From IMG/VR virus record IMGVR_UViG_3300042563_001911, positions 1 to 54,368 of that record: 54,368 nt of DNA. The stretch is one strand, 5' to 3'. Each line of letters opens with the position of its first letter. Position 1 is the first letter of the stretch. Shown here one piece after another: positions 1-54,368 of the stretch. Source of the stretch: a virus. A program made the translations under genes and the position numbers. Below the pieces are notes generated by a model. It searched no databases, had not been told where the DNA came from, and worked only from the letters and a program-made list of their open reading frames with translations.

Positions 1-313
1 CAGTATATGTGTTGGTATTTGAGACACCCTTCAATATTGGTGTTACCGGATGACCAACTGTATTATTAACTAATGTGGGAAATTCAAATTCACTTGGTTC
101 AAGACAATATACGTGTTTTGGTTTTTTTGATAAAATACTATACGTAAATGGTCCAACACTAGCACCAAAATCTAAAACAATATCACCTTCAGAAACTTCA
201 AAAAACTTTTCATATATTTTATCAACAAATGTTTCTTGAGTTATTTGTTCTTTATGAAACAAACCTTCTTCACTTTGTCCCATCCATCCCCAATCAAAAT
301 TATTATAATCCAT
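1..313 (-). CDS. FkbM-type SAM-dependent methyltransferase (3' part outside window)
   Basis: About 104 codons are visible, reading leftward from ATG at 313-311; the rest lies beyond base 1. The translation has a SAM-binding motif I (VLDFGASVGPFTYSIL, residues ~45-60) followed by an acidic strand end (VYCLEPSEFEF). This is the usual start of FkbM-family O-methyltransferases, which methylate sugars or glycan precursors. The ATG overlaps the stop of the upstream 1447-aa gene by one base (TAATG), so the two are translationally coupled and probably share a glycan pathway. Motif I and the coupling are seen directly. The substrate is unknown, and a generic class I methyltransferase is the main alternative. 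Confidence 0.75.
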   Translation of the reverse strand, partial: MDYNNFDWGWMGQSEEGLFHKEQITQETFVDKIYEKFFEVSEGDIVLDFGASVGPFTYSILSKKPKHVYCLEPSEFEFPTLVNNTVGHPVTPILKGVSNTNTYT

Positions 314-3300
314 TATAGTAAATGTTGTATTTGATTAATAACCATTTCCGGTGTTATCGATTTATGACATTCAAATTGTTTTTCAGTTCCTTTATTAACA
401 GGACACCAATTCCAATCACCTTTATCAAAGGTAAATTCAGGTTTATTCCAACATCCGTTACAAACAGAATGATTTACAATTCTAGTACAATTAAACATAA
501 ACTCATGTTCCTCATTTGTAAAGTTAGAAATCATTACAACTTGTTTACCTAACGCCCAAGCTAACCAAGATAAACCACTAGATAATCCGATAAAGAATTC
601 GCTATGGTGAATTACATTCATTGTGTGATGAATTGAGGTGTTTTTAATCTTGTTTGCATTTTCAAACGGATTATCTTCTTTGGATACGTTTATTACTTTA
701 TATCCTAAATTATGAAGATAGTTAATTAGTGATTGCCATCCTTCTCTTGTCCAAAATTTACACCCTGCTGTTGAGTTAGTTGCTATGGTAACATATTTCT
801 TTTGATAAGGTCTTGGGTGAATGGTGTTGTGTATATTAGGTTTAATCTCTTTAAATTCTAATCCTAATATGTTAGTAATTGTTTGTTGTAATGGTATTGT
901 GTTTGGTAATACAGGTTCTTTATCTGTATTGTAGAACCATCCGATTGTGTACATAGCATAAAGATTATGTACGGTCGTTCCCGGTACAACAAACTCAATT
1001 TCAGGATATTCATTTTCAAATAAATGATTCCAAAATGTAGATACAATAACTTTACAATCGTGTTTCTTTTTAAATTCTAAAACATAAGGAATCCAAGCAA
1101 TCGAGTCACCTAAAGATTTACTATCGAAAGATATGTAAACTCTTTTATTTGTTAAATCCATAGTGTTATCATAAATTACCTCATTATCTCGAGTAACAAC
1201 TGCTCTCCATTTGGTGTAATAACTTCTATTTAATTTAACCCAATGATTTGGTTTTATGGTATTCTCATAATGACAAATACCTTCTTCATCAAAGAATTTA
1301 ACATTGTAATCTTTGTCTCCAGTTCCTTTTATTTCTAAAAATGGTTCTTTAACAAAATGTTGGAATATTTGTACTTCATTATCTATCATGGTTTGTTTTT
1401 TAATTGGTTCGTTTAATATTTTTTGGTATAACTCGTAATTTTTTTCAGCAAATTCTTTTGTTCTATATGTTGGGAATTCGTAATAACTTTCATCTTTAAT
1501 TAAATCTAAAAGTTGATTTTTCATGTCAAAAATATCACCTGACAATTGTGTTATATAAGGTGTAAACATATCCATATATTGAGGTAAGTTTCTTGCTAAA
1601 ATTTTTAATCCATAAGAAATACCTTCTCTTAATACTAACGGATTACATTCCCAAGTTGAGTTAAACATCAATACATCAGCGGCACACATAAAATCACTAA
1701 CATTATCTTTCTCCCCCCATACTTTAACGTTTGATGGTAAATCTTTCATAATTGGTATCCAATAATCTTGAAAGTTAGGTGCTTGATTCCCAATGAAATG
1801 GAATTCTAATTCAGGGTGAATACCCTCAACTAATTTTGCAATCTCAACACCTTCTTCTTGATTTTTACCTGGTGTCCATAATCCAACATTTATAATGTGA
1901 ATTTTATTTGGGTCTAAACCTAATTTTTCTTTATTACTTTCTTTATCTATTACAATTGTAGGGTTATACGGAAATTCAATTACTTCACCATACGATGGCA
2001 TATTCAAGAATGTTGATTCTTTATGAAATGGTGAACAATAAGCGTATGCTTCAGGATGAAACACTTTATCTTTTTCCGGTTGGAATACAACGTTATGACA
2101 AGTTTCCACTACTCTCCAAGTTCGGTCATTTTTATAAATGAAATTCATTAACTCATTTGATAATTTATTATGAGCATCAAAATCTTCAATCATTTCATCC
2201 AAGTGAATTATGTCAAAATAATTTTCCTCAATAATTTTCTTTAATTCGTTTTTATCTTCACCTAACGTCCAAAAATGTGATGGAGGTATTAATTTTTTAA
2301 TTCTATTTTTTTGAACCACATAGTGGTCACTATGGTTAGAATATTCCACAACAAATAATTCCGTTTTATCTTTATAATATTCTAATAACGATTCGATTCG
2401 TTTTAATAGGAATGATGGCATCCCTCCGGTTGACAGATGTGGTGCCAAGAATAATACTTTAATTTTTTCTTTATTATGGTTTTTAATTTTTGATATTATT
2501 TTACCCATTTCTAAAATGTTCTTTTCTCCGTGAATAAATAACAAATCATCTTTCTTATTTGGAATCTTAATCCATAAACTTTCTTCACTAATATTGTAGT
2601 TTGAATAGATATTATCAATCAATTCTAAATTTCCGTTAGCGTAAATGTAAGGTAATCCATCAAATATTAATTTTTTCCACAATAACACATTTAGGATGGT
2701 CTCCTCATTATATGCCGCATAATATGGTATATTATTTAATACTTCAGGGTGAGAACACATTTGATACCATTCGTATAAAAAATCAATACATTTTTCATTT
2801 GCAACATAATAACCTGTTTGTCGGTATTTTTCTCTAACATACTGATTAACATTAAATAATTCACACGCCGGATGTTCCAACGTGGTTGACATATCATCTC
2901 TAGTCATAGCACCACCTCGTTCACCTACGTGTAGAAAATCATAAATCCCTTCAACAAAATAAGGGTAATCTTTATCATTATCGTATAAGTCAAAGATTCT
3001 ATCAACATATGGTGTTGCAATTGAATCACAATCAATAAATGCAACCGTTTTAGTGTATTTAGATAAAACGTCTTTAGTGATTAATGGTTTTTGTATTAAG
3101 ATGTTATAAATCGTTTTATTGGTTCTATTAATGTAAAAATTGTCACCCTCTTGAATGTATCTATCAGAATTATCATCAACTAATTCTACATTCCAATTTA
3201 TGGTTGCAACATCTTTAATATCCACAACTTTATTAGAATTAATAAGATATAAGAAAATTGGTAAATCACTATATTCTCGGATTGATTTAATACACATCTT

Positions 3301-4656
3301 TGCAACATCCAAATAGTTTTCGGTTGCATATAATAGATATGATTTCTCAACCTTATCTTTTAAAATTAAAGGTTCTCTTTTTGAATACGAACTATCAATT
3401 AGATTATGATGATGTATTGTGGTTGACATATATTGTAACCCAATCTCGTTTTCTAATAAAAATTCTCTAACGGGTGAATCAACACTATTTTTCTTATGTT
3501 GAGATATAAGTTCAATAATTCCTTTACTATAAGCGATTGGACCTGTCAATCTTAACACAGAATATTTATCCGACCCACCAATATAATTTTTAATATTGTC
3601 TTTAACAATTTCAATTACCCTTTTTAAAAATGGGTGATTTGGTTTACAGATAATATGCCAATTTTGAAATTCGCCAAAATAATATTTTAATTCATCTGCC
3701 CAATCCAATCCTTCCCAATGAGTTAATAGATATTCATCGGTTGGTAATAAAACTTCTTCCAAAGGTTTAGTAGTACAACTTTTAATATCCAAATAAACAC
3801 CACCAACTTTATACATTAAAAGGTATCTAAAAAAATCAGATTTAGCCGACCCATAATTTGGGTTAATACTTAAATAAAGATTAAGAGTTTCTTCATCATA
3901 ATTTTCTTTAATAAATTCAACACAATCGTTATCGTTGTAGAATTTATACTCAAAAGTTGGATTCATATCTTTTAACCTTTGAACTACCTCACTTATTTCT
4001 GTTGGTAAATCATTAGTTTTATATGTTTGATGTATTACTCTCGGTATTAGAGGTTTCATTAATGTAATATCACTAATGTGTTTGATAATTTGATATTCAG
4101 GTAATTCCGATATTAATTTATCAATCTCAACTTTGTTTGACACACCATCGTGATATTCTAGTGTTATTTTGTTTGGGATTGGAAATGAATGTTCTTTACA
4201 ATAGTTTAAAAAATCTCTGAAGATGATATGGTCGTGACCTTCAGTATCAATCTTTAGATAACCGATTGAACCAACATCATATCTTTTAATTAATGTTTCC
4301 CAACTAATTGTTGGAACTTTTTCAATAGTTACCAAACTATTGTATAATTCTTCACCTAATTCTTTAATAGCAAAAGGGTGAGGATTATTTATTGAGTTAC
4401 TTCCTCTAACCCACCAAGGTAAGTTATTCTCTTCTATTTTAGAATCTTCAATATAGTACACATCGACTTCACCATCTGTTGTTGATAATGCCGCTTGGAC
4501 TTTAATAATATTCTGTTTATCAGGTAATCTATTTATGTAATATTTTATAGGTTCAATACTAATACCGACAGTATTGTCATTGGAGGTTTCAATTAAAGTA
4601 TCAAAATCTGACGTACCAATTTCAATAAAATCGTAATGGTTAATCTTTAACGACAT
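313..4656 (-). CDS. Five-module glycan-modifying protein: FkbM + GT32-like + GT8-like + GT4 + TibC-like heptosyltransferase
   Basis: A 1447-aa protein with five modules in series. Residues ~1-200 are FkbM methyltransferase-like (IEIGTSDFDTLI, then LKIDTEGHDHIIF at ~134-146). Residues ~203-420 resemble GT32/Och1-type sugar transferases (IPRVIHQTYKTNDLP; GGVYLDIKS at ~285-293, where the second Asp of the usual DXD is Lys). Residues ~438-705 are GT8-like with a FIDCDS metal site (~541). Residues ~732-1075 are GT4/GT-B (LSTGGMPSFL; ECNPLVLREGISYGL). Residues ~1093-1447 match the bacterial autotransporter heptosyltransferase (TibC/BAHT) architecture: an N-terminal beta domain, the core FDSKSLGDSIAWIPYV, and a C-terminal four-cysteine cluster at C1399, C1402, C1418 and C1430, like the TibC iron finger. 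It is probably cytoplasmic. The TibC family O-glycosylates proteins on Ser/Thr, so a protein acceptor is plausible. The acceptor and sugar are inferred. Confidence 0.8.
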   Translation of the reverse strand: MSLKINHYDFIEIGTSDFDTLIETSNDNTVGISIEPIKYYINRLPDKQNIIKVQAALSTTDGEVDVYYIEDSKIEENNLPWWVRGSNSINNPHPFAIKELGEELYNSLVTIEKVPTISWETLIKRYDVGSIGYLKIDTEGHDHIIFRDFLNYCKEHSFPIPNKITLEYHDGVSNKVEIDKLISELPEYQIIKHISDITLMKPLIPRVIHQTYKTNDLPTEISEVVQRLKDMNPTFEYKFYNDNDCVEFIKENYDEETLNLYLSINPNYGSAKSDFFRYLLMYKVGGVYLDIKSCTTKPLEEVLLPTDEYLLTHWEGLDWADELKYYFGEFQNWHIICKPNHPFLKRVIEIVKDNIKNYIGGSDKYSVLRLTGPIAYSKGIIELISQHKKNSVDSPVREFLLENEIGLQYMSTTIHHHNLIDSSYSKREPLILKDKVEKSYLLYATENYLDVAKMCIKSIREYSDLPIFLYLINSNKVVDIKDVATINWNVELVDDNSDRYIQEGDNFYINRTNKTIYNILIQKPLITKDVLSKYTKTVAFIDCDSIATPYVDRIFDLYDNDKDYPYFVEGIYDFLHVGERGGAMTRDDMSTTLEHPACELFNVNQYVREKYRQTGYYVANEKCIDFLYEWYQMCSHPEVLNNIPYYAAYNEETILNVLLWKKLIFDGLPYIYANGNLELIDNIYSNYNISEESLWIKIPNKKDDLLFIHGEKNILEMGKIISKIKNHNKEKIKVLFLAPHLSTGGMPSFLLKRIESLLEYYKDKTELFVVEYSNHSDHYVVQKNRIKKLIPPSHFWTLGEDKNELKKIIEENYFDIIHLDEMIEDFDAHNKLSNELMNFIYKNDRTWRVVETCHNVVFQPEKDKVFHPEAYAYCSPFHKESTFLNMPSYGEVIEFPYNPTIVIDKESNKEKLGLDPNKIHIINVGLWTPGKNQEEGVEIAKLVEGIHPELEFHFIGNQAPNFQDYWIPIMKDLPSNVKVWGEKDNVSDFMCAADVLMFNSTWECNPLVLREGISYGLKILARNLPQYMDMFTPYITQLSGDIFDMKNQLLDLIKDESYYEFPTYRTKEFAEKNYELYQKILNEPIKKQTMIDNEVQIFQHFVKEPFLEIKGTGDKDYNVKFFDEEGICHYENTIKPNHWVKLNRSYYTKWRAVVTRDNEVIYDNTMDLTNKRVYISFDSKSLGDSIAWIPYVLEFKKKHDCKVIVSTFWNHLFENEYPEIEFVVPGTTVHNLYAMYTIGWFYNTDKEPVLPNTIPLQQTITNILGLEFKEIKPNIHNTIHPRPYQKKYVTIATNSTAGCKFWTREGWQSLINYLHNLGYKVINVSKEDNPFENANKIKNTSIHHTMNVIHHSEFFIGLSSGLSWLAWALGKQVVMISNFTNEEHEFMFNCTRIVNHSVCNGCWNKPEFTFDKGDWNWCPVNKGTEKQFECHKSITPEMVINQIQHLL

Positions 4657-4723
4657 ATTTTTTTTTATTATAAAAATAATAAATTACTAATAAAGTTCCA
4701 TAGTAAACTTTAATATTGTTAAG

Positions 4724-4730
4724 TATTTAT
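4724..4730 (+). promoter_or_regulatory. TATTTAT motif before the propeller protein
   Basis: TATTTAT, 30 bases before ATG 4761. One of a recurrent family of sense-orientation TATTTAT motifs described in the findings. Confidence 0.4.
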
Positions 4731-4760
4731 GGTAAAATAATTCTAACTATATTTATTGTA

Positions 4761-6689
4761 ATGCAAGTAATAGAAATAACCAGTTTAAACGGACACTCAC
4801 CATTTGATATATCAATATGTGATTTAACATTAACGTATTGTTATGTGGTTGCAACCGGTGTTGTTTCTGTTCCTCCAACATTAGAACTTCCAATCCCTTC
4901 TCAATTAGAAGGTGCTAGTCAGGTTTTAGTTGTTGTGACTGATTCAATAGGGTGTGAAGAATTTTTATTAGAAAGTTGTCCATTACCACCAACACCAACT
5001 CCAACAACAACACCAACTCCGACTCCAACAATGGTTGTTGTTTGTAATTGTATATCATTTGAAAATACAACTTCGGGAACTTTAAACTTTAGTTTAACCC
5101 AATGTAATAACGTTGTGTTAAACAGTGTTATTCAATCAGGGACTACCTTATATTATTGCGGTAGATTACCTTCTGCTGATGTGGGGGTAAACATTCTGAT
5201 TAATGAGGTGTGTGTTGATAATACTTGTGCACCAGTACCTACTGCAACACCAACAACTACTCCAACACAAACATTAGCACCTATTGTGGGGTATTTCCAA
5301 GATAGTTGTAACCCATCAAACACTTTTATAGTTTATAATATTCCTACATCTTATTCTCCATTGTCAGGGGTTTATTATGTTCAAAGTAGTGGATATGTTG
5401 GTTGTGTAACATCAATATCACCAATAACCTCAACGAATCAGTATTCATACATTTTATTAAATAGTCAACCGGATATTAATACTTGTCAAATTTTAAATCC
5501 TTGTCCTACACCTACACCAACACCTACACCAACGGCAACACCAACTGCGACTCCAACACCTACACCTACACCAACTGCGACTCCAACATCAACTCCAACG
5601 GCAACACCAACATCAACACCAACATCTACTCCGACATCCACACCAACACCGACTGCGACGCCAACATCAACTCCGACATCTACTCCGACATCTACACCTA
5701 CACCAACGGCAACACCAACCTCAACTGCGACTCCAACACCTACTCCAACATCAATACCTACACCTGTTTTTGGAGTAGGGGATATGTTAGGTACATCTAA
5801 TTCATCTCCATTTTTTAGAATATATGATGATACACTTGTTGAAATAAGTCAACTAACGTCTGTTGGCGTCACTACAAATTATGGAATAAATGCTTCCGAT
5901 AATTACCAATACTCTATAGCGGCTGCAGGAGCAACTTCTCCTTTACAAGTAAAGATATCTTCAGATTATGGTAATTCTTACTCAACACCTATTGGGGTGG
6001 GTTCTGGTTTTATTGGGGAGACTTCAATATCTAAAAATGGACAATATATGTATGTTGAATCAGGAGGCACTCTTTTAAGAAGTGGTGATTTTGGAACAAG
6101 TTGGAGTCCTGCATCATTTCCTGTGGCTTTTACATTAATTATCCAATCTAGTGTATCGTGGGATGGTCAATATGTTATTATTGCAGGTTATGATTCAAGT
6201 TCATTAAAATATGTTTTACTATCTACAAATTATGGAATAACTTTTACAAATATAACATTAAATATTTTTCCTTCGCAATCAGCCGCAAATTCTAGTAATT
6301 TTCAAGGTGTTGCAGTATCAGGAAATGGATTATATATGATGTTAGTTTCAGCAGTTGGAAATAGTTACAGAAGTACTGATTTTGGTGCAACTTGGTCAAT
6401 AATGAGTATTGTTAGTCAAGATTTTAATGAAGACCTTAAGTTAAGTTATGATGGAAGATATGGAATAGTAGGTGCTACTAATAATAGAGTTATTACCACA
6501 AATAATTTTGGTGTTAGTTGGACTACGAATACTTTTGGTAGTTCTATTATCAAAACAGATATATCTAATTCTGGACAATATATGCTTGGAACTACAATTG
6601 CGTTTCAAACTCAAATATCTTCTAACTATGGTGCTTCTTGGGTACTTTACAGTAGTAGTAATAAAAAATTTCTTTCTTTTATAAACTAA
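4761..6689 (+). CDS. Probable phage adhesin: Cys-rich domains on Pro/Thr stalks plus six-Asp-box beta-propeller
   Basis: 642 aa from ATG 4761. A TTG at 4716 is in frame, but [16 protein letters not shown] is the more natural start. Small Cys-containing domains (~1-73, ~93-155, ~173-247) alternate with Pro/Thr linkers (~75-92, ~157-172 and a long (T-P-T-x) stalk at 249-335). Residues ~340-642 carry six Asp-box motifs of the form S-x-D/N-x-G-x-x-W/[41 protein letters not shown] and SNYGASW. This indicates a six-bladed BNR or YCF48-like propeller. There is no transmembrane segment or obvious signal peptide. It sits beside the glycosyltransferase cluster, and the Pro/Thr tracts are possible O-glycosylation substrates. 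A role as tail fibre or decoration adhesin is inferred. Catalytic sialidase residues were not recognised. Confidence 0.6.
5505..5766 (+). repeat. Degenerate ACNCCN hexamer tract encoding a Pro/Thr stalk
   Basis: About 260 bases of near-periodic Thr-Pro/Thr-Ala/Thr-Ser codons (residues 249-335 of the propeller protein). Third positions vary (ACA/ACT/ACG, CCA/CCT/CCG), so selection acts on the peptide, although local repeats could still change length by slippage. Shorter versions lie near 4990-5033 and 5229-5275. Confidence 0.9.
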
Positions 6690-6778
6690 CTAAAATCAAT
6701 AAACTTATAATCTTAAAATTAGGTTAATAAATCCATCAACTTTTGTTTCATCCCCTTAATAAATTATTAAAATAATAT

Positions 6779-6785
6779 TATTTAT
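6779..6785 (+). promoter_or_regulatory. TATTTAT motif before the glycosyltransferase run
   Basis: TATTTAT 43 bases before ATG 6829, running into TATATTTG (6783-6790), which also fits the Bacteroidota -7 box TAnnTTTG; no matching upstream element was seen. Confidence 0.4.
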
Positions 6786-6828
6786 ATTTGATTATAGATT
6801 ATTATCTTTTGTGTAAAACAAGAGATAA

Positions 6829-8076
6829 ATGAAAATATTTGTACAGATAGCCTCCTATCGTGACCCCCAGCTTATCCCGACACTTGATAGCATGATTGAA
6901 AATGCTAAAAGACCTAAAAACTTAAGAATAGGTATATGTCGTCAATATCACCCTGAAGATGGGTTTGATAATTTAGAAAAATTTAAAAAAGATAAACGAT
7001 TTAGAGTTAAGGATGTTTTGTATTCCGACGCTAAAGGTGTTTGTTGGGCAAGAAATCAAGTACAACAATTATATGATGGTGAGGAGTATACACTTCAAAT
7101 AGATTCTCATATGAGATTTGAAAAAGATTGGGATACTACCTTAATCAAAATGATTAAACAACTTCAAAAGAAAGGATTTAAGAAACCTTTGTTAACGGGG
7201 TATGTTTCATCATTTGACCCCGAGAATGACCCGGCAGGTAGAGTTAAAGAGCCGTGGAGAATGTCTTTTGATAGATTCATTCCTGAAGGTGCGGTATTCT
7301 TCTTACCTGAAACAATACCTGGTTGGGAAAAATTAAAACAACCAATCACTTCTCGTTTTTATTCTGCTCACATGGCATTCACATTAGGTCAATTTAGTGT
7401 GGAGGTTCAACACGACCCTGAATTTTATTTTCACGGGGAAGAAATATCAATTGCTGTTAGAGCATTCACTCACGGATATGATTTATTCCACCCACATAAG
7501 ACCGTTATTTGGCACGAATATACTCGTAAGGGTAGAACCAAACAATGGGATGATGATAAAGAGTGGGGTAAAAAGAATGAGTTATCTCACAAAAAGAATA
7601 GACAGCTTTTTGGAATGGACGGTGAAGAAGTTACTATGGATTTTAGTAAGTATGGATTTGGAACTGAAAGAACATTAAAAGATTATGAAATTTATTCAGG
7701 TCTTAAATTTTCAAATAGAGCTGTCCAACAATATACTTTAGATAAAAAATACGCACCAAACCCTACCATATATGAGACGGAAGAAGAATGGTTATCAAGT
7801 TTTGCGAGTATTTTCAAACATTGTATCGATATCTCATTTAAACAAGTACCGGAAAAAGATTATGAATTTTGGGTTGTAGCATTTCATAATGAAAATGATG
7901 AAACTCTTTATAGAAAAGATGCCGATATTAATGAGATAAATGCTATGATGAAAGACCATGACGGATATTGTAAAGTTTGGAGAGATTTCCAAACAACATC
8001 AAAACCAAAATATTGGGTTGTATGGCCATATAGTACGTCAAAAGGTTGGCGTGATAGAATAACCGGTAATTTATAA
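6829..8076 (+). CDS. GT60-like (Skp1-type) GlcNAc transferase
   Basis: 415 aa. The N-terminal ~270 residues resemble the GlcNAc family (Pfam GlcNAc, CAZy GT60), which includes UDP-GlcNAc:polypeptide alpha-N-acetylglucosaminyltransferases that modify hydroxyproline or Thr. Visible features are FVQIASYRDPQLIPTLDSM at the start, GVCWARN, a DSH metal-binding triad in QIDSHMRFEKDWD (D92-H94) in place of DXD, and FYFHGEEISIAVRAFTHGYD as the distal catalytic segment. Residues ~300-415 form an extra C-terminal region of unknown role. The gene opens a plus-strand run followed by two or three further glycosyltransferases with 6-23-base gaps or overlap. Family members act on proteins, supporting a role in protein O-glycosylation; the actual acceptor is unknown. 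Confidence 0.78.
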   Translation: MKIFVQIASYRDPQLIPTLDSMIENAKRPKNLRIGICRQYHPEDGFDNLEKFKKDKRFRVKDVLYSDAKGVCWARNQVQQLYDGEEYTLQIDSHMRFEKDWDTTLIKMIKQLQKKGFKKPLLTGYVSSFDPENDPAGRVKEPWRMSFDRFIPEGAVFFLPETIPGWEKLKQPITSRFYSAHMAFTLGQFSVEVQHDPEFYFHGEEISIAVRAFTHGYDLFHPHKTVIWHEYTRKGRTKQWDDDKEWGKKNELSHKKNRQLFGMDGEEVTMDFSKYGFGTERTLKDYEIYSGLKFSNRAVQQYTLDKKYAPNPTIYETEEEWLSSFASIFKHCIDISFKQVPEKDYEFWVVAFHNENDETLYRKDADINEINAMMKDHDGYCKVWRDFQTTSKPKYWVVWPYSTSKGWRDRITGNL

Positions 8077-8082
8077 TAAAGT

Positions 8083-9813
8083 ATGCTAAAACATTGTTTT
8101 TATATTAATTTAGAAAAAAGAACGGATAGGAAGTTATTTATAGAAAATCAATTAAATAAAAGTACTATTTTAAAAAATATTTATCAAAGGTTTGACGCAG
8201 TTGATGGGTCTACTATAAATCCAAGAACTTTAAAAGAAGGTATATTAAGTGAAAATGCAATCCAAGATATTTTAATGGATACAGTAACCGCTTGGGGATT
8301 ATCAATGACTCAAGGTGGTTTGGGGGTTTTAATGAGTTATCTTAATTTATTTCAAAAAATATCAGAATTAGATTCTCCTGCAATAACTTTTGAAGATGAT
8401 GTGGAAATTGATAATTCATTTGATGATAAATTAAAGATGATTTTATCTGAATTACCTAATGATTTTGATTATTGTTATTTAGGTCATGGTGATACTGATG
8501 TAGAAAAACATCCATTTAGTAAAAACTTATCTATACCTAAAGGTATTGTAACGTGTTTACCATCTTTAATAATATCCCCAAATGGTGCAAAAAAATTAAT
8601 CGAAAAACTTACTAATATAGATAATCAAATTGATACCGCATTATATATTAGATTATCTGAATTCAATGTGTATGTTTCAAATGAAAGAATTGTAAAAGTT
8701 AAAAATGATTTTACAACAGATATACAAGGAAATAATAGTTGTAAAAAAAACTATAAAAAACAAAACTATATTTTTACAACTATTGCTCATGGTGAAACAG
8801 CTAATAAAAACGCGGTTAAATTGGCTTTTGATTTAAATTATTTTAAACAAAAAATATTAATAGTTACAGACCAAAAAGAATTCTATGATTCTTTAGATAA
8901 TGTTATATTAGTAGATTATCCTAATAAAAAATTCTCATATAATGATAAATTAATTTGTTTTGAAGAGGGATTTAAATATGAAGATGCTGTTGTATATGTT
9001 GATTCTGATTGTAGATTATTTTTTAAAAATTATAAAAATTGTTACACCAATTTAATTAGAATAATTAAACCAGGATTTCACCCATCTTGGGATTGGGGAT
9101 TAATATCAAGACCTTCCGGAGGTTTTTTTGAAAGTAAAGACATTACTAATAGGGTTGTGGGTTATGGTGAATTAGCGTTAAGTATATCCGAAAAATTAAA
9201 TATCCCAATAAATGATGCTTATCACTATCAAGAAGGTGTTTTAATTGTTTCAAAAGAAGAAAATAAATGGAAAGTTTTTTTAGATACATGGAAAGAATTA
9301 TCATCATCTTTAGATGCTCATGAAATGATTAATGGGGTGGATAAAATAGGTGTTGGTGAGGGTAATATTGTTGGTTTATGTGTAGCTAAAAGCGGACTTA
9401 AAATTAATTCACACAACATATCTAATAAACTTGGTGAAGATATTAAATATAACTTTTATGGTGGGTTTATTAGTGATTATATTAAAAATTTTCCTGATAG
9501 AAAAACAGTACAATTAAGTGAGGGTAAACTAATTTCAAAAAAGGTATCAGACATTCAATTTAAAGAACACAAGATAGATTTAAGTTATTCAATTTTTGAA
9601 TTAAATGATAATCTATTTGTTTTAAATTTTAATTGGAATTTAAAAAATAATGTTGAGTTTTTAGACCATGAGTTTAAAATTAATGATGTTGTATATCACT
9701 TTAATAGTGAAAAAACAAATGAGTTATTTTTTGATAAAAAAGATAAAATTAAAATTTACCACACTTATGATTGGTATGGGGATAAAGATTGGACATTAAT
9801 AGAGGAAATATGA
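8083..9813 (+). CDS. Bifunctional glycosyltransferase: GT25-like + GT-A domain + C-terminal accessory module
   Basis: 576 aa. Residues 1-~215 fit the GT25 family (LPS galactosyltransferase/collagen galactosyltransferase type): FYINLEKRTDRK at the start, FDAVDG, ITFEDDVEID (D105, D106), and a C-terminal GAKKLIEKL helix. Residues ~228-455 form a second GT-A-like domain with YVDSDCRLFF (DXD at ~307) and WDWGLISRPSGGFFES. Residues ~480-576 are a small module ending IYHTYDWYGDKDW, which recurs at the end of the 10607-11710 gene. It starts 6 bases after the GT60-like gene, and its TGA overlaps the next ATG (ATGA at 9810-9813). Sugars and acceptors are unknown. Confidence 0.75.
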   Translation: MLKHCFYINLEKRTDRKLFIENQLNKSTILKNIYQRFDAVDGSTINPRTLKEGILSENAIQDILMDTVTAWGLSMTQGGLGVLMSYLNLFQKISELDSPAITFEDDVEIDNSFDDKLKMILSELPNDFDYCYLGHGDTDVEKHPFSKNLSIPKGIVTCLPSLIISPNGAKKLIEKLTNIDNQIDTALYIRLSEFNVYVSNERIVKVKNDFTTDIQGNNSCKKNYKKQNYIFTTIAHGETANKNAVKLAFDLNYFKQKILIVTDQKEFYDSLDNVILVDYPNKKFSYNDKLICFEEGFKYEDAVVYVDSDCRLFFKNYKNCYTNLIRIIKPGFHPSWDWGLISRPSGGFFESKDITNRVVGYGELALSISEKLNIPINDAYHYQEGVLIVSKEENKWKVFLDTWKELSSSLDAHEMINGVDKIGVGEGNIVGLCVAKSGLKINSHNISNKLGEDIKYNFYGGFISDYIKNFPDRKTVQLSEGKLISKKVSDIQFKEHKIDLSYSIFELNDNLFVLNFNWNLKNNVEFLDHEFKINDVVYHFNSEKTNELFFDKKDKIKIYHTYDWYGDKDWTLIEEI

Positions 9814-10583
9814 GTAATTTTGCGTTTTGTACATTAACATATGGTGAAAAATATGTAACATTTGGAGATTCATTAATTAAACAAATAAATGATATGGGAC
9901 ATCATATTTTTGTAATGACTAATTCTCCGGAACATTATACACCAAATAATTTGTTAACAGTAATAGAATATACTAAACCATATTTTTCATTTCATGAAAA
10001 AAAAGTGGTGATGAAAGAATGTTTAAAATACTATGACACTGCAGTTTTTTTAGATGCTGATGTCTTTATTAAAGATACTGATAACATTGATTTTTTATCA
10101 GATATAAACTCTGGTCTACATATTTTTGCAACGTTTGGTAATATAGGGTTCACATATTGTTCAGACGATGTTAGTACTTGTGAAGTACAAGGTAGAAGAA
10201 ATACTAAATATGGTCAAGAAGGTATTGATTTTGCGGAAAAAAATGGTTTTAAATTAAAAAAAGTGTTTCATGAAGGTCATCCTGAAGATTATATAGAACA
10301 CTATTTGGAAGGTAAATGGATTATTAAAAAAGACAGAGGAACTGAAGAAAATTTTTTTAAAATATGGGATGACCTATCTGTGTTTACTGAAGAGTTTGAT
10401 ATTCGTCACAACTATTTAGAAACAATTGGTTCCGGTGAAGGCTCGTCTATGTCAATTGCCAGTTATAATAGTGGGATAACATGTAATGGTGTTAGTCCGT
10501 TATCTTCAAAAATAAATGAAATTTTTATTTCAAATTATGAAGAGAAACTTAATGGAACTAAACCATGGAATATCGCCGGATAA
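9810..10583 (+). CDS. GT-A glycosyltransferase (GT6/GT8-like)
   Basis: 257 aa from ATG 9810, which overlaps the previous stop as ATGA. A TTG at 9789 would add seven residues, but the coupled ATG is preferred. The protein starts FAFCTLTYGEKYVTFGDSL, then has TAVFLDADVFIKD (DXD at ~86-88) and a C-terminal catalytic-type segment TEENFFKIWDDL. This pattern is seen in GT6/GT8-type retaining transferases. It lies inside the glycan operon. The fold call is good; sugar specificity is not readable. Confidence 0.7.
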   Translation: MSNFAFCTLTYGEKYVTFGDSLIKQINDMGHHIFVMTNSPEHYTPNNLLTVIEYTKPYFSFHEKKVVMKECLKYYDTAVFLDADVFIKDTDNIDFLSDINSGLHIFATFGNIGFTYCSDDVSTCEVQGRRNTKYGQEGIDFAEKNGFKLKKVFHEGHPEDYIEHYLEGKWIIKKDRGTEENFFKIWDDLSVFTEEFDIRHNYLETIGSGEGSSMSIASYNSGITCNGVSPLSSKINEIFISNYEEKLNGTKPWNIAG

Positions 10584-10606
10584 TATAATACAAAAAACAA
10601 TTAATT

Positions 10607-11710
10607 ATGAATAAAAATTTTGAAGGATTAGAAATACACACACTAATATGTAATAGAGATATATTATTAGCAATAAATAATTTTAAATCATTACAGAAGT
10701 TTGAAGAATTTAAATCTCTTCCGGTCTATCTTCACGATGACGGGTCTTTAACTGATTCGGATATTGAATTATTATCAGATATAAGAAATGTAATAATAAT
10801 TAAACGAGCGGATGCTGATAAAGAAATTGAACAATATATTAAGAATTATCCTAATTGTTTGAGTTACCGTCTTGGGAATAACCCAATAAATTTATGGCAT
10901 AAAATTAAAACCTTTGATTATTTCTTTTTTTCTAAATCTAAAAAAATATTGGGTATGGATACCGACCTTCTTTTTATTAGAAGACCCGATAATGTTATTA
11001 ATTTAATAAATACAAATACACCATTTTATTTTCCAGATTGTCAAAGTTCATATTGTTTTAATGAACCTAAAAGTGAAGTGTTAGTTCCTGAAAAAGTTAA
11101 TACCGGACTTATTTATATACCATCTGAAGATTATTATAATATAAATTCTCTTGAATTTGCCCTAACTAACCTCATTGGAAAAGGTGTGAATTATTTTCCT
11201 TCATGGATTGAACAATCGGCATATGCTCATATGTTTTTAAAAGATGGTAGATACGTCCCATTAGACGAAGAAAAACATAGAATACCATATTTTCAAAATA
11301 TAGACATCTCTAAAGTAGAATGTTTACATTTTGTAAGTTATCCGGCAGTTAGAGATACCTACAAATCTTATTTAGATTACATAGAAATGTCTCAAGGTGA
11401 TGAAGTTTTTAATAAAAAATATTTTGTACAATTTAAAGGGGAAAATATTCCATTAAATATTAAAATGTACAAATTTGACAAATTTTTGAATGTTGAATTT
11501 TATTGGGGATTGGAAGAAACCGACCAACAGTTTCTTGACCATATTTTTAAAGTTAAGATGGGTGATGAGGAATTTATTCATAAATTTCAATCAAATAAAA
11601 ATAGTTTTTTCATAATTAACATTAAACAACCTAATTTTGAATTATACCACACTTATGAATGGTATGGCGAAATTGACTGGGGTAAATTAGATGACATAAC
11701 AATATTATAA
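10607..11710 (+). CDS. GT8-like glycosyltransferase with shared C-terminal module
   Basis: 367 aa. An N-terminal GT-A domain has ILGMDTDLLFIRRP (DXD near residue 118) and a later NTGLIYIPSEDYY segment typical of GT8-like enzymes. Residues ~275-367 (NIKMYKFDKFLNVEFYWGL ... LYHTYEWYGEIDW) match the C-terminal module of the 8083-9813 protein in length, order and terminal motif. It begins 23 bases after the previous gene and is the last gene of the run. The shared tail suggests a common acceptor- or partner-binding role (inference). Confidence 0.68.
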   Translation: MNKNFEGLEIHTLICNRDILLAINNFKSLQKFEEFKSLPVYLHDDGSLTDSDIELLSDIRNVIIIKRADADKEIEQYIKNYPNCLSYRLGNNPINLWHKIKTFDYFFFSKSKKILGMDTDLLFIRRPDNVINLINTNTPFYFPDCQSSYCFNEPKSEVLVPEKVNTGLIYIPSEDYYNINSLEFALTNLIGKGVNYFPSWIEQSAYAHMFLKDGRYVPLDEEKHRIPYFQNIDISKVECLHFVSYPAVRDTYKSYLDYIEMSQGDEVFNKKYFVQFKGENIPLNIKMYKFDKFLNVEFYWGLEETDQQFLDHIFKVKMGDEEFIHKFQSNKNSFFIINIKQPNFELYHTYEWYGEIDWGKLDDITIL

Positions 11711-11771
11711 AAATATTTATCATGAGTTTTTAAGAAAAGAAAGTTAATTTGTTTATTTTTGTAAATCAAAG

Positions 11772-11778
11772 TATTTAT
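11772..11778 (+). promoter_or_regulatory. TATTTAT motif before the poly-Thr protein
   Basis: TATTTATAAATA, 15 bases before ATG 11794. A second copy at 11714-11720 follows the previous stop. Confidence 0.5.
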
Positions 11779-11793
11779 AAATAAAAACAATAG

Positions 11794-12639
11794 ATGGATT
11801 TTTTTATAAAGAAAAACGCAACCTTACCGGTATTAAAATTACAAGTAGTTAAAGACGGAAGAAGTGACTATAATAAGTTTATGGATATGATTGAAGAATC
11901 TGCCATTTTCTTCTCAATGGTTGACGTAGAAACCGGTATTCCAAAAATAAGTTCAAGACCTGCGGGGTTTGTTGAAAAAACTTTTGTTGATTTAAATGCT
12001 GGTCCTGAATATTATATATATTATCAATTTACTCCGAGAGATACAAATAGAGTTGGTAGATACGCTGGTCAATTTATGTTAAGAAATTCAGATGGAGTTC
12101 TTATATTACCAATTAGGGAAGATTTATTTATAAATGTACAAGATTCGTTTATTGCAGACGATTTAGTTTACGATAGTTGTTATGTGTCAGAATTCCCTTG
12201 TTGTATCAATGGTCCTTATACTACAACAACAACTACAGAATGTTGTCCTTGTACGACAACTACTACCACAATTAATCATACTACAACTACAACAACAACA
12301 ATTCCTGTATTATCTGAAGTTAATATGGGTTCAGGTATTTATGATGATATTGGTCATTTATTTATTGATTTTATTGCTGATGGTCCTCAACTAATTAAAT
12401 GTATTGTTGAAGATTATGTATTGGCCCCTCCTTTTTATATAATTGGTGGTGAGAATTATTATATGTACACTCCACTACAAATAGGTGCAACAATTTATAG
12501 TGACCCTAATGGGCAAACCATATCATTAATTAACGATGGTAATTATGTTACTCAAATAAATGGGTATCAAATAATTTCAGTGTTTAATTCTGTTATTACC
12601 GGAATAGTTAATTTTAACAATTTACTTCCATGTCATTAA
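11794..12639 (+). CDS. Putative virion protein with Cys-flanked poly-Thr linker
   Basis: 281 aa. Residues ~1-140 look like a compact beta-rich structural domain (starts MDFFIKKNATLPVLKLQVVK). Residues 143-169 are a Thr tract broken by a Cys cluster (TTTTTTECCPCTTTTTT). Residues ~170-281 form a second beta-rich domain. It has its own TATTTAT motif 15 bases upstream of ATG 11794. Similar short domains joined by Thr-rich linkers occur in the propeller protein and in the sheath insertion. A virion or tail-fibre role is inferred from composition and neighbours. No homologue was recognised. Confidence 0.5.
   Translation: MDFFIKKNATLPVLKLQVVKDGRSDYNKFMDMIEESAIFFSMVDVETGIPKISSRPAGFVEKTFVDLNAGPEYYIYYQFTPRDTNRVGRYAGQFMLRNSDGVLILPIREDLFINVQDSFIADDLVYDSCYVSEFPCCINGPYTTTTTTECCPCTTTTTTINHTTTTTTTIPVLSEVNMGSGIYDDIGHLFIDFIADGPQLIKCIVEDYVLAPPFYIIGGENYYMYTPLQIGATIYSDPNGQTISLINDGNYVTQINGYQIISVFNSVITGIVNFNNLLPCH
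12220..12300 (+). repeat. ACA/ACT-rich tract encoding poly-Thr linker
   Basis: 27 codons, nearly all Thr with Glu, Cys, Pro, Ile, Asn and His interruptions. Mixed ACA/ACT/ACG/ACC codons argue for protein-level selection. Mucin-like and a possible O-glycosylation target. Confidence 0.85.
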
Positions 12640-12671
12640 TCTAAAATTGATTTATTAATTATTATCTTTTA

Positions 12672-12678
12672 TATTTAT
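12672..12678 (+). promoter_or_regulatory. TATTTAT motif upstream of DNA polymerase
   Basis: 60 bases before ATG 12739, the longest spacing in the set; weaker candidate. Confidence 0.3.
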
Positions 12679-12738
12679 AGAAACAAGACAAACCTGATTT
12701 AAAGTCAGTGCTAATATGTCATTCTAAAAAATATATTT

Positions 12739-15528
12739 ATGGTAACACAAGAAGAAATTAAAGCATTCCTTGAGGGGAATGACCCTGAAGAGCACATCGT
12801 TGCTATCGAGTATGATTACGCGTCAGACGCTATCTACAAAATTAAAGAAATCCCTGGTCAGGGAAAGATAATCAAAAAAGACACATTTACGGCATTTGCT
12901 TGGGTTGGGGATTTAAGAGATTTGAATTTTTATTCAAAATCTAAAGACCAACAAAAAGAGGCGATGAAGAAACATGGTATCATCATTGAGAAATTAGAAA
13001 CCAAAGGTAATGAGAGATTAGAAAAAGGTCTTAAGTTTATGGTTAAGTCAATGAAAGGGTATCGTTCACTTATCCAATTCTTCAGAGATGGTGGTGTAGA
13101 CCCGTGGGGAGAAAAAACAAAAGGTAAATTAACGGTACTTCCACCGGTAGAACAATTCCTTATTTCAAGAGAAAAAAGATTATTCAAAGGATATGAAGAG
13201 TATAACGACATCACCCGACTCGGATTTGACTTGGAGACGACCGCTTTAGAACCTAAAGATGGTCGTATATTTATGATTGGAATCAAAACAAATAAAGGAT
13301 ATCAAAAAGTTATTGAGTGTGCCGACGAAGACCAAGAACGAAGAGGTTTGGTGGAGTTCTTCAACATTATTGACGAACTTAAACCATCTATCATCGGTGG
13401 ATATAATTCAGCGAACTTTGACTGGTTTTGGATATTCGAGAGATGTAAAGCTCTTAACTTAGACATCAAAAAGATTGCTAAATCACTAAACCCGGCAAGA
13501 CCTATATCTCAAAAGGATGGTATGTTAAAACTTGCTAATGAGGTGGAGAGATTCTCACAAACTCAATTATGGGGTTATAACATTATAGATATTATTCACT
13601 CCGTTCGTAGAGCTCAGGCGATTAATTCAAGTATTAAGTCAGCAGGTCTTAAATATATTACTCAATACATTAAAGCGGAAGCTCCCGACCGAGTTTATAT
13701 TGACCACTTAGAAATTGGACCAATGTATGCTAAAAAAGAGGAGTATTGGTTAAATGTTGAAAATGGAAAATATAAGAAAGCCGACAATCCGGACTTTAAT
13801 AACTTAGACACAAGATTTCCCGGAAAATATATTAAAGTAACAGGGGATAATGTTGTGGAGAGATATCTTGATGACGATTTAGAGGAAACGTTAACAGTGG
13901 ATGATGAATTCAATCAGGGAACGTTTCTTTTAGCATCGATGGTACCAACAACCTATGAAAGAGTTTCGACTATGGGAACCGCAACTCTATGGAGAATGAT
14001 TATGTTAGCTTGGTCATTCAAGAACAATTTGGCTATTCCCGCAAAAGAAGAGAAGACAGACTTCGTAGGAGGACTTTCAAGACTACTTAAGGTAGGTTAC
14101 TCTACCAACGTACTAAAACTCGATTACTCTTCCCTATACCCATCTATTCAGTTAGTTCACGACGTGTTCCCTGAGTGTGATGTTATGGGTGGAATGAAAG
14201 GAATGTTAACTTATTTCCGTAACGCTCGTATTATGTATAAAAACTTGGCGTCTGAGTATAAGTCAACTGATTCTAAAAAATCACTTTCATATGATAGAAA
14301 ACAATTACCATTAAAAATCTTTATTAACTCTATGTTTGGTGGATTATCGGCACCACACGTTTATGAGTGGGGCGAAATGAATAGTGGAGAAAGAATTACT
14401 TGTACCGGAAGACAATATCTTCGTCAGATGGTGAAATACTTTGTTAAGAGAGGATATACACCTTTGGTACTTGATACGGATGGTGTCAACTTTAGTTTAC
14501 CTGAAGGCGGTGTTGAAGATAGAGTTTATATTGGAAAAGGATTAAATTGGTTAGTTAAAGAGGGTCAAGAATATAGAGGTTATTACGCAGACACCGCAGA
14601 ATACAACGATTTGTTTATGAAAGGTGAGATGGGGTTAGATTGTGATGGAACTTGGGATTCTTGTATTAATTTAAGTAGAAAGAATTACGCAACAATGGAA
14701 TCTAACGGTAAAATTAAATTAACCGGAAATTCAATTAAGTCTAAAAAATTGCCACTGTATATTGAGGTGTTTTTAGATAAAGGGGTGAGATTATTATTGG
14801 AAGGAAAAGGTCAGGAATTTGTTGAATGGTATTTTGAATATCACCAAAGAATATACGACCAACAAATACCATTAAAACAAATCGCTCAAAGAGCAAGAGT
14901 TAAATTGTCTGTCGAAGATTATAAGAAAAGATGTGGGATGAAAACTAAAGCTGGTTCGTTAATGAGTAGAATGGCTCATATGGAATTGGCCATCAAACAC
15001 GATTTAAAAGTTTCATTAGGTGATGTAATTAGTTATGTTAATAATGGGGTTAAAGCGTCTCACGGGGATGTTCAAAAAATTACTAAAAACAATTATACTA
15101 AAAAAGCGTTAGATTTGTTTACATCAGTAAATGGTGTAGAACCCGAAGATAAATCTACCTCAACAATTCAACTTAATTGTTATATGTTAGACCAAACTGA
15201 AATAGAAAATAATCCTGATTTGACCGGAGAATATAATGTTCCAAGAGCAATCTCAACATTTAATAAAAAGGTTGAACCATTGTTGATTGTTTTCAATAAA
15301 GAATTAAGAGAAAGTTTGTTAATTGCTAACCCTGAAGAAAGAGGATTCTTTACTAAAACTCAGTGTGAGTTAATTGGTGGGGTTCCAAATAAAGAGGGTG
15401 ACCAAGACACAATTGAGGACTTGTTAACAATAACCGACTTAGAATTAAAGTTTTGGGATAGAGTTGGTGTTAGTTCTGAATACATTTATGAGTTAGCGGA
15501 ACCTGGTTGGGAAGAACATATTAATTAA
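12739..15528 (+). CDS. gp43: Family B DNA polymerase (T4 gp43-like)
   Basis: 929 aa (T4 gp43 is 898 aa). The 3'-5' exonuclease domain shows Exo I GFDLETTALEP (~160) and Exo II GGYNSANFDWFWIFE (~222). The polymerase domain shows motif A KLDYSSLYPSIQL (~459), motif B RKQLPLKIFINSMFGGLS (~520) and motif C VLDTDGVNF (~577). Motif C is DTDG rather than the usual DTDS, but both catalytic Asp residues are kept. It is the replicative polymerase of the phage replisome, working with the gp41, gp32 and UvsX homologues of this window. It is followed 10 bases later by a strong bidirectional terminator. Confidence 0.97.
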   Translation: MVTQEEIKAFLEGNDPEEHIVAIEYDYASDAIYKIKEIPGQGKIIKKDTFTAFAWVGDLRDLNFYSKSKDQQKEAMKKHGIIIEKLETKGNERLEKGLKFMVKSMKGYRSLIQFFRDGGVDPWGEKTKGKLTVLPPVEQFLISREKRLFKGYEEYNDITRLGFDLETTALEPKDGRIFMIGIKTNKGYQKVIECADEDQERRGLVEFFNIIDELKPSIIGGYNSANFDWFWIFERCKALNLDIKKIAKSLNPARPISQKDGMLKLANEVERFSQTQLWGYNIIDIIHSVRRAQAINSSIKSAGLKYITQYIKAEAPDRVYIDHLEIGPMYAKKEEYWLNVENGKYKKADNPDFNNLDTRFPGKYIKVTGDNVVERYLDDDLEETLTVDDEFNQGTFLLASMVPTTYERVSTMGTATLWRMIMLAWSFKNNLAIPAKEEKTDFVGGLSRLLKVGYSTNVLKLDYSSLYPSIQLVHDVFPECDVMGGMKGMLTYFRNARIMYKNLASEYKSTDSKKSLSYDRKQLPLKIFINSMFGGLSAPHVYEWGEMNSGERITCTGRQYLRQMVKYFVKRGYTPLVLDTDGVNFSLPEGGVEDRVYIGKGLNWLVKEGQEYRGYYADTAEYNDLFMKGEMGLDCDGTWDSCINLSRKNYATMESNGKIKLTGNSIKSKKLPLYIEVFLDKGVRLLLEGKGQEFVEWYFEYHQRIYDQQIPLKQIAQRARVKLSVEDYKKRCGMKTKAGSLMSRMAHMELAIKHDLKVSLGDVISYVNNGVKASHGDVQKITKNNYTKKALDLFTSVNGVEPEDKSTSTIQLNCYMLDQTEIENNPDLTGEYNVPRAISTFNKKVEPLLIVFNKELRESLLIANPEERGFFTKTQCELIGGVPNKEGDQDTIEDLLTITDLELKFWDRVGVSSEYIYELAEPGWEEHIN

Positions 15529-15533
15529 AACAG

Positions 15534-15562
15534 AAAAGGTGTCGTATTCGACACCTTTTTTT
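15534..15562. terminator. Bidirectional intrinsic terminator
   Basis: Stem GGTGTCG (15538-15544), loop TATT, CGACACC (15549-15555), then seven T; AAAA on the left side makes it work for the minus strand too. It separates the polymerase gene from the convergent gene ending at 15561. Confidence 0.93.
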
Positions 15563-15947
15563 ATTCTAATTTTAAACCATCTGAGGAAACTATATACCAA
15601 TTATTTTCTAACGAATAAAATTCGACACACGCACCTAAATCGATAAATATTTCATCGTAATATTCGTCTATTTTACCAAAACTTGGTCGGATATAAACTT
15701 TAGTAAATGCTTTAACAATTATACGTTCGGTCGTATTTGAGTCTAATGTAAGATGACAAGCCTCAACATCTTTTATAACGATTAATATTTCACCATTTGT
15801 TCTATATTCTAAGTTATTAATTATTTTTTTCATTGGGGTTGTTTTAGGTATCTCTATTTTAGTTTCTTCTATTTCGATTAAAGTGTTTCCTAAAAATCGT
15901 TTTTCGTTAATTGTTTTTCTTGTTAATCTATCAGATATTTTATTCAT
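15561..15947 (-). CDS. Hypothetical 128-aa protein
   Basis: No family recognised. It is 128 aa, beta-rich in its second half (EILIVIKDVEACHLTLDSN, KAFTKVYIRPSFGK, DEIFIDLGACVEFYSLE), with a basic N-terminus and no membrane segment. It starts 3 bases after the gp13-like neck gene and ends on the shared terminator, so it is the last gene of the minus-strand block. A small head- or neck-associated protein is possible from position only. Confidence 0.6.
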   Translation of the reverse strand: MNKISDRLTRKTINEKRFLGNTLIEIEETKIEIPKTTPMKKIINNLEYRTNGEILIVIKDVEACHLTLDSNTTERIIVKAFTKVYIRPSFGKIDEYYDEIFIDLGACVEFYSLENNWYIVSSDGLKLE

Positions 15948-15950
15948 AAA

Positions 15951-17093
15951 TTATATTACATAAATTTGTCTTGGCATTGCTCTAAACTTAAGTTGTTTAT
16001 TTAAATTTTCCGCAAGTAAAGCTTCTCGTTCCATCATTTTTTCAGGTCGTAATCTTTCTAATCTTAACTTTAATTCTTCCTCAAGTTTTGTTTTTTCATC
16101 CTTACCTTCTGTTGCCAAAGTTGCGTAGTCCATTGTTAATTCACTATCAGGTGTTTTAATATTACCACTAAATTTACCTCTAACTCTTGATAATGTTTCT
16201 TTACAATAAGCAGTAAACCATCTTCTCACAAATTGTTGTGCGGGATTATTTAAATCAATCCAAGACATTGAATCAATTGGAACGTCTGATGGAAGTTTAA
16301 TGATATCCGGATTGTTTTTTAAACAATTGTCTCTATCTGCCGGACCAACATCATAATACCAATACCAAACTTTACCTCTAGCCATTTGTTGATTACCAAA
16401 ATCAAATTTACCACCGGGTGTATTCATTAAGTGAAGAGCTTTTTTACCTTCAGGTAACGCTGTTATTGTGTAAGTTAAATCTCCCGCAATAATTCTTCTT
16501 TGAATATTAATTTCTTGCATTCTCAATAACATGTCAAATGCTGGCATCATAAAATATGACCCTGACGCACCCATTTGAGCAAAACCTCCGGGTCCACCAA
16601 AACCACCACCACCTAAACCACCAAAAGTCCAGGGGTCAAATAATAACCCATTTAATTCTGAAGGTGTAAACCATAATACTTCATTTATCTCTCGGTTTGC
16701 GGGAATTTCGTATATTTGTTGGTTTGGTACTAATTGAACAAAGTCTTTTTTCAAAACCCAATCACCACCGGCTTGTAATCCGACAATTTTAGAGTATGCG
16801 TAAGTGTATCTTGTTTCCCAATCTAAACTTTTGGTTACAAAAGCTCTTGATAATGATTCTGTGTCCAAATTTAAATTGTACAATGAAGTCCATTGAGACT
16901 CAATTAACCAATCTTGTATATATTGAGAATAATCACCAATAGATAATTCTAATAAACTATCCATTTGTTCATCATCTAATTCAACACTCCTTAATGGTGC
17001 TCCTAAAAGATGTTTAATTCTTGTATATAATTTAGTTCTTTCTGGTTCCGGTATAATAGCTGTTTGATATGTAGCCCCTGTTAATATTCCCAT
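15951..17093 (-). CDS. gp13: Neck protein, T4 gp13-like
   Basis: 380 aa (T4 gp13 is 309 aa). The N-terminus (IKHLLGAPLRSVELDDEQMDSLLELSIGDY) has the LGxP...VELxDEQ pattern I associate with gp13 neck proteins, followed by QLVPNQQIYEIPANREINEVLW. A Gly-rich loop (residues ~177-192, FGGLGGGGFGGPGGF) interrupts the domain. The C-terminus is a charged helix. In T4, gp13 and gp14 seal the head before tail attachment. A TATTTAT motif lies 14 bases upstream on the coding strand. Other neck and tail genes follow on the opposite strand from 19916. Confidence 0.7.
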   Translation of the reverse strand: MGILTGATYQTAIIPEPERTKLYTRIKHLLGAPLRSVELDDEQMDSLLELSIGDYSQYIQDWLIESQWTSLYNLNLDTESLSRAFVTKSLDWETRYTYAYSKIVGLQAGGDWVLKKDFVQLVPNQQIYEIPANREINEVLWFTPSELNGLLFDPWTFGGLGGGGFGGPGGFAQMGASGSYFMMPAFDMLLRMQEINIQRRIIAGDLTYTITALPEGKKALHLMNTPGGKFDFGNQQMARGKVWYWYYDVGPADRDNCLKNNPDIIKLPSDVPIDSMSWIDLNNPAQQFVRRWFTAYCKETLSRVRGKFSGNIKTPDSELTMDYATLATEGKDEKTKLEEELKLRLERLRPEKMMEREALLAENLNKQLKFRAMPRQIYVI

Positions 17094-17107
17094 AACGTTT
17101 TTATTTT

Positions 17108-17114
17108 ATAAATA
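17108..17114 (-). promoter_or_regulatory. TATTTAT motif before the gp13-like gene
   Basis: Reads TATTTAT on the minus strand, 14 bases before ATG 17093, in the 21-base gap after the previous stop. Confidence 0.5.
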
Positions 17115-18044
17115 TCAACTTAATGTATAAATCAGGTCTTCTTTAGGGAAAATATACTGACCACCCATTATTTTTGAGTGTTTATTATCAAAGACCAATA
17201 CTTCTTTATTATTTCTAGTAAAAATTAACCAATCGGTTGAATATCTTTTAACATTTGCGGTTCCTAAAATCATAACAGAATTATCAATTTCTTTTTCCCC
17301 CGTAAAAGGTTTAATTTGTGCGGTTTTTTTAACTCCATCAATAATAACTTCACAATCAATACCACCAATCATATCTTCTTTACTACCAAGTTTACCAATG
17401 GCGTTAACATTTTTTTCACCAAATTGTTTTTTCAATATTTGAATTGTTCTATCTTCACGAGCTTGACCCCAACTATCCGTTTGAGTTAAAACTTTCATAA
17501 GATTTTGAAATGTTGAGGATTTTTGTGAAAAAATTCTAGACTTATATTCATCTAAAACATTAACAAGTTTTTTAACTTCACTAATTTGTTCAAAAGGTTT
17601 TAAACCAATAATTTTTATTTCGGGTTCATTTTTTGATTTTAAGACTTGATTAACATCGTTTAATAAGATACAAAAACAACTATAGTTTGTGTTTAATTTA
17701 TTTAAAACAGAACGACCATCTTTTTCTAAATCATATACTCCGGCAACTTCTCCTTCACTATACTCATTATTTCCATAATAGTTATCAGGGAAGACTTCTT
17801 TCATCATTCGATTAATACCGTCTTTAAAAATTGTTTTAACTTTAGGGTTAATGTTAAACACCATTCTAATTGATTCGTTCATTTCCCTACTACATCTTTC
17901 CGATTTACCTTCAGATATAATAGATTTAAGTTTTTCAATTTCTATTTTTTTCATTTCATTAATGGAGGGTTTTTGATTACTAAGGTTTTCCACCGATTTA
18001 ATCTTTTCTATAATGAGTTTAATTTTATTTTTAATATTTTTCAT
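17115..18044 (-). CDS. Hypothetical protein with possible PD-(D/E)XK nuclease-like C-terminus
   Basis: 309 aa. The N-terminal ~120 residues are helical and Lys-rich. The C-terminal ~130 residues contain WGQAREDRTIQILKKQFG (a possible motif I Glu), GGIDCEVIIDGVKKTAQIK (D-x(n)-QxK, the motif II/III pattern) and later beta strands (TDWLIFTRNNKEVLVFD). This is compatible with a PD-(D/E)XK or restriction-endonuclease-like fold. It lies between an SNF2-type helicase gene (39 bases upstream) and the gp13-like gene. A TATTTAT motif is 18 bases before ATG 18044. DNA processing is inferred; the fold call is tentative. Confidence 0.5.
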   Translation of the reverse strand: MKNIKNKIKLIIEKIKSVENLSNQKPSINEMKKIEIEKLKSIISEGKSERCSREMNESIRMVFNINPKVKTIFKDGINRMMKEVFPDNYYGNNEYSEGEVAGVYDLEKDGRSVLNKLNTNYSCFCILLNDVNQVLKSKNEPEIKIIGLKPFEQISEVKKLVNVLDEYKSRIFSQKSSTFQNLMKVLTQTDSWGQAREDRTIQILKKQFGEKNVNAIGKLGSKEDMIGGIDCEVIIDGVKKTAQIKPFTGEKEIDNSVMILGTANVKRYSTDWLIFTRNNKEVLVFDNKHSKIMGGQYIFPKEDLIYTLS

Positions 18045-18062
18045 GTAGGCTTGTTTATTATG

Positions 18063-18069
18063 ATAAATA
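18063..18069 (-). promoter_or_regulatory. TATTTAT motif before the nuclease-like gene
   Basis: Minus-strand TATTTAT, 18 bases before ATG 18044. Confidence 0.45.
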
Positions 18070-18083
18070 TCTAAACAACCGGA

Positions 18084-19859
18084 TTATCCCCGATTGTTTA
18101 TCTTATTCATAAGTTCTCCGATAAAATCTCCTCTTTCAGAGATGTTGTCCCCCATCACGGTTCCAATATTTTGTTTCTTTTGATTTACCATATCGTAGAT
18201 GATTCCTTCTATTGAGTTATCAAATATTGGGTAGTAAACTGACACCGAATTTTTCTGTCCATATCTGTATGCTCGGTCTTCCGCTTGTGCTAAATCACCC
18301 GGAACAAATGATAGGTCATTAATGATTACAGCTTCGGCTGCGGTTAGTGTGATTCCAACACCAGCGGCTTTTACGTTTCCAACAAATACTTTAATCTTTT
18401 CGTTGTCTTGGAATTGGTCAACCGCATATTGTCGTTGAGGTTTTGATGTTGAACCATCTAATCTCACCGCTTGTTTTCCAAAATGGTCGGCAATTCTGTT
18501 TAATGTCTCAGTAAAGTTGGTAAAGATGATAACTTTTTTATCTTGTTCCAAAATATTCTCAGCTAATTCTATGGTATCTTTAATTTTTTCTTCAGCAATC
18601 ACTTGACGAACCTTCATTAATTTACTGAACTGAACTGTTAGAGATGTTGACTCATCGGGGTTTTTATTGTACCAATCATAGTATTCTCCCATCAACCCTT
18701 CATAAAGTTTTGACTTTAACCTTAGATAAACCGGTGTAATAATTTTCTCAGGTAAATCTAAAACTTCCGTTTTTAATCTACGTAAAACTTGTCTTGATGT
18801 TCTGTCTCTCAATTCTTCTAAGTTAGAAGCTCCGGTTACGTTCCATATCTTACGAGTTCCCGCTGTGAATTGATAACCTTGACAATATCTAATAGCGTAA
18901 GCCATCCAATTCTGAGCCACCGGACTTTCAATAAGTGCCAATAGATTGAAATAATTCATCGGTCGGTTAGTCATCGGTGTTCCGGTTAATAACCACACTC
19001 TTTCACAACTTTTAGAGAAACTATTAACAAGTTTGGTTCTTGCTGCTTGTCCATTACTAACATAATGTGCCTCATCCAAAATAATTAAATCAAAGTTTCC
19101 TTGTGAGATTAAAGATTCTGTTTTACTTTTTAAATCATAGAAGTTTTTAAGAATATCGTAATTAATAATCACAAAATCGTGTTCTATTGAGAAATTCTTA
19201 CCTTCGGAGATGTAAACACTTCTATCGGTGTAGTTCTCAATTTCTCTTTGCCAGTTAATCTTCAGAGATGCCGGACAAACTATTAGTATTTTCTTCGCAC
19301 CTGTCTCTAAAGCAGCAATAATGGTTGCGGTAGTCTTACCCAATCCCATATCATCGGCAAGGATAAACCTTTTAGACCCAGCAAGTTTTTCAATAGCTTC
19401 TTTTTGATGTTCTAACGGTGGTCTATTGGAGTATTTTGAATAATCCACAACAATATTCTTTATTGTGTGTGTTTTAATCAAAGCTCCTTTTGGTAACCAA
19501 AAATCGTGGATTGTCTCGGATTCTAACACTTTTCCCCAAACATGATAGGATTTTTCTTTCTCAACTAATAACTTTTCCACCCATATCTGTTCAGGGATTT
19601 TAATTAATAATTTTTCATCAGCAATTTTTTTAGCGAAGTAAGGGTCTAAATCAACCCATCTTTTTGCAACCTTAGGAGTTACTTCATTAAAATTCATAAT
19701 GTAGTCAGATTGTGCCCGAGTTGGGAAGAATCTTTTATTAGTTTCCTTTTGGTGTTTTAATTTTAGGATATAGTTATTCGCCCCCTGATAAGTTTCAAGG
19801 ATAGATATTGCTCGTTGTTCTATTGTTAAATTAGAATTTTCAGATGTATTGTTTTCCAA
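18084..19859 (-). CDS. SNF2/SMARCAL1-type superfamily 2 helicase
   Basis: 591 aa. All core motifs are visible: LEHQKEAIEKL (Q-like), Walker A ADDMGLGKT (~168-176), motif Ia VCPASLKINWQ, DEAH (LIILDEAHYV, ~260), motif III LLTGTPMTNRP, motif V GVGITLTAA and motif VI QAEDRAYRYGQ. The family translocates on dsDNA and remodels forks or displaces proteins; T4 UvsW has a comparable job but a different family signature. The start is TTG at 19859: no ATG is in frame nearby upstream, and LTIEQRAISILETYQGANNY looks like real protein. It is divergent from the 19916 gene. Confidence 0.9.
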   Translation of the reverse strand: MENNTSENSNLTIEQRAISILETYQGANNYILKLKHQKETNKRFFPTRAQSDYIMNFNEVTPKVAKRWVDLDPYFAKKIADEKLLIKIPEQIWVEKLLVEKEKSYHVWGKVLESETIHDFWLPKGALIKTHTIKNIVVDYSKYSNRPPLEHQKEAIEKLAGSKRFILADDMGLGKTTATIIAALETGAKKILIVCPASLKINWQREIENYTDRSVYISEGKNFSIEHDFVIINYDILKNFYDLKSKTESLISQGNFDLIILDEAHYVSNGQAARTKLVNSFSKSCERVWLLTGTPMTNRPMNYFNLLALIESPVAQNWMAYAIRYCQGYQFTAGTRKIWNVTGASNLEELRDRTSRQVLRRLKTEVLDLPEKIITPVYLRLKSKLYEGLMGEYYDWYNKNPDESTSLTVQFSKLMKVRQVIAEEKIKDTIELAENILEQDKKVIIFTNFTETLNRIADHFGKQAVRLDGSTSKPQRQYAVDQFQDNEKIKVFVGNVKAAGVGITLTAAEAVIINDLSFVPGDLAQAEDRAYRYGQKNSVSVYYPIFDNSIEGIIYDMVNQKKQNIGTVMGDNISERGDFIGELMNKINNRG

Positions 19860-19896
19860 ATTTAATCTTTTAATAGAAATATAATAAATTATTTAA

Positions 19897-19903
19897 TATT
19901 TAT
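19897..19903 (+). promoter_or_regulatory. TATTTAT motif before the neck gene run
   Basis: 6 bases before ATG 19910 or 12 before ATG 19916. The short spacing favours the second start. Confidence 0.4.
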
Positions 19904-19915
19904 CAATATATGAGA

Positions 19916-20269
19916 ATGGAACAAGAAACATTAGAAAGATTAATAAATAAAATGATAAAGCACATTAAACCTAATGGTGTGTCTGAACTTATTTATGAAT
20001 TAAGACCTACTGATGATACTGGTGACGAATATTATATGAGGGTAACATATGTTGTCCCTGATGATAGCGAATATTTACGAAGTTCAAATATGAGAAATTC
20101 AGATTTTAATAGAAAATCATGGAACACTGAGATTACTAAAACAATAAAAGATTATTTTGATGTTAGAGTTATAATCAATGATTCAAGTATTCAATCGGAA
20201 TCATATTACGAAAGACAAAAAAAATATCAAGATGAGCAGACAATTAGTACCAATTACACGAATAGGTAA
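19916..20269 (+). CDS. Hypothetical 117-aa protein
   Basis: Not recognised. Starts at ATG 19916 (MEQETLERLINKMIKHIKP) or ATG 19910 two codons earlier; the TATTTAT motif at 19897-19903 is only 6-12 bases upstream. It has an N-terminal amphipathic helix followed by an alpha/beta segment (YYMRVTYVVPDDSEY, DYFDVRVIIND). Its end overlaps the next gene by 38 bases. It sits directly upstream of neck genes, so a virion-assembly role is possible. Confidence 0.55.
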   Translation: MEQETLERLINKMIKHIKPNGVSELIYELRPTDDTGDEYYMRVTYVVPDDSEYLRSSNMRNSDFNRKSWNTEITKTIKDYFDVRVIINDSSIQSESYYERQKKYQDEQTISTNYTNR

Positions 20270-20747
20270 GTTCTTCGGAGCGGAGGATTACGACTTAGAC
20301 ATCTCTATGGGGGAGGAATGGTTATATGGTGATATGAACTTTACGTTAGTACTATATAAGATAGATAGATTAAAAACTAAAACAGATGATGTTTATGGTG
20401 AGGTTATGACTGATGGTATTAAATATTTACCACCAATTGAAATTAAAGCTTATGTTCAAATACTCCCACCTGAGACCAAATATTTAGGTAACTCTAAAAT
20501 TACTCAATCAGAACCTGGTAATATGAAATTCTCAATTTATGCCGCACAACTTAATGATTTGGGTATTCAAATTAATTATGGTGACTATATTGGTTATTAT
20601 GAAACTGAAACCAAAGTTAGATATTATGTGGTTAGCGATGATGGAAGAATTAATTCAGATAATAAACACACATATGCCGGTTACAAACCATTTTATAAAT
20701 CATATGTAGCGACTCCGGTAACGGAGAATGAATTTAGAGGATTATAA
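20232..20747 (+). CDS. Probable neck/head-completion protein (gp14 position)
   Basis: 171 aa from ATG 20232 (MSRQLVPITRIGKFFGAED); an in-frame ATG at 20178 would add 18 residues lying deep in the previous gene and is less likely. It is beta-rich: FTLVLYKIDRLKTKTDDVYGE, KYLPPIEIKAYVQI, GDYIGYYETETKVRYYVV. The pattern recalls T4 gp14-type neck proteins. Position between the gp13-like and gp15-like genes supports that, but sequence identity is not obvious. The stop overlaps the next ATG (TAATG at 20745-20749). Confidence 0.5.
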   Translation: MSRQLVPITRIGKFFGAEDYDLDISMGEEWLYGDMNFTLVLYKIDRLKTKTDDVYGEVMTDGIKYLPPIEIKAYVQILPPETKYLGNSKITQSEPGNMKFSIYAAQLNDLGIQINYGDYIGYYETETKVRYYVVSDDGRINSDNKHTYAGYKPFYKSYVATPVTENEFRGL

Positions 20748-21052
20748 TGAAAGTAATTATTACAGAAAATAAATTAAATTCAATTATAACAAATTGGTTA
20801 AATAAAAATTATAGTGATTTAGAAAGATTTAATCGTACTGAATTTAGAGAAATTTATTTATCCAAAAATGGATTGTTTAAAATTATGTATAATTTGAGAG
20901 GGAAACAATTATATATTGTTAATGAATTATGGGATTTTATTAGTGAGGTGTTTAGTTTAGATTATGAAGAAACGGGAAAAATTTTATTGAATTGGTGTAA
21001 TAATAAATTTGGGTTTAGAGCAAAAGCCTTTTATAGAGTAAATGAAATATGA
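20747..21052 (+). CDS. Short protein with MKVIITEN N-terminal motif (copy 1)
   Basis: 101 aa, unknown function. Starts MKVIITENKLNSIITNWLNK, then an aromatic- and charge-rich region. Translationally coupled on both sides: TAATG with the upstream gene and ATGA with the next. It is the first of three adjacent short genes whose first ~8 residues are nearly identical while the remainders differ. Confidence 0.7.
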   Translation: MKVIITENKLNSIITNWLNKNYSDLERFNRTEFREIYLSKNGLFKIMYNLRGKQLYIVNELWDFISEVFSLDYEETGKILLNWCNNKFGFRAKAFYRVNEI

Positions 21053-21468
21053 AAGTAATAATAACAGAGAATAGAGTATTTGAAACAATCTATAAATATT
21101 TGGATAAAACCTTTAACCCAAATGAAATGGATTGGGTTTATGGTATAGATGAAGATGATGACGATTCTGATATGGACAAATATAATGAGAATTTTTTAAT
21201 TTTCTTTAAAGGTGATTGGCAAGGTGAATATGATTCAGATGTCGTTTTTCATTATTTTGATGTTGATTTCTATGATGAAAATGATGTTGCACAAAAACCT
21301 TTTAGAGAAAAAGCACCTGTTTTAGAGGTTATGGGTGAATATGGAGAAAATTTAGATACTATGTTTGGTAACCATTGGGAAGAACCAATGAAAAGATGGT
21401 TTGAAGATAATTTTAAATTACCGGTTAAAACCGTGTCAACATATTACAATTATGAAAATTATAATTAA
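21049..21468 (+). CDS. Short acidic protein with MKVIITEN N-terminal motif (copy 2)
   Basis: 139 aa, unknown function. Starts MKVIITENRVFETIYKYLDK, then a very acidic stretch (DEDDDDSDMDKYNEN, ~40-55) and alternating aromatic/acidic residues (DVVFHYFDVDFYDEND). ATG 21049 overlaps the previous stop. The last 17 bases overlap the next gene. Confidence 0.7.
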   Translation: MKVIITENRVFETIYKYLDKTFNPNEMDWVYGIDEDDDDSDMDKYNENFLIFFKGDWQGEYDSDVVFHYFDVDFYDENDVAQKPFREKAPVLEVMGEYGENLDTMFGNHWEEPMKRWFEDNFKLPVKTVSTYYNYENYN

Positions 21469-21898
21469 CGAAAATCAATATAGAAGAATATTTGAAAATT
21501 TTTCAGATGAAGAAGAAAATGATTACATAGGTAAAAAAGTTATGATTTATTATAACTTACATAAACAGACATTCTCAATTATCTATAAAGGATTAGTTGT
21601 TAATCATTGTGACTATGTTAAATTATCTGACGTTGAATTTAGAGTTAGACCGGGAGGTAGAGAAAAGGTTATAAAAGAAAAAAGAAAGAATGTTCATTCA
21701 TTTGTGATTGGAACATTAATGGATTATTGTAAGTTCCCTTGTGAAAATTTACCAAGTGAACCTAATAATAATATTGTAACCTATAACCCTTACAAATATA
21801 ATTCTTATGTTATGAAAGACACCGAAGAACCAATATACCGTGCCGGTGAAGTAGAAATGATAAATTCAAGAAACAAAATATTTATAACAAAACAATAA
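21452..21898 (+). CDS. Short protein with MKIIINEN N-terminal motif (copy 3)
   Basis: 148 aa from ATG 21452. An in-frame ATG at 21401 would add 17 residues inside the previous gene; the internal start is chosen because it restores the MKIIINENQYRRIFENF motif shared with the two preceding genes. The rest is a basic alpha/beta region (KKVMIYYNLHKQTFSIIYKG). One base separates it from the gp15-like gene. Confidence 0.68.
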   Translation: MKIIINENQYRRIFENFSDEEENDYIGKKVMIYYNLHKQTFSIIYKGLVVNHCDYVKLSDVEFRVRPGGREKVIKEKRKNVHSFVIGTLMDYCKFPCENLPSEPNNNIVTYNPYKYNSYVMKDTEEPIYRAGEVEMINSRNKIFITKQ

Positions 21899-21899
21899 A

Positions 21900-22937
21900 A
21901 TGGGTTTACCAAACAAAATAAAGAAAACAATTCCCTTAACGTTTCCAAAAACTCTATATCCACGAAGAGAAGAGTTGTTGGAGAAAATTAATAAAGACGG
22001 AACTTATTTACCTAAGTCCATTTTACATGCCGATTTGGATGGGGGAATGTTAAACTTTGTTCAGAATGAATTACAGACTATTGTGGATGGTAATGTTATA
22101 CCATCAATTGATATTTTAATAACGGCTCAAAATTGGTCTCAATTTACTGAAACTTGGAATTTTCAAGATTTGGATTCTAATGTCTCACCCCCATTTATTA
22201 CGGTTGTTAGAAATCCCGAAGTTAAATTTGGTACTAACCCTGCATTACTATATAACATACCAAATAGAAAACAATATTTTTATGCTCAAGTACCAACGTG
22301 GGATGGTAATAGAAATGGTATGGATATTTATAAAATACCTCAACCGGTACCTGTTGATATTACATATAGTGTTAAAATAATTTGTAATAGAATGAGAGAA
22401 TTAAACGAGTTTAATAAAAATATTCTTGAAATGTTTTCCTCTCGTCAAGCATATACAACTATCAAAGGTCATTATATTCCAATCATCATGAATAACATTA
22501 CTGATGAGTCAGTTATGAATATTGATAAAAGAAAATATTATATTCAAAGTTATGATTTTACAATGTTAGGATTCTTAATTGATGAAAATGAATTTGAAGT
22601 TGCTCCGGCGGTTTCAAGAGTTTTAACTGTTATTGAATTTGAAAAAGAATCGTTCATGCGTGGAAGAAGAAAAAATATTGCCGATGAATCTACATCAACA
22701 AATATTTTATTCGTTGTTGGAAATAATATTATTTCACAAGTTTTTGATTATACTGTTGATTTAAATTTAGGTGAAACAACTAATATAGATTCGTTTGATG
22801 TGTACATTAATAATCAATATTATGGGTCAGATTTGTATCAAATACAAATCAATACCAATGATGTTTTAAAAATTATAGTAGTTAAATCTAATGATACTCA
22901 AGAGGGTTCAATTGTGTTAGAAAACCAATTAGTTTAA
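21900..22937 (+). CDS. gp15: Tail sheath stabiliser/tail terminator, T4 gp15-like
   Basis: 345 aa (T4 gp15 is 272 aa). The N-terminal ~250 residues resemble T4-type gp15: ILHADLDGGMLNFVQNEL, PFITVVRNPEVKFGTNPALL, KQYFYAQVPTWDG, DITYSVKIICNRMRELNEFN and YIQSYDFTMLGFLIDENEFE. In T4, gp15 caps the tail tube and sheath and joins tail to neck. A ~90-residue C-terminal extension (from ~260) looks like an added beta domain. Its stop overlaps the stop of the antisense RHH gene. Confidence 0.78.
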   Translation: MGLPNKIKKTIPLTFPKTLYPRREELLEKINKDGTYLPKSILHADLDGGMLNFVQNELQTIVDGNVIPSIDILITAQNWSQFTETWNFQDLDSNVSPPFITVVRNPEVKFGTNPALLYNIPNRKQYFYAQVPTWDGNRNGMDIYKIPQPVPVDITYSVKIICNRMRELNEFNKNILEMFSSRQAYTTIKGHYIPIIMNNITDESVMNIDKRKYYIQSYDFTMLGFLIDENEFEVAPAVSRVLTVIEFEKESFMRGRRKNIADESTSTNILFVVGNNIISQVFDYTVDLNLGETTNIDSFDVYINNQYYGSDLYQIQINTNDVLKIIVVKSNDTQEGSIVLENQLV

Positions 22938-23098
22938 TTCTCGCCGTATATATCCTTCTTTTCTTTACAATTCTCAACAATCATTCTTTCTAAAAAACGA
23001 TACATTTTGATACCCCTCTTTTCGCAATAGGTCTTTAGGACGTTATGAACCTCAATTGATATCTTTAGGTTCTTTATCTTTTTTTCGTTGTCTGCCAT
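22934..23098 (-). CDS. Small ribbon-helix-helix DNA-binding protein
   Basis: 54 aa, ATG 23098-23096, TAA 22936-22934. The translation MADNEKKIKNLKISIEVHNV then LKTYCEKRGIKMYRFLERMI has the RHH/CopG pattern: one beta strand (KNLKISIE), helix A (VHNVLKTYCEKRG), a turn, then helix B (KMYRFLERMIVENC). RHH dimers or tetramers bind operator DNA through the strand. A perfect 11-bp inverted repeat starts at the base next to its ATG, and a minus-strand TATTTAT motif lies just beyond, suggesting autoregulation or control of the divergent sheath promoter (inference). Confidence 0.78.
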   Translation of the reverse strand: MADNEKKIKNLKISIEVHNVLKTYCEKRGIKMYRFLERMIVENCKEKKDIYGEN

Positions 23099-23127
23099 GG
23101 TAGAATAAAGGCAGAATTTATTCTACC
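23099..23127. promoter_or_regulatory. Perfect inverted repeat, candidate operator of the RHH gene
   Basis: Arms GGTAGAATAAA (23099-23109) and TTTATTCTACC (23117-23127), 11 bp with no mismatch, spacer GGCAGAA. It abuts the RHH start codon and lies between two divergent TATTTAT motifs (23134-23140 minus, 23178-23184 plus). As RNA it would be a hairpin immediately before the start codon, so translational control is the alternative. Confidence 0.65.
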
Positions 23128-23133
23128 TAATTT

Positions 23134-23140
23134 ATAAATA
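23134..23140 (-). promoter_or_regulatory. TATTTAT motif for the RHH gene
   Basis: Minus-strand TATTTAT, 35 bases before the RHH ATG. The perfect inverted repeat lies between motif and start codon. Confidence 0.45.
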
Positions 23141-23177
23141 CTTCTTATGAAGTAAAGTATTTTGGTTTTTTTTATAA

Positions 23178-23184
23178 TATTTAT
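23178..23184 (+). promoter_or_regulatory. TATTTAT motif for the tail sheath gene
   Basis: 37 bases before ATG 23222, divergent from the RHH motif. Confidence 0.5.
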
Positions 23185-23221
23185 CAATAAAAATAAATTT
23201 ACAAATAAAAAAGACAAACTA

Positions 23222-26200
23222 ATGGCATCAAATCAAAAAGTATTCGTATCTCCCGGAGTATATACTTCTGAAGTTGATTTAAGTTTCGTAGCACAAAGTG
23301 TGGGAGTTACCACGTTGGGTATTGTGGGTGAGACCTTAAAAGGTCCCGCTTTCGAGCCTATCTTTATACGAAATTTTGATGAATTCACAAATTTCTTCGG
23401 TGGAACTTCTCCAGAAAAATTTATAAATACACAAATTCCAAAGTACGAAGCGGCTTATATTGCTAAATCATACTTACAACAATCTAACCAATTATTCGTA
23501 ACAAGAGTGTTAGGATTATCTGGTTACGACGCAGGACCATCTTGGTCTATCACCACAAAAGCGAATGTTAACCCGACAACGGTTGATTTCTTTTGTGAAA
23601 GTGCAACTACAGTTAATTGTGTTACTGAATGTATAGACTTTAAAACTATAAACTATTCTGTTGAATTTTCAGCGTGTACTAATAGTATTAACACTGTTAG
23701 TTTTACAAACACATCTAGTTTACCATCTGAAATATCTTCAATTTTGTATGAACCTTACGAACAATTTGATGGTTCAATGTCAACATTGTTTGATGATATG
23801 TCAAGTCAAATTTTTGATATCGTTTCAACACCGGCTAAAGAAGACACTTCAATTAATTATTATGGTGCAATACCAACTAGTGTTTATTCGGGTTTAAGTT
23901 CAGTATATACTGGTGAAACTAATGTTTACGGAGTGGATAATGTAAGTTCAAATTTATGTAATTATTCAGCACCTCAAAATGACCCTTGGTATTACTCATT
24001 ATTTGATAATGTTGGTAATGCTTCTTATACAGGATTTTCATTTTGGTCTGTTGTTACAGGATTAACATTGACACCAATAATTACAACAACAACATCAACT
24101 TCAACGACGACATCAACAACAAACCCTTGTACAACAACAACATCAACATCAACTACGTCAACAACAACAGCAAAACCTGTTAATTGTTATACAGGTACAT
24201 TGATTGGGGTGATTTATATTTATTCGGGTACGGCATATACAGATTATGATGACTTAGTTGTTGCAACACTTCGTTCAAGAGGATTGTCAACATATGGTTT
24301 GGAAAATGGACCTGTTTATGAAGTTTCGGGTTTAACGGATGTTAGTTTAGATTGTACCGGGACATATTCAGGTGTAACTAAGAACCCATTTTCAACTTTT
24401 GGTGTTAATATTACAAGTAAAGATGGTGACCAATATTTCTTTGAAACATCATTATCAAATTCAGATTCAAAATATATTAGTAAAGTGTTTGGTTCAACTA
24501 ACTTCTCAAAACCAAGAACAGTAGTTCCATTATTTGTTGAAGAAAGATTCCAAGCTTTATTAACGAATGCTTGGAGAATGGGTTATATTAGAGGTTTAAA
24601 TTGTGAATTAACAGCTTTACCTGATGCTCGTCAATCGATTGACCCAACATCAATAGCTTTTTACTTAGAAAAATTCCAATCACCGGTTTCTCCGTGGGTT
24701 GTTTCAGAATTAAGAGGTAATAAAGTTTATAACTTATTTAAATTTACAACTATTGCAGATGGTGATTCAGCAAATATTGATATTAAAATATCAATTGCAA
24801 ATATGTCATTTAACAATGGTACTTTTGATGTATTAATTAGAGATTTCTTTGATACTGATTCATCACCTGTTGTTCTTGAAAAATACACTAATTGTAGTAT
24901 GAACCCTCAAGATAATTCATTTGTTGGTAAAAAAATTGGTAGTTTAGATGGAGAATATCCTTTATTGTCAAGTTATGTTATGGTTGAAATTAACGAGGAT
25001 GCACCAATAGATGCTCTTCCTTGTGGATTCTTAGGATACGATTATAGAGAATATGCTGGTGTAAGACCACCATTCCCATTAATTAAATCTAAATATTATT
25101 ATCCTGGTGAAGTAGTTTATAATCCACCGTTTGGGTTAGCTTCAGGAGCGGATGATTCAACAACAAGTGCTGGTGATAATGTAAGAAGAACTTATTTAGG
25201 TATTTCAGATACTGAAGGTATTGATGTTGATTTCTTCCAATATAAAGGAACTCAACTTCCTTTAGATATTTGTAATGATACTGAAGGTAATCCTTGGAAT
25301 TTTAGAACAAGAGGTTTCCACATGGACAAAAACGCAAGTGGTATTACAATTCCAAATATATTTGTAACAAGTGGTACTCCGGCATTCTTTTGTGGTGACG
25401 CACCATTTACATCAGACCCTGATAGTGAACTTAACCCTTATTATAGAATTTACGCACGTAAATTCACATTCTTAGTAAAAGGTGGTTTTGATGGTTGGGA
25501 TATCTATAGAGAATTTAGAACAAATAAAGATGAGTTTATGTTAGGTAGAAAAGGTTATTTAAATGGTTCCTGTCCTACTATCAAATATCCTACGGCATCA
25601 GGTTGGGGAGCATTTAAACAAATTATTGTTGCTGGTAACACTCAAGATTGGGCAAACACCGATTATTACGCTTATTTATTAGGTCAACAAACATTTGCGA
25701 ATCCTGAGGCGGTAAACATCAATGTGTTTGTAACACCGGGTATTGATTATGTTAATAACTCTAATTTAGTTGAGAGTGCTATTGATATGATTGAATATAG
25801 TAGAGCGGATTCGTTGTACGTATGTACAACTCCTGACTACAATATGTATGTTCCGTCAACAGGTAATCAATTAGATTTTATTTACCCACAAGAAGCTGTA
25901 GATAATTTGGCAAATTCAGGTATTGACTCTAACTATACCGCTACTTATTACCCTTGGGTGTTAATGAGAGATACTGTTAACAATACTCAGATTTACTTAC
26001 CGGCAACTGCTGAGGTAACAAGAAACTTAGCGTTAACGGATAATATTGCATTTCCTTGGTTCGCTGCGGCGGGTTACACAAGAGGTATCGTAAACGCTGT
26101 TAAAGCGAGAGTTAAATTGACACAAGAGAATAGAGATACTTTATATCAAGGTCGTTTAAATCCAATCGCAACGTTCTCTGATGTTGGAACTGTAATTTGG

Positions 26201-26548
26201 GGTAATAAAACTCTTCAAGTTAGACAATCAGCTCTTGACAGAATCAACGTAAGAAGATTATTACTTCAAGCACGTAAATTAATATCGGCAGTTTCTGTTA
26301 GATTATTATTTGAACAAAACGATGCTAAAGTAAGACAAGATTTCTTAGATTCTGTTAACCCAATATTAGACTCTATTAGAAGAGATAGAGGTCTTTATGA
26401 TTTCCGTGTAACTGTTTCGTCTGACGCAGCTGATTTAGACAGAAATCAAATGACTGGTAAGATTTATATCAAACCAACCAAATCGTTAGAATTTATAGAC
26501 ATTACGTTCTATATTACTCCAACCGGAGCTTCTTTCGAGAATATATAA
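23222..26548 (+). CDS. gp18: Tail sheath protein, T4 gp18-like, with a large Ser/Thr-rich insertion
   Basis: 1108 aa from ATG 23222 (an upstream in-frame ATG at 23162 would include promoter-like sequence). The N-terminal sheath hallmark is VFVSPGVYTSEVDLSFVAQS with GIVGETLKGPAFEP. The C-terminal handshake region is INVRRLLLQARKLISAVSVR to KIYIKPTKSLEFIDITFYIT. T4 gp18 is 659 aa, so about 400 residues are extra, much of it after ~150. Residues 288-316 are a pure Thr/Ser tract with one Asn-Pro-Cys break. Sheath protomers polymerise around the tail tube and contract on infection. Inserts in sheath proteins usually face outward, so this one may be displayed along the tail (inference). Confidence 0.92.
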   Translation: MASNQKVFVSPGVYTSEVDLSFVAQSVGVTTLGIVGETLKGPAFEPIFIRNFDEFTNFFGGTSPEKFINTQIPKYEAAYIAKSYLQQSNQLFVTRVLGLSGYDAGPSWSITTKANVNPTTVDFFCESATTVNCVTECIDFKTINYSVEFSACTNSINTVSFTNTSSLPSEISSILYEPYEQFDGSMSTLFDDMSSQIFDIVSTPAKEDTSINYYGAIPTSVYSGLSSVYTGETNVYGVDNVSSNLCNYSAPQNDPWYYSLFDNVGNASYTGFSFWSVVTGLTLTPIITTTTSTSTTTSTTNPCTTTTSTSTTSTTTAKPVNCYTGTLIGVIYIYSGTAYTDYDDLVVATLRSRGLSTYGLENGPVYEVSGLTDVSLDCTGTYSGVTKNPFSTFGVNITSKDGDQYFFETSLSNSDSKYISKVFGSTNFSKPRTVVPLFVEERFQALLTNAWRMGYIRGLNCELTALPDARQSIDPTSIAFYLEKFQSPVSPWVVSELRGNKVYNLFKFTTIADGDSANIDIKISIANMSFNNGTFDVLIRDFFDTDSSPVVLEKYTNCSMNPQDNSFVGKKIGSLDGEYPLLSSYVMVEINEDAPIDALPCGFLGYDYREYAGVRPPFPLIKSKYYYPGEVVYNPPFGLASGADDSTTSAGDNVRRTYLGISDTEGIDVDFFQYKGTQLPLDICNDTEGNPWNFRTRGFHMDKNASGITIPNIFVTSGTPAFFCGDAPFTSDPDSELNPYYRIYARKFTFLVKGGFDGWDIYREFRTNKDEFMLGRKGYLNGSCPTIKYPTASGWGAFKQIIVAGNTQDWANTDYYAYLLGQQTFANPEAVNINVFVTPGIDYVNNSNLVESAIDMIEYSRADSLYVCTTPDYNMYVPSTGNQLDFIYPQEAVDNLANSGIDSNYTATYYPWVLMRDTVNNTQIYLPATAEVTRNLALTDNIAFPWFAAAGYTRGIVNAVKARVKLTQENRDTLYQGRLNPIATFSDVGTVIWGNKTLQVRQSALDRINVRRLLLQARKLISAVSVRLLFEQNDAKVRQDFLDSVNPILDSIRRDRGLYDFRVTVSSDAADLDRNQMTGKIYIKPTKSLEFIDITFYITPTGASFENI
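24083..24169 (+). repeat. ACA/TCA tract encoding a Ser/Thr mucin-like segment in the sheath
   Basis: 29 codons, 26 of them Thr or Ser, interrupted once by Asn-Pro-Cys. Similar in composition to the poly-Thr linker at 12220-12300. Because it is in the sheath protomer it would be repeated in every subunit of the tail. Confidence 0.88.
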
Positions 26549-26555
26549 TTAATAA

Positions 26556-26588
26556 AATTATGACCCATTGTAATAGTGGGTCATAATT
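26556..26588 (+). terminator. Strong hairpin after the sheath gene, no U-tract
   Basis: Perfect 12-bp arms AATTATGACCCA (26556-26567) and TGGGTCATAATT (26577-26588), loop of 9. It is followed by AAGCC, not T residues, so it may be a processing or mRNA-stabilising hairpin rather than a terminator. The next gene starts 19 bases later. Confidence 0.5.
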
Positions 26589-26606
26589 AAGCCTTATAAC
26601 AAAAAT

Positions 26607-27425
26607 ATGTTAAAAAATAAAATAATTGAAGGAATTGACGAGGAAGGTGCTCCGGATGAGAAGTATTACGCTTTTGATTGGGACGATAATATAGTTTCAA
26701 TGCCAACTAAAATAATCTTAAAAGATGAAGATGGTGATGAGGTTGGAATGTCAACTGAAGATTTCGCAACTTATAGAGAAATTATAGGTAAGGAACCATT
26801 TGAATTTGATAAACACACCATTGTTGGATTTTCAGAAGACCCTTTTAGATATTTCGGGGTTAAAGGTGATAAACAATTTATTGTTGATTCTATGTTAGCA
26901 AAACCGGGACCGGCTTGGGCTGATTTTGTTGAAGCAATTAATAATGGGTCAATTTTTTCTATAGTTACTGCGAGAGGGCACACACCATCAGTATTAAAAG
27001 AGGCTTGTTATAATTATATTGTATCAAACCGTAATGGAATTAATTCAACTGAGTTAGTTAAAAATTTAGAAAAATATAGAGATTTAGCTGATGAAGAAAA
27101 TGTTTCTAAAAAGGAGATGATTAGAGAATATTTAGATTTATGTAAATTTTATCCTGTAAGTTATGGAGAAGGTTCCGCAACAAATCCGGAAGAAGGGAAA
27201 ATTAAAGCTTTAAAAGAATTTGTTCAATATGTTAAAGCAATGTCTCAACATATTCAAAAAAAGGCGTTCTTAAAAAATAAAATAAATAATTATTTTGTTC
27301 CTAAAGTAGGTTTTTCAGATGACGACATAAAAAATGTGGATGTAGTAAAGAAACATTTTGAGCAAGACCCAGAAAATATTATTAAAACTTATTCAACAGC
27401 AGGAGGAATAAAAAAAGAATATTAA
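26607..27425 (+). CDS. HAD-superfamily phosphatase-like protein
   Basis: 272 aa. HAD motifs are visible in order: motif I YAFDWDDNIVSMP (~23-35, DxDxx form), motif II FSIVTARGHTPSVLK (Thr at ~122) and motif IV KVGFSDDDIKN (~235). It keeps both motif I Asp residues, so phosphatase activity is plausible. It sits between sheath and tube genes, an odd place for a metabolic enzyme; related HAD-like proteins among phage structural genes are known to me but without assigned function. Role unknown. Confidence 0.7.
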   Translation: MLKNKIIEGIDEEGAPDEKYYAFDWDDNIVSMPTKIILKDEDGDEVGMSTEDFATYREIIGKEPFEFDKHTIVGFSEDPFRYFGVKGDKQFIVDSMLAKPGPAWADFVEAINNGSIFSIVTARGHTPSVLKEACYNYIVSNRNGINSTELVKNLEKYRDLADEENVSKKEMIREYLDLCKFYPVSYGEGSATNPEEGKIKALKEFVQYVKAMSQHIQKKAFLKNKINNYFVPKVGFSDDDIKNVDVVKKHFEQDPENIIKTYSTAGGIKKEY

Positions 27426-27451
27426 ATACTTATAATAAAATAGAATTAAAT

Positions 27452-27480
27452 AAAAAAAAACTAGTTAAAAAAAAACTAGT
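27452..27480 (+). repeat. Tandem direct repeat of A9-CTAGT
   Basis: Two identical 14-base units separated by one T; the ACTAGT cores are palindromes and could pair with each other. Possible protein-binding site; no function assigned. Confidence 0.75.
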
Positions 27481-27557
27481 ATTAAATAAACTAGACTGGA
27501 TTATAATTATAATAAATTAAATTCTAAAAGTCAAGATAAATATTTTTTAAATAGAGA

Positions 27558-27564
27558 TATTTAT
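27558..27564 (+). promoter_or_regulatory. TATTTAT motif for the tail tube gene
   Basis: 40 bases before ATG 27605, within an AT-only leader. Confidence 0.5.
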
Positions 27565-27604
27565 TAAATAAAGATAAATAAAATAAAATTAAAAACAATT
27601 TGAA

Positions 27605-28093
27605 ATGGCTGATTTATTAATGAAAATGCCCATACCTTACGAACCTAAAAGACAAAATAGGTTTATTCTACGTTTTCCTTCAACATTAGGAATTAATGAA
27701 TGGTTCGTAGAATCGGCAGCAAGACCACATATAACAATTAATCCTGTTGCGATTCCATTTTTAAACACTGAAACATATGTTGCAGGTCGTTTTACATGGG
27801 GTACAATTAACGTTAAATTTCGTGACCCAATTGGTCCGTCAGCGTCACAAGCTCTTATGGAGTGGGTACGTTTATGTGCTGAATCAGTTACCGGACGTAT
27901 GGGATATGCTGCGGGATATAAAAAGAATATTGACCTTGAAATGTTGGACCCAACAGGTGTTGTTGTGGAAAAATGGATATTAGAAGGGACTTTCTTATCT
28001 GATGTTAATTTTGACGCTTTAGGGTATAGTCAAGATGCTTTAGCAACTATTTCTACAACATTACGTATGGATAGATGTATATTAGTTTACTAA
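27605..28093 (+). CDS. gp19: Tail tube protein, T4 gp19-like
   Basis: 162 aa, almost the length of T4 gp19 (163). Family pattern: PYEPKRQNRFILRFPSTLGI at the start, RPHITINPVAIPFLNT, FTWGTINVKFRDPIGPSASQ and a C-terminal LATISTTLRMDRCIL strand. Hexamers stack to form the tube through which DNA passes. It has its own promoter-like motif 40 bases upstream and a terminator 27 bases downstream, so it is probably transcribed as a strong monocistronic unit. Confidence 0.95.
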   Translation: MADLLMKMPIPYEPKRQNRFILRFPSTLGINEWFVESAARPHITINPVAIPFLNTETYVAGRFTWGTINVKFRDPIGPSASQALMEWVRLCAESVTGRMGYAAGYKKNIDLEMLDPTGVVVEKWILEGTFLSDVNFDALGYSQDALATISTTLRMDRCILVY

Positions 28094-28119
28094 AATAATA
28101 TTTTATATTTAAATTTAAG

Positions 28120-28150
28120 AATCCACATATCAAAAATATGTGGATTTTTT
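28120..28150 (+). terminator. Intrinsic terminator after the tail tube gene
   Basis: Arms AATCCACATAT (28120-28130) and ATATGTGGATT (28136-28146), loop CAAAA, followed by TTTT and further AT. Confidence 0.92.
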
Positions 28151-28156
28151 ATTAAC

Positions 28157-28190
28157 TATTTATAAAAAAAAGTATACAATTATTATTTAT
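28157..28190 (+). promoter_or_regulatory. Two TATTTAT motifs before the gp26-like gene
   Basis: Copies at 28157-28163 and 28184-28190, the second 17 bases before ATG 28208 and both after the tube terminator. Confidence 0.5.
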
Positions 28191-28207
28191 AATAAAAACA
28201 AATTTAT

Positions 28208-28963
28208 ATGGATGAGAGTTTAATTAATGCAGGAACAGAAAATTTCACATTACCACATGATGTGGTATCATTACCTAGTGGTGGAATTTTTTATAAATCT
28301 AAAAGAAAATCGGTTAAAATCGGTTACTTAACAGCGTCTGATGAAAATTATTTAATTGGTGCGCTAGCGGGTAAAGAAAATGTGGTATTAACTTTATTAC
28401 GTAATAAATTATATGAACATGATTTACGTCCTGAAGAACTACTTGATGGTGATGTTGAAGCTATTTTGATATTTTTAAGAAATACTTCGTTTGGCGCTGA
28501 ATACACAGTTAATTTAACTGACCCACAAACTAACAAATTATTTACTCATACTGTTATATTGGATGAGTTAAATATTAAAAAAACCCAAAATCAACCGGAT
28601 GAAAATGGATTTTTCTTAACTAAATTACCTAAAACAGGTATTACTGTTAAATTAAGACCAACAACTTTCTATGATACTATTGAGTTAGATAAAATGGTTG
28701 AACAATATCCTGCAGGAAGACAGGCACCAAGAATTACTTGGAAATTACAAAAACAAATTGTTGAAATTGATGGGGATAACGATAGAGGTAAAATAGCTAT
28801 GTTTGTAGATACTTTACCAATTATGGACTCTAAATACATAAGAACTTTTTTAAGGGAGAATGAACCGTCATTGGACCTTAAGAGAACAGCAAACGCCCCG
28901 TCAGGAGAACTGGTATCTTTCGAGATAACCTTTGGGGTGGAGTTTTTTCGGCCTTTCTTTTAA
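28208..28963 (+). CDS. gp26: T4 gp26-like baseplate hub/tail-assembly protein (zero-frame product)
   Basis: 251 aa. It resembles the T4 base-plate protein family of gp26: VVSLPSGGIFYKSKRKSVKI at the start, YLTASDENYLIG, GDVEAILIFLRNTSFGAEY and PRITWKLQKQIVEI. Gene order is tube - this gene - short out-of-frame extension - tape measure, which is the order of frameshifted tail-assembly chaperone genes in lambda (G/GT) and P2 (E/E'). The zero frame ends TTC TTT TAA at 28955-28963; see the frameshift entry. Two TATTTAT motifs (28157, 28184) lie upstream. Confidence 0.72.
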   Translation: MDESLINAGTENFTLPHDVVSLPSGGIFYKSKRKSVKIGYLTASDENYLIGALAGKENVVLTLLRNKLYEHDLRPEELLDGDVEAILIFLRNTSFGAEYTVNLTDPQTNKLFTHTVILDELNIKKTQNQPDENGFFLTKLPKTGITVKLRPTTFYDTIELDKMVEQYPAGRQAPRITWKLQKQIVEIDGDNDRGKIAMFVDTLPIMDSKYIRTFLRENEPSLDLKRTANAPSGELVSFEITFGVEFFRPFF

Positions 28964-28964
28964 C
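28958..28964 (+). promoter_or_regulatory. Candidate +1 programmed frameshift site (TTT TAA C)
   Basis: The Phe codon TTT (28958-28960) is followed by stop TAA and C. Moving forward one base, the same tRNA can re-pair with TTT at 28959-28961 and the next codon is AAC. The +1 frame is open for 47 codons to TAA at 29103. A purine-rich GGGGTGGAG lies 15 bases upstream (28934-28942). This is the geometry of release-factor-2-type +1 shifts. Inference from sequence and gene order. Confidence 0.55.
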
Positions 28965-29105
28965 TATCGGCAACTTCTAATTGAGGAATATTACTTGATG
29001 GCTAAATTTATAAGGACTTCTTATAATGATTTCAACGAGATGCCCACTTATGTTAGAAAATTTTTAATAAACAGAATAATAGAAGATAATACACCAAAGA
29101 CGTAA
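28962..29105 (+). CDS. +1-frame extension of the gp26-like protein (47 aa), or a 35-aa stand-alone ORF
   Basis: Read in the +1 frame from AAC 28962 the peptide begins NYRQLLIEEYYLMAKFIRTS and ends RIIEDNTPKT. Residues 1-12 before the internal ATG (28998) look protein-like (helical YRQLLIEEYYL), which suggests a fusion of 298 aa rather than a free 35-aa peptide. Helical character with an MPTYVRKFLINRI core fits the small T-like half of tail-assembly chaperone pairs. The terminator stem overlaps its last codons. No ORF caller would join it to the gp26-like gene. Confidence 0.55.
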   Translation, partial: NYRQLLIEEYYLMAKFIRTSYNDFNEMPTYVRKFLINRIIEDNTPKT

Positions 29106-29132
29106 ATTAAAATATGTCTTTGGTGTATTTAT
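29090..29132 (+). terminator. Terminator-like hairpin at the end of the frameshift ORF
   Basis: Arms TACACCAAAGAC (29090-29101) and GTCTTTGGTGTA (29116-29127), 12 bp perfect, 14-base loop, then TTTATTTAT. The left arm encodes the last codons of the +1 frame. It ends transcription just before the tape-measure promoter motif. Confidence 0.78.
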
Positions 29133-29136
29133 TTAT
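29126..29136 (+). promoter_or_regulatory. Overlapping TATTTAT motifs before the tape measure
   Basis: TATTTATTTAT, 14 bases before ATG 29151, directly after the hairpin. Confidence 0.48.
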
Positions 29137-29150
29137 AAAAGAAATTTAAT

Positions 29151-31046
29151 ATGCAAGATGCTGGAAGTAATTTAGAGGCTAGTGAAAAAAAAGGTAAGGA
29201 TATTCTTAAGTCGTTAGGAGATGCTTTAGAAAGTAATTTTAGTGTTGATGCGGTTGGTAAGGTTGTTGCACAACTAGATGCGGGGTCAAGTGAACTTTTA
29301 AAACAATTTGGTCTTGGTCAACAAATGGCTCAAACATTAAGTGCAACAATGGCGGATGCAGTTAGTAGTGTTAGAGTTTTAGGTGGTGATATCAAAGATG
29401 TAATTGAGACTCAAAAAGAGGCGTCATCAGCTTTAGGTAGAAATGTTGTGTTATCTGCTGAAGTAAATAAAGACCTTTACGCAACAATGAAAGTTACTGG
29501 TGAACAAATTGGTCCATTAGTTAAAGGATTTAAAGATGCGGGATATGGTGCGGGACAAGTCGCTAAGGAAATGAAAAATGTTGTGGATATTGCTGCTCAA
29601 TCAGGTGTTAATGCACAAAAAGTGTCTTCAGCTGTTTTACAAAATATGGACTCTCTTAGTAAATATAATTTTGAAGGTGGTGTATCAGGTTTAGCAAAAA
29701 TGGCGGCACAAGCGGCTATGTTAAGAATTGATATGAAAACAACGTTAGGTTTTGCTGAAAAAGTTTTTGACCCTGAAGGTGCTATTGAAATGGCGGCAGC
29801 TATGCAAAGATTAGGTGTTACTCAAAGTAGTTTACTTGACCCGTTAAAATTAATGGACTTAGCTCAGAATGACCCCGCTGAATTACAAAATCAAATGGCG
29901 GAGATGGGTAAATCATTTACTCAATTAAATGAAAAAGGTCAATTTGAAATTATGCCGGGAGCAAAACGTCAAATGAGGGAGTTAGAGAAGGCGATGGGAT
30001 TACCCGCAGGTGAATTGGCAAAAATGTCTTTGGCAAGTGCGGAGTTAGAGGATAAAATGAGTAAAATTCGTTTTCCTGAGTTACCTGAGTTAGACGAAGA
30101 TAAGCAAAAGATGATAGCCAATATGGCTGAAATGGGTGCTGGTGGTAAATATGAGGTACAAGTAACTGACCCAACAACAGGAAAAACAGTTGCAAAGGCT
30201 ATTGATGATTTAGGTAAAGAAGATATTAAAAACCTTGAAAAAATGGCTAATACCGCTCCAAAAACTATGGAGGAGTTGGCTAAAGAACAATTGAGTACTT
30301 TGGAATCTATTGCTGCCGATATTAAATCATTAGCTGATAAACCGGGATTAGCTCTCGCCGGTAGTAAAAGTATGACTGGTGTTCAAAAATATACTAGAGC
30401 AGCAACAACAAGTGCAAGAAAAGTTCTATCACCAAAAGAATTAGACTCAAAAAATCTTAGAGGGACAATTGATACAGGGATTGATAGAAGTTTAGACACT
30501 CTTAAAAGATTAACAGATGGTGAAATAACAGCTGCTGAGGCTAGAAAGGAAGTTGGGGAAAATTTATCAAAGTTAAATACATTGATTAAATCAGCATTTC
30601 AAACAGGAATGAATACCGCTAAAGAAGAACAAGAAAAGTTAAATAAAGATTTTCCTAATGTTGCCCGAATGGAACAATTGATGAAAAATGATTTAAGAGC
30701 CACCTCTAGTGCTAAAAAACAATCATCGGATGCTAATCCAACAAATGTTAAAAGAGATATTAGTAATGTTAGAAATACGTCAACAATGTCGACTAATGAA
30801 CAACAAAGTTCAAATAGTAATACAACAAAAACACCAATTGAAATCACTTTAAATCATAATGTTGATTTAAAGACTAATGGTAATGTAGATACTAATCAAA
30901 TTGTTATGGCACTTAAGAATACGGATGTTCAACAAGGTATTGTTATGGCGATAAAAGAGGGAATGTTTAGTAATGGTTTATTGGCTCCAACGGCAAACAA
31001 AACACAGTTAATGAACTCTAATTTAAGTTCAACATTAACAACATAA
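29151..31046 (+). CDS. Tail tape-measure protein (T4 gp29 position)
   Basis: 631 aa (T4 gp29 is 590 aa). Mostly helical and Ala/Lys/Glu-rich with no Cys; repeated helical segments such as AGSSELLKQFGLGQQMAQTL and VAKEMKNVVDIAAQSG are typical of tape measures. A Ser/Thr/Asn-rich linker runs from ~525 to 560, followed by a C-terminal segment (IEITLNHNVDLKTNGNVDTN). Placement immediately after the gp26-like/chaperone gene is canonical. It sets tail length inside the tube and is probably ejected on infection. Family identity is by composition and order rather than by strong motifs. Confidence 0.7.
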   Translation: MQDAGSNLEASEKKGKDILKSLGDALESNFSVDAVGKVVAQLDAGSSELLKQFGLGQQMAQTLSATMADAVSSVRVLGGDIKDVIETQKEASSALGRNVVLSAEVNKDLYATMKVTGEQIGPLVKGFKDAGYGAGQVAKEMKNVVDIAAQSGVNAQKVSSAVLQNMDSLSKYNFEGGVSGLAKMAAQAAMLRIDMKTTLGFAEKVFDPEGAIEMAAAMQRLGVTQSSLLDPLKLMDLAQNDPAELQNQMAEMGKSFTQLNEKGQFEIMPGAKRQMRELEKAMGLPAGELAKMSLASAELEDKMSKIRFPELPELDEDKQKMIANMAEMGAGGKYEVQVTDPTTGKTVAKAIDDLGKEDIKNLEKMANTAPKTMEELAKEQLSTLESIAADIKSLADKPGLALAGSKSMTGVQKYTRAATTSARKVLSPKELDSKNLRGTIDTGIDRSLDTLKRLTDGEITAAEARKEVGENLSKLNTLIKSAFQTGMNTAKEEQEKLNKDFPNVARMEQLMKNDLRATSSAKKQSSDANPTNVKRDISNVRNTSTMSTNEQQSSNSNTTKTPIEITLNHNVDLKTNGNVDTNQIVMALKNTDVQQGIVMAIKEGMFSNGLLAPTANKTQLMNSNLSSTLTT

Positions 31047-31060
31047 AATAAAGTACAATC

Positions 31061-31067
31061 TATTTAT
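31061..31067 (+). promoter_or_regulatory. TATTTAT motif before the 1671-aa baseplate gene
   Basis: 16 bases before ATG 31084. Confidence 0.5.
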
Positions 31068-31083
31068 AGATAAATTAGAATAT

Positions 31084-34000
31084 ATGGCAGAGAGTTCATT
31101 ATCATTTGCGTCCACGTCTTCCTTTAGAAATTCTCTAATGGCGAAAAACTTGGCACCTTATAGTGTTCAAGGAGTGTACACCCCACCGGCAAATCAAGTT
31201 AATTACGAAACCATTTTAGGTGTAAGTAATGTTATTGATTCACCAGGTGAGTTAATAACGAATGACCCATATGGTAATTTATTATATCCATTAAACGAAT
31301 ATGGACCTAATGGTGGGTATAATTTAGAAATTAATTTTAACGGACCTCCTTTACCTGTAAATTCAAATCAGGGGGAATATAACCCCAACGACACAGCGTT
31401 AGACTTACTTAATGAATTTTTTATTGATGCTGCTTATATTCAAAATGGGTATGGACCGTCGGGTGGTTATAATGATTTAGTTATTATAACAGATGTTGAA
31501 AATAACAATAAGATATATCAACCTTATTGGGAACCACCAAGTTTTGCTCCATCAACTTATTCGCCTTATAATATTTTATTATCAAATAATCCTATTGGAA
31601 GTAATGGGTTGCTATCTCAGGATTCTTTTATTGCGAGATTTGGAGCTCTTGAATTAAATTCGTTATTGAAAAAAAGAATTGATGCTGAATTATTTCAAAA
31701 CACATTAGGTCAAATAAATTTACAATCTCTACAAGACCCGTTTGAGATTAGTATGATGTTGTCAGGTCAACAACCTTTAATTTATAAAAATTGGAAGATT
31801 ACAGTGCCTGAAAACCCTGTTGTTGCCGCTGCCGACTTCTTAACAAGATTGGCGGGTGCTTATTGGCCAGTTTCATTAATACCGGGAGATTATTTCAATG
31901 ATAATAACGAAAATAGTCAAACACAACAAACATCAAATGCTTTAAGTACTGTTAATCAATTAACAGGTGGTTTATTAGGTCCAATATTAAATCTTAGTAG
32001 AGGTGGTTCACAAATATTTTTAGCCAACACAGGTAACGGACAAAGGTCAGTTTTATTTGCAAATATTAATTATAATAGATATCAACCATCATACGATAAA
32101 GATTATGGTTTATTATTTGGGGTTGCTCAAGGTCTTGTTAATTTATTAGTTCCAAATATTAATCCGGGTAATGGTACATTAGTTGGAGGTTATTATGTTG
32201 GTAATAGAACATCTGAACCTTCTTACATTACATCACCCCCAAATCAAATACCGGTTAACGCATTTGGTCAACAAGACCCTTCACCTGTATATGGTCCATC
32301 AGAGATGGGTATTTTATATGAAGGTAATGAATCAACACTTAACAATTTTGGTTTAGGAGGTAAGTCCTATAGTGACGGTGGGGGTATTGACGGAGGATTT
32401 GTTTGGGTATCTCCAAAATATAAAGCCAATGCTGGATTCAGAGCGATACCGGGTGGTGGTTCCGGAACTATGGATGAGGACTATCAATTGGTTAGTGGAA
32501 ACATCACTAGAGATGAATCAACAAACATTGAATTTAAATCAACATCAATATTAGACCAAACTCAAAGATTAATTGATTCGGCTGATAGTGTTACGGGTAT
32601 TGCTCGATTGAAACACGTTGGTAACGCAATGAATCAGATTAGTAAGGTATTCAATGATGGTTATAAAGAAATTACTAAAGGTTCTCAAGTTTTATCGTAT
32701 ACTGATAATACAACAGGTGGGGCTGCCGGTATTGAATATTGTAGAGTTTTCACAAAAGATAATCCTTATTACGCATATAATGATTTACAAAAAACAGATG
32801 GTATAACTACATCAGGTAGAAGATTTACTCATTCTGTTTTGGATAACACATATAATTTGAATATTACTCCATTAAGAAATCCGGGCTCAACAAACATTAT
32901 TGCGAATAATGTTAATGGAACGGGGGGATATGCTAAAAAATATATGTTCTCAATTGAGAATTTAGCTTGGAGAACATCAAGTAGACCTGGATTTACTTAT
33001 GATGAATTACCTGTTTGTGAGAAAGGTCCAAATGGTGGTAGAGTTATGTGGTTTCCTCCGTATGATTTAAAGTTTTCAGATAGTAGTACTGCTAATTGGA
33101 ATGATACTTCTTTCTTAGGTAGACCTGAACCAATTTACACATATAAAAATACAAGTAGAACAGGGAGTTTAAGTTGGAAGATTATTGTTGATAGTCCATC
33201 TGTAATGAATGCTGTTGTGGAAAAACAATTAAAAGGACAAAATAAAGAAAGGATTAATTCAATTATTGATTCATTTTTTGCTGGTTGTGTTAAGTATGAT
33301 ATTTATGAATTGGCGTTAAAATTTAATACTATACCAACAAAGGATTTATATACGTATCAAGAGATTTTAAGTAAACCAAATTTAACGAATGAAGAATTAA
33401 AAAGTGTAAGTGCTAGTATTCCAAGAGAAAATTCTGTAACTCAAGGAGGTGCGGGAACGCCTGGTGATGCAACAAATAGTACGACAAATCCGGATACTTC
33501 AATTGACGATTTCAAAAAGAATTATTCTCAGTTAGCGTTTTATTTTGATAATGATATTCCTGACCCAAACTCAAAAGGTGTTGTTTCTTCAGTTCCTTAT
33601 AATGAAACATATGAAACATATACTAGTGACGGAAATATTAAAACATATGTTGATACTGCAAGCGCAATTTTTAATGTTGGTGTTACTAATAGAAATGTTG
33701 GGGAGTTCTTTACTAATATTGTTAAGGATAATTATAAAAAAATTGCACTTAATGATAAAAACTTCATTGTTGACGCTTATAACATATTAAAAGAAAAAAA
33801 AGGTACTATAAATATTCAGATGGTTGGTTCAGCATCAGCAACTGCTAGTGTACCGTATAACACAAATTTATCTAAACGAAGAAATGATTCGGTTATCCAA
33901 TTTTTGAAAGAGTATAAAATAGGTGAAGCTAATTTAGCACCATTTTTTGAAAATGGAACTTTACAAATTACATTACAAAGTGGTGAAGGTGAAAAAATAT

Positions 34001-36099
34001 CTATTCCTCAAAGTGAGTCTGGTACGGGAACGCAAGTTGAATGTACTAAAAATGTTGTATCATCATCGGGTACAGATGTTTCTAACAAAAAAGCTGAGAC
34101 ATATTCAACAGATGCTATGGCATGTAGAAGAGTTAAAATTAATAGTATTGCAATTGCACCAATTGCTCCAACAACTATAGTAAAACCACCTGAAAAGGCG
34201 GAAATAATAACGCCTGAAGTGACCAATACAACAATTAATACGATTAAACCTGTTCAGACAGTTACAATTGAACAAAAATTAAAAGAAGGTATTGGGAAAA
34301 GAATTATTAGACAATTATTAACTGAATGTGACTATTTTGATGTTATTAAAGAAACTAATCCTATGGTATATGGGTCTATAGCGGATAAAATTAAATTTTT
34401 CAATCCCGCTTTTCACTCTATGACACCTGAAGGTTTAAATTCTAGACTTACATTTTTAAATCAATGTGTTAGACCTGGTGAAACAATTCCTGTGATAGGC
34501 GCGGACGGTAAACCAAAATATAATGATGCGGTTAATACTTCATTTGGAGCGCCACCGGTATTAGTATTGAGAATTGGGGATTTCTATAACGGAAAAATAA
34601 TTCCAAAAACAATATCATTTACATATGAACCATTATTGTTGGATATGAATCCGGAAGGAATTGGTATTCAACCGATGTTAGCTAACGTAAATTTAAGTTT
34701 TGATATGATTGGTGGTATGGGACTTGCTAGACCTGTCGAACAATTACAAAACGCGTTGTCATTTAATTTCTACGCAAATACTGAAATTTATGATGAAAGG
34801 GCTAAATGGACAGAAGATACTTCAGCGTTAGATGCTACATTAATCCAATCAATATTAAATGCTCAACCACCGGTTACTGTTAATAATGTTCAAAATGAAA
34901 TTACTAATGATGGTGGAAATACTATTGGTGACATATTAACTAACATTCCGGTTACTAGTGGTCAAACAGGGGAAATTACCTATATGAGTATTATGGATAA
35001 AATATTAGATGCTACGAAAGAATATTATACAAATGTTTTAAATCAAAGTGATAGTATTGTGAAATCATACAATTATGGTGTGTGGCAATTAATAACTCAG
35101 GATAGATTGTATACTTCGGGAGAAATAAGTTTAAATTCTAGTAGTATATTAGCTCCAATTTATGGAAAACCGGAAGGTGTTGAAACTAAAGTGGATTCAT
35201 TATTTAGTACATTTATATCAGATATTAATGCTGATAATCCAACTAATCAAAATTATATAATATCAAGATTAGTGGGTTATAAATTTACAGATGCGACAAT
35301 TCAACGAGTTAAAACAAATATGAATCAATATATTACCACATTAAAAGGGGGTTATAGTAGTGGTTTATTCACTAAAATTCAAGAAATTGTAATATTAGAA
35401 CAAAGTATGGTTCAAATTATTAGAAAAATAAATTTAGTAACAACTAAAACGGATGGTAAAATTTTAGACACCGGGATTCCTCGTGTTTATACTATTTCAG
35501 GTACAACCGAAGTTAATACCGCTAGTCTTGGGTCTCCATTAGACACATATCAAGAATTGTGTGATGACTATCGTTTAGTTGGTATTAGATTAGACGATTT
35601 TAATGTGTTAATGGATGCTGAAAAAATAATTACAACAGTTACTGTACCATATGAAGGTCCTGGTGAATTTGAACCAATTTCAAAAGATTTTGCAACAGCG
35701 TCAGTTCAGGATAAAAGACAATTTATGGTAATGGCTCAAATATTTAATGATAAAAATAAATTAACACAATTTAAGAATGCTATCATTAGCGGAGAATTAA
35801 AAAGTGATAATAAATTAGTTAGAAAATTTAATAATATTTGTGATGATTTTGCCGATTTAACTAAAAAAGAATTAATTGCTGAAGAAAAATTTATTAAAAC
35901 GATTAAAGGAAAAGAATCTTATTTAAAATTTGTAAATCAACCGGCTTATCCTAAAGGTAAATTGAGAAAGTTTACTTATACTACGGTTCCTGACCCTGCA
36001 ACTGAAACACAACAAAAAACAGATATTGCTAATTTATATAAAACTGTAAATGTTAATAATGATAAATTAACGTTTGATGGTAAAATAAAATTTGATTAA
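31084..36099 (+). CDS. Large baseplate/tail-tube-initiator-like protein with embedded OmpA-like domain
   Basis: 1671 aa. The N-terminal half (~1-600) is Gly/Asn/Pro-rich and low in recognisable motifs. Residues ~895-1025 look like an OmpA C-terminal domain: INIQMVGSASATAS, NTNLSKRRNDSVIQFL, a Glu-Gly-Glu loop and ACRRVKI. Residues ~1130-1260 (APPVLVLRIGDFYNGKI, SFTYEPLLLDMNPEGIGIQP) resemble baseplate proteins that cap the tail tube. It is followed after 2 bases by a LysM protein and then the giant hub. OmpA domains bind peptidoglycan; here the usual ligand Asp (TD in the family motif) is replaced by Ser-Ala. Function is inferred. Confidence 0.55.
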   Translation: MAESSLSFASTSSFRNSLMAKNLAPYSVQGVYTPPANQVNYETILGVSNVIDSPGELITNDPYGNLLYPLNEYGPNGGYNLEINFNGPPLPVNSNQGEYNPNDTALDLLNEFFIDAAYIQNGYGPSGGYNDLVIITDVENNNKIYQPYWEPPSFAPSTYSPYNILLSNNPIGSNGLLSQDSFIARFGALELNSLLKKRIDAELFQNTLGQINLQSLQDPFEISMMLSGQQPLIYKNWKITVPENPVVAAADFLTRLAGAYWPVSLIPGDYFNDNNENSQTQQTSNALSTVNQLTGGLLGPILNLSRGGSQIFLANTGNGQRSVLFANINYNRYQPSYDKDYGLLFGVAQGLVNLLVPNINPGNGTLVGGYYVGNRTSEPSYITSPPNQIPVNAFGQQDPSPVYGPSEMGILYEGNESTLNNFGLGGKSYSDGGGIDGGFVWVSPKYKANAGFRAIPGGGSGTMDEDYQLVSGNITRDESTNIEFKSTSILDQTQRLIDSADSVTGIARLKHVGNAMNQISKVFNDGYKEITKGSQVLSYTDNTTGGAAGIEYCRVFTKDNPYYAYNDLQKTDGITTSGRRFTHSVLDNTYNLNITPLRNPGSTNIIANNVNGTGGYAKKYMFSIENLAWRTSSRPGFTYDELPVCEKGPNGGRVMWFPPYDLKFSDSSTANWNDTSFLGRPEPIYTYKNTSRTGSLSWKIIVDSPSVMNAVVEKQLKGQNKERINSIIDSFFAGCVKYDIYELALKFNTIPTKDLYTYQEILSKPNLTNEELKSVSASIPRENSVTQGGAGTPGDATNSTTNPDTSIDDFKKNYSQLAFYFDNDIPDPNSKGVVSSVPYNETYETYTSDGNIKTYVDTASAIFNVGVTNRNVGEFFTNIVKDNYKKIALNDKNFIVDAYNILKEKKGTINIQMVGSASATASVPYNTNLSKRRNDSVIQFLKEYKIGEANLAPFFENGTLQITLQSGEGEKISIPQSESGTGTQVECTKNVVSSSGTDVSNKKAETYSTDAMACRRVKINSIAIAPIAPTTIVKPPEKAEIITPEVTNTTINTIKPVQTVTIEQKLKEGIGKRIIRQLLTECDYFDVIKETNPMVYGSIADKIKFFNPAFHSMTPEGLNSRLTFLNQCVRPGETIPVIGADGKPKYNDAVNTSFGAPPVLVLRIGDFYNGKIIPKTISFTYEPLLLDMNPEGIGIQPMLANVNLSFDMIGGMGLARPVEQLQNALSFNFYANTEIYDERAKWTEDTSALDATLIQSILNAQPPVTVNNVQNEITNDGGNTIGDILTNIPVTSGQTGEITYMSIMDKILDATKEYYTNVLNQSDSIVKSYNYGVWQLITQDRLYTSGEISLNSSSILAPIYGKPEGVETKVDSLFSTFISDINADNPTNQNYIISRLVGYKFTDATIQRVKTNMNQYITTLKGGYSSGLFTKIQEIVILEQSMVQIIRKINLVTTKTDGKILDTGIPRVYTISGTTEVNTASLGSPLDTYQELCDDYRLVGIRLDDFNVLMDAEKIITTVTVPYEGPGEFEPISKDFATASVQDKRQFMVMAQIFNDKNKLTQFKNAIISGELKSDNKLVRKFNNICDDFADLTKKELIAEEKFIKTIKGKESYLKFVNQPAYPKGKLRKFTYTTVPDPATETQQKTDIANLYKTVNVNNDKLTFDGKIKFD

Positions 36100-36101
36100 T
36101 T

Positions 36102-36428
36102 ATGGGTACTAAAGATTATTATAATAGATACAATAATTTTATCGTTAATGGACAACAAACAGTTGTACCATATATTGCTCTGCCAAGTAAATCTACAGAC
36201 AAAAGATATATTTTTAAAGTTGCTCAATCTAGATTAGATAAAGTTTCTCAACAATATTATGGTAGTCCTTTCTTTAGTTGGTTAATATTACAAGCAAATC
36301 CACTATATGCTGGTCAAGAGTGGAATATCCCCGATGGGGCTATCTTGACAATACCCTATCCTTTAATAGCGTCTTTACAGGATTACAACAATGACCTAGA
36401 AAATTACTTCTTTTATTATGGTAGATAA
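36102..36428 (+). CDS. LysM-domain baseplate protein (gp53/tail-protein-X-like)
   Basis: 108 aa. Residues ~35-95 form a LysM-like unit: YIFKVAQSRLDKVSQQYYG, FFSWLILQANPLYAG, IPDGAILTIPYPL. LysM-bearing small proteins bind peptidoglycan or link hub to tube in T4-like and P2-like phages. Its last 11 bases overlap the start of the 2300-aa hub gene, indicating coupled translation. Confidence 0.72.
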   Translation: MGTKDYYNRYNNFIVNGQQTVVPYIALPSKSTDKRYIFKVAQSRLDKVSQQYYGSPFFSWLILQANPLYAGQEWNIPDGAILTIPYPLIASLQDYNNDLENYFFYYGR

Positions 36429-39400
36429 ATCGGAAAATATATTAGTTGAGTTTGATTATAATAACATATCAATCATTGACCCAAATAAAGTTATAGATAA
36501 TGACGGAAAAGTACAAGAACGATATGTTAAGCAGGAAAATTTAGTAATGTATGCTAATTTGGAGTGTAAAGTTTTACCTCGTACCAAATTAGCACTTGGT
36601 GTTGCAAATAACGACCAAGTACAAACAGTTTCAATAGCCACTATTAATTTTTTAAAACCGGGTGATAAAACATTTCTAGATAATTCGTATACAGATGAAT
36701 TAACCGGTAAAGATACGATAAAAGGTAATGGTGTAAATCAACCAAAACTAACATCAGTTTCAAACCCAAATAAAAGTAGCGATTTTTACATTAGACAAAC
36801 TATTAATTCAGGGGGTAAACAAGCCTCAGTTGATAATGGATTGTTGGGTATTACATCAATTAATATTAGACAAGGTTTAGATTTTTTACCTTCAATCACT
36901 ATTGAATTAGAAGATGTTAAAGGTAGAGCCATGTTTGAGGCGGGTGATAATTCACCATACGCCGCATTTTTTAATTTACCATATCCAATGTTTCAATTAA
37001 CAATAAAAGGGTTTTATGGTAAAGCGGTTAAATTAAAATTAATGTTACAAACATTTTCAACTAGATATGACACATCTAATGGAAATTTTAAAATTAAATT
37101 ACAATTTTTTACTTACAAATATACATTGTTAAGTGAGGTACCTATGGCGGCATTAATTGCTGTCCCACATATGTATCAATCTAGAGTTAATATACAAACA
37201 GTTAAAGGGGGTTCTAGTAATTTTTCAAACGTCCAAGATTCTATTGTTTCAAGAGGGTATCAAAAAGTTAGAGAGTTATATAGTGAATATAAATCAAAAG
37301 GTATGATACCTGATGATTTTCCTGAAATTACTGTTGTACAAATGAAAAATAGGATTGAAAATTTTATTAAAAATATTTTATCTTCATTTTCACAACAAAA
37401 TTTAGACCCATTAACTTATGTTGAAGAATATCAAAGATTGTTGGGTAATTTAGATAAGGATGTTTATGCCGGTGCCGGAACTTCATGGTTTTATACATAT
37501 ATGGATACTGAAAATTATTTAGTTATGAAAGGTGTTAATGGTGTTAATGGAATTACTGAAGGTAGTAAGGTGTATACATTTAAACCTGAAATAAATACTG
37601 CTACAAAAAGAGATGCCGCTTTGGCTAAACTACAAGGTATTATTAGTGAAGCTCAAGAAAAAATGGATAAAAATCCTGTTTGTGGTGTTAATGGTAAATA
37701 TACCATTGATGGTAAAACAAATACTGATTCAAAAGTACCATTTAAAATTAAACCAAGTATATTTCCCGTAGAACCAAAAGAAAACGATGTTAATGTTGAA
37801 GAAACCTATCGTCAAAGAAAAAAATTATCAACACAACCAACACCATTACAACTTCAGGAATTTAAAAATCAACTAGCAACTGAAGGAATTTTTAATTCAT
37901 TAGTGATAGTAAATAAAAAAGGTTCTGAAGAAAAAAAATTCCTATTTTATATATTTGAGGGTAAAGATAGATTTGAAGATTTAATTAATCAAATGGCTAC
38001 ACTTGTTAAAAAAGCTAAAGAAAATATTCAAGAAGAATTAACAGAGGCTTTAACTAATTTATTACAAAAGAAAGATAATGGTATTGGATTTGTTCCAAAT
38101 ATTAGAAATGTATTGGCGGTTATTTTTGCAAATGGTGAAGCATTCCTAAGATTAATGGATGATGTTCATGTACAAGCTTGGAATTTAAATGATACACAAA
38201 TTAAAGCCAGAAGAAACTCAATTTTAAATCCTGAAACAGCAAATGCTTCTGTAGATAATTTAACATCTGGTGATAATAAAACATTACCAATATATCCTTG
38301 GCCTCAAATGTTGACAGCGACTTCAGGTAAAGATGGTCGTGAAAAATTTGAATTAACTTATCCGGGAGATAAAAATGTTATAAGTCAAACTAAAGCGTAT
38401 TTAACAGATTTATGGCCTGAAGTTGAATTTGTTGAAGAATTTATTAGAGCAACAACTCAAACAGTAAAACCACCGGCTGACCCGACAGAAACCTCAAATC
38501 CTGTAACCGACATTCAAAGAGTTTCGTTAGACGCAATTGAATTTCCAATTAGTAATGCTGTTTATGATAATAAAGAAGAAATTAAATATTTTTATGAAAT
38601 ATTTGAAAGAATATTTTTAACATCTAACTACTCAGGTTTATTAAGAAGTAATGGTAATACTCAGGATGCGGATAAAGTAACAGACGTTATCGCTGAAGCA
38701 GAAAGTATTAATATTATTCAAAGTTTATCAAATGATAATCCTTTTATTATTAAAAAATTAAAAGAGTTTGGTGTTAATGCGGGTAATTTTGAAATTTTGA
38801 TGAGACATATCTCAAATGATGGAACAGGTGAGAGTTGGCAGAACTTTATTAGAGGTATCTTTAATACATCATATATTAAAAACAAAGTTAATAATTCTAG
38901 TTTTGAATTTTTAAGTCAAAATTTATTAAATGAATCTAAATCACAACCATTAGTTTCTTTACCGGGTGAAAAAAATATTAATGATTTTATATCAAATTCA
39001 ACATCAAGTAATGTTTTTAATTTAACTGACACATATCCATTTACAAATTTTGCTTGGGTTAAAAGTGAGTTGGCGAATGGTAATTCAATTTCTGATATTA
39101 AATCATCGTATAATACAACAAAAGTGTTAACGTATAATACTAATAAAAAAATAATATCTAATTTTTTAGATATTACTAATGATGATAATAGAAGACCTTT
39201 TACTAACTTTTTATTTAATAATATTAAATCCCCAATTTATTATTTTGATTTAAAATTATTTTATGAAAATAGAAGTTTTGATTCTCAATTACCGACAGAA
39301 GGTAATTTAAGATATTTAAATTATTCAGGATTGGTGTCAAGTAACCAAACTGTGTCAATGTTAAACACTCCATATTTTACTAATTCAATTCAAGAAGGTG

Positions 39401-42400
39401 TTAAAAATTTTAGAAATGGGAGTGAATATCCATTTGTGGCGTCAGCTTATTTGTTTTTAAATAGTTTACCATTATCAACGCTTAGAGAAAAGTACAAAAC
39501 TTATGAGACAAATTCCGTAACGGATTTAGACTATATTTTTGCAACGCTTAAAAAATTTGGTGCGGTACATAAATTACCATATGCTTGGATATTAAAAATT
39601 GGTTCTGTTTGGAACCGATATAAAAATTTTGTTGAGACAGGTGTTGATATTATTGATACATCGTGGTCCGGATTTAGTTATGTGCATAATTATGACCCTG
39701 TTACAAATTCTGCATCTAGAAATTATGGGTTAACAATTAACGGAGCTCAAATGGATATTGTATTAGAAAAAAATACAACATTAGGTCTTGAGACATCATC
39801 ATTAATGAATACCGGATTTTACCCATTATTGATTAATGATTTTAATGTGTTTTATCAAGGGTTCCAAATTTATTCAGGTTATACCGATACCGATATTCAA
39901 AATGGGTTTAGTTCAGGTGTTACATTAAATTATGTGCCTGAAGCGATTATTAATATGCCAGAAGGGTTTGACCCGAATAATCCAAAAAGAGATTTAAGGG
40001 TTATTCCCTGGTCAGTTTATATTACAACATTAGATAAAACTTCATCATATATTATCCCATCACAAGGTGCTTTAATAAATCAGACAAGTAATGAATGTAT
40101 TACTGAGGAAACAAATCAATTAAAATATGAGATAACTGGAAATACGGCAATGTATAATGGTTCTGTTAGATTATTTTGGTCGGCGCCTAACTATGGGTAT
40201 TTTGATATTACTAAAGTTGTAAAACCAACACCTCTAAAATATTTAAAACAAGTTTTTAATCTTACCGGAAATACTAAACAAGAAAATTTTTCTATTAATG
40301 GAAAACAAGATGATTACACAGAAATTAGTGAAATGTTCTCAGTATTTGAAAAAGAAATTTTAGATAGTTTTGAGTCAGAATTTTTAAATTTTTCAAAATC
40401 AATTTATGATTTTGATAGTGAGTTTATATCAAACAGTGATACAGAAAGTACAAAATCCTTTAAGAATTTTCAAATGTTAATGAGAAATTTAATGAAAATA
40501 CCTAAAATAACTGGTACGACAATAAATACTGAATTAGTTTCGGCTGTCCAAGAATCTCAATTAACTGTTTTATCTAACCTTTTACAATCATTTTTAAATT
40601 ATGACGTGGTTTTTAAATATGGTAATCCGGCAAGTTTTGATAAAAGATTATTTTATACTTTTTCAAATGGGTTGATTGCTGACCCATATACGTGGAGTAA
40701 ATACTCATTTCAAATACCAACTCCATTGCCGACATCAGGTGGTACAGTTACACTATCTCAATCTATTACTAACTATCCAAACGAATGGAAGGCGTTACAA
40801 TTATATGTAGGGTTTTCAGAGATACCTCAATTACGTTATAGTAATAATGGTTCTTATATAACTGATTTCTTTGTTGATTGTAATATAGATTTTAGTGTTG
40901 ATAATATTAAAACTTTTGCACCAATTATTAAAATTTATGCGACTCAAAAATTAAATGATAATACTTTAACATATAATAAATTTGTTAAATTAATGAATGA
41001 GTATATTGCGAGTACGGATAAATTTCAAAGTATTATTATTAATAAATTAATGCCTAAATTACAAAAACAATTACCGGATGTTGGTAGTACACCAGACGCT
41101 GTTTTGGCAACAGCTTTAGAAGGTCCTCAAACAAAATTAGAATATTGGGAATCATTTAAAGCATTAAATGATAAATGGATTGCGGGAAATGATTTTAAAA
41201 CTAAGACACTTTTTGAAGATATTTTATTGATGGATAGAGCAAATAGAAATATTGGGGATAAAGTGTTAGTAGATATTCATAAATTGAAAAAAACGTTGAC
41301 AAATATAAATCCTAAAACAAGTATGTTGATTTTTGTCCAAGATATTTTAGTAACAAATAATTTTGTTGTTATGAATATACCGTCTTATGTTAATTTTTAT
41401 AATGTACAAGATGCCGTTAAAAATCCTGTACCAAAACCGGAAGGGACTATTGATTTTGCGAATACAATGTTTGGAACATTTTTAAATGTTGATTATAGAA
41501 ATTCTTCGGCTAAAATGGTTTGTTTTTATGCTGGAAAACCAAGTGAACAACCGGATTTTAAAAATAATGCTAACGTAAGATTTAAAGGGGATTCCTTTGA
41601 TTTAAGAAGAGCGAGTGATAATCCATTAATTGAAGACCAAATAGGTAAACAAGATTGGGATAAATCTAATAAAGTTGTTGGGTTTAATGTTGATGTGGGA
41701 CCACAAAATCAATCAATTTTTCATGGGTTCCAAATAGACCAAAGTGCGGGGCAAGCAACTGCGGAGTCATTACAACAAACAGATGAATTAGTTAAACAAT
41801 CGTCAGGTAAAGCGGCTGGTACTCAAAATGTTTCATTATATAACTTATATAAAAATAGAAGTTATGCTTGTACTGTATCTATGATGGGTAATGCAATGAT
41901 TCAACCAACAATGTATTTTAATTTAAGACATGTACCAATGTTTAGTGGGGCATATATGATTCAGGAAGTTAATCATAGTATTGGTCCGGGAACATTTGAG
42001 ACAGTTTTTAAAGGTATTAGGCAATCCATTTCAAATTTACCGGAAATTGATAGTTACATCCAAACATTAAAAACTAATTTATTAACGTCTATTATTGAGA
42101 AAAACAAACAAGATAAACAAGCGGCGATAAAAGAAAGTGGTACAAAAGGAACTGATGTTATTAGTCAAGCTAATGACAAGGTTAAACAAGCATCATCTAA
42201 AGAAGCTAATAGTGTGTCAACTAATCCAAATTGTAAACCAAAAATAAGTAATTATGAAAAATATGTTAATGTTAGTTCTCCAACAACAACTAAATCTAAA
42301 TATAAAGATGCTATCAGTACAATTATAGTTCAAACTCAAGACCAAAAATTAAGGTATTTAGTTTTTGCGGCGATTTATTTAGGTTCGTCAAATGGAACTG

Positions 42401-43320
42401 AATTAGAAACAAAAGAAAATAACTATTCAGGTGTTAATTTATTACAAAATTGGGGTGCCACAGGAGAATCGTACTTTAATCAACAATATTATTGTATTTC
42501 AAGTGATGAGCCTTATTCAATTTTTTCAGATTTATCAAAACACGTTACCTTTTTAATTCAAAGATGGAAAGGTAGAGTTACACAATTACCTGAAATAACT
42601 GCTAAAGAGATTACTAAATTTTATACATTATATTTTTCGGCAAATGCTGAAAATATTGATGTTTATAACAAATTGGTTAAAGATAATCCGAGTCAATTAA
42701 GTCAGATGGAAACTAGTGTTCAACAATCTATTGACCTATTTAAAACCGGTAGTGGAAATGTAAGTGGGACGCCACCACCAAATACACCACCAACTACAAA
42801 TAGTAATGAGGCACTTTTTGAAAATGCTAAAAAATTTAATACGGATTCGTTAGATAATCTTGTAATAAAAAATGATGTTCTTAGTGGTAGTTTTGAGGTT
42901 GGCAATCAAGATGAATTATTAACCCAAGACTATCCCGCTAAATTATATATTTCAGGAGGAATGAATAATGTGCAAATTGGTGCTTTTACAATAAAACCGA
43001 CAACTAATAAAAATGTTGGAACATTTGTTTCTGTTACTAATATTAATGAAATTTTAGAAACGGCTAGAAATGACAAAACATATGAATTTACGCTTATAAT
43101 TAAAATTAATGCGTTTCCGGATATTAGGTATGGATATTCAAGAGTTCTTTTACCAATTAGTTGTCCGGATGAAGATTATAAATATGGTCAAATAGTTGAG
43201 GTGGGTAAATGGGAGGCAATTAAAGATAATATTTGTTGTAATTGTTATAGTGAACCATATACAGGTTCAGAGATTATTTGGGACGGAAAACCGTGTTCAA
43301 GAAACGGAACAACATGTTAA
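36418..43320 (+). CDS. Giant 2300-aa baseplate hub protein with possible C-terminal cell-wall hydrolase region
   Basis: 2300 aa. Residues ~140-260 (GITSINIRQGLDFLPSITIE, FFNLPYPMFQLTIKGFYGKA) resemble hub beta-barrel domains of the gp27/gpD type. Residues ~1765-1890 (RSYACTVSMMGNAMIQPTMY, HVPMFSGAYMIQEVNHSIGP) resemble the second gp27/gpD barrel, which implies ~1500 residues inserted between or around the barrels. Residues ~1960-2075 (LRYLVFAAIYLGSSNGTELE, EPYSIFSDLSKHVTFLIQRW) are compatible with a glucosaminidase or transglycosylase-like fold. A Pro/Thr/Asn linker near 2120 leads to a final beta-rich, Cys-containing domain. The hub call is fairly secure; the hydrolase call is weak. Confidence 0.6.
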   Translation: MVDKSENILVEFDYNNISIIDPNKVIDNDGKVQERYVKQENLVMYANLECKVLPRTKLALGVANNDQVQTVSIATINFLKPGDKTFLDNSYTDELTGKDTIKGNGVNQPKLTSVSNPNKSSDFYIRQTINSGGKQASVDNGLLGITSINIRQGLDFLPSITIELEDVKGRAMFEAGDNSPYAAFFNLPYPMFQLTIKGFYGKAVKLKLMLQTFSTRYDTSNGNFKIKLQFFTYKYTLLSEVPMAALIAVPHMYQSRVNIQTVKGGSSNFSNVQDSIVSRGYQKVRELYSEYKSKGMIPDDFPEITVVQMKNRIENFIKNILSSFSQQNLDPLTYVEEYQRLLGNLDKDVYAGAGTSWFYTYMDTENYLVMKGVNGVNGITEGSKVYTFKPEINTATKRDAALAKLQGIISEAQEKMDKNPVCGVNGKYTIDGKTNTDSKVPFKIKPSIFPVEPKENDVNVEETYRQRKKLSTQPTPLQLQEFKNQLATEGIFNSLVIVNKKGSEEKKFLFYIFEGKDRFEDLINQMATLVKKAKENIQEELTEALTNLLQKKDNGIGFVPNIRNVLAVIFANGEAFLRLMDDVHVQAWNLNDTQIKARRNSILNPETANASVDNLTSGDNKTLPIYPWPQMLTATSGKDGREKFELTYPGDKNVISQTKAYLTDLWPEVEFVEEFIRATTQTVKPPADPTETSNPVTDIQRVSLDAIEFPISNAVYDNKEEIKYFYEIFERIFLTSNYSGLLRSNGNTQDADKVTDVIAEAESINIIQSLSNDNPFIIKKLKEFGVNAGNFEILMRHISNDGTGESWQNFIRGIFNTSYIKNKVNNSSFEFLSQNLLNESKSQPLVSLPGEKNINDFISNSTSSNVFNLTDTYPFTNFAWVKSELANGNSISDIKSSYNTTKVLTYNTNKKIISNFLDITNDDNRRPFTNFLFNNIKSPIYYFDLKLFYENRSFDSQLPTEGNLRYLNYSGLVSSNQTVSMLNTPYFTNSIQEGVKNFRNGSEYPFVASAYLFLNSLPLSTLREKYKTYETNSVTDLDYIFATLKKFGAVHKLPYAWILKIGSVWNRYKNFVETGVDIIDTSWSGFSYVHNYDPVTNSASRNYGLTINGAQMDIVLEKNTTLGLETSSLMNTGFYPLLINDFNVFYQGFQIYSGYTDTDIQNGFSSGVTLNYVPEAIINMPEGFDPNNPKRDLRVIPWSVYITTLDKTSSYIIPSQGALINQTSNECITEETNQLKYEITGNTAMYNGSVRLFWSAPNYGYFDITKVVKPTPLKYLKQVFNLTGNTKQENFSINGKQDDYTEISEMFSVFEKEILDSFESEFLNFSKSIYDFDSEFISNSDTESTKSFKNFQMLMRNLMKIPKITGTTINTELVSAVQESQLTVLSNLLQSFLNYDVVFKYGNPASFDKRLFYTFSNGLIADPYTWSKYSFQIPTPLPTSGGTVTLSQSITNYPNEWKALQLYVGFSEIPQLRYSNNGSYITDFFVDCNIDFSVDNIKTFAPIIKIYATQKLNDNTLTYNKFVKLMNEYIASTDKFQSIIINKLMPKLQKQLPDVGSTPDAVLATALEGPQTKLEYWESFKALNDKWIAGNDFKTKTLFEDILLMDRANRNIGDKVLVDIHKLKKTLTNINPKTSMLIFVQDILVTNNFVVMNIPSYVNFYNVQDAVKNPVPKPEGTIDFANTMFGTFLNVDYRNSSAKMVCFYAGKPSEQPDFKNNANVRFKGDSFDLRRASDNPLIEDQIGKQDWDKSNKVVGFNVDVGPQNQSIFHGFQIDQSAGQATAESLQQTDELVKQSSGKAAGTQNVSLYNLYKNRSYACTVSMMGNAMIQPTMYFNLRHVPMFSGAYMIQEVNHSIGPGTFETVFKGIRQSISNLPEIDSYIQTLKTNLLTSIIEKNKQDKQAAIKESGTKGTDVISQANDKVKQASSKEANSVSTNPNCKPKISNYEKYVNVSSPTTTKSKYKDAISTIIVQTQDQKLRYLVFAAIYLGSSNGTELETKENNYSGVNLLQNWGATGESYFNQQYYCISSDEPYSIFSDLSKHVTFLIQRWKGRVTQLPEITAKEITKFYTLYFSANAENIDVYNKLVKDNPSQLSQMETSVQQSIDLFKTGSGNVSGTPPPNTPPTTNSNEALFENAKKFNTDSLDNLVIKNDVLSGSFEVGNQDELLTQDYPAKLYISGGMNNVQIGAFTIKPTTNKNVGTFVSVTNINEILETARNDKTYEFTLIIKINAFPDIRYGYSRVLLPISCPDEDYKYGQIVEVGKWEAIKDNICCNCYSEPYTGSEIIWDGKPCSRNGTTC

Positions 43321-43344
43321 ATTAAATTTTTTCAAAATAAAAGA

Positions 43345-43351
43345 TATTTAT
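43345..43351 (+). promoter_or_regulatory. TATTTAT motif before the 74-aa gene
   Basis: TATTTATAAATA, 12 bases before ATG 43364; the same 12-mer as at 11772. Confidence 0.5.
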
Positions 43352-43363
43352 AAATAAAAGATT

Positions 43364-43588
43364 ATGAACACGAAATTAATATTAGACAACTATTTAGGTA
43401 AAAATACCAGAAGTACCGAAAAAGATTTGGGAGATGGTTCTAAACAAGTATGTGATTTAGATACTGGTGACTGTTATACTATCAGAATGAAAGATGGTTT
43501 AATAGAAAGAGTTGATAACACATTAAATAAAAATAAAAAAATTCAAGTTGAAACTTTAACAGGTGTAAAACAACTATTAAACGGTTAA
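43364..43588 (+). CDS. Hypothetical 74-aa protein
   Basis: Not recognised. 74 aa with a central beta hairpin-like segment (QVCDLDTGDCYTIRMKDGL, two Cys eight residues apart) and charged ends. It has a TATTTAT motif 12 bases upstream and is followed 4 bases after its stop by the next gene. Late expression and a virion-related role are inferred from the motif and position. Confidence 0.6.
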   Translation: MNTKLILDNYLGKNTRSTEKDLGDGSKQVCDLDTGDCYTIRMKDGLIERVDNTLNKNKKIQVETLTGVKQLLNG

Positions 43589-43592
43589 TAAC

Positions 43593-44258
43593 ATGAAAAA
43601 AATAGACAATCAGATTTTAGAGGAAATCGCCAGATATAATTCAATTAATAATTATATTGTAGAACAAGACGCTACGTTACCCCCACCACCTGGTGAGGTT
43701 GACCCAAATGCTGCACCGGCTCCTGAAACGGCTCCACCGGCAGACCCAAATGCGGGTATGGCTCCACCAACTGCTCCTGCAGGTCCACAACCTGTGGATG
43801 TTGCGACTGACCCTGATGTTGAAAAAATTGGTGCAGATGAAAAATCTGAATCAAAAACTGAAGAAATGGACATCACTGATTTAGTAAAGTCACAGAAAAA
43901 AGTGGAAGAAAAACAGGAAGAATATTTTACTAACTTATTCCAACATTTAACGGATTTAGAATCTAAATTAGGAGAAATGGATGGAATCATGACTAAATTA
44001 AATGATTTAGAGGCTAAAGTTGAAAAATACCGAGAAAAAACGCCACAAGAAAGATTAGAGTTAAGAACATTGGATTCAGGTCCTTTTAATCAAAAACTAA
44101 GTCAATTCTTTGATGACAAGGAAGAAGATATGGAAAAATCGGGAAAAAATGAATATATTTTAACTCAAGATGAAGTTGAAGAATATTCTCCAAATGAAAT
44201 CAAGAAAACCTTCAGAAATTTTGAAGATGAAACAAAACCATTTAAGCAACTAAGATAA
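43593..44258 (+). CDS. Putative coiled-coil structural protein with Pro/Ala-rich arm
   Basis: 221 aa, acidic. Residues ~1-25 form a helix with NSINNYIVEQ; ~26-70 are Pro/Ala-rich (DPNAAPAPETAPPADPNAG); ~85-150 are a likely coiled coil (VEEKQEEYFTNLFQHLTDLE, IMTKLNDLEAKVEKYREK); the tail is charged. No enzyme motifs. Last gene of the structural run before a strong terminator. A scaffold or assembly role is possible but unproven. Confidence 0.5.
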   Translation: MKKIDNQILEEIARYNSINNYIVEQDATLPPPPGEVDPNAAPAPETAPPADPNAGMAPPTAPAGPQPVDVATDPDVEKIGADEKSESKTEEMDITDLVKSQKKVEEKQEEYFTNLFQHLTDLESKLGEMDGIMTKLNDLEAKVEKYREKTPQERLELRTLDSGPFNQKLSQFFDDKEEDMEKSGKNEYILTQDEVEEYSPNEIKKTFRNFEDETKPFKQLR

Positions 44259-44260
44259 TT

Positions 44261-44288
44261 AAAATGGTCTCCGGACCATTTTTTTTTA
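44261..44288 (+). terminator. Intrinsic terminator closing the structural run
   Basis: Stem AAAATGGTC (44261-44269), loop TCCG, GACCATTTT (44274-44282), continuing into a nine-T run. Confidence 0.95.
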
Positions 44289-44355
44289 CAAAACAATTTG
44301 ACAAACACACGGCTGACACTTATACTTTTATAAACCTTTAAATATTTTAAACACT

Positions 44356-45210
44356 ATGGCGACAAATTCATTAGACGCAGTTTTGGCTCAATATGAGCAA
44401 GCAAAACAAGGTAGTACTTCTTCTACCTCAAAATTCACACAAGAAGAAAGAATGAAAAAATACTTCGCGGCAATCCTTATGGATAAGGAAACTCAAGGTC
44501 AGCGAAGATTACGAATCTTACCAACAAACGATGGTTCTTCACCATTTAAAGTGGTTTATTATCACGAGATTCAAGTAGACGGAAAATTCCAAAAATTTTA
44601 TGACCCAGGAAAAAACGACAACGAACGTTCTCCTTTGACTGAAGTTTATGAGGAACTTCGTTCAACAGGAAAAGAGGAAGATAAAAAATTGGCATCAAAT
44701 TACTTGGCTCGTAAATTCTATATCGTAAAAGTTATCGATAGAGATAACGAAGCGGACGGAGTTAAATTTTGGAGATTTAAATCTAACTACAAGAATGAAG
44801 GCATTTTCGACAAAATTATCCCAATCTACAGAAACAAGGGAGATATTGCTGACCCTGAAACAGGTAGAGACCTTATTCTTGAATTAACTAAGGCAAAAAC
44901 ACCAAAAGGGGCTTATTACACCGTAATTCAAACAGTAATGTATGATGATGCGGCTCCGGTTCACGAAGACAAAGTATTGGCTGATTCTTGGATTAACGAT
45001 GAGTTAACTTGGGAAGATGTTTACTCTAAAAAACCGGTTGAGTACTTAGAAGCTATCGCAAGAGGTGAAACTCCAAAATGGAATACTGATAAAGGAGGTT
45101 ACGATTATGGTAACTCTGATTCAGGTGAAATATCGTTTGGTGGTTCTAAACCATCTGCTCCGATTGACCCACAAGCGGGTGCTGAAGAGGACGATGATAT
45201 GCCGTTCTAA
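44356..45210 (+). CDS. gp32: Single-stranded DNA-binding protein, T4 gp32-like
   Basis: 284 aa (T4 gp32 is 301 aa). It has a basic/polar N-terminal arm, an OB-fold core (GQRRLRILPTNDGSSPFKVV, FQKFYDPGKNDNERSPL) and a very acidic tail ending EEDDDMPF, as in gp32-type proteins that bind replication partners through their tail. There is no Cys in the whole protein, so the T4 zinc site is absent. It lies upstream of the uvsX homologue, with a hairpin between them. No TATTTAT motif precedes it, fitting early or middle expression. Confidence 0.85.
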   Translation: MATNSLDAVLAQYEQAKQGSTSSTSKFTQEERMKKYFAAILMDKETQGQRRLRILPTNDGSSPFKVVYYHEIQVDGKFQKFYDPGKNDNERSPLTEVYEELRSTGKEEDKKLASNYLARKFYIVKVIDRDNEADGVKFWRFKSNYKNEGIFDKIIPIYRNKGDIADPETGRDLILELTKAKTPKGAYYTVIQTVMYDDAAPVHEDKVLADSWINDELTWEDVYSKKPVEYLEAIARGETPKWNTDKGGYDYGNSDSGEISFGGSKPSAPIDPQAGAEEDDDMPF

Positions 45211-45234
45211 TCAAATAACTTAGACATAAATATA

Positions 45235-45259
45235 GGGCACTAAGACATACTTAGTGTCC
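45235..45259 (+). promoter_or_regulatory. Hairpin in the uvsX leader
   Basis: GGGCACTAAG (45235-45244), loop ACATA, CTTAGTGTCC (45250-45259), with one G-T wobble. No T run follows, so a processing or translational hairpin is as likely as termination. Confidence 0.5.
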
Positions 45260-45301
45260 TACTTGTCTACAAAAACTAAAAAATTAAATTAACATAGATA
45301 T

Positions 45302-46291
45302 ATGGCGATTAAAAAGAAAACATTCTCGTTAGAGGATATAAAGGGTAAATTCTCTACAAAAACAAAATACAAACCTGAAAGTTTCTATAACTGCGGTGAA
45401 GCTTTTATGGATGCTTGTGGTTTACCCGGACCTGTAATGGGGGGTATTAATATGTTCTTGGGTCATTCCAATTCTTCAAAAACAACGGCAATGATATTAG
45501 CGGCAGTTGATGCTCAAAAAAAGGGTCATCTACCTGTGTTTATAATAACAGAAAAGAAATGGAGTTGGGAACATGCCGTTGAATTGGGTTTACAGGCTGA
45601 ACAAAATGAAAATGGTGAGTGGGATGGTCAATTTATCTTTAATGATAGTTTTGAAACAATTGAACAGTCAACTGATTTTATAAATGATATACTTGATGCT
45701 CAAGAAAAAGGGGAGTTACCTTATAGTGTTCCTTTTTTCTTTGATAGTATTGGTAGCATCCCCTGTCAAATGACATTTGACGGAAAAGGTGGAGGAATGC
45801 ACAATGCTAAAGTTCTTGCGGATAAAATAGGTATGGGTATTCATTCTAGAATTTCAAAATCTAAAAAAGAGGACTATCCTTACTATAACACTTTAACTGT
45901 TATTGTACAACCTTGGGTTGAATTACCTGACTCACCTTTCGGCCAAGCGACTATAAAACCTAAAGGGGGAAATGCGTTATATCTTGCGGCTTCTTTGGTG
46001 TTTTTATTTGGTAATCAAAAAAATGCTGGTGTTAGTCATATTACCGCAACTAAAAATGGGAGAACCATATCTTACGCGGTCAGAACAAAAGTGTCTATAT
46101 TAAAAAATCACGTAAATGGTATTGCTTATAAAGATGGTAAAATTATTGCTGTACCTCAAGGATATATTGCGGACACAAAAGAGGCTTTGGAGAAATATAA
46201 AAAACAATATTCTAGTTATTGGGGAGCAATCCTTAGTGGTACAGGTGAATTGGTGTTAGATGAGATAGGTGAAGATGATTCTGACGAATAA
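45302..46291 (+). CDS. uvsX: RecA-like recombinase, UvsX-type
   Basis: 329 aa (T4 UvsX is 391 aa). Walker A is GHSNSSKTT (~54-62), lacking the second Gly of GxxxxGKT, as T4 UvsX also does. Also present are VFIITEKKWSWEHA, Walker B FFFDSIGSIP (~147-156), and LTVIVQPWVE with GGNALYLAASLVF in the core. The C-terminus is acidic (DEIGEDDSDE). It catalyses strand invasion for recombination-dependent replication with the gp32-like SSB. Confidence 0.9.
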   Translation: MAIKKKTFSLEDIKGKFSTKTKYKPESFYNCGEAFMDACGLPGPVMGGINMFLGHSNSSKTTAMILAAVDAQKKGHLPVFIITEKKWSWEHAVELGLQAEQNENGEWDGQFIFNDSFETIEQSTDFINDILDAQEKGELPYSVPFFFDSIGSIPCQMTFDGKGGGMHNAKVLADKIGMGIHSRISKSKKEDYPYYNTLTVIVQPWVELPDSPFGQATIKPKGGNALYLAASLVFLFGNQKNAGVSHITATKNGRTISYAVRTKVSILKNHVNGIAYKDGKIIAVPQGYIADTKEALEKYKKQYSSYWGAILSGTGELVLDEIGEDDSDE

Positions 46292-46331
46292 AAAAAAGTT
46301 GTAATAATTCTACTTTTTTATAATTTGTAGA

Positions 46332-46338
46332 TATTTAT
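46332..46338 (+). promoter_or_regulatory. TATTTAT motif before the RHH-HNH pair
   Basis: Only 4 bases before ATG 46343, closer than in the structural genes. Confidence 0.3.
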
Positions 46339-46342
46339 TAGT

Positions 46343-46495
46343 ATGGGAAGAAAGAAAAAAGAAGAAATTGAAAAAAAAGTTAAAATTGGTGTTTCGGTTG
46401 ACCCCGAATTACCACAATACTTTAAGGATAAATCTATAAATTTATCTTCCCTTGTTAATAAATTATTAAAAGAATATATTAAAAATGGAAACTAA
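46343..46495 (+). CDS. Small ribbon-helix-helix protein
   Basis: 50 aa, ATG 46343, TAA 46493-46495. MGRKKKEEIEKKVKIGVSVD then PELPQYFKDKSINLSSLVNK: basic N-terminus, strand KIGVSVD, helix PELPQYFKDKS, turn N-L-S, helix SLVNKLLKEYI. A typical RHH layout. It overlaps the start of the HNH endonuclease gene by 11 bases, suggesting the pair moved or are regulated together. A TATTTAT motif lies at 46332-46338. Confidence 0.75.
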   Translation: MGRKKKEEIEKKVKIGVSVDPELPQYFKDKSINLSSLVNKLLKEYIKNGN

Positions 46496-47213
46496 AGTTT
46501 GTAGTAAGTGTAATCTTAAAAAAGAATTGTCTAATTTTAGAAAAAGAAAAGATTCTAAAGATGGGTTTAGAACTGAATGTAAACAATGTTCTTATTTAGT
46601 TTGGAAAAAATATAGGGATAATAACGATGAAAAAATAAAAGACCAAAAAAGAAAAGAATATGTTGATAACCGGGAAAAAATATTATTAAAAGTTAAAAAT
46701 TACCGAGAAGAAAATATTGATGTTATTAGGATAAAAGATAATGATAGGTCAAAAAAAAGATACCAAAAAGACCCAAACAGGTATAAAATATATTATGAGA
46801 AGAATAAAGAAAATATTTTAACTTATAAAAAAGAATGGTCAGAAAAAAATAAGGAGAAAGTTAAAGTAAAAAGAAATCTTTATCATTCTTTAAGATTAAA
46901 GAATGATGTTATTTTTCGATTAAAATGTGTGATGAGGTCTAGACTTTTATCGTTTCTTAAAACCCGAAACATCACCAAAAAAAACAAAACTTTTGATATT
47001 GTAGGTTGTTCCCCCCAATTTCTAAAAGAACATTTAGAAACCCAATTTACTGATGGTATGAGTTGGGACAACCGGAGTGAGTGGCATATTGACCACATCA
47101 TTCCACTATCATCGGCAAAAACAGAAGACGAACTTTATAAGTTGTGTCATTATGAAAATCTCCAACCACTATGGGCGGAAGATAATTTGAAAAAGAGTAA
47201 CAAAATTTTATAG
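46485..47213 (+). CDS. HNH endonuclease, probable free-standing homing endonuclease
   Basis: 242 aa. The N-terminal zinc ribbon has two C-x2-C pairs (VCSKCNLKKEL and CKQCSYLVWKKY). The middle is Lys-rich and helical with degenerate Y-R/K-E-N repeats. C-terminal HNH motif: WHIDHIIPLSSAKTEDELYK, then HYENLQPLWAEDNLKKSNKI (His-His ... Asn ... Asn). Such enzymes cut a specific site in related genomes and spread themselves. It stands between uvsX and rnh, both conserved genes, which is a typical intergenic homing location. Confidence 0.88.
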   Translation: METKVCSKCNLKKELSNFRKRKDSKDGFRTECKQCSYLVWKKYRDNNDEKIKDQKRKEYVDNREKILLKVKNYREENIDVIRIKDNDRSKKRYQKDPNRYKIYYEKNKENILTYKKEWSEKNKEKVKVKRNLYHSLRLKNDVIFRLKCVMRSRLLSFLKTRNITKKNKTFDIVGCSPQFLKEHLETQFTDGMSWDNRSEWHIDHIIPLSSAKTEDELYKLCHYENLQPLWAEDNLKKSNKIL

Positions 47214-47234
47214 TAACGAATACAAACAAACCAA

Positions 47235-48236
47235 GTGACTAAAACACTATTAGTGGATGGAAACAATCTACTTAAGATTGGATTTTGTGGGGTTAAAGAC
47301 TTTTACCACAACGGAAAACACATAGGAGGATTATGGCATTTTATCAATACAATTAGACGTTTTATAGACGAACAAAATTTTGATAAGGTTGTTGTTATGT
47401 GGGATGGAGATAATAATTCATCCGCCCGAAAACTTATTTACCCCCAATATAAAGAAAAACGACGTATAACCGAAGATTTCAAAGATGAATCTTTTGAAGA
47501 ACAGAAAGAGAGAATCAAACAATACTTGGAGGAATGTTATATAAGACAAATCAACGTAGATAATAACGAAGGCGACGATTTGATTGCTTATTATTGCCAA
47601 ATCTCGGAGAACGAACAAAAAACCATCTATTCGGGGGATAAAGACCTAACCCAACTAATATCAGACAAGGTATCGGTATTTTATCCAAGAACTAAAGAAA
47701 CTTATCATTTAGGTAGTAAAATCAAATGTGAATTTTACGAATTTCCACACGAAAACATTAAAACTTATAAGATATTGTCAGGAGATAAATCGGACAATAT
47801 TGATGGGATATATGGGTTGGGTGAAAAGACACTTATAAAGTTTTTTCCTGAGCTACTTGAAAAACCGGTTTCATTTACCGATATTTTAGAAAAGGCGGAA
47901 ATCCTTCTGAAAGAGAACAAGGATAACAAGACCTTACAAAATTTGTTATCTGGTAAAACTAAAAGTGGTGTTTATGGTGATGAATATTTTGTGATTAACG
48001 AAAAAATCATAAATTTATCAAACCCTCTAATTAGTGATGATGCTAAGGAACTTGTTGAATTGTATTATAAAGAAACCTTAGACCCTGATGGAAGGGGTCA
48101 TAGGGGTCTTATTAAAATGATGATGGAAGACGGTTTTTTTAAGTATCTACCAAAGGGAGATGATGCGTGGGTAAACTTTGTTAGACCCTTTATGAAACTA
48201 ACAAGAAAAGAAAAAAGAAATTATAAAAACAATTAA
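47235..48236 (+). CDS. rnh: RNase H / FEN-family 5'-3' exonuclease, T4 rnh-like
   Basis: 333 aa (T4 RNase H is 305 aa), GTG start at 47235 (KTLLVDGNNLLKIGF follows directly). Acidic clusters: VDGNN (~7), VVMWDGDNNSSARK (~53), NNEGDDLIAYY (~114), YSGDKDLTQL (~137) and the H3TH segment LSGDKSDNIDGIYGLGEKT (~187). It removes RNA primers and 5' flaps on the lagging strand with gp32 and the helicase. The next gene starts 8 bases later. Confidence 0.9.
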   Translation: MTKTLLVDGNNLLKIGFCGVKDFYHNGKHIGGLWHFINTIRRFIDEQNFDKVVVMWDGDNNSSARKLIYPQYKEKRRITEDFKDESFEEQKERIKQYLEECYIRQINVDNNEGDDLIAYYCQISENEQKTIYSGDKDLTQLISDKVSVFYPRTKETYHLGSKIKCEFYEFPHENIKTYKILSGDKSDNIDGIYGLGEKTLIKFFPELLEKPVSFTDILEKAEILLKENKDNKTLQNLLSGKTKSGVYGDEYFVINEKIINLSNPLISDDAKELVELYYKETLDPDGRGHRGLIKMMMEDGFFKYLPKGDDAWVNFVRPFMKLTRKEKRNYKNN

Positions 48237-48244
48237 TTAAAACT

Positions 48245-48697
48245 ATGAAAGACCAAGAATCGGTAAAATTAGAATTCTTAATGATGGTAAATGATAACAT
48301 CATTGTACAAAGATTTTTTAACGTGAGAGAGTTCAACAATGAGGCGAAATATTCGTTAGAACTTTATGAATTACTTCGTGAATTTAAAGACGATATTCAA
48401 ACACAATTATCATTGAAAACCGTAACATATATGACAGACAATATGTACGAAATTGTGAACAATCCTGCTATTTTGGAAACGTCTTATACTGACGGTCCGG
48501 AGTACTTTAACATCTTCATCAAACAAAATGATGTGACAATTTGTCATAGACAGGTGGATGCTAAAGTATACCCTCCAAAGATAAGATATACTGTGGATGT
48601 ACGCCCACACCTAAAAAACTTGTTGATGAACTTAACTGACATTTTTTCATCAAAAGATTTAACCAAAAAATATTTAGAAGTTAACCTAAGTGTATAG
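48245..48697 (+). CDS. Hypothetical 150-aa replication-cluster protein
   Basis: Not recognised. 150 aa, alpha/beta, no Cys cluster apart from one Cys. Motif-like strings: VQRFFNVREFNNEAKYSLEL, YFNIFIKQNDVTICHRQVDA, RYTVDVRPHLKNLLMNLTDI. It lies between rnh and the gp41-like helicase. In T4 the neighbours of rnh include dsbA, 33 and 59, but I cannot match this protein to any of them. Confidence 0.6.
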   Translation: MKDQESVKLEFLMMVNDNIIVQRFFNVREFNNEAKYSLELYELLREFKDDIQTQLSLKTVTYMTDNMYEIVNNPAILETSYTDGPEYFNIFIKQNDVTICHRQVDAKVYPPKIRYTVDVRPHLKNLLMNLTDIFSSKDLTKKYLEVNLSV

Positions 48698-48704
48698 TAT
48701 TTAT
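48698..48704 (+). promoter_or_regulatory. TATTTAT motif before gp41
   Basis: 21 bases before ATG 48726, immediately after the previous stop. Confidence 0.4.
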
Positions 48705-48725
48705 TAATACACTAAAAGAAAAAAT

Positions 48726-50111
48726 ATGGCGTCAAACAAAAATTTCGAGTATCTGGGGAGTACCTTTCAGATACAATTATTAAACCAAATCATTATCGAC
48801 AAAGACTTCTCAAGGTCTATTATAGATGTGATTGAAACAAGTTATTTTGAGAATAAATACTTCAAATTAATCATTCAAATGATTAAAGAATATTACACAA
48901 AATACGAACACACACCAACCTTTGACACATTAGAACAAATTACAAAATCTGAGATACAACAACCTCTAGCGGCTAAAATCATTATTGATACCCTTACAAA
49001 AGTTAAGGAGTCCACGCTTGAAGGTGCTGAATTTGTACAAGAAAAATCGATGAAGTTCTGTAAGCAACAGGAGTTACAGAAAGTAATGGTTAAAGCTCAA
49101 AAAATCATCGACACCGGTGAATTTGAGAGTTATGACACATTAGAGGAAATGGTTAGTAAGGCATTACAAGTTGGGGAACACGATAAGGGAACGGAAAGTG
49201 TTTTTAGTAACTTAGATGATGTTCTAAACGAAGATTATCGTCATCCGATACCGATGGGTATTCCGGGTATAGATAGACTCTTAAAAGGGGGGTTGGCTAA
49301 GGGTGAAATCGGTGTTATTTTAGCACCAACAGGGGTAGGTAAATCTACCTTACTTACAAAAATTGCAAATCACGCATTTAATTTGGGGTATAACGTTTTA
49401 CAAATATTCTTTGAGGATAACCCAAAGATTATCCAACGTAAACACATTACATTATGGACAAAGATTCATCCGGATGAATTGTCGATAAAAAAAGAAGAGG
49501 TTATGATTAAAGTTCAAGAAATTAAGGAGAAAATGCCTAATGAATTGATACTTAAAAAATTACCCTCTGATACAATAACAATGATGCAGATTAAGAATCA
49601 AATCAGAAAAATGATTTCAGAAGGAATCAAAATTGATATGGTATTGTTAGACTACATTGATTGTGTGGTTCCGGATAAAAACTTGGGGGATGAATGGAAA
49701 TCTGAAGGGTCTGTGATGAGAGGTTTTGAATCTATGTGTCACGAACTTGATTTGGTAGGATGGACAGCAACTCAGGGTAATAGAAGTTCAATATCGTCAG
49801 ATGTTGTAACAACCGACCAAATGGGTGGTTCTATCAAGAAAGCTCAGGTTGGACACGTAATTATTTCCGTGGCTAAATCTCTACAACAAAAAGAAATGAA
49901 ATTGGCGACGATAGCAATAACTAAATCCCGTATTGGTGATGATGGTGTTGTATTTGAGAATTGTAAATTTGATAATGGTATGTTGGAGATTGATACTGAA
50001 AGTTCGGTAACATTCTTAGGTTTAGAAGAACAAACCGAAGAAAGAAATAGACAGAGAATCAAGGACTTGTTAGACAAGAGAAAAGAAAAAAACCAACAAC
50101 AAAATAATTAA
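48726..50111 (+). CDS. gp41: Replicative DNA helicase, T4 gp41/DnaB-type
   Basis: 461 aa (T4 gp41 is 475 aa). A helical N-terminal domain is followed by a RecA-like core: [20 protein letters not shown], Walker [13 protein letters not shown] (~200), [13 protein letters not shown], Walker [11 protein letters not shown] (~302), [11 protein letters not shown] and the arginine-finger region [11 protein letters not shown] hexameric 5'-3' helicase that unwinds ahead of the polymerase. The C-terminus is charged and Gln/Asn-rich. One base separates its stop from nrdB. Confidence 0.93.
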
Positions 50112-50112
50112 T

Positions 50113-51063
50113 ATGAAAGAAAAAATATTAGAACCAAACAATGACAGATTCGTTATCTTCCCAATAGAACATAACGACATTTGGGAATATTACAAACAAC
50201 ACCAAGCAGCGTTTTGGACAGCTGAAGAAGTGGATTTATCTAACGATATTAGAGATTGGGAAAACCTATCTGATAACGAAAGATTTTTCCTTAAAAATGT
50301 ATTAGCGTTTTTCGCAGCGTCTGATGGTATTGTAAATGAAAACTTGGCGGAGAATTTCTTAAAAGAAGTTCAGTATGCTGAAGCAAAATTCTTCTACGGA
50401 TTCCAAATTATGATGGAGAACATTCACTCGTTAATGTACTCATTATTGATTGATACTTATGTATCTGATGAGACAGAGAAAGACGAATGTTTCCACGCAA
50501 TTGATAGATTACCAGCGGTTCAAAAGAAAGCTAAATGGGCTCTTGATTGGATTGAGAACGCTTCTTTCCAAGAAAGATTAGTTGCGTTCGCGGCGGTTGA
50601 AGGAATTTTCTTCTCAGGGTCGTTCTGTTCTATTTTTTGGATGAAATCAAGAGGAATTATGCAGGGATTATGTAACGCTAATAGTCTTATTTTCAAAGAT
50701 GAGAATTTACACTGTGATTTTGCAATTCATTTGATTAACAATCACGTTGAAAACAAACCAACGGAGAAAAGAATTAAAGAAATCTTATTATCAGCGTTAG
50801 AGATTGAAAAAGAGTTTATTACTGAATCATTACCTGTATCTTTAATTGGTATGAATTCAAACTTGATGAAACAATATCTTGAATTCGTAACTGACGGACT
50901 ACTAGTTAAGTTTGGATGTAAGAAACATTTTAATGTTGAACAACCATTCAAATTTATGGAACAAATTGCTGTTGAAACAAAAGGTAACTTTTTTGAATCA
51001 AGAACTATGGAGTACCAAAAAGCTAAGTTAGGAGAGTCATTAACATTCACAGAGGATTTTTAA
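50113..51063 (+). CDS. nrdB: Ribonucleotide reductase class Ia small subunit
   Basis: 316 aa, R2-type. Di-iron ligands visible: Asp in [12 protein letters not shown], Glu and His in [10 protein letters not shown], Glu in [12 protein letters not shown], and Glu plus His in [11 protein letters not shown]. The radical Tyr is the Y of HSLMY (usually HSEMY in eukaryote-type R2, so Glu is replaced by Leu). The C-terminal tail ends [10 protein letters not shown], the usual R1-docking peptide type. It supplies deoxynucleotides with NrdA, which follows 1 base later; the order B-A is reversed from E. coli. Confidence 0.96.
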
Positions 51064-51064
51064 T

Positions 51065-53479
51065 ATGATGTCACTAAAAATAAGAAAAAGAGGGGGAGAT
51101 GAGGTTTCCTTTAACCCCCAAAAAATATACAACAGAGTAAAGAGAGCAGCCAAAGGGTTGAACGTAAATGCTGATGAGGTATTCATTAAAGTAATCACTT
51201 CGGTTCCAACTGAAGGTGTTATTACCACTAAAGAGTTAGATAAATTGGTTTACGAGATTGCTGCGGCTTATACCGGTAGTCATCACGATTACTCAAGACT
51301 AGCGTCATCTGTGGCAATATCTGCGTATCACAAAGAGACTGATGAAAGTTTCTGTAATACTATGAAACGTTTACACGAGGATGGAGTTATTAACGATATC
51401 TTAATCGATACAATTAACGAATATGGTTGGGGTGATATTGATTCTGTAATAAATCACGAGAATGATTACAATTTTGATTATTTTGCGTGGAAATCATTAC
51501 AGGAAATGTATTTGTTGAAAACACCTAAAGGTGTTGTAGTTGAAAGACCACAACATATGTATATGAGAGTTGCTTTATGGGTGACTAAATCATTTGAAGA
51601 GGCGGTTGAATACTATAATTCGTTATCGAATCAACTTATCTCTCCGGCAACACCAATTATGATTAATGCAGGTACCAAAACACCTCAACTAGCGTCTTGT
51701 GTATTGAAGTACAATAACGGAGATTCAAGACAAGGTTTGTTGGATACATTTAATGACATTTCAACCTATTCGTCAGATGCGGCTGGAATTGGTTTATGTA
51801 TGTCTAACATTCGTAGTAAAGAGAGTCGTATTAACTCATCAGGAGGATTTGCGGGTGGTTTATTGAAATACCTAAAGATTGTTAATGAAGGGTTAAGATT
51901 CTTTAATCAACAAGGTAGAAGACCGGGAAGTGCAGCTATCTATATTGAACCTTGGCATAAAGACATTATTGATTTACTTGAAATCAAAAAGAATACGGGG
52001 GCAGAAGAATTGAGAGCTAAAGATTTATTTACCTCAATTTGGTTACCGGACAACTTTATGAACGCAGTTAAGAACAATGATGATTGGTATTTGTTCTGTC
52101 CTAACGACATTATCAAAGCGGGTATCAAACCATTACAAGAAGCTTACGGTGATGAGTATGAATCAAATTATAACAAAGCGGTTGAACTTGGTTTAGGTAA
52201 GAAAGTGAAAGCGCAAACAATTTGGAATAAGATTATTGAATCTCAGGTTGAAACCGGAGTACCTTACTTATGTTCTAAAGATAGTGCCAACAGAAAAACT
52301 AACCATCAAAACATCGGAGTGATTAAACAATCTAACCTATGTAATGAGATTTACCAATTCACCGATGAGAATACCACAGCAATCTGTACGTTATCATCTA
52401 TGGTATTGAAGAACTTCATCATAAAAGGAGAGTTTGATTTCAAATTACTTTATAGTGAAGTTAGAAAGGTTGTTAGAGCACTTAACAAAGTTGTTGACAT
52501 CAATAGTTATTCAACTGAACAAGGAAGAAAAGGTGGGTTGGAACAAAGAGCGATTGCCATTGGAACACAGGGTCTTGCTGATGTATTCTTCTTAATGGAT
52601 TATATCTTCACAACTGAAGAAGCGAAGAAACTTAATAAAGAGATTTTTGAAACTATCTATTTCGCGGCAATCACCGAAAGTATGGAATTATGTAAAACAG
52701 GTGAATACAAACCATACAAATTCTTTAAAGGTTCACCAATGTCAAAAGGTATATTCCAATTTGATATGTGGGGGTTAGATTACGAAGGATTAGGGAGAAT
52801 GTGGGATTGGGACTCACTTAAGTTAGAAGTATCCAATCACGGGGTTTGTAACTCGTTATTCACAGCTCAGATGCCAGTAGCATCTTCTGCTAAGATTACA
52901 GGTTCATTTGAAATGACAGAACCAGCTCACTCAGCATTATTTAATCGTCGTGTAGTTGGGGGAGAAATCTTAATAGTTAACAAATACTTAATTAACGATT
53001 TTGAAAAGTTAGGTGTTTGGTGTGAGGATTTGAAGAATGAAATCATTATGAATGAAGGGTCTGTTCAAAATATTAACTTTAATCACTATTTGGACCCGGA
53101 AGATAAGAATTACAATAAGAAGGTAAAACGAATTGAACATTTGATTCCAAAATATAGAACGATTTGGGAAATATCACAAAGAGAACTTATTGATATGGCG
53201 GCAGACAGAGCACCATTCATAGACCAATCACAATCGATGAATATCTATATGTCTGAACCAACATTATCAAAGATTTCATCATCTCACTTCCATTCTTGGG
53301 GTAAAGGATTGAAAACTCTTTGTTATTATGTTAGAACAAAAGCGATATCTACCGGAGCAAAACACTTGGCGGTTGACATTACAAAAATTCAACAACCAAA
53401 GACAGTTGAGAAACCAACAGTTGATTTGACTACAAAACCAACAGATACTGAATTTGAGTGTTTTGGATGTGGTTCTTAA
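51065..53479 (+). CDS. nrdA: Ribonucleotide reductase class Ia large subunit
   Basis: 804 aa. N-terminal ATP-cone (~1-95, LKIRKRGGDEVSFNPQKIYN). Catalytic features: PQLASCVL and NTTAICTLSS cysteines (reducing pair), KQSNLCNEIY (thiyl-radical Cys with Asn and Glu neighbours), and MPVASSAKITGSFEMTEP. The C-terminal swinging tail ends ECFGCGS, with the CxxC that is re-reduced by thioredoxin or glutaredoxin. Translationally adjacent to nrdB and closed by a UUCG terminator. Confidence 0.97.
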   Translation: MMSLKIRKRGGDEVSFNPQKIYNRVKRAAKGLNVNADEVFIKVITSVPTEGVITTKELDKLVYEIAAAYTGSHHDYSRLASSVAISAYHKETDESFCNTMKRLHEDGVINDILIDTINEYGWGDIDSVINHENDYNFDYFAWKSLQEMYLLKTPKGVVVERPQHMYMRVALWVTKSFEEAVEYYNSLSNQLISPATPIMINAGTKTPQLASCVLKYNNGDSRQGLLDTFNDISTYSSDAAGIGLCMSNIRSKESRINSSGGFAGGLLKYLKIVNEGLRFFNQQGRRPGSAAIYIEPWHKDIIDLLEIKKNTGAEELRAKDLFTSIWLPDNFMNAVKNNDDWYLFCPNDIIKAGIKPLQEAYGDEYESNYNKAVELGLGKKVKAQTIWNKIIESQVETGVPYLCSKDSANRKTNHQNIGVIKQSNLCNEIYQFTDENTTAICTLSSMVLKNFIIKGEFDFKLLYSEVRKVVRALNKVVDINSYSTEQGRKGGLEQRAIAIGTQGLADVFFLMDYIFTTEEAKKLNKEIFETIYFAAITESMELCKTGEYKPYKFFKGSPMSKGIFQFDMWGLDYEGLGRMWDWDSLKLEVSNHGVCNSLFTAQMPVASSAKITGSFEMTEPAHSALFNRRVVGGEILIVNKYLINDFEKLGVWCEDLKNEIIMNEGSVQNINFNHYLDPEDKNYNKKVKRIEHLIPKYRTIWEISQRELIDMAADRAPFIDQSQSMNIYMSEPTLSKISSSHFHSWGKGLKTLCYYVRTKAISTGAKHLAVDITKIQQPKTVEKPTVDLTTKPTDTEFECFGCGS

Positions 53480-53503
53480 TTAAAATAAAATAATTATAAC
53501 ATT

Positions 53504-53531
53504 AATCACGACTTCGGTCGTGATTTTTTAT
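53504..53531 (+). terminator. Intrinsic terminator after nrdA (UUCG loop)
   Basis: Stem AATCACGAC (53504-53512), loop TTCG, GTCGTGATT (53517-53525), then T6. It separates the nucleotide-metabolism unit from the baseplate wedge unit. Confidence 0.95.
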
Positions 53532-53538
53532 TTTACTC

Positions 53539-53572
53539 TATTTATAAGAAATAATTATGACACTATATTTAT
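53539..53572 (+). promoter_or_regulatory. Two TATTTAT motifs before gp25
   Basis: Copies at 53539-53545 and 53566-53572, after the nrdA terminator; the first is 31 bases before ATG 53577. Confidence 0.48.
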
Positions 53573-53576
53573 AGAT

Positions 53577-54035
53577 ATGGCAGATGGAAAAACATATGGT
53601 ATTAATTTCCCTTTTAGGGATTCTTATGATGGGAAGTATTTAGACCTTTCTACAGACAGTACTCAAGAAACAAGAACGGATTTAATACATTTATTATTAA
53701 CTAGAAAAGGAAGTAGATATTTTTTACCCGATTTTGGAACAAGACTATATGAATTTATTTTTGAACCATTAGATGGTCCAACCTTTTCAGATATTGATGC
53801 GGAAATTAGAGATGCTGTTGAAGAATATATACCGGGAATAACAATAAAAAATATAAGTATCACCGCAGCGTCTGATGGTGAAGAAGATAAAGGTACTTAT
53901 GTTGACCAATACGATACTCGTGTTTTTAGAGTACCGGGTATTGGAACTAAAGAACATACTGCGAAAGTTAAAATAGATTATCAAATAAATAATGACGTGT
54001 TTAACGCTAGTGATTTTGTAATCCTAAATATTTAA
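53577..54035 (+). CDS. gp25: Baseplate wedge protein, T4 gp25-like
   Basis: 152 aa from ATG 53577 (an in-frame ATG at 53520 lies inside the terminator stem and is rejected). The gp25/lysozyme-like baseplate fold is indicated by TRTDLIHLLLTRKGSRYFLP, DFGTRLYEFIFEPLDGPTFS and a C-terminal KVKIDYQINND strand. T4 gp25 is 132 aa. Two TATTTAT motifs precede it (53539, 53566). It is followed after 5 bases by the gp6-like gene, the standard wedge order. Confidence 0.93.
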   Translation: MADGKTYGINFPFRDSYDGKYLDLSTDSTQETRTDLIHLLLTRKGSRYFLPDFGTRLYEFIFEPLDGPTFSDIDAEIRDAVEEYIPGITIKNISITAASDGEEDKGTYVDQYDTRVFRVPGIGTKEHTAKVKIDYQINNDVFNASDFVILNI

Positions 54036-54040
54036 AGAAT

Positions 54041-54368
54041 ATGGCTAATAAAAAAATATCGTATACTACGAGAGACTTCCAATCAATTAGAACTGAATTA
54101 ATAAACTTCACTAGAACTTATTACCCAGAGTTAGTTGATAACTTTAATGATGCGAGTGTATTCTCAGTATTATTAGATTTAAATGCTGCGGTTACGGATA
54201 ACCTTCAATTTAATATTGATAGAAGTATTCAGGAAACTGTATTACAATATGCACAACAAAGGTCTTCAGTTTTTAATATTGCCAAGACTTATGGATTAAA
54301 AGTTCCGGGTCAAAGACCATCAGTTGCTTTGGTTGATTTTTCAATAACAGTACCCGCTTTTGGTGATA
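54041..54368 (+). CDS. gp6: Baseplate wedge protein, T4 gp6-like (3' end outside window)
   Basis: 109 codons from ATG 54041 to the window edge. MANKKISYTTRDFQSIRTEL, then LVDNFNDASVFSVLLDLNAA and LQYAQQRSSVFNIAKTYGLK is the conserved N-terminus of gp6/gpJ-type wedge proteins. gp6 dimers form the ring joining wedges around the hub. Confidence 0.9.
   Translation, partial: MANKKISYTTRDFQSIRTELINFTRTYYPELVDNFNDASVFSVLLDLNAAVTDNLQFNIDRSIQETVLQYAQQRSSVFNIAKTYGLKVPGQRPSVALVDFSITVPAFGD

Follow-up and report, generated by a model that had tools for sequence, protein, structure and literature searches.

The window, by which we mean the whole 54,368-base virus record IMGVR_UViG_3300042563_001911, carries a T4 gp26-like gene whose zero frame ends CCT TTC TTT TAA C and which is followed by an open extension in the +1 frame (Table 1). 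The +1 frame is open from 28929, directly after a stop codon TAA at 28926-28928, to the stop at 29103-29105. An earlier sequence-only reading of this DNA had described the gp26-like ORF with 47 further codons in the +1 frame from 28962 (NYRQLLIEEYYLMAKFIRTS...), and these coordinates were confirmed.

Table 1. Genes and predicted elements at the gp26-like locus of the window
Feature	Position	Strand	Basis or remark
Upstream neighbour, tail tube protein	27605..28093	+	phrog_4542 tail tube, 3.2e-25
Short form, T4 gp26-like tail assembly chaperone (TAC-N), probable; 251 aa, zero frame	28208..28963	+	PF12322, phrog_150, AF2 model, HK97 2ob9 match
Predicted 5' RNA stem-loop	28894..28939	+	Arms 28894-28900 (CGCCCCG) and 28933-28939 (UGGGGUG); its end lies 3 nt ahead of Phe-Phe
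SD-like motif AGGAG	28903..28907	+	35 nt ahead of Phe-Phe; on the stem's 5' side, unpaired
Candidate shift site TTT TTT CGG, then CCT	28943..28951	+	+1 re-pairing possible there in 182/183 loci
+1-frame extension (TAC-C), 51 codons GLSFNYRQ...NTPKT and stop	28950..29105	+	Conserved from the shift site on
TAA ending the short form (zero-frame stop)	28961..28963	+	1-6 codons past the P-site codon in 183 loci
Downstream neighbour, probable tape measure protein, 631 aa	29151..31046	+	Position only

The sequence-only reading had placed this arrangement at the same gene position as lambda G/GT, and so we find it: the tail tube gene precedes, and the tape measure gene follows, as judged by position. 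The downstream ORF had no tape-measure family match in family profile searches including PHROG; the equivalent position is annotated as tape measure in phages immuto and LIS04, the order tube-chaperone-tape measure is annotated in LIS04, and in immuto the gene is followed by the tape measure. The gene thus lies where a tail assembly chaperone is located, between the tube and tape measure genes, the latter being assigned in the window by position alone. No tRNA genes were found in the window. Other ORFs of the surrounding region include one of more than 1,100 aa for the tail sheath (23162-26548), in which threonine/serine-rich low-complexity stretches precede the sheath domains, and, beyond the probable tape measure gene, an ORF of 1,671 aa (31084-36099) that had no PHROG match. 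Between the tail sheath and tail tube genes, a 272-aa ORF (26607-27425) carries a DWDDN motif; we take it to resemble a HAD-type hydrolase, presumably an unusual gene at such a place.

The short form matches PF12322 T4_baseplate (gp26/gp51) with E=7e-9 and 36.1 bits, above the curated cut-off of 24.5, and phrog_150 baseplate hub at 5.2e-11. Its AF2 model (pLDDT 87.8) has as best Foldseek match 2ob9, the tail assembly chaperone of HK97 (probability 0.85, E 0.29), which is also the best VIA match, with a Z of 5.7 (below 8) and an rmsd of 3.2 over 78 residues, the next entry reaching 2.2. The likeness of the model to the HK97 chaperone is suggestive, and the product of this PF12322 gene is probably a tail assembly chaperone. 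In a PDB sequence search, the short-form profile found one match, at E 0.54, and T4 gp51 found none.

The extension is modelled by AF2 as three helices (pLDDT 88.5); a PDB fold search with this model returned four matches, none with E below 8. Among 36 extensions, eight match PF20546 (DUF6760) at E up to 1, the best at 1.6e-5, with no match for the window copy, and five match phrog_634 (annotated 'baseplate hub assembly catalyst'), at 0.015 for the best of them; T4 gp51 likewise matches phrog_634. Two loci from bacterial genomes, L274:859-1623 and L275:859-1623, carry a 255-aa ORF with PF12322 and DUF6760 in a single frame, the DUF6760 score lying above the cut-off in L274 and below it in L275. 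From this arrangement, DUF6760 would seem to be a C-terminal domain of tail assembly chaperones. The gene before this ORF looks tube-like by eye, and our guess from that neighbour is that the ORF belongs to a contractile injection system.

Conservation of the +1-frame extension

A search with the window protein yielded 148 confirmed viral relatives, 80 of which were kept, and 79 of these carry the extension after the gene in the same frame (including L068, which is cut by the contig end). The exception is L048 (L048:3001-3754), where an A-rich run is followed by a break of the gp26 frame at codon 36, the remainder of the gene lying in the frame one base further on; the break is an indel or a sequencing error. 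At least 160 further loci were contributed by two alignment-based scans. With L048 excluded, the sample comprised 247 loci, including seven phage records and the window; two run off the contig, and the rest collapse to 183 distinct loci when the 120 nt around the stop are compared.

The +1 frame extends for at least 40 codons in 177 of the 183 distinct loci, and the other frame reaches that length in 29. Five of the remaining six loci are cut by contig ends, and the sixth, L225, has its extension in the -1 frame. Genome contigs supplied eleven more loci, of which two have identical sites; all are of the +1 form, with TTT TTT T(GG or TC) CCT, and so is Rhodothermus phage RM378. The comparison supports the proposal of the sequence-only reading that a shift to +1 joins the gp26-like protein to a C-terminal extension. 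The expectation that the extension frame would always be +1 held for 177/183 loci and failed for L225 and for three relatives outside the 183 set, Atu_ph07, Cassandra and LR756511, whose domain lies in -1 at sites reading T TTT TTC. The loci are related to one another and their counts are not counts of independent events; by sequence comparison, the occurrence of the extension in a single conserved frame is more than chance. Both frames are conserved across the loci, as for predicted short and long products that share their N-terminal part.

L225 (IMGVR_UViG_3300010883_010859), the sole -1 locus of the 183, has the site GCA AAT TTC TTC. Its TTC TTC offers no cognate +1 slip, and it carries a -1 heptamer, A AAT TTC, which fits X XXY YYZ. 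L225 may have changed its direction of shift naturally, or, being a single contig, it may carry an indel error.

In public records for the phages immuto, SP-15 and Mel-JY01, all or part of the extension appears as a hypothetical CDS of its own, unjoined to the gp26-like gene (L082:3833-3943, L086:3740-3859, L089:3695-3931). Such records agree with a reading in which the extension is a small protein of its own, produced by an independent start or by translational coupling from ATG 28998 or TTG 28995. The sequence-only reading had named separate ORFs with their own starts as the case that would speak against a shift. Within the first 25 extension codons we find an ATG in 80/177 loci and an ATG, GTG or TTG in 121/177; there is no universal start, but 76/177 loci have one of the three at the codon aligned with the window ATG (ATG in 41). 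The first 25 codons lack an ATG in 97/177 loci and lack all three start codons in 56/177, FFGL...YR, conserved in the +1 frame, precedes most of these starts, and L274 and L275 carry both domains in one frame. Taken together, an independent start has very little probability as the explanation of the extension.

Probable position of the slip

The sequence-only reading had proposed a slip driven by the stop codon, in which UAA is slow in the A site and tRNA-Phe shifts forward at TTT|TAA to give the junction RPFFNYRQ. Re-pairing there would be perfect wherever TTT precedes TAA, as it does in the window. In the alignment of homologues, however, TTT TAA is not conserved: the last codon and stop are TTC TAA in 23 loci, TTT TAA in 14, GAG TGA in 11, ACC TGA in seven and others elsewhere. 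Many loci of the window's group have TTC|TAA, where a move from UUC to UCU would be a mismatch, and +1 re-pairing at the last codon before the stop is possible in just 16/183 loci. Both the identity of the stop (TAA 92, TGA 71, TAG 20) and its distance beyond the Phe-Phe codons (1-6 codons) vary, and the +1 frame is conserved already upstream of the stop. A slip at the stop codon was rejected on the 16/183 count, and as an account of this locus we regard the stop-driven shift as highly improbable.

Judged from the compared sequences, the slip most likely falls 12 bases upstream of TTT|TAA, at a pair of Phe codons. The sites follow the pattern YTT YTT, usually with TGG, CGG or TAC next and then CCT. 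The codon pair is TTT TTT in 167 of the 183 loci, TTC TTT in seven and TTT CTT in six (the immuto site, for example, being TTT CTT TGG), with TTT CTA, CTT TTT and TTC TTC once each. The codon after the pair is TGG in 102 loci, CGG in 32 and TAC in 31, together 165/183, and CCT follows in 171/183. Distant members differ at the A-site position, with AGT in LIS04 and CCC in QdP_Psa3, the latter being also compatible with a slip at CCC|TAA.

Cognate +1 re-pairing at the Phe-Phe codons is possible in 182/183 loci. In the window, the candidate slip would take the P-site tRNA from UUU at 28946-28948 to UUC at 28947-28949, with CGG (28949-28951) as the A-site codon. The tRNA-Phe named by the sequence-only reading is thus retained, with its place moved to TTT TTT at 28943-28948 and CGG in the A site. 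Likewise, the +1 frame of the extension stands, and its start moves about 12 bases earlier (FF-GLSF-NYRQ), to give 51 codons and not 47.

The course of the two frames around the site is consistent with this position. Among 164 nonredundant loci, 29 have a +1-frame stop at codon -4 and 20 at codon -2 relative to the pair, and in those loci the slip must therefore come later. Downstream of the pair, at codons +4 to +7 (n=163, 151, 39 and 34 of these loci), variability is lower in the +1 frame than in the zero frame, with 2.67, 2.74, 2.62 and 1.61 bits versus 3.16, 3.28, 2.94 and 2.76 bits; codon +3 shows the reverse by a small margin, with 0.26 bits in the zero frame versus 0.35 in the +1 frame. 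In the alignment of 36 extensions, FFGL...YR is ungapped from the pair onward.

The same final frame would be reached by a -2 shift on the T-run, which would add one Phe. Phage Mu uses a -2 shift, according to PMC5009743, and cognate -2 re-pairing of UUU at the Phe-Phe codons is possible in 168/183 loci, the window included. The other 15 loci offer no cognate -2 re-pairing, and 14 of them permit +1; in addition, upstream duplexes reportedly promote +1, and they may impede a step backwards. Across the loci compared, the -2 reading is weaker than +1, and we consider such a shift very unlikely. Transcriptional slippage, which would alter the length of the T-run in part of the mRNAs, gains from the long runs seen in many loci (longest run of seven T in 121 and of eight in four of the 183). 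It loses from the longest runs of three or four T in 15/183 loci and of six in 43/183, the window among the latter, and from the conserved A-site and CCT context and the upstream RNA, which would have no obvious role; its probability appears minimal.

The base before the T-run bears on the preferred reading, a +1 slip at the Phe-Phe codons. A T precedes the run in eight of the 183 loci, compared with 73.3 expected from each gene's codon use, and none of 20,000 simulations gave a count as low. Since a T at this place would create T TTT TTT, a -1 site, we read its rarity as avoidance of the -1 heptamer; the heptamer is actually present in four loci. As for the A-site codon, which is TGG, CGG, TAC or another sense codon and in none of the 183 loci a stop, CGG occurs once in the 4,095 codons of six tail-region ORFs of the window, namely at the shift site, and seven times in the 16,641 codons of window ORFs of at least 150 aa, where it is the third rarest of the 61 sense codons. 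TGG, the commonest A-site codon of the relatives, is not rare in the window (189/16,641), the only genome in which rarity was assessed.

RNA folding and SD-like motifs upstream of the site

Across 122 loci, the segment at -42..-6 folds better than synonymous-codon shuffles, with a mean z of -1.18 compared with -0.11 to -0.28 in three controls. In 86 loci of less than 70% identity, the folding peak lies at -36..-1 (mean z -1.32, p=3.9e-11 versus synonymous shuffles), with a weaker excess at -96..-43 (z -0.28 to -0.39). Structures that have an MFE of at most -10 kcal/mol and end no more than 6 nt from the site are found in 47.7% of loci and in 10.8% of shuffles. Downstream of the site there is a further, weaker folding excess in the 86 loci (z -0.90 at +31..+66 and -0.75 at +67..+102), and most segments between and beyond these regions are near zero. 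The stem of the window itself (28893-28942; MFE -16.0 kcal/mol) is not significant on its own, with a z of -1.25 and 22 of 200 dinucleotide shuffles equally good.

We examined base pairing of this stem in 28 loci of the window's type. The outer stem is paired in 95.8% of cells and hardly varies, and the upper stem is paired in 71.9%. Cells with two-sided changes number 19, versus 6.4 +- 1.7 in shuffles and at most eight in slid versions of the stem, and the covariation score lies above the shuffles, none of 500 reaching it. The number of pairs with two-sided change shows no excess (4 versus 3.9, a value reached by 363/500 shuffles), nor does the number of further pair types (10 versus 11.2 in shuffles). 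The covariation of the stem is accordingly no more than suggestive.

The same region is enriched in SD-like motifs. At 12-29 nt before the pair, SD-like 5-mers were counted 109 times in the 86 loci versus 28.2 in synonymous shuffles, and 50/86 loci have an SD-like motif within -36..-13. The AGGAG of the window, at 35 nt, is beyond the range enriched in the relatives. These motifs (e.g. GGAGG) differ from prfB in their distance, and in window-type loci they lie on the unpaired side of the stem.

A stimulator of the prfB kind, an SD-like motif placed close to the site, was a candidate. In a first test on the 183 loci, at least five SD pairs were found at the site in 82, versus 106, 4 and 17 in three upstream controls. 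In the 86 loci, motifs at the prfB spacing of 0-11 nt show no enrichment (1 versus 3.4 in synonymous shuffles), mean pairing near the site with Watson-Crick pairs only does not exceed the shuffles (2.92 versus 3.06), and with G-U allowed it is 3.71 versus 3.50 (p=0.007). Synonymous shuffles thus led us to reject an SD stimulator at prfB spacing, and the SD-like element farther out was retained. Because the hairpin and the SD-like motif overlap in place, a hairpin and an mRNA-rRNA duplex are indistinguishable as the stimulator.

Huang et al. 2018 (PMC6321510) report that a hairpin beside the E site stimulates +1 and attenuates -1 shifting of 70S ribosomes in vitro; the hairpin was placed on the RF2 site CUUUGA without RF2, and its +1 effect was about 60% of the SD effect. 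Those hairpins were designed ones, whereas the sequences here are natural and carry an SD-like motif as well. In Bacteroidia, according to PMC8710568, the +1 site is kept in 523/726 prfB genes despite an occluded anti-SD.

Proposed mechanism and known systems

We consider it very likely, from the comparison of these loci, that the T4-type chaperone is made in two forms by a +1 slip at TTT TTT CGG helped by the upstream RNA. Most ribosomes would reach the TAA and release the short form, ...GVEFFRPFF, and some would slip one base forward at TTT TTT CGG to produce a long form, ...GVEFF-GLSFNYRQ..., of 298 aa with the predicted junction peptide GVEFFGLSFNYR. In this slip, with the very rare CGG standing in the A site, the P-site tRNA-Phe would exchange its pairing with UUU for one with UUC, and GGC would be read next. 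The upstream stem, together with the SD-like motif found 12-29 nt ahead in many relatives, probably promotes movement forward and works against -1. If lambda gpGT is a guide, the three-helix C-terminal domain would bring tail tube subunits to a tape measure coated with the chaperone. Comparison of the loci shows the frame and the site, the conserved extension, the surplus of upstream folding and of SD-like motifs, and the avoidance of a -1 heptamer; production of the long form and its amount we infer, and the same holds for the effect of the upstream RNA and for the role of the protein. Because of the SD-like enrichment and the mixed pair counts, our confidence is reduced, both in this explanation and in the wider reading given below.

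The nearest parallel is lambda G/GT, a chaperone frameshift at the same gene position, and the short-form model resembles the HK97 chaperone. The lambda shift is -1, whereas here we have a +1 shift, a YUU-Y slip with upstream RNA features, and the T4-type PF12322 family. According to PMC5009743, tail-chaperone frameshifts are conserved 'except T4' and are -1, -2 or +1 depending on the phage, with a very likely +1 in the archaeal myovirus HSTV-2. The same source describes +1 shifts in structural genes of the Listeria phages PSA, A118 and A500, a likeness to the present case; these use CCC_UGA, a proline codon before a stop, in major tail and (in PSA) capsid genes. With prfB, the gene of release factor 2, the locus shares a P-site YUU that re-pairs in +1, the CUU|U found in six loci and a possible upstream duplex; it differs in having no A-site stop and in its SD-like motifs at 12-29 nt, not at the close spacing of prfB.

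In T4 itself, gp26 and gp51 are separate genes, as the sequence-only reading had it, and they are divergent. Both match PF12322 (8.8e-64 and 3.9e-52), so that T4 has paralogues in two diverging genes where the window has one gene and a frameshift. T4 gp51 is longer than gp26 at the C-terminus. When compared with the extension profile by hhalign, the C-terminal end of gp51 gave a weak match (P=0.002, probability 13%, score 19.4), with 50 column shuffles reaching at most 12.9 and the N-terminal part of gp51 scoring 13.8; at the level of sequence, a likeness between the extension and the gp51 C-terminal end is suggestive only. Vladimirov et al. 2022, as cited in PMC10885494 and PMC12846349, state in their title that T4-like phages make two chaperones without frameshifting, and PMC12846349 cites the same work also for poly-T -1 signals in T4-like chaperone genes. 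Known, then, are tail-chaperone frameshifts of -1, -2 and +1 and the two-gene T4 arrangement; none of the open-access papers listed in our searches describes, in its title or abstract, a +1 shift for chaperones of the T4 or gp26-like type (PF12322), although Vladimirov et al. 2022 may contain part of this.

The wider reading concerns many uncultured phages of the T4 type with contractile tails. In them, a naturally occurring RNA element ahead of the site, made up of a stem whose end lies a few bases away and frequently of an SD-like motif at 12-29 nt, would drive +1 shifting at UUU-UUU-(UGG/CGG/UAC)-CCU and suppress -1, with no stop in the A site; the T4 gp26/gp51 pair would then be a two-gene alternative to such a single-gene frameshift. 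We put the chances of this at about even. If true, it would mean a widespread +1 frameshift that has an upstream RNA element as its stimulator and needs no A-site stop; in PMC6321510, an upstream stimulator of such a kind is studied with designed hairpins. The results also suggest a role for DUF6760, that of a C-terminal chaperone domain, and they show that some phage records list the chaperone in two pieces. Finally, the T4 exception to the chaperone frameshift is apparently a local one: the protein family of T4 itself seems to frameshift in many relatives, in the forward direction and with a shared signal.
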